Made by a program: the position numbers and the translations under genes
In this document: piece by piece, positions 1 through 64,000 of the stretch
Position numbering within the stretch: the stretch's first letter is position 1
How the letters are laid out: every line of letters begins with the position of its first letter
Assembly: GCA_003008705.1 (NCBI GenBank)
Contig: PDUO01000011.1
Coordinates: 301,956 to 365,955 of the forward strand
Direction: 5' to 3'
DNA: 64,000 bases
Source of the DNA: Pezicula radicicola
Lineage: Eukaryota > Ascomycota > Leotiomycetes > Helotiales > Dermateaceae
The notes under the pieces: generated by a model
Seen by the model: only the letters and a program-made list of their open reading frames with translations
Databases searched by the model: none
What the model was told of the DNA's origin: nothing

Positions 1-1
1 T

Positions 2-2312
2 GCTGCACCAATTGGAACCGCCAGCCAGCCTTTATTTGCTGATATTGAGAAGAAGGTAGACGCCAATCCAAATGCCGTTGTTGGGTCCAGCGATCGATTC
101 TTGCGTGAGAAGCAAGGAAAGTTCATCACCAAGGTGCAGAAATTGAATGAATCCAGAATCCAAAAGACAAGCTATCCTGTACTAGCCGAGTTCTCAAGCG
201 TTGTTGGCCAAACAGGCGAATCGTACACAAGTGAAGTCATCAAGGCTTATCGAGCTGTGATCGAGATCGTGGGCGAGGATCTGGATGTCGTCTCGCTGGG
301 GGATCCAAGGGCTGTGAAAGAACGACAGTTTGCGCATGCGTATCTGGAGGAGTCGCCAGGTTCAGCCAACAGCATTGCAACTAAGAAGAGAATCCTTAAT
401 GGGTCGACCAGATTCCTAGAAAAGTTATTTTTCGAAGAACTGGAAGCTTATGTCGAGAAGAATCCTCGGGAGGCCAATCTAGGAGGTGTGCCAAACGTGC
501 TAAGTAAGGTCAAGGCTTGGATTCGGATCAAGGCTGCTAGGAAAGATCTCACGCCAGATAATGCTGACCAGCTCCAGACGGTTAATGGTGATTATATGTG
601 GGCTCTAGTATTTTACCTACTACGTTCTGGTCATGTGAAGGAAGCTGTCGATTATGTTACTGCAAACGCAGTCGCTTTCCGTGCTATCGATCGGAACTTT
701 GCAGCTTACCTTACGGCATACTACAACAGCCCAGACCGTAGGCTGCGACGTGATCTCCAGGATCGAATGCACAACGAATACAATCAGCGCACCCGAATAG
801 CGCCTGAAAACTCGCTCGATCCATTTAGGATGTGTTGTTACAAGGTCATTGGCCGTTGTGATATAGAGAACCGAACCCTGACTGGCATCATCCAGTCCAT
901 GGAGGACTATATCTGGCTTCAGTTTGTGCTTGCAAGAGAAGTCAGCAAGGTGGACGAGACAGCCAGTGAGGTGTATGGACTCTCTGATGTGCAAGCTACA
1001 ATCCAGGAAATAGGGAGCAAACATTTCACGAAAGCTGGTGCCGATGGTAGCGATGCATTCGGTGTCTACTTCTTTTTGCAAGTTCTCGCAGGTTTATTCG
1101 AGTCAGCTGTAGAATATCTGTACGCCCTTCGGCATATCGATGCAGTTCATTTCGCCATTGCTTTGGACTTCTATGGCCTGCTTCGTGTTTCCGATCCTAA
1201 TGTGGCTGAGAGCGACTTCCTAAGTTTCACCACGAGAGGTTCACCCCAGGTCAATTTCGGCCGGATGATTGGATATTATACTCGAGACTTCCGGTCCGCT
1301 AACGCAACGGCGGCAGTTGATTATCTTAGTCTCATCTGCCTCAACCACGATCTCCCAGGGGATATTGGCCGAAAGCAGGTTGCACTATGCCACGAAGCTC
1401 TACGCGAGTTGGTCCTGGAGAGTAGAGAGTTTGCATTGCTCGTTGGAGATATCAAAGCCGATGGACAACGCATCAAGGGTGTCATTGAAGAGCGACTACC
1501 CCTGCTGCGCCTAGAAGATGAAGATGACTTCATGCGTACAATCACAATACAGGCTGCCAGTGTTGCCGACGACAATGGACGTACAACAGATGCCGTTCTC
1601 TTGTATCAGCTGGCAGGAGAATATAACAATGTCACTGTAATCATCACGCGAGCATTGAGCGAAGCTGTTGCAGTACCAATCGGACACGATCCTGTGCATC
1701 TCCAACCCTTGAAGCCACGTGCTCCTGAGGAGAAGGAAACTCCCTCAAGCAGTCTCAGTCTCGCAACTATCGATGAGCCTGTCGCGTTGGCGAAAGCTAT
1801 GATAGGCTTATGGGCTGGTAAAAGATCGTACCTCGACAAAATCAAGCAGGAGAATAAGGCTGCCTGCGAAGTACTTTTGAGAATGAGCGATGCAAAGACT
1901 TTGGTGGAGCAGGAACAATGGGCCAGAGCTATGGATGTAGGTGATACCCTTCAGATATTTACGGAGAAATTTGCTAAAACTTTTGAAACAGATCATCATA
2001 GCTCTTGATATTCTTCCCCTCAAGGCTGGTGGAAATCCCAGTGAAATTCGAAGTTACGCTAGCAAGTTCTCGTCGCTACCTCAGACTGTAGCAAACAACG
2101 TGCCAAATCTGCTCATGTGGACACTCCTGTGTTGCGAACGGCAACGTACCCATCTTGTGAACGGCCAATTCGGGGGGAACGAGGGCACCAGACGATTGAT
2201 GATTGAGGACTTAAAGCAGAAGAATGTGGATTTGGCGACTTACACAAGTCAATTGCGATTTAGACTCCCAGGAAGTCTACACGACCTTTTGGCAAAAGCG
2301 GTGACGGAGTAG
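2..2312 (+). CDS. NIC96: Nucleoporin NIC96 / Nup93, 3' part
   Basis: Two exons, 2-1936 and 1992-2312, joined by a 55-bp intron (GTAGGT..AACAG); the frame is open to the left edge, so the N-terminus lies outside. About 751 residues are visible. They form an all-helical protein matching the Nic96/Nup93 family, a linker scaffold of the inner ring of the nuclear pore that contacts Nsp1-complex and Nup188/Nup192 partners. The coiled N-terminal segment that binds the Nsp1 trimer should be upstream and is not seen. The last exon (starting IIIALDILPLK) restores the conserved helical C-terminus; without splicing the reading frame would stop at 2008. No breaks or odd codon use. Identification is by family recognition of the whole protein, not by a single motif. 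Confidence 0.88.
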
Positions 2313-3001
2313 AGGCAGAAGCATATCGGACGATGCATATTTTTGAATGGAGAAACTGGGCCTTAGATCGTATACCGAGTAATATGACCAGAATCCCTCA
2401 GGGGATGGAAGAAGACGTCTGTAACAAAGCGTACTACCACGTGATGATTGTGAAGGATACTGTATGTACCACAGGCAACGTGTATAAAGACATGACCCAC
2501 GAAATAAATACAACTGCACCACTGTATTCTTAGCGTTGGCGTCATGGGAACGGGAAATGCCCATCCATCGTGTACCGGTAGGTTGGTTAGTACAGTCAGA
2601 TATCTTCATAACCTTGTTTATTAAACTCATGAACCCTCCCTGCCGCTGCTGTCACCCTAAAATGCTACCCGGTTCGGTCGTCGACCAATGACTGATGTTG
2701 TCGGTGTTCGGCGGGCCGAGGAAGAAGGCCAAAAGTGGTGGAATATCCGGTCTTCACTGAGTCAGGCTTGAAGCCTCACATACATGAACATGACTTGAAT
2801 CCAGTCATCTTCTCTCGTATCGCACAGGGCCGTTACATGTGGATTATCATTTATTATTCATGACCATTCCAAGACGGTAGACGTTCCCCCACGCCCACGT
2901 CCCAACCCATGCAATTGGTACCATTAGTCAAAGCGGATCCCCATCTGTACTGTACCGTACCGTACCATTTGTTCCCAGCGCTGTGGTTTTGACCCGCCGA
3001 C
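2313..3001. other. Intergenic, NIC96 3' side and bZIP promoter
   Basis: No credible gene. It holds the NIC96 3' UTR and the promoter of the next gene. At about 2946-2967 the pentamer GTACY is repeated about four times (GTACTGTACCGTACCGTACC), some 35 bp before the bZIP ATG, so it may lie in the 5' UTR. Confidence 0.6.
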
Positions 3002-4659
3002 ATGTCACCAACCTCCGACGCTGTCACGAACCCCGACCCAGCCAAGCGCGATGTATCTGAAGAAGATGCTGCTTCCCCCGACCCAAGTTCTGCTGACAGT
3101 AAGAAGCGTCGCGTTGGTAGTTCCAGTTCGAGGGGTGTAGCAAATCTAACACCAGATCAATTGGCGAAGAAGAGGTGAGCTGTCATCTCAACACCCATCG
3201 CTTCGGCCGCATGTTGGACGATGAGCATGACAAACATGAGCATGGGCCGACACTGCAAAGGTACGACCACAGACATTATAGAGCTGACTTACCATCTTCA
3301 CACAGGGCCAATGACCGGGAGGCGCAACGTGCGATTCGAGAGAGGACGAAGAACCAGATCGAAACGTTGGAAAGGAGGATAAGGGACCTTACCTCGCAAC
3401 AGCCTTACCAGGAATTGCAGCATGTAATTCGACAGAAAGAGGCCGTAGAGGCAGAGAATGCTGAGATTAAGAAGAGATTATCATCAGTGTTGGCTTTGAT
3501 AACGCCAATTCTTGGGCACCAAGGCCCTGGTCCTTTGGGACATGAAACTCGTCAATATGCTTCTCCTCAACCATACATATCGAATGGCCCTAATGGCCCC
3601 CGGCCTACCTCTTCCTCCAACCTAAATGCTTCGACGCCAAACAGCATGAACTCCCCCGTTGCTGGAGTTGCCCCCAGTCACTGGCAAGCACCCCAAGCTC
3701 ATATGGGCAATGACAATCGAGGCTATCCAGCAAATCCAGCACAACAGATTTTCCTCCAGCAGAGACATGATATGACACACGGCCTGGATATGGGACCCGA
3801 ACGACTGGCATTGGATTTCTTACTGGATGGTAATCAACGTATAAATAGAGTACCTAATGGCATGAACGGAGGTACACCGGAGCAGTGTTACTCGCAGCAT
3901 CTTGCCAAACCTCACGAAGGCAGCCCAGTGCATCACAGAACCAATTCCGGTTCTAGCTCTCAGCTCCAAGTCCCGAGAACACAGCCCCATTACGCAGCAC
4001 CAGTTCAAAATGGTCCTCCAACTTGTCCCTTGGACCATATCCTCCTAGATTTTCTTCAAGAACGCCAGCAAAAAGCAGCTGAAGGTGTGGCGAGGCCTGA
4101 GTTAGTAGGGCCAGCCTATCCAAGTGTATCGTCACTCCTTAACCCAGCACAAAGTGCTCTATCACACCCTCTTTCAAAAGTTTTTACGGATATTCTTAGC
4201 ACCTTTCCAGACCTCTCGACTCTACCTGAACAAATAGCAGTCCTGTACATCATGTTTCTCATTATGCGTTGGCAAATAGCTCCAACGCAGGAAAACTACG
4301 ATAGACTACCGGACTGGGTCACACCTCGTGCTTCTCAGCTCTTCACGCCTCATCCAGCCTGGATTGATCATCTCCCCTTTCCACACATGCGAGATCGATT
4401 GGTACGAGATTATAACCCTAGGGATTATCTATTTGACAATTTCTTCATCCCATTCACGACAACACTTAGTCTAAATTGGCCATATGAACCGACAGACACT
4501 TTACTCAGTGGGTCTGACACAGAGGAATTGATGATAAATCCGATTTTTGAACGGCATTTAAGGAAGCTCGAGAATTGGAGTCTAGGGCCGGCGTTTGCGA
4601 GGGCGTTTCCTGGGTTAGAAGGTACTTATAAGTTGAAATCTGAAGGAGATAGGAGGTGA
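3002..4659 (+). CDS. bZIP transcription factor with DUF3425 domain
   Basis: Exons 3002-3174 and 3306-4659 with a 131-bp intron give 508 residues. The intron splits an Arg codon (AG|G) exactly at the start of the basic region, which then reads NDREAQRAIRERTK at about residues 60-73. That is the AP-1-like signature N-x7-R with Q at the DNA-contact position, followed by a short leucine/isoleucine heptad coil to about residue 110. The N-terminus has a KKRR patch that could be a nuclear signal. The middle is Pro/Asn/Gln-rich and probably disordered. The last 150 residues (from about LPEQIAVLYIM to the end) match the DUF3425 domain typical of fungal AP-1-like regulators, often stress or secondary-metabolism linked. 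Target genes cannot be read from the sequence. ATG 3002 is the first in frame. Confidence 0.85.
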
Positions 4660-6025
4660 GAAGGCGAGGGATTTGTATTGTATTTCATGTAATTGATGGG
4701 CAGGTTGGGAATCAGGGCGTATTGTATCTTATGAAAGGGGTGAAAAAAGGCTTTTGGTTTATAGTAGGAAGGTCGGGGAAACGGGGCGGGGAACTTTGGT
4801 ATAAATTTATGTATATATGCTTGGAACGACGCTATGTTAATTGAATTCGCTTCACAAAGGCATTCTTTAAGTCCACAACTAAATGGACTATTTTATTCAC
4901 ACAAAATACCTACTGTAGCATTCCTTCCTTCCTTTACACTACGGCTCTTCTTTGTTTGTTTAGTGCTTTCTTCCTATGAATCTCTTAAGAATATATATAA
5001 GAGAGGATTTAGACTACGTATAGGGTTATAGAATTGTGCTCCAGTTTACTTGAAATACATAAGTGAGATGATAACATGGACTCAAGCACGCAGAAGACAA
5101 ATTTTAAATGACCTTGCTGTGTTTCAGAGATGATATTTATAAGGTTCGTAAGTTGAATTGAAGAGTTCCTAGTATCATAGCAAAATATTAATATCACTGT
5201 CTACTCCGTCTAGAAAACACTACCATCTATGGTATCAAGAGTCGTTATTTTTGAAGGACTATTAAAGTGGAGAAAGGAGTCCACATAATTCCTTAGTGCA
5301 CTAGATATACAAAGATCGAGGAGGTAAGAAGTAGATCTAGATATTAGATTTGCTTATTTAACACATGGTGATAAGAGGTCGTGCTAGGGATCTATCTCGC
5401 TTTATTTATACAAGAGAATATCGATCGACAGGAATTTTTCAGATGGGAGTATCTCTAACTCAGGCAAGTGCTTCCCACGAAACTGAACCTGATGGATAAT
5501 CGACAATCTGGTTATGAGAGGATATATACGATTGTAGAGTTTTGAAGTGGTGGGGTTATTGGTTGTTTCTAGGATGGGAGAGATCTTTTTTGTATTTAGA
5601 TTTGTAATTGTATAGCAATAAGATGTCGCTTGACAACAGATTCTTGGGGAGTGTTTTTGAAATTAATTTGTGATTTAAGTAGGGGTTGGGTTTTAGGCTT
5701 TGAGACAAGGGCGGTTAGTAAGGGCTAGGTAGTTAAGCGTAATAGCCATGGGTTTTCTTTAAATACTGTCTTCTATGTATCTCTTTTGGGTGTCAGTGAG
5801 TATGCTATTTAGAGATACTTGAAGATGGAATATTGTAACAGGTGTATCAAATGACATGTTACTGTTGCCTTTTTCTCTACACAGCGATTGAGGTTAGTAC
5901 AAGAAATACGTCAACGTAGTAGCCTAGACAATAAATGATGGGAGTTGGTTGGCAGAATAATCAAACTCTCTATTGTCTAACTCTTCTCTCTACCTTCTCA
6001 AGACCAAAATTCAAAGAAATCTGAT
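4660..6025. other. AT-rich intergenic region between convergent genes
   Basis: Convergent 3' ends (bZIP and the reductase). I see no gene. A 33-nt segment near 5706-5745 (AAGGGC..GGGCTAG..TTAAGCG) is also found, with small differences, near 27508-27548, suggesting a shared repeat relic. Confidence 0.5.
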
Positions 6026-7468
6026 TTAAGCACCCACAGCCTTAAGACTCTTGACCAAATCAACAATACTCTTCTCTAGTGGCGTAAACTCAATTCCCAA
6101 AACCTCCTTAACCCTCGAGTTGTTAAACTTATACAGGCCGCCCTCTGGATAATCACCACCCTTAACATCCTTGCCAGGTAACTCACTCTCATATTCAGGG
6201 AAGTTCTTGCGGATGATCTCGATAACTTCCCTATTGCTGAAATAGCCAGCCGTGATGAAGAATCTCTTGTTATCTGCTGCATCTAACTCAATGGACTTGA
6301 CATGAGCAAGCGCAAGATCTCGAACATCGACCCAGAGATAAGTTCCAGTATCAGGGATCTCGGTCTTTGCTTGTCCAGTTATGAAGTTTCTGACGCGAGC
6401 GTTGGAGGTGTTAAGACCGTCCAGACTGTTTAGGTAGTGTACGACGGGACCGAAGACGAGTGGTGGACACATGGTGGCGATAGTAAAGTTTGGTTTTTCC
6501 TTCTCGACGAATTCCCATGCTGCTTTTTCCGCGAAGGTCTTGGAGGCTCGGTAACCGTTTGCGGGGTTTTGGACTGCTTCTTCTAAAGTCACTGGATTCC
6601 AGTCGGCTTCTGAGTATGTGTGACCTGGTGCATTTCCTTTGGCTGCTGAGACAATACTGGCAAAGGAGGAGGTTATGACGACCTTCTTGACGGATGGAGC
6701 ATTTTTCTTAATGGCCTTTAGAACACCTGTATTATCTTATAAGTATCTGTTGCCAGATATTCCGTCGCTTGAGAACATACCAGTAGTACCGATGATCGCT
6801 GGGTCAAGTAGGTCCTTCTTTGTGTCTGTTACGTTACTATACAAATCGCAAAGTTAGTATTGCTCTAGGACAAGAAAGGGACGGACGGCTAGATGTGTTT
6901 TGGATGTTGCATGCTTGTCTTGGGGATAGAAGCAAGCAGCAGAACTCCACCATCTACCCCTAACAAAAAGCCGCACAGATACGTACAAGTGGAAGGGACT
7001 AGCGGTATGGATAACAGCCTCCAATCCCTCAATCTTCACAGCCTCGTCAAAAGCTCCCTCAATGGCAATATCCTCGACAATCTTGAAGTCGATCTTGTCA
7101 TTCGGGTGTGCATCGCGGATCTTCTGAGCCTTGGCCTCTGACCGGACGGTAGTAGTGACAGTGTGGCCGCGTTGGAGGAGAATATCGAGAACGTGAGCAG
7201 CGATGAAGCCGCTGCCTCCTGGTTGAAATCAGCTTTGGTCGTTGAAGGCTATTTGGAGGCCTGAGTGAGTGGTGGGGGAGGTATTATGTAAAGGAGTCTA
7301 GCCATTGAGTTAAGAGTAACACACGGCGCTGACACTGCGTAAAGGCAGACTTTTGCCTGTTTTGAAGTTCCCAAAGCTCGTGATGAAGCTATGATAGTGG
7401 GGTGGATAGCGGGGTCGAATGTGAGCAAAGAGGGCACGAGGCTTACCAGTAAGAAGAACTTTGGTCAT
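6026..7468 (-). CDS. GRE2-like NADPH-dependent reductase (extended SDR)
   Basis: Four exons on the minus strand: 7447-7468, 6987-7218, 6781-6836 and 6026-6726, giving 336 residues. Splice sites: GTAAGC..CAG, GTACGT..TAG, GTATGT..CAG. The very short first exon encodes MTKVLLTG and is needed for the Rossmann glycine motif (GGSGFIA, about residues 8-14). The active-site pair is Tyr162 and Lys166 (YRASK) with Ser at about 123-124 (TSSFAS). This is the methylglyoxal reductase / dihydroflavonol-reductase-like group (yeast Gre2), cytosolic NADPH-dependent reductases of aldehydes and ketones. The exact substrate cannot be told. No neighbouring pathway genes. The gene is the only tenant between a convergent bZIP gene and a tandem antiporter gene. 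Confidence 0.88.
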
Positions 7469-8145
7469 TGCGTTGGAGTTGATTGAAGTTTTGTGAAGTG
7501 TATTGAGTCTGGTGAAGAGTGGAATTGTGCGATGGAGCATTGAAGTACTCTTAGTCCTTTTGAATCAAACAAAGCTACAGTATGTATGACGCTGGTCGTT
7601 GGATAACACAAACTCCGATAAACCCCACTTGCCATCGGCTTTTGGCGTGAATACCGCCTTAAATTTAAGCCCCGGCTCTGGGCCCTTGGTACGGTTGTAG
7701 TACCACCAGGGAGTACTACCTTTGTGGGGCCAGCTTAAAAATTCAAATGATCACCATTGCGACTTATTATTAAGCAGGCAAGAGATGGTGACATGACTCC
7801 CCTCGCCTTTTAGCGAGATGCTCAGAAATGGGATATACTGTACTTCTACATCTACGGTCACCACTTAAATAGCAAATGGCACGACCTTTCATCATCGGTA
7901 ACTACTAATTCTTGGACAGACGGTACCAGAATTATATGCAAATGCCCATAGATAACATACCAATGCTACCCCGTCTAAAATACATATCCTCAATCATATA
8001 ATGTTCTCTTAAAAGAGTGCACTATGTTGCGCGGCAACTGGTATATCTAACAGCCGCAACAACTGCAATATGAGCATACAGACGCTCTCAACGCCGTCGC
8101 TTGGATTATAGGAAATACAAACGAAAACTGAACAAAACCTTCAAA
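7469..8145. other. Intergenic, reductase promoter and antiporter 3' side
   Basis: No gene. It holds the promoter of the reductase and the 3' UTR of the antiporter. A partly palindromic patch lies near 7690-7725 (GTAGTACCACC..GGAGTACTACC). Confidence 0.5.
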
Positions 8146-11100
8146 TCATTGCTGAAATGCCATACCTGCCTTGCCTCTACCAATTGTTTTGAAACTGCCA
8201 CCAGCAGTCATGACATCGAAACGGCTAGTGCCCATGGCTTCGAGGTCTGTCTTCCCGGAAAGCCAGAATCCGACGATGACGACGAGGTAGCTAAGAAGCA
8301 GGATAGATCCTTTGAAGTAGTTGCTTTTTCCTTCGCCGTACATGTAACTGAGCAGGAACACGCACAGAATGACCGTGATCATATCCCATTGAGGGAAAAT
8401 GAGGCTGAAGGTACTTTTGCCGAGTTCCTCGCCTTCAAACCATTGTCCATTGATAGCACTGAACAACACGAGAGCTGGTATCTGAAGTAAGCATACTTGC
8501 AGCGCATAGGCCGATCCAATTTCCATCGAAAGAGCAATATTTCCATTCATAGCAAATGATATGGCATTCTGTTCATTTGTGGTTAGTGCAGTCATACAAA
8601 CCAGGGCCGAGGCAACTTACCAAAAACTCAGTGGTGTTTGGCACAAGAGCAAAAAGGGTGATACCCAAGAACTTCTCATCGATTGCCACACCTTCGAGGA
8701 CTACATCCACCGTGTTGACCAAAATTTCGGCGATCATCGCATAGAGTACAGTAGCTCCACATAAAATTATAGAACTTTTCGTTCTACTCCAGTTCGGGGC
8801 ATCATGACCACCACCACCTGCAGCCAGAGCTTCTGCAACAACTACCTCCTCACTCTCAGCGAGCGCAGGAGTGTTTCTAATGGTTGGTGGCTTGTGAGAG
8901 TGAGTATGAGGAGTATGAGACTGTAGGTTAGCAGCGACAGAAGACTTGCGGGTTGCACGTGTAGCGTTTTGAGCAGCGATAGTAGCTGCAGTTGCTGCCA
9001 TCTCAGCTACTTCACGCACAAGGTTCACATTTTGCTCTTCTGTAAAGCCTGGAATCTGTACATCAGACCTAACGCTATCTCCACCACTGCTCTTTGGAGG
9101 CACTAGATGAGGCGTTTGGACCGAGCCATTAGGCCCAAATGCTGTAGGCTCACTAGATAAGGGTTGGCCATCAATTCGAGGTCCGAGGCCAACTTGCTTT
9201 AATGATTGTCCAAGGATTCGCTTATAAAGCTGTGATTCCCGAATTTCTGCTCCACGTGCGGCTTCGGTACTGTTATGAATACCTTGTCTCTGGAGTCGGC
9301 TGTGCGGAACCCCGCTGAATGGCTGCTGAGATCTAGTAGCATGCTTAGTATCTTCGGTCCTTTTTTCGTCAACCTCATTATTCCATATAACAGCGGCATG
9401 CGTGCGTAATGTGAACCAGAGCCCAATGACATACGAAAGAAACAGGAGTACAGCAGCGAACCAACAGTATGGCCTGACAGCCTCTAGATAGAACCGGTCA
9501 TCGATGGCGGGCACTTGGGAGAAATAGCAACGACGACAGTCACGACTTGGTGTTGTAGTGTCATCTGTGTCCACACAAGACAAGCAATTGAGTTCGTGCT
9601 GATCAACAGTTAGCAGATGCTGGGGTAGAAGAGATTTCGAACTTACAGTGCCATATATTTGGTAGAACAAGGTAGGACTAAATGCTGCGATGACTGCGAA
9701 TAGTAGCATGGTTGATGTGACACCAGCTGATTTAGCATTGAAGCGCTGTGTCTTCCGTTTGATAGCGCCAAAGCACATGGACAAACCAGGTAAGAATAGT
9801 ATACCAGCAAAGACACTGCCGATGACACTGCCCTCAACTAGTTGACCCTTGCCCTGATTTAATGCCACACAATACAGGAAAACCTCAACAAGAGTGGAAA
9901 AGAAGGCGTTGATAGCTGCGCCAAGACCCATTGAAGACTGGGCAGAAATGGATGCAACTGCTTGTCCAATGAAGTAGGCTAGTGGGATGACGGATAATAG
10001 TGCCGCCACGAAGACGAATGCTGGATGAGTAATTGGGAGGTCCATGCCGAGGACCTCATCAAGAATCCAGTAGTCAAAGATGACAAACAGGACGACACCC
10101 ATCAAGTTGATGAGGAAAATGTTTGTTCCATCCACAGTGTACTTCCAGTACTTCGACCCTACTGCTCGGTATGTGCAGAGAAGAATTGACGAGTTTGGGA
10201 TGTTGGAGCCACGGGAGTAATCGGTATCAGATTGGAATGACAGTGCCAAAGGATGCCTTCGCAAATGGTAGAAGAGCATTTGTGTGACCTTGCCCATTGG
10301 TATCCAAAAGACCATGAACCAACATATCCCAGACACAACGAACAGAAGCGGAGTGATCAAGCCGTAAAAGAATAGGAAGAATATCACACGCCCTGTGTTC
10401 CATTGCCCTCTTCCAAACAATCTTCTCTTCAACGGACGCTCAGAGTTGTCTCGGCGTTGTCCACCTCTAGAACCACGGCCTAAAAGGCTATCAGTTTCAC
10501 TAGGTACCTCTGAGTCTATGCTGCGTCTTGATCGACCAACAATCGAACGACTGCCCTGCGGTCCGAAGAACAAACGGCCGTCCTCAATGTCACCATTTTG
10601 CCATTGCTCATATTCAGTGATGCTCCGACCTTCACCTTCATCCTCATCAGCATAAGCTTCGTCTTGTTCGAGTCGTACAAATTTTCCGAATGGGTAGAAA
10701 AGATAGCCAGCTAGACCCCAAAGTACTCGACCATATTCAATAGCACTGGGTGCAGCGGCAAAAATGAAACATACCACAGCACCAACGAATGCGACGAGGC
10801 CCAGCCACCAACCGAAGCAGACTGTCCAGAGAATATTAAAGAACAATAGCCAGTTGCTGACCCTGCCACCAGGAGACGAGTGGATATCGCCCTCAGCGGT
10901 CTTCTGCACTGATCTATTTTTCTTATAAAGAGCAGGTTTCCAGATTCGAATACCGAACGGATGAGTCTCATTTATGGCTTCTTGCCGGTCCTTCAAAGTA
11001 AAACTTTCTGCGTCGCTCAAGTCGTCGTCGTCATCGTCGTCAGCCAAAACTCCATCATCAGCTCCGCGAAGTGTCCCTTCTTCGCCGGATTCGTGCGTAC

Positions 11101-11851
11101 TCTCCGTATCAACTTCAGCGCTGGATCCAGAAGTGCCGTCAGTCTGCGCCTCAGCCTCCGCTTCGCCGTCGCCAGATGAGAGAACTCTGGGTAGTGTGGG
11201 AACCTGCGTGGGACGGCGTCGTAGCGTTGAACCTTGATTCCTGACAGAACCAAACCCAGATGCAGCACCTGAGTGCCTAGTAACAATATCACCCTCTATT
11301 TCCGTCACATCATCATCCACAGAAAACTCTTGGCCGCGATGAGGATTTTGTACATTTGAAGAAGCTCGGCGAGTCATTCCTGGTTTCTTTGGACGTTGTC
11401 CACCACGTCCGCGCTCAGGTCCTAGTCGTGGTGATCGTATGGGCAACGTTGAACGAGATGATTCCAAGCTCTGAGGCTGCGGTCGTTCGCTATAAGAGGA
11501 TTCGGGTGTTCTAAAGTCTGAAGCTTGAGTGGAAGAATGAGGTAGGATCGATCCTGTGGAGCGCAAAGTTAGCCTTTTGTCTGCAATGTTAATTTGCGAC
11601 TTGTAAACAATACTGCGCCGTCGTTTCGCACTAGAAGGAGTAAACAAACCATATGATTGCGGCTCGGGGCGACGGCGGACTGTGTCTGTAGACTGATAGC
11701 TTTCTGATAGTCCTAGTCCTTCATCTTGACTGTTGGCCGTCTCATATCTTGACAGCGAATGTCTAGTCTCTGTTGGAGAAGTGGGAGTCGACATGTCCTC
11801 ACGACTCTGCTCCCTCGAGAGTCCCGGACTTCGTTCTGTTCCTGGAGGCAT
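8146..11851 (-). CDS. VNX1: VNX1-type vacuolar Na+(K+)/H+ antiporter, CaCA superfamily
   Basis: Exons 9647-11851, 8621-9598 and 8146-8568, about 1201 residues. The second intron (8569-8620) interrupts the motif VPNTTEF|LNAISF. The first (9599-9646) is 48 bp, free of stops and in frame, with GTAAGT, a GCTAAC branch site and CAG; I treat it as an intron because removing it joins IYGT to HELNC. About 350 N-terminal residues are disordered, Ser/Arg-rich with an Asp run (about residues 280-290). The rest has 11 or more TM helices and the two exchanger repeats (STLVEVFLYC..GSVIGSVFAG and ALVPNTTEF..GSAYALQVC). Family knowledge: yeast Vnx1 exchanges monovalent cations for protons across the vacuolar membrane, although it resembles Ca2+/H+ exchangers. 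The ATG at 11851 is chosen because the longer frame upstream starts only at GTG. Confidence 0.9.
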
Positions 11852-12762
11852 GATAACTAACGGGTCCTTGACCTTCTCATATCCCACGTTCCAAGAATCG
11901 CGACAGCAGGCAAGATTGGTAAGTAGCGTAAGGTACCAAAGTTGATTATTCGCGTTAGGCACGGCCGTGCAGCGTGATGGTCACCGGGAGACGAAAGGAA
12001 TTAGAAAAGTGTACAAGAAGAAGTTAAGGAGAGGCGCCAGAACATTCTGCCATATCTGGGAGAAGAGGTGAGGCTTGTTTGCTGGGGAAAAAAGAGCAGA
12101 TTGATCGGAGATACCCAAGTTTAAGTGAGTCCCGACCGGGTCATCTGCAAGCAAGTTCAGACAACTGCGATTACCTGCCAAGGATATTTTGGTTATTGTA
12201 CGGCAACGGCAGCAACCGAGAACACCAGAGAGCCAACGGCTGCGAAAGATAGTAATTGGCGGGGAATGCTCGTATATTACTCTCGATTACTGTAAGTAGG
12301 TAAGTGTCATAATACAGTAATAAGGGATTGGGCAAAGAAAGAATAATTGACATACAGTGCGGTGTATTGTGATGATCAAGCAGACTCTCTTGACTTGGTA
12401 TTACTCCAAGGTCCAAGACACCACCATATGCAAGCAATCATCTGAGGCATCTGAGAGCCATCCACACTGCTTGCTGCTGATGCTGCATCTCATCTCAGAG
12501 CATGGAGCTAGCTGACCGACTCCACCATTTCTGTTTCTCCGTTTCCGACCTACTTACGAAGCAGTTAGCATCCTGGCCCTGGGTGTGGCTCTAAATTTGT
12601 TACCGAGACGCGGCCTGAGGTTGCCTTAGCTTCCATCGCGCGTATTGCATCAACGCTGCGAGCTTCAAAGACAACATCAAGCTTGCCATTTCCAGCACAA
12701 CATCTCATCATCAACACCAACTTTCTCCTCGTCAGAAAACCCCTCCGCATACGACCGTCAAC
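11852..12762. other. Bidirectional promoter region VNX1 / RPT6
   Basis: 911 bp between divergent starts. No gene seen. I looked for the proteasome-gene element GGTGGCAAA upstream of RPT6 and did not find it by eye. Confidence 0.5.
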
Positions 12763-14038
12763 ATGGCGCTGGATAGCTTTTTTCACAATAAGATCGAGAG
12801 CATGAAGCTCGAGATCATTCAAGGGCAGGCAGTCTTGAGAAGATTGGAAGCTCAGAGGAATGATTACAACTCCAGAGGTAGGAAGCATTGCAGAGCATTC
12901 TTGCGCTCATCAGTAATAACTGATCATATCATAGTGCGACTTCTGCGCGAGGAACTTGGCTTATTACAACAGCCGGGCTCATACGTAGGTGAGGTAGTCA
13001 AGGTTATGGGCACCAAAAAAGTCCTGGTCAAGGTGCATCCAGAAGGCAAATATGGTAAGGAAAATGGTCGACAATTCAACGATCAGTACTGATTAGGATA
13101 CAGTCGTCGATATCTCTGACAACGTCGATATTACCAAGCTCACCGTGGGCAAACGAGTCACTCTTCTATCCGATTCCTACAAGCTCGAAAAGATGCTCCC
13201 GTCCTCTGTTGACCCTCTTGTTTCGCTCATGATGGTGGAGAAGGTTCCCGATAGTACATACGATATGATTGGAGGTCTGGACCAGCAGATCAAGGAAATC
13301 AAGGAAGTTATTGAGCTTGGTCTTAAGCATCCCGAACTCTTCGAATCTCTCGGAATAGCGCAGCCTAAAGGTGTTCTTTTATACGGTCCCCCCGGAACTG
13401 GAAAGACTCTCCTAGCAAGAGCTGTAGCGCATCACACCGATTGTAAATTCATCAGAGTGTCTGGGTCAGAGCTGGTGCAGAAATATATCGGAGAAGGTTC
13501 AAGAATGGTGCGGGAGCTTTTCGTGATGGCTAGAGAACATGCTCCATCTATCATTTTCATGGATGAAATCGATTCTATTGGATCATCTCGTGTTGAGGGA
13601 TCTTCAGGCGGTGATTCCGAAGTCCAAAGAACTATGCTGGAGTTGCTAAACCAGCTTGACGGTTTCGAACCTACCAAGAACATCAAGGTTATCATGGCTA
13701 CGAATCGTCTGGATATCTTGGATCCGGCATTGCTGCGACCCGGACGCATAGACCGAAAGATCGAGTTCCCACCGCCAACAGTAGAGGCAAGAGCCGACAT
13801 TCTTCGAATCCACAGTCGAAGCATGAACTTGACCCGTGGTATTAACCTAACGAAGATTGCGGAGAAGATGAATGGATGCTCAGGGGCTGAACTGAAGGGT
13901 GTCTGCACAGAAGCAGGAATGTACGCGTTGAGAGAGAGAAGAGTCCATGTAACTCAGGAGGACTTTGACCTGGCGACAGCCAAGGTCCTCAACAAGCACG
14001 ACGACAAGGAAGTCAGTCTCGGGAAGTTATGGAAGTAG
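12763..14038 (+). CDS. RPT6: 26S proteasome regulatory AAA-ATPase Rpt6
   Basis: Exons 12763-12877, 12935-13054 and 13104-14038 (introns of 57 and 49 bp) give 389 residues, the usual length. The N-terminal coiled coil (residues 1-45) is followed by an OB fold, then the AAA+ module with Walker A GPPGTGKT (173-180), Walker B IIFMDEID (about 228-235), sensor-1 ATNR and the arginine-finger region LRPGRIDR. Rpt6 is one of six ATPases in the base of the 19S regulatory particle that unfold substrates and open the 20S gate; it acts in cytosol and nucleus. The protein ends LWK rather than a full HbYX motif, as expected of Rpt6. Paralogy with Rpt1-5 makes the subunit number the only doubt, and the N-terminus [12 protein letters not shown] fits Rpt6. 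Confidence 0.95.
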
Positions 14039-15154
14039 ATGCGACGATAGACAAGCAAGATTTGTACAACAGCATAACAGAAATGGAAATATTGCTCAAA
14101 GCATGCAGATTTGAGAGATAAATTTACTTACGAGGAGCAAGTTTGCGTGTTTTCTGAATGTTGGCATTTCATGCAGCCACGGTGAAATTCCCATACCTAC
14201 CTATTATGCCCACCATGAAGATTTTGGTCGGGCATCCATTCCTCTGCAGGAAGCCCACCTGCAAGTGAAGTCACGATAATGATCAGAATCTGAAGCTGGC
14301 TCTTGCCTCCACGCTGGAAATTTTGTTGACCGCCTCGCTTTTGCCCCACGCTTCTTCCTCTTCCCCTTCCCCCTGATTTCGGAAGGCTGTAAATGGTATC
14401 CGGAAGCGCTGCCTCGAACTTTCTCTTCCGCAGCTTGCAAGCTGCTTCCTCGTCTCTCCTCACAGCAATAAGCAAGTATTGTTACGGCAGGTACATTGTT
14501 TCGTGCATTGCTTCCAAGTTCAAGTGCAGTGCTAGTTAATGTAACCTTTCACACCGACTTGAAGGGTGACGATGAGGGTGACGATAAGGGTGATCAACGA
14601 TTGTCAAAGACTTGTACAAAGTAGCACGAGTCGCTAGGTAGCCGTTCATACGTTGGGAGTGGTGGGAAGACGAGGATTTATGGAGAATGGGGAGGCAACT
14701 GGGTGCCATGCGATTTATGGGATCACTGAAGAGTGGGGACTGCCCGCGTTTCTACGTCAGAGGGTCCTGCAAGAGCTCAAGCTCTAAATTTTTGGCAACA
14801 CCACCACCCTTTCGATAAAAGAGCTGTTGAGCCCCCCACGGAACTCACGATCCTAAAAAATAGTACGAAGGTGCTCTATCGTTGCTTCTCCTACTCTCCC
14901 GCCCGTCACTCTTGCAGTAAGCAGCACCCCACCACGCATCGGATTGACCATTAGGGAAACCGAGAGACAGCTGTGTGTAACCCCTCAAACCCCTCTCACC
15001 CCTCACTGCTGCCCTTGCCTTTGACTAAGACTTTGCTATATTTGCTCCTGTTACTACATTTGGTACTTTTGTTATTGTTCAATACCTCAACATCTTCATC
15101 ATTGGAGCCAACGAGTGACATTACCCTATCAATTCAACCTGTACTGACGTAAAA
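14039..15154. other. Intergenic RPT6 to FGGY kinase
   Basis: No gene supported. A 92-codon minus ORF (14197-14475) is rich in Arg/Gly and has no recognisable features. About 250 bp of pyrimidine-rich sequence before 15155 looks like a fungal promoter and 5' UTR. Confidence 0.5.
14562..14597 (+). repeat. Three-copy 12-bp tandem repeat
   Basis: Three tandem units close to AGGGTGACGATR run from about 14562 to 14597. They are intergenic. Confidence 0.6.
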
Positions 15155-17327
15155 ATGGCAGACACCATACTAGACGACAAATCCGTCAAGTTAGTCGAAT
15201 CGGACAAGTCAGACAAGTCGGACATTGCAGCCACATTCGGCGATTCAAGCAATACACCAAACATGGCCCAGATTCCGTTCAGACAAAACTATAGGAAGCC
15301 CTCGCGGCAAGCCTCTGTGGAGTGAGTGAATGAGCACACCTTCGGGCTTCTTCTCCCTCCTCCCCTCCTCGGCTTCAAAACACCTCAGCACTACGACAGC
15401 TCAACAAACTCATGGAATCTTTTTACTAACCATTCTCAGTCCTTACAACGACTTTACCCCACAGATGGATCATTACATTGGTATTGACGTCGGAACCGGT
15501 AGTGCCAGAGCCTGTATTATTGACAGCTCCGGTGACATCAAGGCTTGTAAGTTACACACCACGCTCTAGTCAGCACAACTAAACTAACTCTACCAAGTGG
15601 CCACAGAGAACATCCAACTATGGCAACCCCAGACTGGATATTATGAGCAATCAACCACAAATATTTGGAGCTGCATTTGTAATTGTGTGCAACGAGCAAT
15701 CAGCCAACACAATATTGATCCCGAAACTATTCGTGGAATTGGATTCGACGCAACCTGCTCTCTTTCAGTCTTCTCCGTCGACACTGACGAGCCCGTTCCT
15801 GTTACGGGACCAAACTTCGACAACGATGGCAACGACCGCAACGTTATTCTATGGCTCGATCACAGACCAGAGGCCGAGACTGAGAAGATCAACGCCACAG
15901 AACACAACCTGTTGCGCTATGTAGGAGGCAAGATGAGCATTGAGATGGAGATTCCCAAGGTTCTTTGGTTGAAGAACAACATGCCACCAGAGCTCTTTGA
16001 TCGTTGCAAGTTCTATGATTTGGCAGATGCTCTGACCCATTTAGCTACTGGCAACGAGACTAGAAGCTTCTGTAGCACCGTCTGCAAACAAGGCTTTGTC
16101 CCAGTCGGTGTTGATGGGAGTGTGAAGGGATGGCAAGAAGATTTCTACGAGACAATTGGGTTGGGAGACCTCACAAAGGATAACTTCAAGAGAATGGGAG
16201 GAGTTGATGGGGTGGTGAGCCTTTTCTTTGCTATTCATATCTCTTTGGGACACCATGCTAACTAAACCCAGAATGGAAAGTACATGAGCGCAGGTGAATT
16301 GGTAGGCACCCTAAGCGAAAAAGCCGGTAGACAACTTGGCCTTCCAGCTGGTATTGCCGTAGGAAGTGGTGTCATTGATGCCTATGCCGGTTGGGTTGGT
16401 ACGGTAGGAGCCAAGGTCCACCTGGGTTCTGAGCAACTTGATACCGATGTCCCGAAGAATGACATGTCTCAAGCTTTCAGTCGTCTGGCAGCTGTAGCGG
16501 GAACATCAACCTGCCATCTTGCTATGTCCAAGGATCCTGTTTTTGTTGATGGAGTTTGGGGACCATACCGAGATGTACTTCTCCCAGACTTTTGGATGGC
16601 CGAAGGTGGACAATCTGCAACTGGTGAACTACTTAAGCACGTGCTTGAAACACACCCTTCATACAACGAACTCCTGTCCATGGCTGAGTCATTCAACACT
16701 AGTGTTTATGATTATCTCAATGAGCATCTTTCTGAGCTTCAGGCCAAGGTTAACGCTCCTACCATTTCCTATCTCGGCCGTCACTTCTTCTTCTACGGCG
16801 ATCTCTGGGGCAATCGTTCTCCAATTGCTAATGCTAGCATGACTGGTTCAATCATTGGACTCACCAGTGATAGAAGCTTGGATGGCCTCGCAATACACTA
16901 CTATGCAACCATGGAGTTCATTGCTATGCAGACCCGCCACATTATCGAAACCATGAACAATGCTGGACACTCCATTACCTCTATCTTCATGTCAGGTTCA
17001 CAGTGTCAGAACAAGATCTTGATGGAATTGATTGCTACCACCTGTGGTATGCCTGTATTGATCCCAAAGTATGTGCACGCGGCTGTGGTTCACGGTGCTG
17101 CCATGTTAGGTGCAAAAGCTGCTAGTGCTGATAAGGAGGGCAAGACTGAAGATTTGTGGAGCATCATGGATCGGATGAGCAAGCCCGGAAAGCTGACCAA
17201 GCCTGGCACGGATGCGAACGAGAAGAAGTTACTAGATTCTAAGTATGCTGTCTTCTTAGAGCAGTGCCAGACTCAACAGACTTATAGGAAGAGTGTTGAT
17301 GAGGCTATCAAGGGTTGGGTTTCTTAA
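15155..17327 (+). CDS. FGGY-family carbohydrate kinase (YDR109C/FGGY-like)
   Basis: Exons 15155-15321, 15440-15546, 15598-16214 and 16272-17327 (introns 118, 51, 57 bp) give 648 residues. The phosphate-1 motif GIDVGTGSAR lies at about residues 70-79 and the C-terminal sugar-kinase fold carries GSQCQN and VHGAAMLGA. The closest relatives known to me are the pentulose/ribulose kinases of the FGGY clade (human FGGY, yeast YDR109C), which phosphorylate D-ribulose as metabolite repair. The 64 residues before MDHYIGIDVG are polar (DKSDKSD) and may be a dispensable leader; Met65 is an alternative start. Substrate is inferred from the family only. No sugar operon-like neighbours. Confidence 0.87.
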
Positions 17328-19336
17328 ACGAAAAACATTGTAGTGTTGTCTATGGGTACTCCGGAAAAAGGAAAATAGAATTACATAGACTACGGAATTA
17401 AGGCACTATTGCCTTTTCTAAATGAACCCTCGGGCTAGATTTGAAGACCGAAAAACAAAGAAGTAACATGGCGACAACCTACCCAACCTAAGCGAACATT
17501 AGAATGCATCTGATATTAATTCCCCTAGATTTCCGACCCTGGCACTACCTTTGCGCTTCTTGTGTACCTTAGCCAAACATTTTCTTTCTTATTCCTTTTC
17601 AGACAAATTAGCGAGTTGACTCTGTATAGGTCTTATGTTACTGCCACTAACATGTTGTCTATCTATGCCGCAAGGAGAATAAGAGAGTGTTTCGATAGAT
17701 AGAATATTAGGTAGACGCAATAGAGCAAGTAGCGTCATTATCTCCGCTGACAATATAATGATAAAAAAAATTGTAAAAAGACTTTTAGCTTTAGTGTGTT
17801 CTCAAGGAGAGGAACTCGATGATAAAAAAACTCCTAGAGATAGTTCTCTTCGCTAGTAATAATGAGGCCTTTTTGAAAAATCTAATTTGATTTGGAGCTT
17901 GTTTTTGTAATGGTAATTGATTAGGATTAATTCTTGGTAGTCTTGGGTTAGTAGTGTAGCACACTAGTACGATCCTTTTATTTTTGTTGTTGTTGTTGTT
18001 GTGGTTGATGATATTGTTGTGCTTAGTTAAGCGAGCACTGTTTGCTTTTATAGTAAGTTGGGTAATCCATTTGGCTATTAAGCTTTGATTTAACTACGAA
18101 ATGGAGGTTCTTGTTATTTGAAGATATTGTGTGTGCAACGAAGTCTGGCGTAGGATTGACTACTGAGAGCAAAGCTTGGAGTTGGAAGTATTTAGAGGGG
18201 AGAAAAATGTGATTTGAATTAGCTTCGATTTTGGCTTATGATTCATTGTGCTTTCTAGAGGAGGAAAAGAATGGAATTTCTAGCCCTGAAACCATTTTAA
18301 GAACTGCAAAAGCGAGGCCGGCCACCTAGATTAAAACTCGACGAGAAAATCAACACCTAGGTAGCTAGGTAGCCCGGCAAGAGCTTGAACCTTCGCTAGC
18401 GCCAAAAAGAAGAAAAAACTCCTCCACCTCCTCCCTCCCCCCCCAAAAAACAAAAAAATAAAGCAAAAAAAGAATTTGACTTTTATACCAATGGATCTTA
18501 GCCCTAACAGATATGCACTAGAAGCTACTGAGCACTGATTCTTCTTCGGGTTTGAAGGCAGGGTTGAACAGACTCCTAGTCACATAACCACTAGTATTAG
18601 AAACACTAGTACTTAAGTACTTGAGATAAAGAACTAGTACTGGGATGCAACCAGATGTTTGATTTGTTTGATTACCTAGATTATTATTTTGATTTATCAA
18701 GTACACAAAACCCTAATTCGCTTAGCAGAACCTGCTAGCACCACAACGACGCGCTAAAGAAAAAAGGCTTAGGTGAATTTCACCCAATAGTTTTATTCAA
18801 TTGAATAATGATTTTACGATGGTTTGAAGGTTTACAGGTGACGCCCAAGGGGTAATCAACTCTACTATCCATACGCGGTCTTGATTGGAGTAGCATTCAA
18901 CTGCTTCAAACTCCACACAATGGGTCTTGTGGTTTCAACCCAAGCCAAGTCAACTACTGTATGTGATCAATCTTCATGTGTTATTGTTCTACTTCTACAA
19001 TAATCAAAACCCGTTCCAATCAATGTATGAAACGGATTTGATAAATAAAGGTATAGGGCACAGCTTTTGTATGCTATCCAGAGCGGGTTACTCAACACAG
19101 GTCACCTAAATCAATTTGGTTACTCAAGATAAGTGAGTTACCCAAGTAAAAATAGCCACTGCGCTCATATGAGATCAATTTTATGTGTCATTTTCGTTAC
19201 TACCTACAATGAGAGTCTTTTCATAGTATGAAGTTGATTTAGACCCACAATTAATAGGGCTAACTTAGTAAGTCATAACTCAAAGTGACTTCAAATATCC
19301 TAGCACTCCAGCTAGTATCCTACTTCCCATACGTAA
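17328..19336. other. Long AT-rich intergenic region
   Basis: About 2 kb without a gene. It contains a (TTG)n run (about 17981-18003), a C-rich pyrimidine tract (about 18418-18445) followed by A-runs, and at 19086-19150 one copy of the dispersed GTGAGTTACCCAAGT-type motif described in the findings. Confidence 0.55.
17981..18003 (+). repeat. TTG microsatellite
   Basis: Short run of TTG triplets in intergenic DNA. Confidence 0.6.
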
Positions 19337-21055
19337 TCAGTTCACACCATCACTTCTATCCCCAGCTCCGACCAATTCCTCAGCAACCTTCTCGTCATCC
19401 TCAGGGTTCTCGTCATCCTCAGAAATAACAAGAACTGTGACTGGGATACTGGGGTTCACTGTCAAGGATTGCTCTCCATCCGAATGTTCTGCTGCCATGT
19501 TGGTCTCAACAGGTTCCTTCTCCTTGTCCGGATTTTCCCGAATTGGAAAGTTGATGCCGAAGTTCACTGTCGGAACTTGTTTTCGAAGCAACTGTCCTTC
19601 GTTTTCGTTCGTAACGGGCATCATCGTGGTTTGAGGGAAAAGACGGCTAATTCCAAACGGGACATTTGATACAGCCGAGACGGTGCACTGCCTCTTGAAT
19701 CCATTCTCGAAGGTGTCACTATGAGCGGGCACGGCGTCGAGACACTTCTGAAAGTCTGAAACCTTTCTCTTTTCAATTCTGGTATGTGCAACAGTAACCA
19801 CTCGCTTAGGTGCGTTTTCTCTCAAAGCGATGTAGACCTGAAGTACATTCATTGCAAGTTTAATGGAAGACTCAGTAACCAGTCTGTTGCGGTGAAAAAT
19901 TGGCTTCTTGTCTTGAATTGCTGCCTTGGACATAACATCGCAGAGAAACTTGAAAGAAACTCCAGTAAGACGTCGCATTGATTTAAATGTTGATGCCCGC
20001 AGCATGCTTGAATCGAGATCTTCCTGGTCTTTGTCGTTGATGTGAAGAAAAGGACAAAGTTTCCTTCCATCAGCCTTTGAGGCCAATTGTCGGAGACCAG
20101 GACTCAACATCTTGTTCGGGCGTTTTTGAAAAGCTAGTTGCACCAAAAGTGGATGATGAGCAATTTTCAGGACGAACTTGAAAACGCGTTCGTACAGGCG
20201 AGGGTTGGCATCCATCTTCTCTAATGTAGCGCTCAGGATGATGGAGTTGAGGTTGTCCAATAACGTACTCAGATTGAAGACCGGAAGTAGTCCCAACAGG
20301 AAGTGATCTTGCTCGCCAATGAAATCTTTGGGCCTATCAAGGAAGAAATGTGGCAAGACGTCGATGATATTGATGAACAAGCTCTGATCTGACAGATGCA
20401 TTCCTTCTTCATCGTCATATCTGAGGAGAAGCGACCAAATTCCAAACAGACTTGCAAGGTAGCAACAATGGTAGAAAGGGCCGTTATTATAAGTGGTTTG
20501 AATGTATGTCTCCTTGCATTTACCCCCACAACCGACGCAGGTCCAAGTACCACACTTGCATTTCATTGCAGCAAGTTGACAATGATGGCGCTTGTGGTTC
20601 AAGTCGATGGCCTGGAACCATGTATCAGTTCGCTCGACATTGTTGGCCAGGGGCACATGGGCTTCGCAAGCTCTGCATTTACGAGATTCGAATCGCGCAG
20701 TTAGCTTTGCCAAGATTGAGAGACTGGTGAGGACATGAAATGGCGGCTCGTCATTGTCAATGAGATCATCCTTCATACGAAGGTGCACTTGAGTGCCGTT
20801 TGTGTTCGAGGTGATTGCGCTCATGCAATCAGCAAAGTCTTTGGCTATCTGTGAGATCTCATCGCTCTCGGAGGGCTTGAAGTTGTTCTTTTCAATCTGT
20901 ACAACGCGGTTCAAAAGTGTGAGCGTTTCCGGTGAATGGCTAGCTCTAGCTGTGCGTCAACATGGCACTATGAAATAGACTCAATTGCAAGAGCAGAGAA
21001 CTTACATTAGGGACTGAACGTCATTACGAGCAACATCAGCCATAGAGTCTTCCAT
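19337..21055 (-). CDS. Unrecognised Cys-rich protein, paralogue A
   Basis: Exon 1 21006-21055 (MEDSMADVARNDVQSL) joins exon 2 19337-20945 through a 60-bp intron. The nearest AG (cacag) would give a stop, so the acceptor is the following CTAG, at 20946 or five bases later. Total is about 552 residues. No catalytic domain is recognised. A Cys/His cluster at about residues 107-160 (CRAC, HHC, CKCG, CVGCGGKC) looks like a small zinc-binding module. It is followed by a helical region with LFGIWSLLLRYDDEE and KMLSPGLRQLA, then an acidic disordered tail with several Glu/Asp runs. The helical motifs recur in the head-to-head gene at 21908, so both belong to one family. Function unknown; the zinc cluster is seen, the metal is inferred. 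Confidence 0.72.
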
Positions 21056-21907
21056 GTTGACGTTGGAGGATGGTTTCAGTTCTTTGGAGTGGTTGTTGGA
21101 GGAAAGAAGAAGAGAGGAGCCTTGATACGCTGATTGCAGCACTAGCATGTTCTTGTCGCTCAGGTAGGTTGGTGAATGCGGTGGATATTCTCCAGCAAGG
21201 CCGCGATTTTGATTGGCTGGTTGAGACCTCTTTAGATACTAGAAAGACATAAACGCATGGTTTTTGAAGTAACCACATGTTATTTTAATTACTACCGCAT
21301 ATATCTATGTTGATTGGCCCCCGGATAATCCTATGTTACATAGGCAATTAACTTCTAAGTTGTTTTTGCTAAGTATCACCTAGAAGTTTTAAGCTTTTAC
21401 GAAAAGGCTCTCTACTTGAATAAAACTATTAAGTGAAGTTTTTCTTGTGCCCATACATATTAATTCGTTATTGCGAGGGGTATTTTGCAACTAATATTGT
21501 GGTCTAACTCCAATTTTTGGCACCAGAGGTTTAAGTAAGCCAGACCTTAAAGGTATGCATAAAATGGCGACTTTTTTGCGGTGCATTCATGTGAAGACGC
21601 CAGGTGCTTTTTTTCCCTTGCAGAGTTTTATTATCATGGATTTTGGATAATTTTTGTGTTATTATAGTGTTTTCACTTACCAAGCCATATTCAACAACCT
21701 GGAGTTGTATCAGTGAATACGGCACGGTGTAGCCCTCGTTTCTAAGCGAGCTATTAGTGCTCGCTAAGCCGACCACATTTATTGCTAGCTTAATTGAGAC
21801 TCTGCTGCTTTTACCACCCCAGAATACTAACTCAACGCGTTGTTCTCTTGAACATTCTATCCAATAGCCACATAACTGCAACCTATCGACTTCTATTCTG
21901 AGCTAGG
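21056..21907. other. Shared promoter between the paralogues
   Basis: 852 bp, AT-rich. No gene. It contains a perfect 7-bp hairpin at 21745-21765 (AGCGAGC, loop TATTAGT, GCTCGCT). Confidence 0.5.
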
Positions 21908-23790
21908 ATGGCAAACATACAACGCGCAGTGGTAAGAAAAGGCTATCCACACATTAAAGAAGATGGTGTTTTCCTACGCAATATGCGCCTCCACCCAGAG
22001 CAATATCCACAATTACACGCACCGCGCGCTCCGGATGGCTCATCGTGCAACAGTGAGATGGTGAATGTCAGATCTCGTCGATCTTCTGCAAATTTTCCAA
22101 AACCAGCCACAGTCGATACTGCTTCTACGAAGCTACGCCGAGGGGTCGAGATTCCAAATATCTACATCATCAAGAACCTCTTTTCACCTTTCCGGCGGAT
22201 CGATTGCCCTACTTGCGATGCTACTTTCGACTTTATAGCTCTGGCTATTACCCATATCGATAATTTCATTGATGCACGCTCAAGTACGACCTTTCGGCTG
22301 CCCCAAATATTTTGCAAATGCTGTGGTACCTTCGTTGAGGGTCATTTAGAACAAGAGGAACTATTTGTTTTATGGCTGGTGTTGGCCAGGTTTGACGACG
22401 AGGAACTAGAGAGAGTTGGCACATTGAAAAAGTTGAAGAAGGAACATAGCACTCGACTTCTCATGGAAGCCGGAGCTTTGGACTNTATAAAATCTGAGCG
22501 TAATGAGAACAAGACGTCAAGTAAGCGCAAGAGAACCCCTGAGAGTATTGAGCGGGCTCATAAAGTTCCGGGTTCGGGCAATATCACACCACAGGTATTG
22601 GGAATGAGTGACGAGGCTACAGCAATTGGCGATAGGGAAGTACCTGTAAGTGGCCACTCAAAACCATGCTCAGTTCAGCTTGTCTGGCAGAAAGCGATTA
22701 ATTACTTATCCCCTACCCAGCTTGTGTAACTTGACTCGATTGGGTAGCCTCGAAAGAACAGTTCTATCATCAAGCCAGTATTGATAGTAGTGGACAAGTG
22801 TGCTGCGAAAATCTCTTTTTTATCGTCTTAACTTCACTTAAAACTATCTCCCTTCAAGTTTCTAACCCTATACCAGTGTACAACATGCCCCGGAGAACCT
22901 ATCAACCAAGTTGACCGATCGGTAGTGCTTCTCATGCAGACACTTCAACTACTTCAGCTGCATCTTACCACTCTATCCTCCCACGGAGACAACGAGATAA
23001 CTCAGCGCATGCACATTCTATTCAAAGCCTCGTACCTTTTCGATAGAATTTTCCTCTTGCTGCAAAACCACCACACAATTGAGAGTCCGATTCTGCCAAA
23101 GTCGCTCTACTTTGCCGTGTTCAACTTCATTCAACTCCTGTCCGAATTGCCAGCCCTAGCACCGCTAGTATTCGAACGGCAAAGAAAGATACTTCTAAGT
23201 CCAGGACTGCTTAGATTTGCTGAGATGAAATCTAAAGATAGTGTTCGGGCCTATAAACTCGATTCGACAGACCAGGGCCAGTATTCCCTATTCTCATGTA
23301 TTCGAGAACACTACAGGGGTGTGACGAGCTTTATGAAAGGCTTAAATGGCCTCGAGAAAAAGGTCGATGTAAGCGCGAAGCAGAGAGTTACCCAGCTTTA
23401 CGAATTGTTAGAGGCGAAACGAGAGGTTCTTGGCATTTCAAACTTATCAATTGGACACCAGTAAGTTCTTCCTAGGCGCATTAGTCAAACCAAGTAATAA
23501 ATTTGCTTACTCATTTTTCTAGAATGTTGGAACCTCTCAATGGAATGCAAACAGATCTTCTAGGGCCTCTGCTGTCAACCCTATCTGTCCCAGCGTGTGC
23601 GAGCACATCAAAAAATCCCAGATCAAAGATCAAAGCATCTTCAAACAACCAAGTGTCGAAGGAAAGTTCATCCAACGAACCTAGTGAGGGAGAGCAAGGC
23701 GAATCAGACGATGAGGATGTTCGACCGAAGAAACGCACAAAGAGAAACTTCTTTGAAGGTTTGGTAGTATTCGAGAAGAAAACAAAGTAG
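21908..23790 (+). CDS. Unrecognised Cys-rich protein, paralogue B
   Basis: Proposed exons 21908-22645, 22877-23460 and 23523-23790 (introns 231 and 62 bp) give 529 residues. The first intron is placed so that the next exon opens with CTTCPGEPINQVDRS; a closer acceptor at 22939 is also in frame, so this junction is the least certain part. Features: a Cys pair CPTC, then CKCC and CTTC; LFVLWLVLARFDDEE and KILLSPGLLRFAEMK, which match paralogue A; and a C-terminal Ser/Glu-rich tail ending in PKKRTKR, a likely nuclear signal. One undetermined base (n at 22485) makes one residue unknown. Function not recognised; a nuclear role is only a guess from the basic tail. Confidence 0.65.
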
Positions 23791-25347
23791 TGAGGTTAGT
23801 CACAGTGATTGAGAATTCATGTTGTCAGGGAAAGTACAGAACATACATGTTAGCCTAGAAAATTGAAGGAGATCAACATAGAGACAGCGAAGGATCCGGC
23901 AGTCCAGTATCATGACCCCATTTTGCTGTCTAATAAGCAGAGGCCAAAATAGTGGCCAGCTTGCTTTCTATTGAAGTGCGACCTGAAAAGGTCTGTTTCA
24001 ATGTAGAGTATCCTATATTCACACAAGTGTTGCATACTCGTAAAGTGTAATCTGGGAGAGGAAGGCGAGTTACTCAACTCAAGTGAGTTACCCTTAAGCA
24101 AGTTACCCAAATCAAGTAGGCTATTCGAATCCAAGTCTAACTAGGTTACCTAAATTAAGTAACTCACTTAAAACGAGTCACTTGAATCGAGTAAGTGTAC
24201 TCCTACGTGACTATTAATTTGGACTCTTGGACATAGTCTCGTTGCTGTGCCGATTTTGTACAAAGGATATTTATATATCTACAGAAAGTTCTGTTTATGC
24301 CCTGGGAGGAGAGACATAGGAGGAATTCAAGCAGTCAGTGGTGGTCTCGGACAAACAGGGCAAGAAAATACTTTTTGGTTCTAAGAAAAGGGACAATCAA
24401 GGAGGAGATCCATGTGCTAAGACTAATCACTCATTTGTAATGATTTTCTATGGGAACGTCACATCTTTAGTACATACTAGTACCTAAACCCTATCGGGAA
24501 TTCTATCTCTAGCAGGTAACGATCTTTGTAGAAGCTCTCAGCTTGGGTTAATTTTTAGAGTGGATTACTTATCGCAGGCAAGGAATAAGATCTTCATGAT
24601 CTTCCCTTCATGCAAATTTGATCTGAGATGAACCGATGGGTTGGGCTGTAAGCTGCGTCGCCTATGGGGACAAGAGGCGTCGGTTCCGGGAATCGACTAG
24701 ATCTAGTTTGATGTAGCCGAGCAAGCTAGAAATTATCTATCTCGGATACTGGACATTATAAGTTGACTATACGATCCGTTCGGATTTTTAATCCTGGCTA
24801 GAAGACGACTAGAAAAGCAAATCGCCGCGCTGCAATTTCTCCTAACTTTTCTCCCGAAAACCTAGCTGACGGTTTACGTCCTGTCCCGTCTCAGAGGCCC
24901 AAATCCAAGGTCGTAGAAAAGACTTGCGACGAACTTAGCTGAACTAGTGCCCAGTCAAAAGCCAGTCAGCAACTCAATAATGTAGGTGCGAAAGGTTGAG
25001 AGTTTGGAGCATTAGTTAGTCATATTCCGTAATTCATGTGTATGGATGATTTGGTTAGAGATTCTTGTTTACCTCTCTTTCATATCATATGTTGGATGTT
25101 CTTGAAAAGAATTATAAAACCTTAGTGAGTACCAATCCAGTTTTGTTGAGTATTGTAGAACCTAGAGAGCGGTAAGTGCTGACATATCTACTAAATACTT
25201 TTGCATTCCACTTCTGCATTCATAAGTCAACTTGAACAATTTAATGCCCTAAAAGCTGATCGCTTCTAGTCACTCTATGGGCCCTTCAAGTACGATCTCA
25301 TCACATCCAAACTCGAATGAAGAGAAAGCTAAACGAAACAGGTTTAA
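23791..25347. other. Gene-poor AT-rich region
   Basis: No gene. Near 24068-24200 there is a dense patch of GAGTTAC/CAAGTGAG repeats in both orientations. The rest, including a stretch around 24640-24960, shows no readable protein in any frame. Confidence 0.5.
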
Positions 25348-26363
25348 TTTCTCCTCCAAATAATCATCAATCGTGTATCTATTCTCCTCCTACATCGGAA
25401 ACAAGGAACACAATTCAAATACGGTGTCGCAGCTCTAATCACGGCAATCGACATATTAGTATACTGCATCTGGATACCAGCACAACTTCAGATCTCAGAA
25501 AAGTATACCCACATCAATAACGTATGGGACCGTTGTGAGAAAATTATATACCTCCTTGTCAATGCAGCAATTAACTTCTATTTCATGCGTATCGTGCAAG
25601 AGAACTTAGTCTCTAGCGGCTTGACGAAATATGTGAGTCTGGTGAGATTTAATCGGTCGATCATCATCTTGTCTCTCAGCATGGATGTTCTCATCATCGC
25701 TATGACGAGTTTACATAACTCTTTCGTGTAAGTATACTATCAAAAACACTTTCAAAAAAGAGATACTGACGACTACTCTAGCTACATGCAATTCCATCCC
25801 CTCGCCTACATCGTCAAACTCAATATCGAGATATCAATGGCCGATCTAATCAGTAAAGTAGCACGACAAGATCAAAACGACGTCCACAGTTCAGAACACC
25901 AATATGTTTAGTCGGAAGGAACATTCAAATGAAAAAAGGAAAAGGGTACACAAAAGAACGTCATGACTTCAAGTCAAGCCAAAAGAACAACCATGCCAAC
26001 CAAAACAGGAACAGGTGATGAAATATCCGATGACGGACTTTCTCTCGAATTACAAGAGATTACGAAGGGTAGAGGTGGTGGTACTAATCAACGAGATATG
26101 AGAGCAGTTGGGACTGTTAAAAGGGATATTATCCTTCTTCAAGTTCTAATATCGACATGGCTGTTTATACTACTCGAGAAGTACGCATTGAGGTTGAGAG
26201 TGCGCCAAATACTGGTGGCGGTGGTAGTAGTATTGGGGAAGGTTTTGATAATGAAGGATCCAGAAAGGGGGACGATGATACGAGGCCTTTGAGGAATAAC
26301 AATAATGCCTTAGACGGTGGGAAGAAGGCGATGGGGATTTACACTAAGGTTTGGGGAGTTTGA
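25348..26363 (+). pseudogene. Decayed C-terminal half of a fungal seven-TM membrane protein
   Basis: From 25348 the frame reads helices of a conserved ascomycete integral membrane family: IIINRVSILLL, then ILVYCIWIPAQLQISEKY, then LTKYVSLVRFNRS, a normal 54-bp intron (25728-25781), then YMQFHPLAYIVKLNIE. The reading frame is closed by TAA at 25345, TAG at 25909 and TGA at 25930. Each is one C-to-T step from CAA, CAG or CGA. After the last stop the same frame continues as a polar tail (MTSSQAKRTT..) until about 26140. There a change of frame is needed to reach VYTTREVRIEVE, which resembles the family's C-terminal tail. No N-terminal helices are found upstream. I infer a dead, 5'-truncated copy. 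Confidence 0.65.
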
Positions 26364-26550
26364 TGGAACCTAGAAAGATTGTAAGTCGTGTTTCGAAAAA
26401 GCATCTTTTGTATGAAATTTTGTGTAGATTGTAATTAGACGTGATAAATTGATTGGATACCCCTAAACCCTACTTTGATCTAAATCGAGTCAGAGTCTCA
26501 GCCCGAACTATCAATCCACTAATTATTCTTAACAAGCTTTCTGCGAAGCT

Positions 26551-27176
26551 TTAATAAACATTTTTCCTAATCCAGACCTCAATGCTCGCTAGAATCTGAG
26601 CAGCATCAGCCAATTCACCAACATTTCTAAGATCACCAGGCTTATCCAGCCCGGAAAACTTTCCCGTTGTCAGAGCTCCTTGAATGGGCTCTAATCGTCT
26701 CTGCGTTCCGGATCCATCATGTTGTAGGATCGCATACAATGGACCAGCTGCGAGAACACCGAAGCCGTAGCCTTTTTGTGTTACGTTAGTCTTTATCTCT
26801 TTTCTGACTACTCAATGATCCAAGTACCACGTAGAGGAGACATGGTTCTCCTCACCTCTTGGGTAAAAAAGGGCACCTATAGAAACGAAAACATACCTCT
26901 CGTACCATGTGCCATAATATCCTTCAAATAACCAATAACCTGAGGAGCATCACTCTGAAAGCTAGCTTGCTTCCCGGCTTTCTTACCCTCTAACGCGAAA
27001 ACGGCTTTACTTCCCTGGACACGGATTACGAAGAGGTCACCGCGCCGAGAGGTGCTGCTGCGATACTCGGGTGCTATGATGTAGGTTGGGAAGGGGAAGG
27101 CTTGGGAGAGTAGATGGAACCAGACGCCGTTGGTTACGGATTCTTCGACCATTAACTCGATTGCTTGGTCTGCCAT
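26551..27176 (-). CDS. Small conserved-looking protein of unknown function
   Basis: Exons 26897-27176 and 26551-26771 with a 125-bp intron (GTATGT..AAAAG) give 166 residues starting MADQAIELMVEES. The intron splits a Gly codon within HGTRGYGFGVLAAG. The N-terminal half is mixed alpha/beta with a basic strand (GDLFVIRVQGSKAVFALEGKK in pieces), and there is no signal peptide or TM helix. I do not recognise the family. Coding composition is typical of its neighbours, and clean splicing argues for a real gene. It lies between two decayed genes, so transcription should be confirmed. Confidence 0.62.
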
Positions 27177-28081
27177 TTTGGGGTTTACGAGGAGTTGTAG
27201 CTTGGGGAATGGTGTTTAAGGAGGTTGTTTGGAATTTAATTGAATAGCGGAATTAAATTTGAGAGTTAGGAATGATTTTATAGGATTGTTGTGCATGCCG
27301 TTGATATATAGCGAGGGATTGGCAGATGACAGTGAACAGGTAAGCCAACTGCATATTCATGTGATTTCAGCTTACCTATTGAGTGGGTGACAGATTTTAT
27401 TGATGACCCGGAAATAACCGAATACCTAAAATACAATCATTATACGCTTTTCTCTCTCCGGGCCTTTCTGTTTTCCTCTTCTTGGGGGTTGCGCATGTTT
27501 TGAATCAAGGGCCGTTAAAAATAGGGCTAGATGTTAAGTTAAGCGAGCCGTTGCATCCAACAGCGCTTCAACACTTCGAGGCCCTGCATATCTAGCCATG
27601 CATCTTATTTTCCTTTAATTCTAATGAAACCCATATTAAGCGTATTTTTGCACTCTTGATGTGACGTTCTAGAAGGTAAAATTTGGGTCGGCTTTTAATT
27701 TGTTTACTCAATACGTAGCTTTGCAAGAGTGCTGGAATCGAAGGTACTATGGCTTTGGAATAATTATAGGAAGGATTGTGAGATGAAGTGAGGTGTTACA
27801 GGCATGGCAAGATAATCTTGTGATAATAGTCTCAGTCCTGTCAGTCCTCGATTTCAAAGTTGGCCATATTCGAAATTTGTTACTTTGTCTCCCGCTAACA
27901 TAAGATATGGACGATAGCGGGCTGGCGTTGCGCGTTTTCGTGGAAGCAAAAAAGATTAAGGGGTCATTAATCATAGCATATTAACATCTTAACTGCACGA
28001 TATTTCTATTAACTCATAAATGCCCTAGCAAGAAATCTAACCACCGATCGCCTCAAAAACACCATCTTCTACCATGCACCT
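27177..28081. other. Intergenic region between a small gene and a decayed gene
   Basis: No gene. It contains the second copy (about 27508-27548) of the short repeat also present near 5706-5745. Confidence 0.5.
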
Positions 28082-28817
28082 CTACCGGCCGGGCAATTCA
28101 CTGGTTAGCACAACATTCGTATCCTTAGTACCTATCTCCGTAGGCGATTCAGAAGGCTGCTGCCCCAATTGTGGTTGTACTTGGTTCATATAAGGTGGTA
28201 AGCTCGCGGTTCTAGATTCGTATTTCTGTTGTTTGGCTTTCACTATTCGCTTCTGCTGGATCTAAATGATTGCAACGAGACCACCGACTACGATTAGAGC
28301 TAGTGGGTTCCTACACCGACACCGACCTTTGCTGCGTCCGTAAGGCCTGGAGACGGGGATTCTGTAGCTGCACTTGAAGAGATAGTTGCTTGACTAATTG
28401 TGCCGGCTATGGCGCTAGCAGCAAAAATGCTCTCATTAAATGTTATTATAGATGATGAACTAGTCGGAGTGAAAGAAGAAGTCGAAGATGACGTAGAACT
28501 AGCTGTGCTAACAGTAGTTGTAGGGCTGGCAACAAGTAACCCTTCATCGTTCAAAAACTGTCCGGTTCCATCTCCACAACAACTCGGGTCATTATTACAA
28601 CAAAGCTTCCATCCTCACAGACCGTCACCAGTGGTAAGATACCCTTTGATACCGTGGTCTCGTCCGCTTGAACGAAAAAGACGCCGAGAGTTAAGAACAG
28701 GAGGATAAAAATTATGATATGCCGAGCCAGTCGAAGAGAATAGAACGGGAGGAAAGCGAACAAGCAAATATAAAGACTGCAGAAAGGCAAGGAACGAGGG
28801 ATAATGAAAATAGGCAT
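28082..28817 (-). pseudogene. Frameshifted Ser/Thr-rich single-TM surface protein (sensor-like)
   Basis: Reading from ATG 28817 gives a hydrophobic leader (MPIFIIPRSLPFCSLYIC..) and a second hydrophobic run ending VFFVQADE, then VCEDGSF. A one-base shift then restores a Cys module (CCNNDPSCCGDGTGQF) and a long Ser/Thr stretch. A second one-base shift near 28310 restores a TM helix (NPLALIVVGGLVAII), then one in-frame TAG, then a cytoplasmic tail rich in Gln/Pro ending SELPGR. The layout (leader, Cys motif, Ser/Thr stalk, one TM, basic tail) is that of fungal cell-surface sensor or Mid2-like proteins. Both shifts fall at short homopolymers, so a sequencing cause is possible; the TAG is harder to explain that way. 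Confidence 0.55.
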
Positions 28818-29500
28818 CTTATTCACAACACTTCGTGCAAGAAGGCAGTATGAACAAGAGGAAATCACAGTATACTGGCACCATACGATAATGGATCAAA
28901 CAGACTGTACCGCTCAACGTCCAACACAAACTCCTGTCCTTGAAACCACTGAGTGCACAGCGTGCAGAAAAATCCAACAATTTTCATGGGGTTTAAGACG
29001 AAAGAGTATATTGAGAGTACAAGGCCATTTGGAGGAGCCGGTACCTTGTTAAAGTCCAGTCGTCGCTATGTATATGTGTTGGTCAAGGGTACGATTGATC
29101 ACTCAGCAAATCAAGCATTTTGCGCAGCTCCAGCAGTCCCCGCCAACCGAGCTGTCGGGCCAATTTGGCGCCCGGAGCAGCGCAGTGGCAGCCAACGAAG
29201 CTTCCTTCAGGCGCGTAAGTGGCGCATGAAACGCTTAACACACCCTATAATCGGCAGCTGCAGGCCTGTAGCACGCGACCAGGCTCCTCGGACGGAAGTA
29301 CTTCGTACCTCGCAGCCTGACAATCATTACCTGGATAGCCCAGTAATCTAGTAATTTGGGTCAGACGTGGTGGTTCCACCACTGTAAGTAGTCGTAATCA
29401 GACGAGGACAAGGTCTTCTCACCCTGGGCTTGGCCCTGGGGTTTTGGGGGATGGTCCCAGCCTTACTATTATTGGCATTATTCCTCCCCTACTTCGTAAA
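28818..29500. other. Unassigned region with a GC-richer block
   Basis: No gene. About 29110-29340 is clearly more GC-rich than its surroundings and reads as no protein; it could be an old insertion. From 29420 one arm of an imperfect inverted repeat begins (CCCTGGGCTTGGCCCTGG). Confidence 0.45.
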
Positions 29501-29502
29501 TA

Positions 29503-29522
29503 GAGGTTATTTAGTGGGCTGC
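29503..29522 (+). repeat. Mariner left terminal inverted repeat
   Basis: GAGGTTATTTAGTGGGCTGC, the exact reverse complement of 30607-30626. Confidence 0.9.
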
Positions 29523-30606
29523 GGGTCTCATAATACCAGGGCCAGAGCCAGGGTCTTGAGCCAATTAGAAGAGTGCCAAGAATACCAGAATAGCTAGAAC
29601 AGTAGGGGAAATACCATGGTTTTACATACATAACCTCTCTAGTGCCGGCAGAAAAACTCACCACACCCCTATTTATGACATATATTCCTTACATTATCCC
29701 TTAAATTGAAGAACCGCTTTTGATTGGGTAACACTAAGGAAAATTCGAGAGAAATATAGGTACACTTTAAAGCAAATCGATCTTGCTACATATTGCTAGA
29801 CTCTGACAAAGAAGGGTAGATGTGGCCAGAAATCGAAGATCGAAAAGCCAAAGAGACAGGAGATGGTGAACTGGCTTTTAGCCTCGCCGTTTTCGGACGA
29901 TCCTGCGATAATGGAATTCCGGGTTCAATTCGCTGAAGAAGGCTTAACTTGGACGCTAGAAAGGCTTAAAGAATAGGTGTTTTTAGACGAAGTCTGGACA
30001 TATAGAGGGGCCTTTACCTAGTCGTATGTGATGGTTCTTATTGAGGGTGAGAAGGAGGATATACAACGAGATCGTATACGCTAGGTTGTGTTTAATACAA
30101 ATACTTAAAGAGGGTCCAGTAACGTTCTGGGAGAAGGAATGGGGATCGATGGATTCAAGAAAGTATAACCTTATTGTTCTTTCGAAGATTTAGGCTTAGT
30201 TTAAAGCAGAAAGAGCTCGTGAAATTCGACTAGTTTGGCTCTATCGACGCAACCTTCCTACAATTGCATAGCTACCTTATTCTCCCGATTTAAACCTAAT
30301 AGAGTATATTTGGAGTTGGATGAAGAGTATATACAAAGCAAATACTTTAAGGTTTACTACGACCCTTCAAAGATTAGTTTAGAGGAATTACGGGCTATTA
30401 TTTGGGAGGCTTAGGAGGTAGTACTAGAGGCGTATATTTAGAAGCTCTTTGATTTATAGTATAATTGATGTCGGGCTATAATTAAAGCTAGAGGTGGCCC
30501 TACAAAATACTAGGGAAATAGAGATATCTGTTATTTTTATACATTCCGAATAAGTGAGCGGTGAAGCGTGTGTCGGCTACATAAAACCCTGGTAATACGA
30601 CTCTTA

Positions 30607-30626
30607 GCAGCCCACTAAATAACCTC
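30607..30626 (-). repeat. Mariner right terminal inverted repeat
   Basis: GCAGCCCACTAAATAACCTC, the exact reverse complement of 29503-29522, followed by TA. Confidence 0.9.
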
Positions 30627-30882
30627 TATATAGGGGAGGGGAGGGGAGAATAGGAGCCCGTCACTTAAAGAGTACGAATCCACTACGAATACCATGTGAG
30701 TACCCTGTTAGATTTAACCACCATACTTCTTCTGTCGCCGTTTTGTCGTACCTGATCTCTCGTTGTTTATTCTTCTCTTCCGTCATTATTGTCGACATCC
30801 TCCGTACCACATATATCTTGGCGTCGACCTGTTTCTTGCACGTCTTGTTTTCTTATCTCTCCTTTTCTCTTATTTGTATATC

Positions 30883-32010
30883 ATGAAAACCTCTGCAATG
30901 ATGGGAACAGCTGCCCCAGGCAAGAGGCAGTTCCTTGCTTGGAGGACGATGTTCATATTGGGCTTACTCCTCGTTTTCTACTATATGTTAGTAGTTCTGT
31001 ACCATTTTATTTCATCTCCTAGGCCCCACGAACTATTCTAATCGCATTTCCACAGTTCCTGGACGACTCTACAAACCTCCCTACCTGAGAATTACGGCTA
31101 CGGCACGCAGACACTTCACTTCGCAGACAAACCTACTACACCAGAATGTCCTCCTCCGCCACCACCTCCACCACCTCCATCACCATACGACGAAACAAAG
31201 GTCGCATTCCTCGTCGAGACAAGACCGCTCCCTCACCTCCCCGCGCTCTTTGTACATATGACTACCGTGGTACCACCAGAATGGACATTCAGATTCATGG
31301 GATCACAGGTAGCAATTGATTTCATGCGGTCATCCAAACCCATCGAACGACTAGAAGCATCAGGAAAACTTCAACTCCTCCCAGTACCCTCAAATTATTC
31401 CGTTACGAGCCGCGAGGCCATAAGCCAAATGTTCACAGATCCTCACCTCTACAGCGATATCCTCGCACCAGCCGAACATTTATTAGTTTTCCAACCAGAT
31501 AGCATCTTCTGTGCGAATGCACCAACCAGCGTAAACGATTTCCTCGCGTGGGATTGGATCGGTGCGCCGTGGGCGGTAAATGCAAAATATGGCGGTAATG
31601 GAGGGTTGAGTTTACGGAAAGTGAGCAAGATATTGAACGTGCTAAGGAATCAAACCAGACGTATTAGCGATCCGGAGTTGGAAGATCTCTGGCTAAGTAG
31701 GAGAATTTCGCTTCTGAATGATGCTACTATTCCTCATGCGAATCAGAGCAAGACCTTTAGTGTAGAAAGTGTTTGGTACGACAGGCCTTTGGGATATCAT
31801 ATCGGCTGGTTGGGTGTGCATCACCCGCAGGTAAGTTTTCTCGTCTCATGTCTTGATGCGCTTGGGCGAAATAAGATTTGGCACTGACTGCTCGACTAGA
31901 TTTGGGATGATAAGAAGCAGGTTGATCACATCATGAAATATTGTCCAGAGGTGAAAATGATTCTTGGTATGACGTTGGCAAACGACAAGCCAAGCGGCGT
32001 TACCCGCTGA
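30883..32010 (+). CDS. DUF5672 family type II membrane protein
   Basis: Exons 30883-30986, 31056-31830 and 31900-32010 (introns 69 bp with GTTAGT donor, and 69 bp with GTAAGT donor) give 329 residues. A single TM helix (FILGLLLVFYY, about residues 24-34) follows a short basic N-terminus, which suggests type II orientation in the Golgi or ER. A Pro-run spacer (CPPPPPPPPPP) comes next. The lumenal domain contains LLVFQPDSIFCANAP, WDWIGAPW and GGNGGLSLR, hallmarks of the DUF5672 family, which resembles glycosyltransferases; the acceptor is unknown. The gene starts only 255 bp from the mariner relic. The ATG at 30883 is the first ATG in a frame that is open further upstream only from TTG. Confidence 0.85.
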
Positions 32011-32834
32011 ACGTCCTATTTATATCCTAGATGATCAAACCGTGCCAAGGAATCCATCGGATGGACCGAAACTCTCCTTGGCTAACTTTCGAGAAGAGGA
32101 GGATGATGAATGAGCAAAATCTGACAGGCTTTCAATAATTGGAGCCGCCTTCCTCGATTTCGAAGAGTATACGCCAAAGACGAACAGGAGGAACAGTGGT
32201 CAGTATTGTTCAATCTCGATACTTTTTTCTGCTAGTAGAGCAAGAAATACAAGCAACGACAGCGAACCGCAGTCTTGCTAAAGGCACATTGAGCCATGTT
32301 TTCATTAAGGATTTGTCCAGTCTTGCCAGCACTGGAGATGCTTGTATATAACGGGGAAAAAAGAAGAAAAGGAACGTAGTTTGTGTAAGACGAAGAGATC
32401 GTCTAAACATGTATCAATTATCATGCCGAGCTGCTGGCATAAAAGAACTTTCAATCAATGAGAATTGATGACAATTAGGTTTTTGCTCGTGCTGGGGATG
32501 TGATCAATATATTATTTTGGACGTGCTGTGGTGGTTGCTTGAGATGCTACTGCACACCAAAGGATATATATTAAATACAAAACACGATACAAGAGAGAAC
32601 ACATTGGTATCATAAAATAGAACGCTAACTCCTCTGCCCATGATGTGTTATCTTTGATCCTTAGCTGAATGTATAATCCAATACAGACTTTTACAATGAA
32701 TCCGCAACCAATTACTTGGCGTAGTCTGTTGCACCTTCCTGGCCTTGGCTGTCCAAAGCGGAGGATGCTTTTGACGTTGGCCATTATCTAAAACCTCAAA
32801 ACTAATGGTCGTCTAACCGTTTCGTAACTGTAAC
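32011..32834. other. Intergenic between convergent DUF5672 and CENP-C genes
   Basis: No well-supported gene apart from the doubtful small ORF listed separately. Confidence 0.5.
32512..32784 (-). CDS. Doubtful 90-residue ORF with two hydrophobic helices
   Basis: It starts with ATG 50 bp after the CENP-C stop on the same strand. It encodes a basic N-terminus (MANVKSILRFGQPRPGR), then IGCGFIVKVCIGLYIQL and FYFMIPMCSLLYRVLYLIYI, which could be two TM helices. It may equally be 3' UTR of CENP-C. No family recognised. Confidence 0.2.
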   Translation of the reverse strand: MANVKSILRFGQPRPGRCNRLRQVIGCGFIVKVCIGLYIQLRIKDNTSWAEELAFYFMIPMCSLLYRVLYLIYILWCAVASQATTTARPK

Positions 32835-34876
32835 TCACGCCGATGCCTCCGAGTTACCGGCTTCAACTTCATTACCCTGAGAGAAGAATATCCTCGCCGG
32901 CTTGTCGTAATCATTTGTAATACTGTAAAAATTTCCTGAAATTGCCGAGTCAGTTTTCGAATTAGATTCACATACAACAATCAAAAGAAAACATACCTCG
33001 GGGAACCTGCCACATCCCACCCTTTCCAATCCGGAAAACATTGTCATTGACACTGACCTCTACTCTACCATAGTGCACGAAGAAAGCCATCTGCATTTTT
33101 CTAGAGTTCTTTGGCTTCTTAACGGCGCCGGAGGGTAGGTCTACCATACCAGATCCAAAGAATGGTAGAGTCAAAGTCTTCGCAAACTTGAAGGTTGCGC
33201 CTGCAATCTCTCTTGTGATGATAGCTGCAGATGACAGAGCTAGCTCTTCTTCCTTGTCCATTGTTTCTTGTCCAAGAGGATCCTGAGGATCCCATTCTCG
33301 AATTTCACCAACGATTCTCCCAGGTTCAACTTCCCATGGCTCTATCTCGTCGTCATCTTCGGAATCAGATTCCGCAGCTCGTTTCTTGCTCTTCTTTCCT
33401 CGTTTGTGACTCTTCTTTGCTCCAGCGTTGGCCACTGATTCTTCAGTCCGAACAACTTCCTTAATAGCTGGTAGCAGGAATTTTGAATAGCCATCCGTGG
33501 CTTCTTCTGCCTCATCCCATTCAACTCTTTCACCTCTCCAGTATGCAAGTGGCTTAATCGAGTTACGTCCCGAACGGGTCTGCTGGAATCCACCAGCAAC
33601 ACCTGGTGTCTCGCGTCGAAGAATAACCAAACCACGGTTGTTCTTTGGCATAGGGGGACCGCGTGTAACCTCAGGAGAGTCAGCCTCTGAAATGACAGGT
33701 AACTTTTGTTTCCGGCCTGCTGGTTTGGTGGACTTCTGTTTAGAGGCTTCGGACACCTTTGCCGCCTTTTCAACAACATTGTCTGATTTCTTTGGCCTCC
33801 CAGACTTGCTCTTACTTGGTGCCTTTGCTGTCTCCAGAGTTTCTGCGGGCCCTTCAAGAGAGTGCCGACCGGATCTTCGCCTTTTTGTTGGCCTATCCTC
33901 CTCAACCTGCTCTTTGTCCTGGGTCTCAACTTGCTCCTCGACCTCATCTGAAACAGTTTTCGGCTTTGCTGCGGGCCGGCCTCGGCCTCGTTTTGGGACA
34001 GGTTCGACAGGCTCGGATGCTGTTGTTTTCCTCTTTCGGCCTGCTTTTGTAGGAAGTTCTGGCTCAGGTTCAGATCCATCCGCTACTTCTGATTCTTCAT
34101 TCGGTTCCTCGGGGCCCTCCTCGTTATACTCGACCTGCTGCAACGAATCCTCTCCATTTTCAGTGTCTGCATATTTCTCCATTTGATCGGTTTCGTCATC
34201 CTCGTTTTCGTTGGCAGGAGGGGATAACCGTGTTCCATTGACCGGGTGTGAAAGCGCCCTTCTATCCCTAGCACTCGGATTCGGCAGAGACTCCTCGTGA
34301 GAACTCTGATCATAGTCGTCCCCATTGACTGAGAAATCAAGTCTTCGGACAACGGAGGGTCGAGTAGGAGAGGACCGAGGATCATAGCCTGGATTTCGCC
34401 GAGCTGGGGATTGTAGATATGTCTTGATCGGAGATTTGGAACGCGGTGGTGGTAATCGCATATTCGCTCGTTTTCGTTCTGTAAGCAAATCTTGGGGCTC
34501 TGGGACGGTACCTGATCACACGGTTAGTCCAGTTCGTGGACGCAAACAAGTATGATGGATTCGACATACTGTCATTCATATCCATGTCTTCGGAACTTGA
34601 TAGTGTCGCGTTGCCATTGGCGCCATTGGTCTTATGCGTAGACCTGCTGCTCTTTGGCGCGGGCTTTGCTGGTGAGGAAAAGAGGCCGTCTATGGGTTCC
34701 AAGCCATGTTCATCTCGAATTCCTTTATCTGGAACTGTAACTCCGGTTTTCCTGAATCGCGTCAACTTCGATAACAACTCTTTCTATCATGCCACTCACC
34801 TCCCCTTGACCCCAAGATCAAACAAATACTGATTTTCGCGTGGCTGACGCCTTGCTGCTGCGTCTGCTGGTGCCAT
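32835..34876 (-). CDS. MIF2: CENP-C/Mif2 inner kinetochore protein
   Basis: Exons 34800-34876, 34570-34751, 32997-34511 and 32835-32935 (introns 48, 58 and 61 bp) give 624 residues. The N-terminus (ENQYLFDLGVKGRKTG) is the conserved segment that binds the Mis12 complex. A long acidic and basic disordered middle carries an AT-hook-like KRGRGRP (about 260-266) and a second GRPKK. The CENP-C motif RSGRNSIKPLAYWRGE lies at about 399-414 and in the family binds the CENP-A nucleosome through its Arg and Tyr/Trp residues. The C-terminal cupin dimerisation domain (about 524-624) ends with VPRG|NFYSITNDYDKPARIFF, restored by the last intron. It acts at centromeric chromatin. The long minus-strand middle exon generates a 229-codon antisense ORF that I regard as a shadow. 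Confidence 0.93.
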
Positions 34877-35869
34877 TTTCTCCTAAAAGCGATGCGCGAC
34901 AGAGGTCAAGCGCGACCTAGGGATTTGTCGCAAAGTGCGTGAATGGTGTCGAGATGATTTTCGGCACTTGATGTTGTTACAATGGAAAATGCTCTGACTG
35001 ACTGAGTCAAGCTGAAGAAGGATAACGCGAAAAGAGAAAGGGCGATATACTAAGGTTACGCGTTGACGGTGTGTGTGGGGTCATGAGTTCGTGGAAAGTC
35101 CAACGGGGATGGAAATTCGAACACCACAACAATAGGATGACTAAGCGGCCTCTAAAATCGCGTTGTTTGGTTCTGGCGTGCGCTCACCACGTCCAGGATT
35201 TTCCACAAAGTCCCTACTCGTATAAGCTGCTCACCTTTACAAAGTCACAATTTGAACTCCTCCGCATGGAACATAGTTGTATTGTCATATTTGATTCCGC
35301 TACGTATGATTAAGTGGTAGAATGTCTCTCAATGCTTCACGGTATTGTACTGTACAAGGCGTATTTCTATATCGAGGCTCAAGGCTCGAGGTGTAGCTTT
35401 TTTGAGGTACACCACTACTAGCCAAAGATTGTGAGCACATGGCTTCAATTGGTCGGTTTCTAAGCCTTTTATACCTCCGGAATTGAATTCCTTGATGATT
35501 GACGCCATACATCCTTCTGGCCTTTACCATATGTCAACTAGTTCAAGTAAAAGTAACTCAGTTCACTTGATTAAGGGTAGCTCACTTGACTTAGACACCG
35601 TAGTACCGGTATGCCTAATGGGAGTAAGTTCAAAGCCTTTAACATGTGCCAAATATCACTTGTAGCATTGTACACAAATCACGACCCGAGTGTGGACATT
35701 TCTTGATTCAAGAAGACTTCGAGGACCCCTAAATTTTAAGCGAGGAGTGAGTGCTAAATCCACTTTAATCCAGGCGCGTCTCCAAACACCACGACGCGTT
35801 TTCCTCGCGAACATAATAGGTACACATCTAACTCACTACTTGACAACTACCCAAAACCCAATCCACACA
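34877..35869. other. Bidirectional region CENP-C / RNase H2A
   Basis: 993 bp between divergent starts. No gene. At 35545-35595 there is one copy of the dispersed CACTTGA/GTAACTCA motif family. Confidence 0.5.
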
Positions 35870-36925
35870 ATGGACGACCCTCAAATAGAAGAAGAAAATA
35901 TAACCCTCGAAACACCCTCCGAAAGCGTCTTCATAGCCCCCTCAATCGACACCCAAAAACTCTTCTCAGGCGCATCCTACACATACTACTCCGCCGTCCC
36001 ACCAACACTCCTCCCCACCACGACTACAAAACCGCCAACACCAGGTCCACCATGCTGCCTCGGCGTAGATGAAGCAGGACGAGGACCAGTCCTAGGACCC
36101 ATGGTCTACGGGTTATTCTACCTCCCCATCCCACTATCAGATCCCCTCCTAAAATCCACCCACCACTTCGACGACAGCAAAGTCCTCACTCCAGCCGTCC
36201 GATCATCACTAATGGAAACCCTCTGCACCTCAAACCCACCCTCCGATCTCTACAACCAATGTGGTTGGGCAGTCGAAGTAATGTCCGCACGAGACATCGG
36301 ATCAAACATGTTAAAACCAGCCGGTACATATAATTTGAATGCACAAGCAATGGATGCAACGATCGCATTAATCCAAGGAGTTTTTAAAAAAGGTGTAAAC
36401 GTTAAGGAAATTTATATCGATACGATTGGCCGTCCAGATATATATCAGAAGAAACTTGAGAAGATATTCCCAACCGCCAAAGTGACAGTTGCGAAGAAAG
36501 CAGATAGTCTATATCCTTGCGTCAGCGCAGCAAGTGTCTGCGCAAAAGTCACTCGTGATGCTGCGCTTGAAGTACTCTACAAATCATACTTACCCAAGTC
36601 CAAAGTGGGAGATGAAGATACGGAAATGAGTGATGCGAAAGAGGAAGATTCATGGGGGAGTGGTTATCCTTCTGATGCACGTTGTACGTCATGGTTGAAA
36701 CGAAATATGGATCCCGTATTTGGATGGGGGAGTGAGACGAGATTTAGTTGGGGAACGGCAAAGGACATGTTGGATGTGAAGGGTGCGGCTGCAAAGGTCG
36801 AGTGGCCAGTGGAAGAAGAAGACGAGAATTCGAGGTTGACGGATTTCTTTAGCGCGGAGAAGGATAAAGGGAATGATGAACTTGGAGGGTGGTTTGGTAA
36901 CTCTGTAGGAACAGAAGTCTTCTAA
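35870..36925 (+). CDS. RNH201: Ribonuclease H2 catalytic subunit A
   Basis: A single exon of 351 residues. Type-2 RNase H motifs in order: DEAGRGP (67-73) with the first catalytic Asp-Glu, the third acidic residue in YIDTIG (Asp184), KKADSLYPCVSAAS (209-222), and VTRDAAL with Asp230; SGYPSD follows at 264-269. The enzyme removes single ribonucleotides from DNA and RNA of RNA:DNA hybrids in the nucleus together with subunits B and C. Near the C-terminus, NSRLTDFF (320-327) has the spacing of a PCNA-interacting box. The ATG 35870 is the first ATG; the frame continues upstream without one. The 5' half of the gene is strikingly C/A-rich and the 3' half G/T-rich. Confidence 0.94.
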   Translation: MDDPQIEEENITLETPSESVFIAPSIDTQKLFSGASYTYYSAVPPTLLPTTTTKPPTPGPPCCLGVDEAGRGPVLGPMVYGLFYLPIPLSDPLLKSTHHFDDSKVLTPAVRSSLMETLCTSNPPSDLYNQCGWAVEVMSARDIGSNMLKPAGTYNLNAQAMDATIALIQGVFKKGVNVKEIYIDTIGRPDIYQKKLEKIFPTAKVTVAKKADSLYPCVSAASVCAKVTRDAALEVLYKSYLPKSKVGDEDTEMSDAKEEDSWGSGYPSDARCTSWLKRNMDPVFGWGSETRFSWGTAKDMLDVKGAAAKVEWPVEEEDENSRLTDFFSAEKDKGNDELGGWFGNSVGTEVF

Positions 36926-37117
36926 CCTTATGAATCTGTATTTTGTGGCGTTGTATTGGCGTAATGGAGCCTGTTATAGATTCCCACATGCATAATTCGA
37001 ACATTTTAATTCAGAAACAGCGGGAAAAGTTAAGAAGGAAATCATAAGAATCATATTACACCATTACTGCATATGCACAGCGTTTTTGTACAAATTGTAC
37101 AAGTCCAAGCCTCCAAC

Positions 37118-39946
37118 CTATATATCATCGTCAGACTCAACAGTCGTTTTCCTCCTACCTCTACTATCCAAAGTGGCAAGGGCATATCCATCGCTATCTA
37201 CATCCTTCCTTCCGCTGATGACCATAGCTTGACGTCCTGTGTCAGAGCTCTCAAGAAATTCTCTCAGTTTCTCCTTGCCTATGTCAATGGCCTGCGCTGA
37301 TGCTGCATTAGCCATACGTAGCATTGGGCCCCAGAGGTTGAGAGTGTAGGTAATATATGCGCCAGCAACAGCGAGGATAAGGAAGATGAAGTAGACAGGG
37401 TTTCGGAGAACTGTAGTGGTCATTAGTACAGTTACAAAATCCGGATTTTATAAACTTACCCGCCCAGATCTCGTTCCACCCCAGCGCTAAAAGCAGCCCA
37501 TAGAAATACAGGGGAACTTGGGCGACACCGCCAATGGCGCTACGCTTGGCCTCCACATACACGCCATCCGCTGCTTTCTTGAATCTAACAACAAGATCTT
37601 GGCGTTTGGCCTCGCTCAATATTGTCATCTCTTCCTCCAAACTCTTGCCTTCTTCTTCATCCACGCCTCCAATTGGCGTCAAATCTTCTTCGTCTTTCGG
37701 ATCTACGCTATCTGGGGCGCTGCCAATCCACTCCGGTAGCTCTGGGGGCGAAAGAGTCGCTGAAAGTTTGAATCGTGACAAGAGAGGAATAAGTGTCGAC
37801 GTCGACTCTTTAGCTTTCGAATAAAGTCCCTCGATATCATCTGTCGGCCGCCATATCCTGGGAACGCCATCTTCATCGTAGCGGAACTTGTCCTCGAAGT
37901 TCTCCCGAAGTTTCAGCAAAATGTTGCCTTCCATGACTTCCTCGTCAATTCTTCCTCTAAGAACTCCCCAGCTCTTCCGCCTTAGCCTCCATAACCCAAC
38001 CTCGATTTCATCTTCGCTAGCATCAAAGCTTTTTGCTCTCTGGACGAATCTAATCTCTGCTTCTTTCACAGTAGAGATAAAGAGTTTCCAGATCCTGTCC
38101 CAGAGATCCTTTTCTGTCGAGGGTTTCTCGCCTTCTTCGGGGGCACCGCTTCCACCTCGACCAGAACCAAGTTTGTTAAATTCAAGGCTTACTGACTCAC
38201 CTAGGCGTGAGCGGACCCATCTTTCAACACGAGTAGCAAGGCGACGCATTTCTTCCTTTCGTAAATGAGCGCTGACTTCGTCGAGGTCTTTCTCATAGAG
38301 GTTGTACTGCTGCTTGAAGTTGCTCCATGACACACCTTCAATGGCAAGACTCATTGCCTCCTTCTTGAATTGTTTAAGAGCAGCGGCTTTTTCACGGTCA
38401 ACAATGTCAGCAAAATCATAAGAGTTTCCTTTCTTTTGGCCTGCCTTGACAGCATTTGTAACCGAGTCACTGAATGAGGCAACTCCCGATTTGTGTGCAG
38501 CAGATAGTTGGCCAAGATACAAGGCCTTCATTCGGACATCGATCTTGCTTTCGAGCTCGAGCTTCTTCCGTGTATAGACACCTTTGTGATATCTACTAGC
38601 TTCCGTCTCAAAAGCTTTGATAGTCTTCGTCCGAGTTGCTTTTCCAGTCACGCCTAGGTCCGCTAATACGGTAGGCTTTCCAGTTCTAACACCCTCGGCT
38701 TGTTTCTCTTCAAGTGGCACAATAGCCTCTTCGAAAGCGACTAAAACTTCTCGTGCAATCTCATCGCACCTGAACTGAGCGAGTAATTCTTGTTGTGTTG
38801 GAAGGTCAAGATCCTTATTATGAACAATCTGGTCCCAGACACCTTCTGCGTATGCGGAGAAACCATCCGCGGGTATGCGACGATGGTATTCTGGAAGGAA
38901 TACGCCACCATTAAATTCCTCGTCTACGGGAGCACCGCTGGGTTTCGACGTCCTGTGCCCAACGCGGAACCGTGTACCAAGCTTCCCAATCTCTGATATG
39001 AACTTTTCTGGTTGTAGAATCTTGTGAGGCAGAGCGGCAAATGCGAAATCGAAATAGTCTTCAATCCGCGAGTTCTCGAGACCTTTGGGTTTTGAAAGTG
39101 TCGACCAAATCTTTGTCAAATCGGCAATCAAGGTATTCCGTAGGTTCGCCAGAGGTGTGGTTCCTAAATGATCACGGATGACGAAGAATAGAAGTGATCG
39201 AGGGTTGGACCTGGTAACGTTAGCTATGGTGTGATGTTGCAAAACAGCCGACTTACTGTTTGTCTTTTAGGAAAAGTTGTAAGTTGACTTCGAATACTGT
39301 CTTGAGAAGCCCCATATTTGCGCCTTGGTACAAACCAACCTGATGTTCCCAAATGTTGACGATCAGAACTTCGCTGGTAGCCAGTGCAAAAAGGGCACTT
39401 TTCCGCTCGAAGTCTTGATCCTCTCCTCTCTCGCGACCATCAGTACCTTCCACATCCATGACTAGGATATTGTCTGCCATTTTTTCGGCGCCTGATCCCT
39501 CCGTCTTGTTCTTGGACATCCATATTCCCTTTGTGGTCTGCCGCCTTTCCGACTCTGACATTACACCGAACTGAGTGCCAAATAAATGGTTAAGCAGGGT
39601 GGATTTGCCGGTTGACTGGGAGCCGAAGACTGAGATCAGATGGTAGTTGAAGCCAGATTGGGCGACCTTGGTAAGTTGGAGATAGCCATTGAGCGAAGGA
39701 CTGGCAGAGCTATTAGTACAAGGTCGTACGCGCATGTGAGAGGACGACGGCCTACTTGAACTCCTTCTCATCGTCGATAACCTGTATGCCATGTTCATAC
39801 TGCTCCTTTGTCGCCGCCTCACCAACAGAGGCAAAGTGGCCGTTCATGGTAATTGCAGATGGAGCTGTTGGGAATCTTGAAGCTACCGAAGGTCTACGGG
39901 TGGTGTTGTATAAACTCTGGCCATTTGTAGAACTCGGCGTCGACAT
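37118..39946 (-). CDS. SEY1: SEY1/RHD3 dynamin-like GTPase for ER membrane fusion
   Basis: Exons 39756-39946, 39257-39709, 37460-39210 and 37118-37410 (introns 46, 46 and 49 bp) give 895 residues. The GTPase domain has the P-loop GSQSTGKST (93-101), a switch with [15 protein letters not shown] (G3), and FFVIRDH (G4). A long helical bundle follows, then two closely spaced TM helices: [19 protein letters not shown] up to the last intron, and [17 protein letters not shown] after it. A short cytosolic tail ends ESDDDI. The family is the yeast Sey1/plant RHD3 counterpart of atlastin; it tethers and fuses ER tubules to form three-way junctions. All splice sites are canonical and the frame closes exactly. 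Confidence 0.95.
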
Positions 39947-41045
39947 GATAGCGAAAGGGGTGGTGGCTGCAGTGGCCCCAAATGATCCGGGTTGGGCTTG
40001 TGACGTTGAGCAATGCTAAGGTAATTCGAACCCTGGTATTTCCTGGAATTGCTCCAATGCGAGTGGACGTAGGGCAACGGTCTATCCTCCTGTCATCGAT
40101 AGGTATTGGAGAATATTGGGAGGAGGGCTTTAAGGAAGGTTCAACCGAATAATGTGGAAAAGAAGACGACTGGCCTTAAGCCGCCTTTCAAGCCGCCCAC
40201 CAGGAGGTCAAGCCCCCCAAGCCTCTCTTGAACATGTGACCAGAGCTTCCAACGCGCGCGTGTTCAAAAGGGAAGATCATAAATAATATCAGACGAACAT
40301 GAGATTTGAACTTTTACAAAAAAGAAACGCGTCTGGACAGGCAACATGCATGCTGCACCAGCTGTCTCATCTGTTCGCCTACTACATCATTTCGTCGCTG
40401 CACATGATTACTATTATTGTTGTTGGTGGTATTCTTTGTTATTGTTATTATTATTATTCAACTTATTCCTGGCTACTTGTAATAATCAGCACTTTGCATG
40501 GTTCTCTTCCGTGGCCCAATCTCTGCATATCGTATCGCCTATTGCCTCTGGCCTCCTTTATCCTCTCAGGGAATCTGAGTCCCCGAAAGTCCCCAAAACA
40601 TCACTACATGCTTCCTCTCATCGAAGTATATGCCTCTAGACTCTATAGCAACAGGTTTCACAATAATGCCGCCAACCATGGTACAACTGCACAAGTCTTT
40701 TCTCCAGTGAGACCACGGAGACTTGGATGATCCGTTGTCGTAAGTTGCCAAGCAGCCGGCAGCGCTTCTTTTCGGGCAATGCTTGACACATTGAGTTTGT
40801 CAAGATCTGATTTTGGGATTCGAAAATACCGAGGGATCGCCCCCCCGATGTTTACGCGTTACCCGTTATCTAAGGTGGTTTCGTTGTTTGAAGAGGAGTC
40901 TACTGTTTTCGCGGTTACATATATATTCTCGCCCTGCTCGTTCTGGTGAGTGGTCGTGTGCTAAATTATCAAGTCATTTGAGCATCATTGACACAGTGTG
41001 CTGCTGGAAAAAAATTCGCCTCCAGACCCCTCACATTCGACAATC
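39947..41045. other. Bidirectional region SEY1 / permease
   Basis: 1.1 kb between divergent starts, no gene. A short TTATTG/TTA run sits at about 40436-40460. Several short ORFs here are mutually overlapping and featureless. Confidence 0.5.
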
Positions 41046-42776
41046 ATGGAGCGAACCAAATCCCAGGAGAATGCCGATGCCGCACTGGCCGGTATGGGGT
41101 ACAAGAGCGAACTTCCTCGATCTTTGAGTATGATGAGCATCTTAGGGCTGTGAGTTACTCTGTAATCTGGAATGCTTTACTTAGATAGCGAATTCTGATA
41201 TTAGTTGGTAGGTCGTTTGCTATTATGGCCGTACCCTTTGGCTTAAGCACGACGTTTTACATTTCACTCACCGATGGCCAATCCGTAACTGTGCTCTATG
41301 GATGGATTTTTGTCTCAATAATTTCACTCAGCATTGCTGCTTCGCTCGCCGAGATTTGCGCCGTTTATCCAACGGCAGGCGGAGTTTATTACTGGTCTGC
41401 AATGTTAAGCACGAAGAAATGGGCTCCATTGGTCTCTTGGACAACAGGATGGCTCACGCTGGTCGGCAATTGGACGGTTACCTTGAGCATCAACTTCTCG
41501 GGAGCCCAATTAATCCTCAGCGCCATCTCACTTTGGAAAGAAGACTTTGTGGCCACCCAATGGCAAACAGTGCTAATGTTTTGGGCTGTTATGTTTGTGG
41601 TGTTCTCGGTCAATGTCTTCGGCGCAAAGCATCTTGATCTTTTGAACAAGCTTTGTATTTACTGGACTGCAGCATCTGTCATTATCATTATTGTGACAGT
41701 TCTTGTAATGACGCCAACAAGGCGAAGTGCCAAATTTGTCTTCAGTCATTTTGATGCCTCAGCGAGTGGCTGGCCTTCTGGCTGGGCATTCTTCGTAGGA
41801 CTTCTCCAAGCAGCCTGTAGGTCTTTCCCGGTATCATTACTAACTCTGTAAAGTGCTAACGCATGAAAATATAGACACTCTGACTGGTTACGGAATGGTA
41901 GCGTCTATGTGCGAAGAAGTGCAAATGCCTGAGCGTGAGGTGCCCCGGGCTATGGTTTTATCTGTTGCTGCAGCCGGAATTACCGGTGTCATCTACCTCG
42001 TTCCAATTCTTTTCGTGCTCCCGGAAATCGATTTACTTCTAGCTGTCGCTAATGGGCAACCAATTGGTCTCATTTTCAAAACAGCAACCGGTTCTGCCGG
42101 TGGTGGTTTTGGTCTCCTTTTCTTGATCCTCGGCATTCTATTCTTCGCAGGCGTTGGCTCCCTAACAGCAGCAAGTCGTTGTACATACGCCTTCGCTAGA
42201 GATGGAGCCATTCCTGGCTCAAAGCTGTGGGCCCGAGTTGACAAACGCTTCGAGATCCCTCTCTGGGCTTTAATACTTTCGACCGTTGTGGATATGGTTC
42301 TCGGATGTATTTATTTCGGGTCAACCAGTGCTTTCAACGCATTCACCGGAGTAGCTACTATCTGCTTATCCTGCTCCTACGGTATCCCTATTCTGGTATC
42401 TCTTGTCCGTGGTCGCAGAGCTGTCAGGCACTCTTCCTATTCCCTTGGACGATTTGGCTTCTTCATCAACGCTTGCACTACCGTCTGGATTGTCTTAGCA
42501 ATCGTGCTCTTCTGTATGCCCGTCTCGATACCTGTTACCCCTGTCTCGATGAATTATGCCAGTGCTGTTTTCATGGGCTTCGCACTAATTAGTGTCGGAT
42601 GGTATATCATCAACGGAAGGAAACACTTTACTGGACCTCCAGTGCCTGCGGATGTTGAGCCGGCGGAGGATGGGGAAATCGTTGGTGGACCGTTAGGTAG
42701 AGTTACGACTGGTGACGATACTCTGAACAGTAGTGGTGAAGACAAAATTACTCCCAAGGTGGAGAGTGTAAAATAA
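41046..42776 (+). CDS. APC-family amino acid / GABA permease
   Basis: Exons 41046-41149, 41212-41816 and 41875-42776 (introns 62 and 58 bp) give 536 residues. About twelve TM helices are visible. The hydrophilic N-terminus ends LPRSLSMMSILGLSFAIM, the usual lead into TM1 of the amino acid/choline transporter group. EICAVYPTAGGVYYW marks TM2-TM3, and TGYGMVASMCEEVQMPEREVPRAM is the consensus loop after TM6 (quoted here in two motifs, TGYGMVASM and EEVQMPEREVPRA). The cytosolic C-terminus is acidic. The closest functional relatives are fungal GABA/choline/polyamine permeases of the plasma membrane; the substrate cannot be decided from sequence. No catabolic genes nearby. Confidence 0.9.
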
Positions 42777-43211
42777 ATATCCTGTTCGAATAGTTTGTAA
42801 AGTACTGGGTTGGCAAATAAAAATGTTGTCATAGAAAATATAAGCCTTTCACGAAGTTACCTCGGAATATCCTCTGTCCGAGTAACTCCCTTGAATTATA
42901 GACATTAGAAAATATTTACGTCCTCGCTTGTGGTTCGGTCCTTTTTCTACTATTAGAGTGTCACTGATGGTGATTGATGGGAGCGATAAACTCACTAGGG
43001 CGATTGAACGGCCGAAGCTGGATTAAAGTTGACAACAACCTCCAGTACGTAAGTGCATCCTTATTCATTCAACCAAACACTTAAATATCATGAAGCATCA
43101 GTTGTATTGAGCTAGCCGCTAATTGATACCTACATATGTAAATGGATTATCTGATCAATCCAAGCAAGTCTAGCCCCTAAGGTCCTTTTGTAGACGTCAA
43201 TGATCAACGCC
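42777..43211. other. Intergenic, permease 3' side
   Basis: 435 bp. I see nothing besides UTR-like AT-rich sequence. Confidence 0.5.
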
Positions 43212-44459
43212 ATGACTACTGAATATCATGACGAAGGTAAACAGAATCTCTTATAGTGCTTCCTTTGCTTCCCTACCTAAGTCAAAGTGTTATATTAATC
43301 ATTCCTCAGTCACTCTCAAGATCAAGGCCGAGAAACTTTTCGATGTCTCTAATTTGGTAACAGGTGGAGGGACAGGTATTGGACTTATGATGGCACAGAC
43401 ATTATGTGCGAATGGGGCCAAGGTTTATAGTACAGGTCGGAGGAAGGAAGCTTTGAATACCATTGTAGAGAAATACAGCACAGGACCAGGCAAAATCATT
43501 GCTTTACCTAGAGATATCGCTAGCAAAGACGAGACCAAGCGGCTTGTGAAGGTTGTTGAAGAGCGGGAGCCCAAGGGAATTCACTTGTTGGTTAACAATG
43601 CTGGTGTTTCAAGGGATGACAACACAAAATACTCCGAAGGCAAGCCAGATTTCCATTCAAGGTAGATAAAAGTCACACTCAAAAGTTGATACGGGCTAAT
43701 AGCCTCCCAGTCTGCACAGTCGATCTCAGACCACATGTTCAAAGCGATCCCTCAGCTTGCATGCCAGGATTTTCGCCAAGTATCATAAACACTACGAGCA
43801 TCTCAGGCGTCATGTTACTCTTTCTATATTATCTCTCTATATCCTATTCTCGCTAACTATAAGCTAGAAAGGCAGCAGTAATGGACAGTTCGCCTATGCC
43901 TCCTCAAAAGCTGCCTTTATCCACCTCACGAGAATGATGGCCATCACTTTCTTGGAAACTAAAATCCGCGTTAACTCGATTGCACCTGGAATTTTCCCTA
44001 GTAAGATGACGGCGGGAGATTCGAATGAGAAACAGAAGAGTGAGATAGATTCTGAAGCCTCGAACCCTGCTAAAAATATATGGGCACGATGCAGTAAGTA
44101 AAGGCGGCTACCATCTACTTTCTGATATTTTCAGAGTATTTTGAATTACTATGGGTGTCTACTTGCCCTTTTCAGCCCTCATCCGTATCGTATATCCCTG
44201 ATACGTCCAACACCTTAAAGTAGCCCACTCAGCGGTGTGCCCATGGGTCATGGGTCCTCACAATTTTCAGTTTTTGGGATAATTTGATTTCCTCAAATTG
44301 TGACTGACCGCTAGGAATATGTTCTTGAACTGGCAATTTACTAACCACTTTGTTTAGGATATGGGAACAGCTCTGGCCGGGCCGGGGGGTGTTTTCCTAG
44401 ATGGTCAAATCATCTACCCCAAAGGAGGCAAACTCCTCACGAATCCAGCACGTATCTGA
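43212..44459 (+). pseudogene. Decayed short-chain dehydrogenase (glucose/ribitol DH type)
   Basis: The first two exons are sound (43212-43236, 73-bp intron, then 43310 on) and read MTTEYHDEV..AEKLFDVSNLVTGGGTGIG..LLVNNAGVSRDD; even here three or four residues are missing before LVTGGG. After 43661 order is lost. SAQSISDHMFK appears out of frame. About 30 residues of the usual core (up to the helix before the catalytic Ser) are absent, SPSIINTTSISG resumes, and GSSNGQFAYASSKAAF with the catalytic Tyr-x3-Lys follows after a weak donor. A further single-base shift lies in an A-run near 44080. The last piece (DMGTALAGPGGVFLDG) ends at 44459. Several independent lesions argue for a true pseudogene of an otherwise typical fungal SDR. 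Confidence 0.75.
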
Positions 44460-44853
44460 TCCACTAAAGAGAGATACCACCTAATGAGTCATGACAAGTT
44501 GTTTTCAAGAGCAACAATCCATGACCTACAAAAATCATCACATGACTGATGGACGAGGCCCGTGACTAGGCAACCTTTCTGTAGGCATCCACAGGTATAC
44601 ATCCAGATGACTAATAAAAGATTTACTTCACATCAGAAACAAGATATAAAGAAAGGATATCTTCTAGAAAGATGAATGTTTAACCATGTGTTGTGGGGAA
44701 AGTCGTTCTTTTGTCCTGTTCTGCATCATTCATTATTCAAGTTGTCTCACAGACAGGTAATAAACACACCTACCTACGTACCTCACACATTCACAAACGT
44801 GAAACTATCATCACAAATAAAGTATTCATTCATTCATCGTCAATTAACAAATA
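44460..44853. other. Intergenic
   Basis: About 390 bp between the SDR relic and the orphan ORF. Nothing recognised. Confidence 0.4.
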
Positions 44854-45742
44854 ATGAGCAACCCAACCCCCCAATCACCAAGATGTCATTTCCAGATTTC
44901 CCAAACTTCCCAAAATTCACCTTCTCCCCAATCCTCCCAACCTACCTCCTTTCAACCACTCCAACCCCAAACCCCCACAAAAATCTGGATAACCAACATA
45001 ATCAATCTCTACTACATTTACCAAATCAACTGGATAACCAAACTCACACCCAAACTCACACTCAATTCCCCAAACCCACCCTCAATCAAACACCTAATCA
45101 ACCCCGCAACAATGCCACCAAACCCCCCACAACCACCCTTCAACTGGGCCTACCAAAACAATAATAACAACCCCTTCCCACCACTTCGACATCCACTCCC
45201 ACCCCGTCCATGGATGTTACCACCAAGGCGACCAATACCAACAGCCTTCTACCTCCAACAAGTACCATTCTACCGCCCAGGAATACCCCCCGATCCCTAT
45301 GAACATGAATTCGAGCCCGATGAACACCCCCCCAATGTCTTCCACCATCAAATCTCCCAGTTCTTAGCTAGGATCTCGAACTCAACATTTCCAATCTTAG
45401 GGGTTTTATTCGTGGGTCTTGGAAGAGGTTTTTGGCTTTTGATGGAGCGGTTGGTTTTGAGACCTGTTAGGGGGATTGTGTGGGTGATTGGGGAGGTGGA
45501 ATGGGACTTTGTTTTTGCTTTTTTGGTTGCTGCTAGGTTGGCTGGGTTTATGCCTAGACCTGATAGTGGAAGGGCTTTGGAATCTGAGGCTGGTGTGGAG
45601 ATTGATGGGCCGGTTTATGTGCTTGTGCCGGAGTTTAGGAGATGGGGTAAGTGCTGCTTTTTTTGTGGAGATTGTTGGATGATTGGTGTGTTTTTGAGGT
45701 TTGATGCTGACAAAGTTAATAGCGACGGGTTCGTGCTTTTAG
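44854..45742 (+). CDS. Orphan low-complexity Pro/Asn-rich protein with a hydrophobic segment
   Basis: ATG 44854 opens a frame running to 45771 (305 codons). If a well-formed intron at 45647-45722 (GTAAGT..TTAATAG) is used, the protein instead ends at 45742 after WATGSCF, about 270 residues. The first 150 residues are Pro/Asn/Gln/Thr-rich. The next are more structured: FPILGVLFVGLGRGFWLL is a probable TM or membrane-associated helix, followed by EWDFVFAFLVAARLAGF. A second frame from ATG 44884 (MSFPDFPNFPKF..) is also open for 94 codons in the G-poor part, so the true start is unclear. No family recognised. The coding strand is nearly G-free before about 45380 and G/T-rich after. Confidence 0.4.
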
Positions 45743-45771
45743 GGTTCAAGAAGTTAGGTGTTCATTGTTAG

Positions 45772-46075
45772 TTGCTTAATCATGGATTTGGAAAGGAGTT
45801 GGGGGTTTTGAAGGCTTCAATGGAAATTGGATTGGCCTATGGCGTTTCAGTAACGATACCAGGCCGGCGAGCCAATAACTCTTCAGCTATACACCAACAA
45901 ATTGAAATTCACAGATGTATCCTTTTACTTCGTGAGAGAAACTTCTATCGTGATCGTCTCGCTTAAAGACTGTTGACACAGGAATGAGAATGCATTATAC
46001 ATAAGCCAACCAACCGCCTCCAACAAGGAATCAATATACAGGGACAAGGATCAATGCACCACAAAGCCGCTCAAA
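45772..46075. other. Intergenic between convergent genes
   Basis: About 300 bp of 3' flanks. Nothing recognised. Confidence 0.4.
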
Positions 46076-47576
46076 TCAAATACCCAAGCTGAACTCAACA
46101 CCGAGATCACTAGCTCTTGCTGTTTTTCATGTCAGTTGCGGTTTCCAGCTATGGCGAACTGAGGAGGTTATGACTTACCCATCTTTACAACCTTCGAGAA
46201 CTGCACAGACTTCTCTGCAGCAGTTTGTAGATCATCAATAGAGAAAATCTTCAATCCAGAATCGTTGATCAACTTGTGTGCAGCCTCCATGTTAGTTCCC
46301 TGTAATCTTGCGATGATTGGGATTCTGAGGTTCATGCTCTCAACAGTGCTGATGAGACCCTGGGCAATAGCATCACATCTGACAATACCACCAAAGATGT
46401 TAACGAAGATAGCAGTAACCTTAGGGTCGCTTGTGATGAGAGTGAAAGCCTCCTTGATAGCTGCTGGGGTAGCTCCACCACCGACATCCAAGAAGTTAGC
46501 AGGCTCGCCTCCGTTAAGCTTGATGATATCCATGGTAGCCATAGCGAGACCAGCACCGTTGACCAAGCATCCAATATCACCTCCAAGCTTGATGAAGTTA
46601 AGACCAGACTCTGCAGCACGGACTTCCTCGGCATCTTCTTGGGTGGTATCGCGCCACGAGAAGACCTCCTTCTGACGGAACTCAGCGTTGTCATCAAATC
46701 CAAGCTTGGCGTCCATAGCCAGAACCTTGTGGTCCGAGGTTTCTGAGAGAGGGTTGATCTCAATTTGGGTAGCATCCTTTTCCATGAAGACTTTGTACAA
46801 CTTCTGGATAGTATCCTTTGCGTCGTCAATGCATTGCTCGCTGAAACCAAGGTCAACAGCAATCTTGGTAGCGATCTCGTCCGTAACTCCCTTGTGAATA
46901 TCGATATATGTTGTAGTGATTGCGTCTGGCTGCTCCTTTGCAACTGTCTCAATATCCATACCACCCTGCGACGAGGAGACAATAACTGGTCCCTGAGAGC
47001 CACGGTCCATCAAGATGGCCAGGTAGAATTCGCGACGTGCAAACTTGCGCTCGCAAATGTAAACAGAGTTGCAGAGACGTCCCTGAGCACCAGTTTGTTT
47101 GGTAACAAGCTTGTGTCCAATCATCTGGTCTGCGAACATCTTTGCCTCGGTGGGAGAATAGATTACGCGAACACCTCCTTTCAGTCCATTGTCGAAAGTA
47201 CCCTTTCCTCGTCCACCAGCTAACACCTGTGCCTTGATGACCATATCATCACCACCAATCTTCTTTGCGATTGCCTCTGCTTCAGCGCCAGTGGTTGCAA
47301 CAGACCCTTGTGGAACACCAATGCCATACTATCCCAATGTAAGCTTTGTAACGATCAATTCCATGCCCGTGTATCTACCTGTTTCAAAAGATCCGCGGAG
47401 AGGTACTCGTGTATGCTCAAAGCTCTCTTCTGTTGTGCAACACCAGCTAATCTCGAGGGAGAGGCCTGGGGTCTTGTTAGCTTTTCAAGTTCCGATTAAG
47501 GTCCAAACTGGGGAGTATTTACGTTAGTGGCCTTGAAGGCAGCCGTGAAAGGCCGGCTACGAGCTAGTTTGAACAT
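46076..47576 (-). CDS. LSC2: Succinyl-CoA ligase beta subunit, mitochondrial
   Basis: Five exons: 47523-47576, 47379-47465, 46179-47328 (the large one) and 46076-46119, i.e. four coding blocks with introns 57, 50 and 59 bp; 444 residues. The N-terminus MFKLARSRPFTAAFKATN is basic and hydroxylated without acids, a typical mitochondrial presequence. The mature part starts near KRALSIHEYLSADLLKQYGI. It has the ATP-grasp fold (VIKAQVLAGGRGKG, then the INPLSE metal/nucleotide motif) and the ligase domain (NIFGGIVRCDAIAQG). It joins the alpha subunit to convert succinyl-CoA to succinate with ADP phosphorylation in the TCA cycle. The last exon (ARASDLGVEFSLGI) is essential: without the final intron the frame stops after MGKS. 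It diverges from the DUF3245 gene with 236 bp between starts. Confidence 0.95.
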
Positions 47577-47812
47577 TTTGATGGAAGAAATGAAGGTAGA
47601 TTTAGGTCTTTGAAGTTGTCAATACTTTTCGGGATCGTTAGGGAACAGATAGCTCACTGCGGTTGGCGGGACGTGCCAAACCCGCAAGACATCAAGCACG
47701 TGGAAAATATATTTTGAATAAGGTACGACCACGAAATTGGCTTCAAGTACGACAGGAACTCAAAGAGAACCTCGACCAGACCAATTACGGAGTACTACAG
47801 CGTTTGGTCAAT

Positions 47813-48682
47813 ATGGCACCAGAACACCCAGGCAAAGCATCTCAGGCTGAATTTGACGTTATTCAAAACCGTATCGCCCTTGCACTCGCAAAGCGCGAAA
47901 GCCTTGTTAAGTCATGGACCGCATCCTCGTCCAGAGCTCAAGAACCAACGAAGACCGAAGCAGAACTCGACGCTGAAGACGCACTCCATTTCCGAATTGA
48001 ACCGCCACGACTTGGAGTTGGAGCGCCAATTCCCTCGCACTTCCTTGTCAGTGAAGCACAGCAAAACAACAAGTCATTACGAGCCAAGTTTTTCCCCACC
48101 AAAGGCCTTAAAGCCAGCAAGGCTCGAGATGCGGATGAGAAGGCAGCAAGTGCGAAAAGAGCAAAGCAGGATGAGAGTAGTGACGAGGAAGAAGGAAGGT
48201 CTGGGCTGGGGAAGGCCAAGAAGCACAAAATTAGCAAACACATGGCAACTGTTGTCTCGAACGTGGAGATACGAGCACCTGTAATTCCACAGCGGGAACC
48301 AGAGCAACAAGTTAGCCAAACAAATGACACTGAGAAGGGAACGTCGAAAGAGGTTGAAGAGGCAATGAAAGTGGACGTTGAGACCGAGGAATCATCAGAA
48401 GACCCCATTACGAAGTCAGTCATGGATGCCTTCTCAACTAGCAATACTAGTACTTCCCCAGCGACTACGAATACTACTATCCAGAATGAGACCGAGCCCA
48501 AAGAAACACAAGATCCGGATTCTGCTAAACCTGAACCCAAAAGTGTCGCTACACTTCCACAAGACACCCTCCTCTCAACACAGTCTGCCGCTGATGCAAG
48601 AAAGGCTAAGCTGAAGTTAAAGAAGAGAAAGGAGAAAAGAGAGAGGAAGCAGAGAAAGAAGGCTTTGAAAGCGAAATCTTGA
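47813..48682 (+). CDS. DUF3245 family protein
   Basis: A single exon of 289 residues from ATG 47813 (MAPEHPGKASQAEF). The frame is open upstream to 47663, but only from a TTG. The region IQNRIALALAKRESLVKSW, an acidic helix, then RLGVGAPIPSHFL and KSLRAKFF, and a Lys-rich HKISKH match the conserved core of the fungal DUF3245 family. An acidic Ser/Thr/Glu-rich linker follows. The end is very basic (KLKLKKRKEKRERKQRKKALKAKS), a likely nucleolar or nuclear signal. The role is not established for the family; nucleolar localisation or ribosome biogenesis would fit the tail but is only inference. Confidence 0.82.
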   Translation: MAPEHPGKASQAEFDVIQNRIALALAKRESLVKSWTASSSRAQEPTKTEAELDAEDALHFRIEPPRLGVGAPIPSHFLVSEAQQNNKSLRAKFFPTKGLKASKARDADEKAASAKRAKQDESSDEEEGRSGLGKAKKHKISKHMATVVSNVEIRAPVIPQREPEQQVSQTNDTEKGTSKEVEEAMKVDVETEESSEDPITKSVMDAFSTSNTSTSPATTNTTIQNETEPKETQDPDSAKPEPKSVATLPQDTLLSTQSAADARKAKLKLKKRKEKRERKQRKKALKAKS

Positions 48683-49715
48683 AACTGGATGATAGGAAGT
48701 TTTGATAATTATTTAGAGTTTGTACTATGCAACTGCACGCCTAGCATAGTCAACAATGTAATGATAGCCCCATAATTTCCCAATGGCAGTCAGATAACGG
48801 AAGTGTGCAGTACTGTACGAATTGGTTTACAAGAGATAGTTTTGGATCGCTATCTATTCAGACATAAGAGATGGACTTGAGTAGTTTAAGTAATTCAGTT
48901 GACTTGGGTAACTCACTCACCCTAGTCAAAATAATCTGTTATAAACCAATTTGAGTAGAAACCTGAAGGCTGTATTGATTGAGGAGGTAAGCTGGGCTGG
49001 AGCCCAGCCTGCCTAAATAACCTAAGGTACAAAGAACTGAGTCTCTTTGACTGTATGCATCCTCATGAGCTTAGTGAGGTATGCAGAGTCCCAAACCAGC
49101 AATTTGTGTGGTACAGTAATGCCCGGTTCTTCTCTAATCACTAATAACTCCAACATCACATCCCTTACCTTCTCCGCTCGGAGTTAAAGGCGTCTTTCGG
49201 TCTCTCCAGGTACTGTTAGTGTTATTCCGGGTGGTGAGGGGATAAGAATCCTAAATCCGTGAGTTGTCTAAGATATTTTGAGTAAATCGCATGGCTTCCC
49301 GTACAAGCTGCTTCATTCCTTGCCTGACCAAGTACCTATGCGGCTTTATATCGCACGCTACAGTAACATCTGCATCTTCCCCAATTCTTGCCAATCCAAA
49401 AGCCGATACAGCTTTCGGAAATAAGCCTCCCACCTTTTAGTTTCGAACGAAGGCCATCCCAAGAATACATATTATAAAATTGTACTTCATGTTCACTCTT
49501 TCCTGTCAAATAAAAAGGTGAACTTTGCTTTTCATACGATTCACTCACTCCCTCTAGCCGCTAGTGAGTAGATTTGGTTGTTACCTTCCTCTTCACTTGC
49601 CTATTCGTTTGAAGCGACTGAAACCGGCCACACACCATTTACATTGCAAGAGCCAGTCATCAACAAAACTGCAATATTACTGTATCACCACCACCCGTCT
49701 TCCACACAAGTTAAG
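48683..49715. other. Intergenic with a dispersed-motif copy
   Basis: No gene supported. At about 48870-48955 lies a copy of the GTAACTCACT/TTGAGTAG motif family. Two short minus frames at 49251-49548 overlap each other and are not convincing. Confidence 0.5.
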
Positions 49716-50733
49716 ATGGCAACATCAAACACAACGCCCGTATGGCTTATCACAGGTGCTTCTTCAGGCTTTGGTGCAGCTCTGGCAATTCACTGCATTA
49801 AAGCTGGCCACAAAGTCATTGGCACAGCACGTAATGTCAAAAAGGCATCTCAGGATATTCCGGATTTCACAAAACTGGGAGGGACATGGATAGAGCTCGA
49901 CGTGACAGCCAGCGATGTTGAGCAGAAGATTGAGCAGGCTGCAAAAATTTATGGAAGTCTGGACGTGGTTGTTAATAATGCTGGATATTCACTACTTGGA
50001 GCACTTGAAGATATTAGGTACAGTTGATCCCTCTTAAAAAAAATACACTTCCAATTTAATGCACTGTGTCTATGTATTTCTTGGGTATTGACTGACTTGT
50101 ACCTTTAGCGACGAAGAAGCCCACGCTCAGATGGAGACGAATTTCTTTGGACCTCTCAAAGTGATCCGTGGTGCTTTACCAACCATGCGGAAGCAAAATT
50201 CTGGCACCATAGTCAATATCACAAGTGTAGCTGCCTTTGATGGCCTACCAACTTGCAGTCTCTATGCTGGTAGCAAGTTCGCTCTAGAAGGTAATACCTA
50301 CTCTCTTCTGTGCTTTAGAAATAATTGCTAATTTACCAAAATAGGTGCTTCAGAGAGTCTCGCACGCGAAGTAGCCAAATTCAACATCAAAGTACTTCTC
50401 GTTGAACCTGGTGCCTTCCGTACCAACTTCCTCTCAGCTTTTGTATCAACTAAAACTGGTATCAGTGAGCCTTATCAACAAAGCCCAGTCGCTGATGTGA
50501 TGAAAGCATTTGAAGGAATGAATGGCAAGCAAAAGGGTGACACTGAGAAAGGGGTTGCGAGGATATTCGAGGTTGTGACTCGTACTGGTCAGGCTGTTGG
50601 ATTGGGTGAGATTTTACGATTGCCTTTGGGAAGTGATTGTGTGGAGAGGCTGGAGAAGAAGATTGAGAGTTTTAAGGGGGATTTGGAGAAGACTAGGAAG
50701 ATTGCTCTTAGTACTGCTTATGTAGAGGCCTAA
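49716..50733 (+). CDS. Short-chain dehydrogenase/reductase (classical SDR)
   Basis: Exons 49716-50017, 50109-50290 and 50345-50733 (introns 91 and 54 bp) give 290 residues. The cofactor motif TGASSGFG lies at 13-20, NNAG at about 90, and the catalytic Ser140, Tyr153 and Lys157 (SLYAGSK) are all present. It belongs to the group often annotated as oxidoreductase or 1-acyldihydroxyacetone-phosphate-reductase-like SDRs in fungi. The substrate is unknown. VEPGAFRTNF after the active site is the usual substrate-loop lead. No partner genes nearby. It is intact, unlike the SDR relic at 43.2 kb, with which it shares only family-level similarity. Confidence 0.9.
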
Positions 50734-52747
50734 GTAATGCGAGAAGGCAGTTTTGTCTAGGAATCGCTCTTTCCTAAGCTTCTACTTAAGTCGCCTTGCC
50801 AACAGCGAACTTACAGACAGAAAGGGAAGCAAAACACACTTACTTTTCATGAGTCTCTACTTTAATTCAATCAAGTTAGTAATTAAAAATGTATGTTGAG
50901 AGCCAATAAAGCATAATACCAGTGGGTTGTGAGATTGCAAGCAGATGTATGAAACCTCGAAGCTACTGGTTGACCAACAGACCGGACAAGTGCTAGTGAA
51001 TCTAGCTCCCACAGATAAAATTTGCATCAACTATTCTGTTATGGACACATAATCTGATTGACCTTACCTCAATAATATTAACAACGTTGGCAAGATAGAA
51101 CAAGCACAGATTGGTAATTTGGAAGAATCACGTATTTTATACACAAACATGCATGAAAGCCAAGTGAGAATTCATTCTTAGAATCTATATGCACACCCCA
51201 GAACCTAACTATGTAACAAGCCCCTCCTCTCTTTACAGAATCCACAATCTATACTCAACAAAAATTTTCACTTCTTCATAGCCCTGGCAAGCCGAGGACT
51301 ATAATGAAAAGGTTCGGCTTATCCCACGGGGGCATGTCCTACATCCTTGTGTGAAGTGCGCTGTTTAAGGCCACACTAGGTTTTACATCCTCGAATCTTG
51401 GATGGGTAGAGCCCTTCACGCGGTGTCATACGGCGTTAACCTGGTGACTAACAGGGCAATTGAATTTTACATCATGAGCTAGATGGGTAGCAGTTTATAG
51501 CCGATCTGACAGGAGGCTCGGAAAGAAGAAGGAAGAAGAAGTTGATGGATAGGGAGGGCAGAGCGGAGCGGTAAAATCAGGAAGTCCCCTACAAGTCTCG
51601 ACACCAAGCCAAGGCAAGGCGGAGAACTCTTGGGATAGAAGACTTTGAACTGAAGTGAGAATATTATGTAGAAGGAAGAAAGGAAAGTCGAAGATCTGGG
51701 GGGAGAGCCTCCCTTATGTAGACCTCTAGGACACTAGAAATTAGTTCCAAACTATCTACATGCGCTTAGTGTGTGACTCAAGTCAGAAAGAGCTACATTT
51801 CAGTGAGTCATATTGCTAGTTAATTACTTAGTCGAGCACTTAAACTACACCTAGAGGCACTTAGGAACGCTGGTCGTAGGTAGTGGACACTAAAATGGCA
51901 CATACTTGCAATTTCCATGTATCTATCGTTCTTTTGACTCATATTGCAAGAAAAAGCCCACTTAGGAGGGTACTTGGAGATGCTAGTTAAAGATGGTGCA
52001 CATCAAAAGGCCAGCTTTCGAGTGTTAGTTAAATTTTTAAGTCATATTGCAAGAAAACGCCCACTTAAGGAAGGCACCGTTGAACCTTAGATGGGCTTCA
52101 AACTTGTTAGTTTTGTACCTAAGGCCAACAATTTTTGGGGGTTGTATTACAGAGAAAACACCCACTTAGGAAGGCACTGTTGGACCTTAAAGTCATTGGA
52201 CTTACTGTATCGTCATCAGATTTCGCTTGGCGGTGGTCTCCTAAGGTTGTGGCGTGGATACTAGTTGTCTGTCCTAATTGTCGCGCTTGTCAAAGCCTAC
52301 CTACCTACTATATAGATTGCTTTGAATCTAATCAGGGCTCTACTAACATACAAGAGATCAAAGCTAATTAGCTACTCAAAACAAGTTAATCACTTAAAAT
52401 AAAGCGATTGACTAAAAGTCTGCCTCTTATGTGACGGGACAGTAAACAGCTATTAAAAATACTCCTCTACGAAAGCAATTAACAATGTAGCTCTTGTATT
52501 ACAGTATGTCTTGAGAATTCTCCAAGTAATGACTGTAGGACAAAGGGGAACAAGCAATAGGGGGGGTGAAGTGAGGAGACCCCTGGCACGGCTAGTCTGT
52601 TTTGAGAAACAATCTGTCTGTGCTCGCGATTGTGCAACGCAACTCCAGATTCAAGCTTAAGCCTCGCAATTGCCTTTCTCTGCGTTCAGTCCTGTCTTTA
52701 CCTTTTGCTGTTGCTAATGAGCACGATTACAATCGTTTCCTTCCTCC
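50734..52747. other. Two-kilobase intergenic region with degenerate repeats
   Basis: No gene. It includes the repeat block below, a purine-rich stretch near 51515-51560 (GGAAAGAAGAAGGAAGAAGAAG) and, at about 52372-52415, a weak copy of the dispersed CAAGTTAATCACTT-type motif. Confidence 0.5.
51806..52180 (+). repeat. Degenerate tandem repeat, about 100-130-bp period
   Basis: Units begin near 51806, 51938, 52041 and 52142 with variants of TCATATTGCAAGAAAAxGCCCACTTAGG. The middle two are the closest; each is followed by a related run containing CACTTAGGAAGG and a GTTAG word. The spacing is uneven and no protein is encoded. Confidence 0.7.
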
Positions 52748-54979
52748 ATGCTTGCTGTTACGCGCCCTCGAGCCGCCTCACAACCATACGACGAGATGAT
52801 GGAGGAACAGGACATCCCGGTGCTCATGCAGCGTCTTCAGAGCGACGAAGATGCCATGCGAAAAATGGCAGTCTTTAAACTACAAACTGCAATCAACGAT
52901 CCCTCTTTTGCAGACCGTTTCATTTCCTCGCGTGGTCTTGATGTCCTCCGCCGCCTCATTTTAAGCACAGGCGGCAACACGCTCGCATACTCCCTACAGA
53001 GTCTTAGTCGCCTTCTGGAAGTTGATATGGGATGGCAGGTGTTTGAAGAGAAAGGTGCGACAGACTTAGTCGAGCGTCTTGTCGAGCTCATTGTCACACA
53101 TCCTCTTGTCAACATTCTGCGCGGGGCAATGTCTATACTGGTAGCGATCGTAAGCCACCCACAGTCTACGAGAGGGGCCAGCTTAGCATCGCCAGGTTCT
53201 TTCGGATTTCGCGCTCTAAAACCTGCCATTGCCGTGTATCCTCAGTTTTTTGAAATGGTTGTATCGCAACTCAACTCGGCGGACCATGCGCTATGCGCCA
53301 ATGCGCTCATGTTACTCAATGCTCTTATGCGAGATTCGATCACAAACGATACTGGAAACGGCAAAGATGGGCCTGGCAAGAGTAGTGGGACTGGCGAGGA
53401 GTGGCCGAAATTCATAAAAAGGTTGCAAGACCTCGGCGTTATAAAGTCCGTCTATGGCTTGATGCAAAGCTCAGCAATGCAAGATTTGGCACATCCGTTA
53501 CTCGAATTCCAGGCTTTAACCAAGGTGTTATTGAGAAAATGGAGAGAGGTGAAAGTAGATACGGAAAGACCAGAACATAGAAGAGCATTGAAGGGATTAC
53601 ATCTGTCCAGTGCGCCGGACCGGAGAGAACAAGGCACCCCAAGGATCGAGGAAATTATAAAGAGTGGGAGGAAAGGTAGTCAGCGGCACAATCCAGAAAA
53701 ATGGCGGAGGCTAGGTTTTGAATCTGAAAGCCCTGCCTGGGAGTTTGGTCGAACTGGATTCTTGGGAATGATGGATTTGACAGATTTTGTAAGGAAACAA
53801 GAAGATGGATTTCAGAAACTCCTCTTGGAACAGTCATCCAAGCCAATGCACGAGAGATGTCCGATCGCAAGAGCAAGTTTAGCAGTCACAGAAATTCTTT
53901 ATGAGCATTTTGAAGTTGATAAGTCGGATGTGGAAGATGCCAAGAGTTATTTGGTCTTAGATGGGATGAAGAATTATGACAAAATATTTCGCCCGTTGCT
54001 GCTGCAGTGGTCGAGGTTGCATACAGCGAGCTTGCAATCATTTTTTCGTTTATGGAAAGCTACCGTAGCGACGCAGGACGACTTCGACAAGGTTGCTGAG
54101 CTTGTACGAATTCTTATTGAGCAGGTGGTTGGGCAGGCATCAAGGACAAAGGATGCGCAGGAAGTGGAGGAGGAACTTTTCGAATTCGATTACCAGAGAT
54201 TGCGTGAGTTACAGATGGAGTTACTCGAGTTGACTTTCGAGGATGAATGGGGTCAGCATCTCCTTCAAGTAAGAGACGAGCTCAAACATGAGGCCTTGCA
54301 GTTTATCAAAGAGCAACGCATTAGGTGTTTATTGGAGGGAGCGTGGTTTCCAAGGACAGTAAATCAGAAGAACAGCATCGATGAGGTGTATCCAGCAAAG
54401 AATGGGACGAGAAATCAACCGGTCTCTTGGCGATATGTTAAGCTCTCTCATAACCGTCGATATCTTCATTACTCGGATTTCGATTCCCAATCTACCCCTG
54501 ACCCTACGTTGGACCAATTAAATGAGAAGATCGACCTCAGTACCATCAGCTCCGTCATCTCAAATGTCTCTGCTTCACATGACGATACCTCAAGCATATC
54601 AACCTTATCAACGCTAAAGACACTATCACAGCCGCCAAAACCTACATCGACCACCAAGATTACCATAAACAGCTTTGTAGGGCCCTCAGATACCAAGTCA
54701 CAATCCTCGCATGGTGAGCCAGCAGAACGAGCGATATTAACTCTCCTTCCCCCAACACACAGCTTGGCGTCAGAATGGCTAGATGGCCTTCTTATGCTGT
54801 TAAATCAAGCTCCTATAACCGCCGAGACAAACAAATTGGTAGGATTGGTTAGCGATTATGGCTTGAAAATCCGATTATTGAATGTCAGGTTGGATGAGGC
54901 GTATGGAGGACCACCAGAAGATGCTGGAATTGTTCCCAGCAGGGAGGGATTGGATGATGATTACTATTATGAAGTTTGA
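52748..54979 (+). CDS. ELMO/CED-12 domain protein
   Basis: An intronless 743-residue frame. Residues 16-330 are armadillo-like helices (DIPVLMQRLQSDEDAMRKMAVFKLQ). The ELMO domain follows about 330-480 (WRRLGFESESPAWEFGR..GFLGMMDLTDF, given here as WRRLGFESESPAWEF and GMMDLTDF). A PH-like region and Pro/Ser linker lie at 540-740, and the protein ends DDDYYYEV. ELMO proteins work with DOCK-type exchange factors to activate Rac/Cdc42 GTPases at the plasma membrane, controlling polarity; in fungi this is linked to hyphal growth. The ATG at 52748 is the longest option; Met17 or Met18 (MMEEQDIP) is equally plausible since the first 16 residues are not conserved-looking. Confidence 0.85.
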   Translation: MLAVTRPRAASQPYDEMMEEQDIPVLMQRLQSDEDAMRKMAVFKLQTAINDPSFADRFISSRGLDVLRRLILSTGGNTLAYSLQSLSRLLEVDMGWQVFEEKGATDLVERLVELIVTHPLVNILRGAMSILVAIVSHPQSTRGASLASPGSFGFRALKPAIAVYPQFFEMVVSQLNSADHALCANALMLLNALMRDSITNDTGNGKDGPGKSSGTGEEWPKFIKRLQDLGVIKSVYGLMQSSAMQDLAHPLLEFQALTKVLLRKWREVKVDTERPEHRRALKGLHLSSAPDRREQGTPRIEEIIKSGRKGSQRHNPEKWRRLGFESESPAWEFGRTGFLGMMDLTDFVRKQEDGFQKLLLEQSSKPMHERCPIARASLAVTEILYEHFEVDKSDVEDAKSYLVLDGMKNYDKIFRPLLLQWSRLHTASLQSFFRLWKATVATQDDFDKVAELVRILIEQVVGQASRTKDAQEVEEELFEFDYQRLRELQMELLELTFEDEWGQHLLQVRDELKHEALQFIKEQRIRCLLEGAWFPRTVNQKNSIDEVYPAKNGTRNQPVSWRYVKLSHNRRYLHYSDFDSQSTPDPTLDQLNEKIDLSTISSVISNVSASHDDTSSISTLSTLKTLSQPPKPTSTTKITINSFVGPSDTKSQSSHGEPAERAILTLLPPTHSLASEWLDGLLMLLNQAPITAETNKLVGLVSDYGLKIRLLNVRLDEAYGGPPEDAGIVPSREGLDDDYYYEV

Positions 54980-56253
54980 TGAGCATTTTGGCATGTTCGG
55001 CGTAAATTTCTGTGTATGTTGCTCTTTTGATACCCCATCTTTGTATGATTACATATATGTCAATATTCTAGATCTACATATGTATAGATAATGGAAAGGA
55101 TTTGGTTTATTATGTATTCGGATTGACTCGGAATAAAAACGAACCGCCACTATAGATCCAGAAGCTATGTGCATCCAGAATTCTCGGAAATAGAATAAGC
55201 ATGTTTTAAAATATAACATGAAGCAACATCAAGAGTCCAAGGTTTCTGACCAGTTCCTGGTACTAACATGAATTCATTAATATAGAAGAAGAATATGGTT
55301 AGTATACTTTGTATTGCCGTTTCTTAACTCTTAGATCAATTTTGCTACTACGTCGTTTCAAATACTTAGAAAAGAATGACAACAGCAATATCACTGATAG
55401 CAATAACTATTAAAATAGATTCTCCTTTAAATTGATATAACATTTCCTAGTACTGTACTTAACTTAATTAAGTAGATAAGGATACATTGTTTCTTGGTTG
55501 TTTTTTGTTCTGTGACATATATAAAATCTAGAAAACAAGGAAAACATTTCTCTTCTATATAACAACATTATCTCTATTAGATTTATGACTAAACTAATGT
55601 GGCGCTGTAAGCACGTCAGTACCCAAGTAGACAGAGGGATGAAAATTTTCTAACTCTTGTATGTACAACAGTAACACAACATAGAAAACAATACCTGGTA
55701 TCTAGTTTTTAGGGGTTTCGAGACGAATTAGCCTATATGCATCGAATATAATTGTTGTTTGTTCCTATACTTCTTGTTATTGTATTTTAGAATTACCTAG
55801 AAATAAATACTGCATACTGTAGTACTATATTATAGTTAAGTGGCCTTTTCCTGTTAGTTTTTTCCTCTCTTGAATAATTAATACTAGATCTCTGTTCTCT
55901 AAAGATTGTATTCTCTAGTTGAGGTACTATAGTAGAGTGTGCTATATATAAGTCTATGATTTGGATTAGAATTAGTAAACTTGAGTATTTTTTAGAATTA
56001 ATGTTAAAGATCCTGCATGCATTTAAAGAAAGGGGAAATGTCATTTCAGAATTGTTATATTGTGAAAATAAAGAGAAATCAAAGAGCCCGTATGTATAGT
56101 TTAGAGAATCTATAGATAGGGAAAGATATTTCCTTAAAGTATAAGTTATTGCAATTCTACCTACGTCTTGATTATACATTCGAGATCGAGGCGTTAAAAC
56201 TTAATAATACTAGTATGCAAAGCTACCTATTTTGTAGTGTCTTGCTAGATAAT
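54980..56253. other. Very AT-rich gene-free region
   Basis: From about 55100 the DNA is strongly AT-biased. A 128-codon minus ORF at 55793-56179 is a by-product of this composition. No gene or readable element remains. Confidence 0.5.
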
Positions 56254-56304
56254 GAGCCTGACTTGGGCCTAGCTCTTCGGTGAATGGGTGACCACCGGGG
56301 ATCG
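56254..56304 (+). pseudogene. 5S rRNA 3'-half fragment
   Basis: The segment AGCCTGACTTGGGCCTAG.. ATGGGTGACCACCGGGGATC follows the order of the eukaryotic 5S rRNA region AAGCCTGxxxGGGCCTAG..TTGGATGGGTGACCACCTGGGAAT, including the conserved C-box core GGGTGACC. The 5' half and the closing helix are not found, so it is a partial copy. Single dispersed 5S genes and fragments are normal in filamentous ascomycetes. Confidence 0.65.
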
Positions 56305-56931
56305 AGGAATATAATTGCTGTAAAGTTAAGACTAAGGTAGAATTTATACCTTGAAGGGTCTCCTAATGCCCTATTATAATAAAGAGAAGGCTTGTAGTTG
56401 ACCAAGAAATTAAACTACATCAGCTTGCCATTACATCAACGTACTTATTTACTATACCTGGGCAACTTAGTAGTTGGCTAAAATGATTCTACTACTACAA
56501 CTAATCCTCTCGGGGATACATTTCTGATTGTAGAAAGAGCTTTCACTACAATCAGACCTACACAATGCCCTTATTGAGACAAGTAATACACCTTGTCCTT
56601 TTCTCCAATGCCCAAATGTAACATCTATGTACTTCGTATTTCTAAATCCCCAATTGATTCTTAAGTTTATTTTAATAGTAGTGACAGCTAATCTCTAATT
56701 GACAAATAGCAAAAGTTACAAGCTTCCTTCCACTGCCCTATGATACACATAAATATTAAGTTCCTAAGCGAGCCCCTTTCCACAAGCGGGCACCCGCTTC
56801 GTAGCAAACGAAAACCCACAACATGCTAAATCCACACACAAAAGTATCTAACTAACAAACTCCAAACTCTTCTCCAAAAAAGAAATCAATCCTATCAAGT
56901 CTTCTACTAAGAATAAAATTAAAAAATATAC
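56305..56931. other. AT-rich gap before the tRNA terminator
   Basis: No gene. A perfect inverted repeat AAGCGGG-CA-CCCGCTT lies at about 56790-56806. Confidence 0.5.
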
Positions 56932-56939
56932 AAAAAAAA
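56932..56939 (-). terminator. RNA polymerase III terminator of tRNA-Tyr
   Basis: Eight T in a row on the minus strand, starting seven bases after the discriminator base of the tRNA. Confidence 0.75.
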
Positions 56940-56945
56940 GTGAAG

Positions 56946-57093
56946 TCCCTCAGGGGAGAGTCGAACCCTTTGAAATTTGTTAGTGCAAATTCCTGAGTGA
57001 GAACTTCTTCTGATTTGATTTACGTACCCCGACATTCGGATGAATCTGAACCAGTTACAGTCCGACGCCATAAACCAACTAGACGACCGAGGG
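56946..57093 (-). tRNA. tRNA-Tyr (GTA) with anticodon intron and a second, T-stem insertion
   Basis: Read on the minus strand from 57093. The acceptor strand CCCTCGG pairs with CTGAGGG (56947-56953), discriminator A at 56946. C1-G72 and A73 are the eukaryotic tyrosine identity set. T8, A14, G15, G18G19 and A21 are in place in the D-arm. Anticodon stem TCGGA/TCCGA is perfect, with loop C-T-GTA-A and a 13-nt intron at 57042-57054 directly after A37. Variable loop ATGTC. The T-loop TTCGACT and 3' T-strand CTCCC are present, but the 5' T-strand GGGGG is interrupted by 60 bp (56968-57027). Removing both insertions leaves a 75-nt tRNA with all invariant bases. A and B boxes are readable, and a T8 terminator follows. 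Without the second removal the RNA cannot fold. Confidence 0.72.
56968..57027 (-). other. 60-bp mRNA-type intron-like insertion inside the tRNA T-stem
   Basis: On the minus strand it begins GTACGT, has CACTAAC with the branch A 12 nt before the end, and finishes AAAG. GTACGT also serves as donor in the reductase gene at 6986, and 60 bp is a typical intron length in this window (others 46-62). The G-run at the borders allows the ends to shift by up to two bases; only one of these registers gives GT..AG. Confidence 0.6.
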
Positions 57094-58350
57094 TTGATTG
57101 TTGCTTTGACACAACAGGTCTTCTTTGTTTGTTTTGTTTTGATATCGAGTTCGTTATTTTGGTATTTGTTTATGGGACTTGGGAGGGGAACGGGGTGGTT
57201 TTTTTTTTGTTTAGTGCGGGATTTGGGCCAATGAGAGATGAGTTACTCGCTTAGCTGACAACTTATTGAATGCTGTTGATATACTAATAAACCGAAATGA
57301 GCTGTTAATGACGCTACAGTGATATTTCATAATTATATTTAGCCTTAAATGGTCATATTCATCGATTCTATCTTATCGCGTTTGCTTCTCAGGGGAGTTT
57401 ATCTACACAATCCACACAACACAGATTGAATCGATGTCCCACCAGCACACGGGCAACCTTAAGAGCATTCAACTCCATATAATATACGCATGCTGGACAG
57501 TAAGAACCATTATTATAATAGTAGTGCCATAAGCATTGGTTTTGAACTACCAAAGACGCCTTCTAAGTTCTGACCAATGCAAATTACCCAACATTTAAAT
57601 ATAGGATGACAACAAACCATGCCTTGACGACACCAAGAGCGACCCTTTTTTCTCTATTCAAAATACGAATTATTCCCAGTCTCCCACATACAAGAAATCT
57701 CAGTCCCGAGGTCTAGGATCTAACTAACACAAAACTAGTCTTCAAAAGCCAATTGCTGTGTCCCTTTCCTTATTGAAGTACTGGACTGAGTTATCATAAC
57801 CACCAGCGAATATGGTCCCTAGGTTGAAGTCATCTTTTTGGAATGCTGAGTGTGCAGAATATTGCCTATATATGTGGCATGCCTTGTAGCTGCAGAAATC
57901 TGATATATATTTGTATTTGTTGTAAAAGGTTCTGTAGAATGGAATCATAATAGGACTATGTGTATAGGCATAAAGTACTTCACTTGACTTAAGGAACTCA
58001 CTTGACTTGGTTTACTAAGATAATTCTTAGGTAACGGCGATTTGCACCTACATAATTGTCTTGCTCACAAATATTTTAAAAGTGTGAAGACAAACAGGGT
58101 CTGCTGCGAAAAGGATCCTAATATAGCTCGCTTCATTGCATATAGCACACTACTTATATAAATTCAATTTTTATTCATTCATTGCTATCCACCTAGAGTG
58201 AACGACATGTTCATCAAGAAAAAGCATAGAGCGTAGTATTCTCCAAAGAACCAGCGCCACAGAAACAAATCACATCCTCTCCCGCTTGCTCCTCCAGGAT
58301 ATATTCCGCGCAAAGGGACCAAAGCACAATGCTACTCGTAAGATAGCCAT
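57094..58350. other. Intergenic, tRNA 5' flank and tubulin 3' side
   Basis: No gene. A copy of the dispersed motif (CACTTGACTTAAGGAACTCACTTGACTT) lies at about 57978-58010. Confidence 0.5.
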
Positions 58351-59990
58351 CTAATATTCAGCCTCAGCTTCCTCAGGATCAAAGCTGTCAGCAGCAACTT
58401 CCTCGTAATCCTTCTCCAGGGCAGCCAAATCTTCTCTAGCTTCGCTGAACTCACCCTCCTCCATACCCTCACCAACGTACCAGTGGACGAAGGCTCTCTT
58501 GCTGTACATGAGATCGAATTTGTGATCCAGGCGAGACCATGCTTCTGCGATAGCAGTTGTGTTGGAGAGCATGGAAACCGAACGATCGACCGAGGCGAGA
58601 GCACCATCATTGGGAGATGTAGATGGAACGGACATGGGCTTCTGGTAGTTAATACCAAGCTTGAATCCAGTAGGGCACCACTCCACGAGGTTGAAGGAGT
58701 TCTTGGCTTTGAGCGAGGCAACGGCTGCGTTGCAGTCACGAGGGACCACATCACCACGGTAAAGCAAGCAGACAGCCATATATTTGCCGTTTCGTGGATC
58801 ACAAACCACCATTTGGTTGTTTGGCTCGAAACATCTGTGGACGATTAGCAGAGGGCCAACCGAAGATGGAAAGGGACTTACTGAAGAGTCAAGTCCTGAG
58901 TCTTGAAGCTTTCGTGAGAGCTCTTGGCAGCAGAAATGACTGGGGCGTAACTGATCAAGGGATAATGGATTCTAGGGTATGGAACCAAGTTGGTCTGGAA
59001 CTCGTTCAAATCAACGTTCAAGGCACCGTCAAAACGAAGAGACGAAGTAATAGAGCTGACGACCTGGGCAATCAAGCGGTTGAGATGCTCGAAAGAAGGA
59101 CGGGGGATATCCAAGTTGCGGCGGCAGATATCGTAGACAGCCTCGTTATCAACTAAGAAGGTACAGTCCGAGTTCTCAATGGTGCTGTGGGTGCTCAAAA
59201 CAGCGTTGTAGGGCTCTACCACAGCAGTGGAAACCCGAGGTGCAGGGTAAACAGCGAATTCGAGCTTACACTTCTTGCCGTAATCGGTAGACAGGCGCTC
59301 CAAAAGTAAAGAACCGAATCCAGACCCAGTTCCTCCTCCGAATGAGTGGAAGATTAAGAAACCTTGGAGCGAGGAGCAGTTGTCCTAGCAGCACGATTAG
59401 TTGATGTCCGTCCTTTGACACCATACTCATAAACCTACCAAGACGCGGCGAATCTTATCAAGGGTACCATCCAAAATTTCCTTTCCAATTGTGTAGTGGC
59501 CACGAGCATAGTTGTTTGCAGCGTCCTCCTTACCGCTGATCAACAGTTCGGGGTGGAAGAGCTGTCGGTAGTCGCCAGTTCGGATTTCGTCGATGGGGGA
59601 GGGGTCGAGATCGACGAAGATAGAACGAGGAACATATTTACCGCTGCTGGTCTCGGTGAATACAGTGTCGAGCTCGCCAGATTCGTGGATGGCCTGTGCC
59701 TCGGGATCAGGGCGACCGTCTTGCTTCAGACCATGCTCAAGAAGATAGCTAGCGAACAGTCAGAAGCCGATTCTCTGTTGCGATTGGTGTGTGCCTTACA
59801 GTTCCCAAGCACTGTTACCAAGTTGCGTGCCAGCCTGGCCGATATGGAGATGGAGAATCTAGCATAAGCACCGTCAACATGAATTGTTGTGAACTCCTTT
59901 TCCACACCCGCGACGCGCTCCAAAGCGGTGAGGGGCGTGTTGAGGGCGGCGCAATTACAGCTTTTATTTACTTACCTCGCCTCGAGTCAT
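58351..59990 (-). CDS. Alpha-tubulin (fungal alpha-B type)
   Basis: Exons 59976-59990, 59800-59858, 59439-59748, 58882-59384 and 58351-58834 (introns 117, 51, 54 and 47 bp) give 456 residues. The first two exons are tiny: MTRGE, then [20 protein letters not shown] with the first nucleotide-binding loop. The tubulin signature GGGTGSG sits at 144-150. The C-terminal tail is acidic and ends EAEAEY with a terminal Tyr. Alpha-tubulin forms the GTP-bound non-exchangeable half of the microtubule dimer. Filamentous ascomycetes carry two alpha-tubulin genes, and the N-terminal wording here resembles the alpha-B class. Residue 2 is Thr, giving MTRGE instead of the common MRGE/MREC start that takes part in tubulin autoregulation. 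Strong codon bias fits high expression. Confidence 0.95.
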
Positions 59991-60510
59991 TTTGAAAGGA
60001 TAACAGCAAGATGCGCTGGAGCCAAGATGGGATCTATTGATGTAGCTGCGTCGAACCCAGGAATGAAGTTGACAGGTTTAGAGGGGGGGGATGTTCTTTA
60101 ACAGGACGTGGGGCTCGCTTGTTCAGTTCAGTAATGTCGGTCAGGGAAAGGCAAAGACAGGGGGAAAACTCCGGAGGGAAGAGGGCGCTCGCCTGCTACT
60201 GGCCGAATCCCGTCTCATCACATTCAGGGGCCAGCTAAGTTATTGGATACATCAGTATCAAAACAAAAACAAGAGACGAAACACTTTAAGACTTTTTCTA
60301 ATGTTGATCAAATTCGTCTAGGACGCGTTGCTGCTATGATACATTTTTTAAGTACAGCAAGAGGAACAGCTAATTGCTGCAAATGAAGTGAGAAAGACGT
60401 TGAAGCTATCCGAAGCAACAATGTAACGCGTTAGTAAGCCTTCCTTCATAGGTACACTTTAAAATAGCCGTCACAGAAAGAAATCCTTTTGCACGACTCC
60501 ACGTCTAGAC
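59991..60510. other. Tubulin promoter and ARS2 3' side
   Basis: 520 bp. No gene; a G-run (GGGGGGG near 60083) lies about 90 bp upstream of the tubulin ATG. Confidence 0.5.
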
Positions 60511-63424
60511 TTAGTAGTTGAGCTCTCCCGATCCACCACCAGCAACGGCATCAAGATCTTCATATGATTTGATGCTTCTGCCCTGGACGGCCTCACGAGG
60601 ACCAACAGCCGCACCGCCAGCCGCTCCATCACCCCATCTACCGCCTCCTCCGCCAAGTGCACCACCACGACGTCCTCCTGGCGGGCTCAATCTACCAGTC
60701 TCTCTACCCCAGCGCGGGTTACTTGGTTGGCGATCATACGGACCAGCTCGGGGGTTGGTCTGATACGATCCACCACGTCTTCGGATAGGTCCTGCACCCC
60801 GACCATCAACTGCGCCAGCCCATCCAGATGGTGCTTGGACAGCATGTCCCGCGAAAAATGGTGGGAAGCCACCAGGCGCTCCAAAGCCTGCCATCGGTGC
60901 CATTCCATTCATCATGTTCAGACTGAAGCCGCGAGGGGTTCCAGCTGGCTGGCCTCCGTTGGGTTGAGGAAAATGACCGTTGCTATTGGAATCTGACCGA
61001 GACGGGGCAATATGTGCTGGATCAGTGACATACGTATTAACAAGCTCAAACTAGATAGCGTTAGTATTTTTCACTTGGTGGGATCGGTAAGCCTACATCT
61101 TTCTTCAAACCTTCCAACCATTCAGGATGACGCTTTTCAACATGCTTCTTCCAAAAATGCTCCTCTTTGAATAGTTTCTGACATTCTGGAACTCGACATC
61201 TGAACTTATGCTCATCTTCCTGCTTGACATATTTGGGTAACTCCTCCTGGAGAGCCTCCTCAGTGGGCTTGCCTCCAAGTTTGCGGACATCAACGGAATC
61301 TGGCTCAAGAACTTGAAGAATCTTGTCCTCCATGGTCTTAACCCAATTGAAAGCACGCTGGAGTTGTTGTTCAGCCTTCGAAGCCGCATTACGATTGGAC
61401 TTCCGCTCTCCTTCAGGGGAGCCCACCATTTCCACATCATCATCTACACGCTTCTTGCCAGGGAAAGGTTCACCTGCAGCGCTGGCTCGCGCAGCAGCCT
61501 TGCCTGATGTTGTCAAAGTACTGCGTGGTCTTCGTAGATGGCCCCCAGGACACTTCCGAGTAAGCTCGTGAATAGAATCGCTTTCGAATACGCAAAAGAA
61601 GCAGAAGTTGAAGACACGACGAAGGTATTCAATCATGAGATCGAGCTGCTTCTTCTTCACAAGAAGATCCTCATCATCGACTTCATCGTCCACAGCCCCT
61701 TCCTCTTCTTCATCATCAGCTATTTCCATATCTTCTCCTTCCTCTTCATCCATGGCCTCATCAAGACCGAGCTCACGGGTTTGCTTTGGCTTCTTCGTGA
61801 CAGGAGATGTGATTGGTGGTTGAAGGCGACCTTGGTTCTTCAGATCGTCAACTCTCTCCTCTATCTTAAGAACAGCATTGAAGTCCGAACCAAAGTCCTC
61901 TTCAAATTTGCCGACCAAACGCGATGCCAATTCGAGATCCTTATCAATTCGCTCTGGAGCAGAGAACAAGTCCCACAGTGCCTTCTTTCGCGGCAAACTA
62001 GGTGGAACATGCACACCAACATGGCATGTGAAGTCTCCACGCACTTCATCTTTTACTGTCTTTCCATTAATTGCTTCCAAAGCCTTCTCAGCAGTAGAAA
62101 GAATTGGTGCAGCTATCTCCGGGGAATCCTCATCTTTTGGTTCTGGACGATCAAGAATAGCAGAGGTTTCAGCAGCCGGATGCAACATGACCCAGCCAAT
62201 GCGATGGTAGCGTTTGCTTGGATTGGGATCACTAAGACTGAGCCATTTGAAGCCACCTTCATCCTCACCGAGATGCTCTTTACAAAAAGCCTCCAGGTTC
62301 TGGCGACTGACGTGTGGAGCGATGGTTTTGATCAAGAGTGTGGGTTGGAAGGCGTTCTCATCTCTAATGTCACCTCCACGAGATGGGACTAGGTCACCAA
62401 CACCAAGAACCTCATTTGCTGCGGTTGTCTCGCCTTCTTCCTTGTCGATCACACCACCTGCACCATTGCTTTCGCTCTTAGGAATACCTTCCAATGAATA
62501 TTCATCAAATGTACCAGCTTCAAGATCCTGCTCCCATTGACTGTAGTTTCCTCGGCGAAATTCATTGAGCTGTTGATGCAATGGATCTCGTACATCGGCA
62601 ATGTATCGTTCCTTGAACCACTCCTCGGACTTGTGATCTGCAACAAAGCTACGGGCCATCTTCGCTTGTAGTTCTTCCTTGTATGCATCATAAGCTGCCT
62701 GTATCTGTGCTTTCTCCCTGTCTCGTTCCTCTTGGGATTCGTTACGTCCACGAATTGAAGGGCGTCTACCGGTTCTCTTAAACTCCTTCTCCGCCTTTAT
62801 CTTTTCATTTGTACGCCACCATTCTCCAAAGTACGAAAAACCAACTTGAAATTGAAGTTGTGATGGATCTTGCATAGGATTGATAGTAATAGCTGCATTA
62901 TCCTGACCAGGAATGTATCGATCAATATTGGACGGACCTGGTGATGGGCGTCTGCGACGGTCTTCCCGGTCTCCTCGTCCATAATCGTCCCGCGATCGAG
63001 TTGGTTCGTAACGGTCGACACCTGGTGAACGCGAACGCCCGTCTCTAGAATCTCGAGTACGACGCGGTCTGTCACCACCTATTCAAGTAAAATGTAAGCA
63101 AGTGGACAGAATGTAGAAATGACAGACAATAGAACAAAATTCTGAAACAATGCCTTGCAACATTGAAGGGCAGCCGAAGGAGACAATTTGCATTGCTCAA
63201 TGTGTTGCTGCAAGCAGCCTCGAGGGAATCGAAAGACGCTGAGTCGCGTCTATCATCGCGCGCATCATGTAAAATTTGAACATACTGGGAGAGCGACCAC
63301 GGTAGCGATCTGATACCTCAGTAGACCTAAATCCTTCATCGCGTCCACCCCAGTTTGATCTCTCGACAGGCGATCGTACAGCAACCGGCTCTCGGTATGC
63401 TGCTGAAGAATATGAGTCGCTCAT
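60511..63424 (-). CDS. ARS2/SERRATE homologue, nuclear RNA effector
   Basis: Exons 63286-63424, 61097-63078 and 60511-61050 (introns 207 and 46 bp) give about 886 residues. The order of parts is that of Ars2: an Arg/Ser/Asp-rich N-terminus, the helical core beginning QFQVGFSYFGEWWR, an RRM-like region (LLIKTIAPHVSRQNLEAF) and a long acidic linker. A Cys/His segment FNFCFFC..TRKCPGGHLR precedes the zinc finger CRVPECQKLFKEEHFWKKHVEKRH and the Gly/Arg-rich tail with IKSYEDLDAVAGG (zinc finger quoted as CRVPEC and KKHVEKRH). In animals and plants the family links the nuclear cap-binding complex to RNA processing and decay; a similar role in fungi is inferred. The final intron joins GLKKD to FELVNTYV; without it the tail is lost. 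Start at the only ATG in the open 5' frame. Confidence 0.9.
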
Positions 63425-64000
63425 CTTGGAGGTTCGCTTTCGAAAGTGAGGAAGGGCCGAGGCAGGAGGAATTACATCCGACAGAGGACGCAATGAAGCT
63501 AGGTTTTTAAGAAACTCTACGACGGTCGGTGCTGGCGTTTGCGATTGCTTGTCAAGTGACGCCCGGTGATTGTTGACTGGTAATGAGGGTAATGGAGCTA
63601 CAACTGCTGTTTGATGCCATGATTGCCTGTCAGAGTAGTGTTCTAAATGGAGGGAAGAAGAGCAGAATGCGTGCGAATTGGAGAGGGCAGGTAGTAGAAA
63701 AGAGAGGTAGAAAGCGGAGTCGAAGCGCCTATCAATGGCTATACGAAGTATACAATGGGTTTGAAGAAGATCTTGCAACAAGGAAGGGGGAATATGATAA
63801 TAATGTTTTGTGACGAGATGAGGTGAAAAGGATTGACGAACAAGTTTGAGTGTGAGGAGGCTGCGTTGAATGCAGCAAACGCTCCTCTTCGTGATGGGGA
63901 AGATGTTGCTTGTCGTCAAGAGCGTCGTCGCGATGGGACTCCATGTTGAGGCCCGTGCTGGGGATAGATTGCTATAGCGACGATGGTATTTTTGATAGAG
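63425..64000. other. ARS2 upstream region
   Basis: The frame of ARS2 exon 1 stays open for about 165 codons upstream (to 63919), but without an ATG, so I treat it as 5' UTR and promoter. No other gene supported up to the window edge. Confidence 0.5.

Follow-up and report, generated by a model that had tools for sequence, protein, structure and literature searches.

A tRNA-Tyr(GTA) gene in the window, which is the whole stretch of 64,000 nucleotides analysed here, shows two introns of different kinds, and the 60-nt insert that divides its T stem is very probably a U2-type spliceosomal intron. As judged from its sequence, the gene would be functional and transcribed by Pol III, and the spliceosome would have to remove the insert before the tRNA could fold. 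In the same genome, an additional GT..AG insert of 50-61 nt is present in at least 26 tRNA genes, the window gene among them, which belong to 15 isoacceptors and 10 amino acids; therefore, the fungus likely needs its mRNA-splicing machinery for part of its tRNAs. It also appears probable that part of the tRNA set is made through the spliceosome, that functional tRNA genes have repeatedly gained spliceosomal introns beside their promoter boxes, and that some precursors need two unrelated splicing machines; Val(UAC), for which no unsplit gene was found, would tie translation to the spliceosome.

The tRNA-Tyr(GTA) gene of the window and its sister copies

The features of the gene are collected in Table 1, in which box A and box B were assigned by consensus. 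An earlier note, made from the letters of the window, had described a minus-strand tRNA-Tyr with C1-G72, A73, a GTA anticodon, a 13-nt intron at 37/38, a B box and a T8 run, and all of these were confirmed by direct reading and by script. The 60-bp insert which begins with GTACGT and has CACTAAC near its AG end was likewise found as described; its junction, placed in that note at 52/53, was corrected to 51/52 (GGG/GG, the slash marking the junction).

Table 1. Features of the split tRNA-Tyr(GTA) gene, in positions of the window
Feature	Position	Strand	Basis or remark
Whole tRNA-Tyr(GTA) gene, including two introns that differ in kind	56946..57093	-	read directly and parsed by script; full cloverleaf after both are removed
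Exon 1, positions 1-51, enclosing the 37/38 intron	57028..57093	-	direct reading and script parse
13-nt tRNA intron of the ordinary, splicing-endonuclease type, at 37/38	57042..57054	-	direct reading
60-nt mRNA-type insert in the T stem, between 51 and 52 (GTACGT...CACTAAC...AAAG)	56968..57027	-	
5' splice site GTACGT	57022..57027	-	GTATGT and GTACGT in the sister Tyr genes
Branch-site-like CACTAAC, with the branch A 12 nt ahead of the final intron base	56979..56985	-	
Predicted hairpin GGAATTTG-CACTAA-CAAATTTC, branch-site motif in the loop	56972..56993	-	fold prediction
Exon 2, positions 52-73	56946..56967	-	direct reading and script parse
Box A (TCGTCTAGTTGG), uninterrupted	57075..57086	-	direct reading
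Box B (GGTTCGACTCT), uninterrupted, beginning right at the 3' splice site	56957..56967	-	direct reading
T8 run, Pol III terminator-like	56932..56939	-	direct reading

With the insert taken out, the acceptor stem has 7/7 pairs and the T stem 5/5, and among the 29 GT..AG pairs that lie 40-80 nt apart in the gene only the annotated pair gives both stems in full; these two stems were scored, and the D and anticodon stems were judged by eye. Once both introns are removed the mature tRNA-Tyr has 75 nt, and the gene shows what is expected of a functional tRNA gene, namely a cloverleaf after splicing, boxes A and B and a terminator. The combination of GT, CTAAY at the observed distance and a final AG occurred in 11 of 200,000 random 56-nt inserts with the same base composition. 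ARAGORN in its bacterial setting and Rfam at gathering score reported no tRNA in the window, and ARAGORN with introns of up to 300 nt allowed reported nothing at the three split tRNA-Tyr loci.

Used as query, the joined exons detected five tRNA-Tyr loci in the genome, all of them with the 37/38 intron at the same place. Three show a T-stem insert at the same position, and the two unsplit genes belong to another sequence subtype, with C52 instead of the G52 of the split genes at the first base past the junction and the partner base 62 changed to match. The second split gene encodes a mature tRNA identical to that of the window copy (75/75) and has an insert which is 82% identical. In the third, the mature tRNA is 71/75 identical, and its four changes are two compensatory swaps of anticodon-stem pairs that keep the pairing (pairs read by eye). 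Although the insert of this third gene is only 71% identical, a hairpin with the branch-site motif in its loop is predicted at the same place in all three Tyr introns. The flanks of the split copies are 52-70% identical. No wider unrelated insertion was seen, as a 62-base query including the insert matched only the window gene and the second tRNA-Tyr gene, and the core of the Tyr intron had no match in the viral contigs searched.

Elsewhere in the window, an ORF at 58351-58812, about 1.3 kb from the tRNA-Tyr gene, resembles by eye the end of an alpha-tubulin gene. For two other protein genes, the closest named matches fall in Pezizomycotina, with 99% identity between Rpt6 and its counterpart in Xylographa parallela and 94% between the succinyl-CoA ligase and those of Hyaloscypha variabilis and Pseudogymnoascus.

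Split tRNA genes across the genome

One genome was searched (61 Mb in 152 contigs, the window included). A concatenated query of 13 fungal tRNAs matched initiator Met genes only; therefore, the inventory was made with the Rfam tRNA model and with B-box-plus-T-run patterns, followed by reading of the fetched stretches. The Rfam tRNA search found at least 57 places, 63 of 2516 candidates being scored. The two patterns yielded 212 and 113 rows (10 and 9 when the patterns were reversed as a control), and the inventory draws on the first 100 of each. Anticodons and insert positions of the split genes were assigned by eye. Five split genes belong to Asp(GTC), three to each of Tyr(GTA) and Leu(AAG), two to each of Val(TAC), Ser(TGA) and Trp(CCA), and one to each of Arg(TCG), Arg(ACG), Arg(TCT), Lys(TTT), Thr(TGT), Leu(CAG), Leu(TAG), Leu(CAA) and His(GTG). 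Many of them also have an ordinary intron at 37/38. In the fetched DNA, 81 other distinct tRNA loci pass ARAGORN and the stem filter without an insert, initiator Met being outside this filter. Furthermore, ARAGORN with introns of up to 300 nt allowed missed or misnamed all eight split genes supplied to it, which reveals a blind spot, and tRNA counts in fungi may therefore be off.

The 26 inserts have a median length of 56 nt and all begin with GT and end with AG (boundaries were picked as GT-AG and then checked against paralogues in 15 of them). The 5' sites are GTAAGT in 11 inserts, GTAAGC in five, GTATGT in three, GTACGT and GTACGC in two each, and three singletons; the branch motif is CTAAC in 17, CTAAT in seven, and TTAAC and TTAAT in one each, with the branch A 10-16 nt from the end; and the 3' ends are TAG in 12, AAG in seven and CAG in seven. 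Four protein-gene introns of the window, from the genes for the proteasome subunit Rpt6 and the succinyl-CoA ligase, have 49-57 nt, GTA..AG borders and CTAAC, CTGAT or CTTAC as judged by eye in this small sample. The inserts thus show the marks of a U2-type intron: GT-AG borders, a branch motif, and length and signals like those of the protein-gene introns of the host. A group I or group II self-splicing intron was rejected, since 50-61 nt compare with a ribozyme core of hundreds of nucleotides, and no Rfam match was obtained at gathering score in the window.

Excision leaves 7/7 acceptor and 5/5 T-stem pairs in all 22 split genes tested, and the acceptor pairs are standard in 26/26. This count does not single out the chosen GT..AG pair in 14 of the 22 genes, so that the case for these rests on paralogues and motifs. 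Comparison with an intron-free paralogue covered 15 of the 26 genes, and each of these alignments runs across the junction with no gap at that point. Excision restores the paralogue sequence exactly in one Leu(AAG) gene (100/100), in Leu(TAG) (98/98) and in one Asp gene (95/95); Arg(TCT) differs from its unsplit paralogue within the 37/38 intron only, and Thr(TGT) is 70/72 identical, with both changes within one acceptor pair. Two anticodon-stem mismatches were read by eye, 27-43 in Val(TAC) and 31-39 in Trp, the latter common to the unsplit Trp gene L112.

Covariation across the insert was found in one Leu(AAG) gene at 7-66 and in Arg(TCG) at 5-68: the acceptor stem carries a changed base in exon 1, and the pairing base in exon 2 has changed accordingly. 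Twelve pairs of split copies were compared, with identities of 85-100% for the exons (counted with the 37/38 intron, except in Tyr), 53-92% for the inserts and 45-70% for the flanks. One Asp pair shows the opposite order, with the exons (0.85) less identical than the insert (0.90), and its 37/38 introns differ. A whole-genome search with the joined exons of Val(TAC) matched two genes only, and both are split.

Regarding the Pol III promoter, eleven inserts fall in the range from 4/5 to 11/12 and fourteen in that from 47/48 to 52/53; the remaining one, in His, is at 22/23, and none of the 26 lies between this site and the anticodon. Box B has an unbroken GTTCRA core in 26/26. Positions 8-19 (box A) are free of the insert in 18 of the 26 genes, inserts before position 8 leaving box A whole, and the other eight inserts are inside it (9/10 to 11/12). 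In seven of these eight, the AG of the insert itself supplies the needed purine, and the G where this is needed, and three of the first four box-A bases are kept; in Leu(CAA) the rebuilt box A keeps only 1 of the first 4. In the eleven genes with an intron before position 12, exon 1 is set apart from the remainder of the gene by 50-61 nt. A search for CAACAAACA ahead of exon 1 gave a best match at a distance of 9-22 nt in these 11 D-side genes and of 9-31 nt in 20 intact genes, in both sets with 6-9 of the 9 letters, and the D-side introns themselves match it at 5-8 of 9. A leader of this type as a Pol III feature of split and intact genes is suggestive only. T-runs are present downstream of most split genes. 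Only those insertion sites that leave Pol III promotion working would seem to have been kept.

Several other tRNA-like loci were seen during the inventory. Three of the split Asp genes (L128, L129 and L140, on C79, C80 and C98) are each followed by an orphan unsplit 3' piece of tRNA-Asp, which runs from the variable loop to the 3' end and has its own T-run; the distances between the two B boxes are 93, 112 and 159 nt, respectively. Look-alike tRNA genes at L070/L105 (C36:436.5k), L107/L153 (C47:841.5k) and L117 (C67:331.6k) contain, within the anticodon loop, a further tRNA-like unit that has a B box of its own; in one of these genes the outer tRNA may be Val(CAC). L108 (C55), L118 (C67) and matching B-box rows on C95 belong to a repeated element that ends in GGTTCGATCCCGGATTAGGCCC and a T-run, and that may be a SINE-like Pol III repeat. 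A tRNA-Gly(TCC)-like gene, L007 (C109:672923-673077), has an unusually long insert at 37/38 (82 nt by ARAGORN) which looks structured. In addition, long inserts interrupt the anticodon region of two odd tRNA-like genes, L004 (C77; GCCTTTGTAGTTCAACGG..) and L132 (C81; GGCTTTATAGTTCAACGG..).

Removal and origin of the inserts

By analogy with the known splicing of U6 in S. pombe, removal by the spliceosome from a Pol III precursor is the best-supported account for the tRNA inserts. Pol III would read through the insert, which the spliceosome would then release in lariat form. The re-formed tRNA body would next be processed by RNase P and tRNase Z, and by the tRNA endonuclease at the separate 37/38 intron. 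Since the T stem is broken by the insert, its removal is expected before the endonuclease takes out the 37/38 intron.

It is highly improbable that the inserts are ectopic tRNA-type introns cut by the tRNA splicing endonuclease through a bulge-helix-bulge (BHB), as proposed for the red alga Cyanidioschyzon merolae. Similar positions are known there, where the accessible part of one article places introns at 12/13, 37/38 and 53/54 of tRNA-Ile(UAU), with BHB (PMC9602550). Against this, the 4-bp central helix of a BHB (intron start with exon 2 start) is absent in 20/22 inserts, that of the window included, in a simple test run with no positive control, and the other two inserts pair in such a manner only with G-U pairs; moreover, this explanation does not account for GT-AG, the branch site and the uniform length of 50-61 nt. 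A TSEN-type intron was rejected for the window insert, which sits at 51/52 and has no BHB central helix; the separate 13-nt intron at 37/38 does fit that type.

The earlier note had left a choice between an mRNA-type intron and a dead tRNA, and had taken several intact tRNA-Tyr genes, together with a lack of spliced reads, as a sign of the latter. The search for other copies bears out the first half of this, as 2/5 tRNA-Tyr genes have no T-stem insert, and the window copy could therefore be dispensable. It is nevertheless very unlikely that insertion has killed the split copies and that they have simply not had time to decay: the mature tRNAs of the split Tyr genes are 95-100% identical despite diverged inserts and flanks, the third copy shows a compensatory change in the anticodon stem, both Val(TAC) genes found are split, and 26 genes share the same anatomy with a contiguous box-B core. 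The mRNA-type intron is favoured by the inserts of the same make in 25 other tRNA genes, by the paralogue sequence restored on excision, and by exons that are conserved and covary across the insert while inserts and flanks drift. A single dead gene was rejected in view of these 25 further genes together with the conservation of the exons. There remains a very small chance that the loci are transcribed by Pol II within longer RNAs and spliced there, with no Pol III transcript ever meeting the spliceosome. Spliceosomal splicing is normally coupled to Pol II, and it is taught as a Pol II matter with exceptions such as U6 and U3; the contiguous box-B core in 26/26 genes, the T-runs after most of them and the sequence similar to CAACAAACA, of uneven quality, that precedes exon 1 in both split and intact genes argue against such transcription.

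As to the origin of the spliceosomal introns, they would have been gained many times, with reverse splicing as the most economical route, because introns of different isoacceptors share motifs and little else. Their identity reaches 0.69 (best values 0.67-0.69), against a maximum of 0.67 in 300 shuffles in which the branch motif was not kept, and this slight excess makes a remote relation of some introns possible. A query made of 20 of the 26 introns had 24 matches, 24/24 in split tRNA genes, although the search did not detect the Asp and Ser sister introns, 75-78% identical, that had been omitted from the query, and would miss more diverged copies. Together, the low identity between isoacceptors and the restriction of these matches to split tRNA genes point to many separate gains that are not very recent. 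No donor intron was found in these searches. Spread of a short mobile introner-like element with splice sites into tRNA genes could explain many copies of similar length in one gene class, and the best identities at or just above the shuffle maximum agree with it; in view of the absence of a dispersed family among the query matches, which did not include even those sister introns, it is extremely unlikely.

Known systems and other Pol III genes

The accepted view is that nuclear tRNAs lose their introns through the tRNA endonuclease alone. In lichen-forming ascomycetes, nuclear rRNA genes contain spliceosomal introns; as here, an mRNA-type intron lies in the gene of another polymerase, although the transcript is that of Pol I and not a tRNA. 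A closer likeness is given by the U6 introns of Schizosaccharomyces pombe and other fungi, where a spliceosomal-type intron interrupts a small structured Pol III RNA. The accessible text on the S. pombe intron describes its splicing as a step of U6 maturation and its origin as thought to be reverse splicing (PMC10484740). In contrast to U6, which is part of the spliceosome, tRNA is not, and the host here is the class of tRNA genes, with 26 genes and 15 isoacceptors. The introns of fungal U3 snoRNA are similar as mRNA-type introns in a small non-coding RNA, and tRNA genes are not among the known hosts; a 2017 paper names U3 and U6 as the only cases so far in which a small structured RNA is known to be frequently split by an intron (PMC5832005). 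For C. merolae, the accessible part of the article describes second and third introns outside 37/38, in the D-arm and T-arm of nuclear tRNA genes, which are supposed to leave before the 37/38 intron (PMC9602550). Unlike those BHB introns, the inserts described here have GT-AG borders and a branch-site motif, and the BHB central helix is absent in 20/22 of those tested.

Among titles and the opening lines of abstracts in the open-licence literature, no precedent was found for spliceosomal introns in tRNA genes. The available portions of two reviews of tRNA gene structure (PMC4090602, PMC4033280) contain no word beginning with 'spliceosom', and that of a 2026 review of non-canonical splicing (PMC13149111) has the relevant terms only in its reference list. 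Spliceosomal introns in Pol III genes are thus already known from U6, and tRNA genes are the host class for which no precedent was found in this part of the literature. If the spliceosome does remove these inserts, the split genes would provide a natural test of whether it acts generally on Pol III transcripts, a test of intron gain outside protein genes (with no reading frame, with intron-free paralogues and with exact sites known), and a test of the coupling between splicing capacity and translation.

Among the other Pol III genes of the genome, the 47 5S matches listed have 120 nt each and no such insert (47 of 2522 candidates were scored, and split copies could escape), and the single SRP match, of 283 nt, has none either. 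Given these insert-free matches, there is no sign that all Pol III genes are affected. A U6 gene that lies on the minus strand some 28 kb outside the window (L147, G000:C3:394362-394523) shows two mRNA-type introns in our own reading, with the junctions GCATTTG/GTGAGT..GATAG/GTCAATTTG and AGCATG/GTGGGT..CTTAG/GCCCCTGC. The second intron is within the Rfam match; the first is partly outside and was placed by comparison with the 5' region of yeast U6. This first intron contains a box-A-like TGGTCTAGTGG. Being similar in build to the tRNA inserts, the two U6 introns speak in favour of a spliceosomal nature of the latter. A second U6-like gene, L146 (G000:C146:17702-17803), which is diverged and intron-free, lies on a 133-kb contig.
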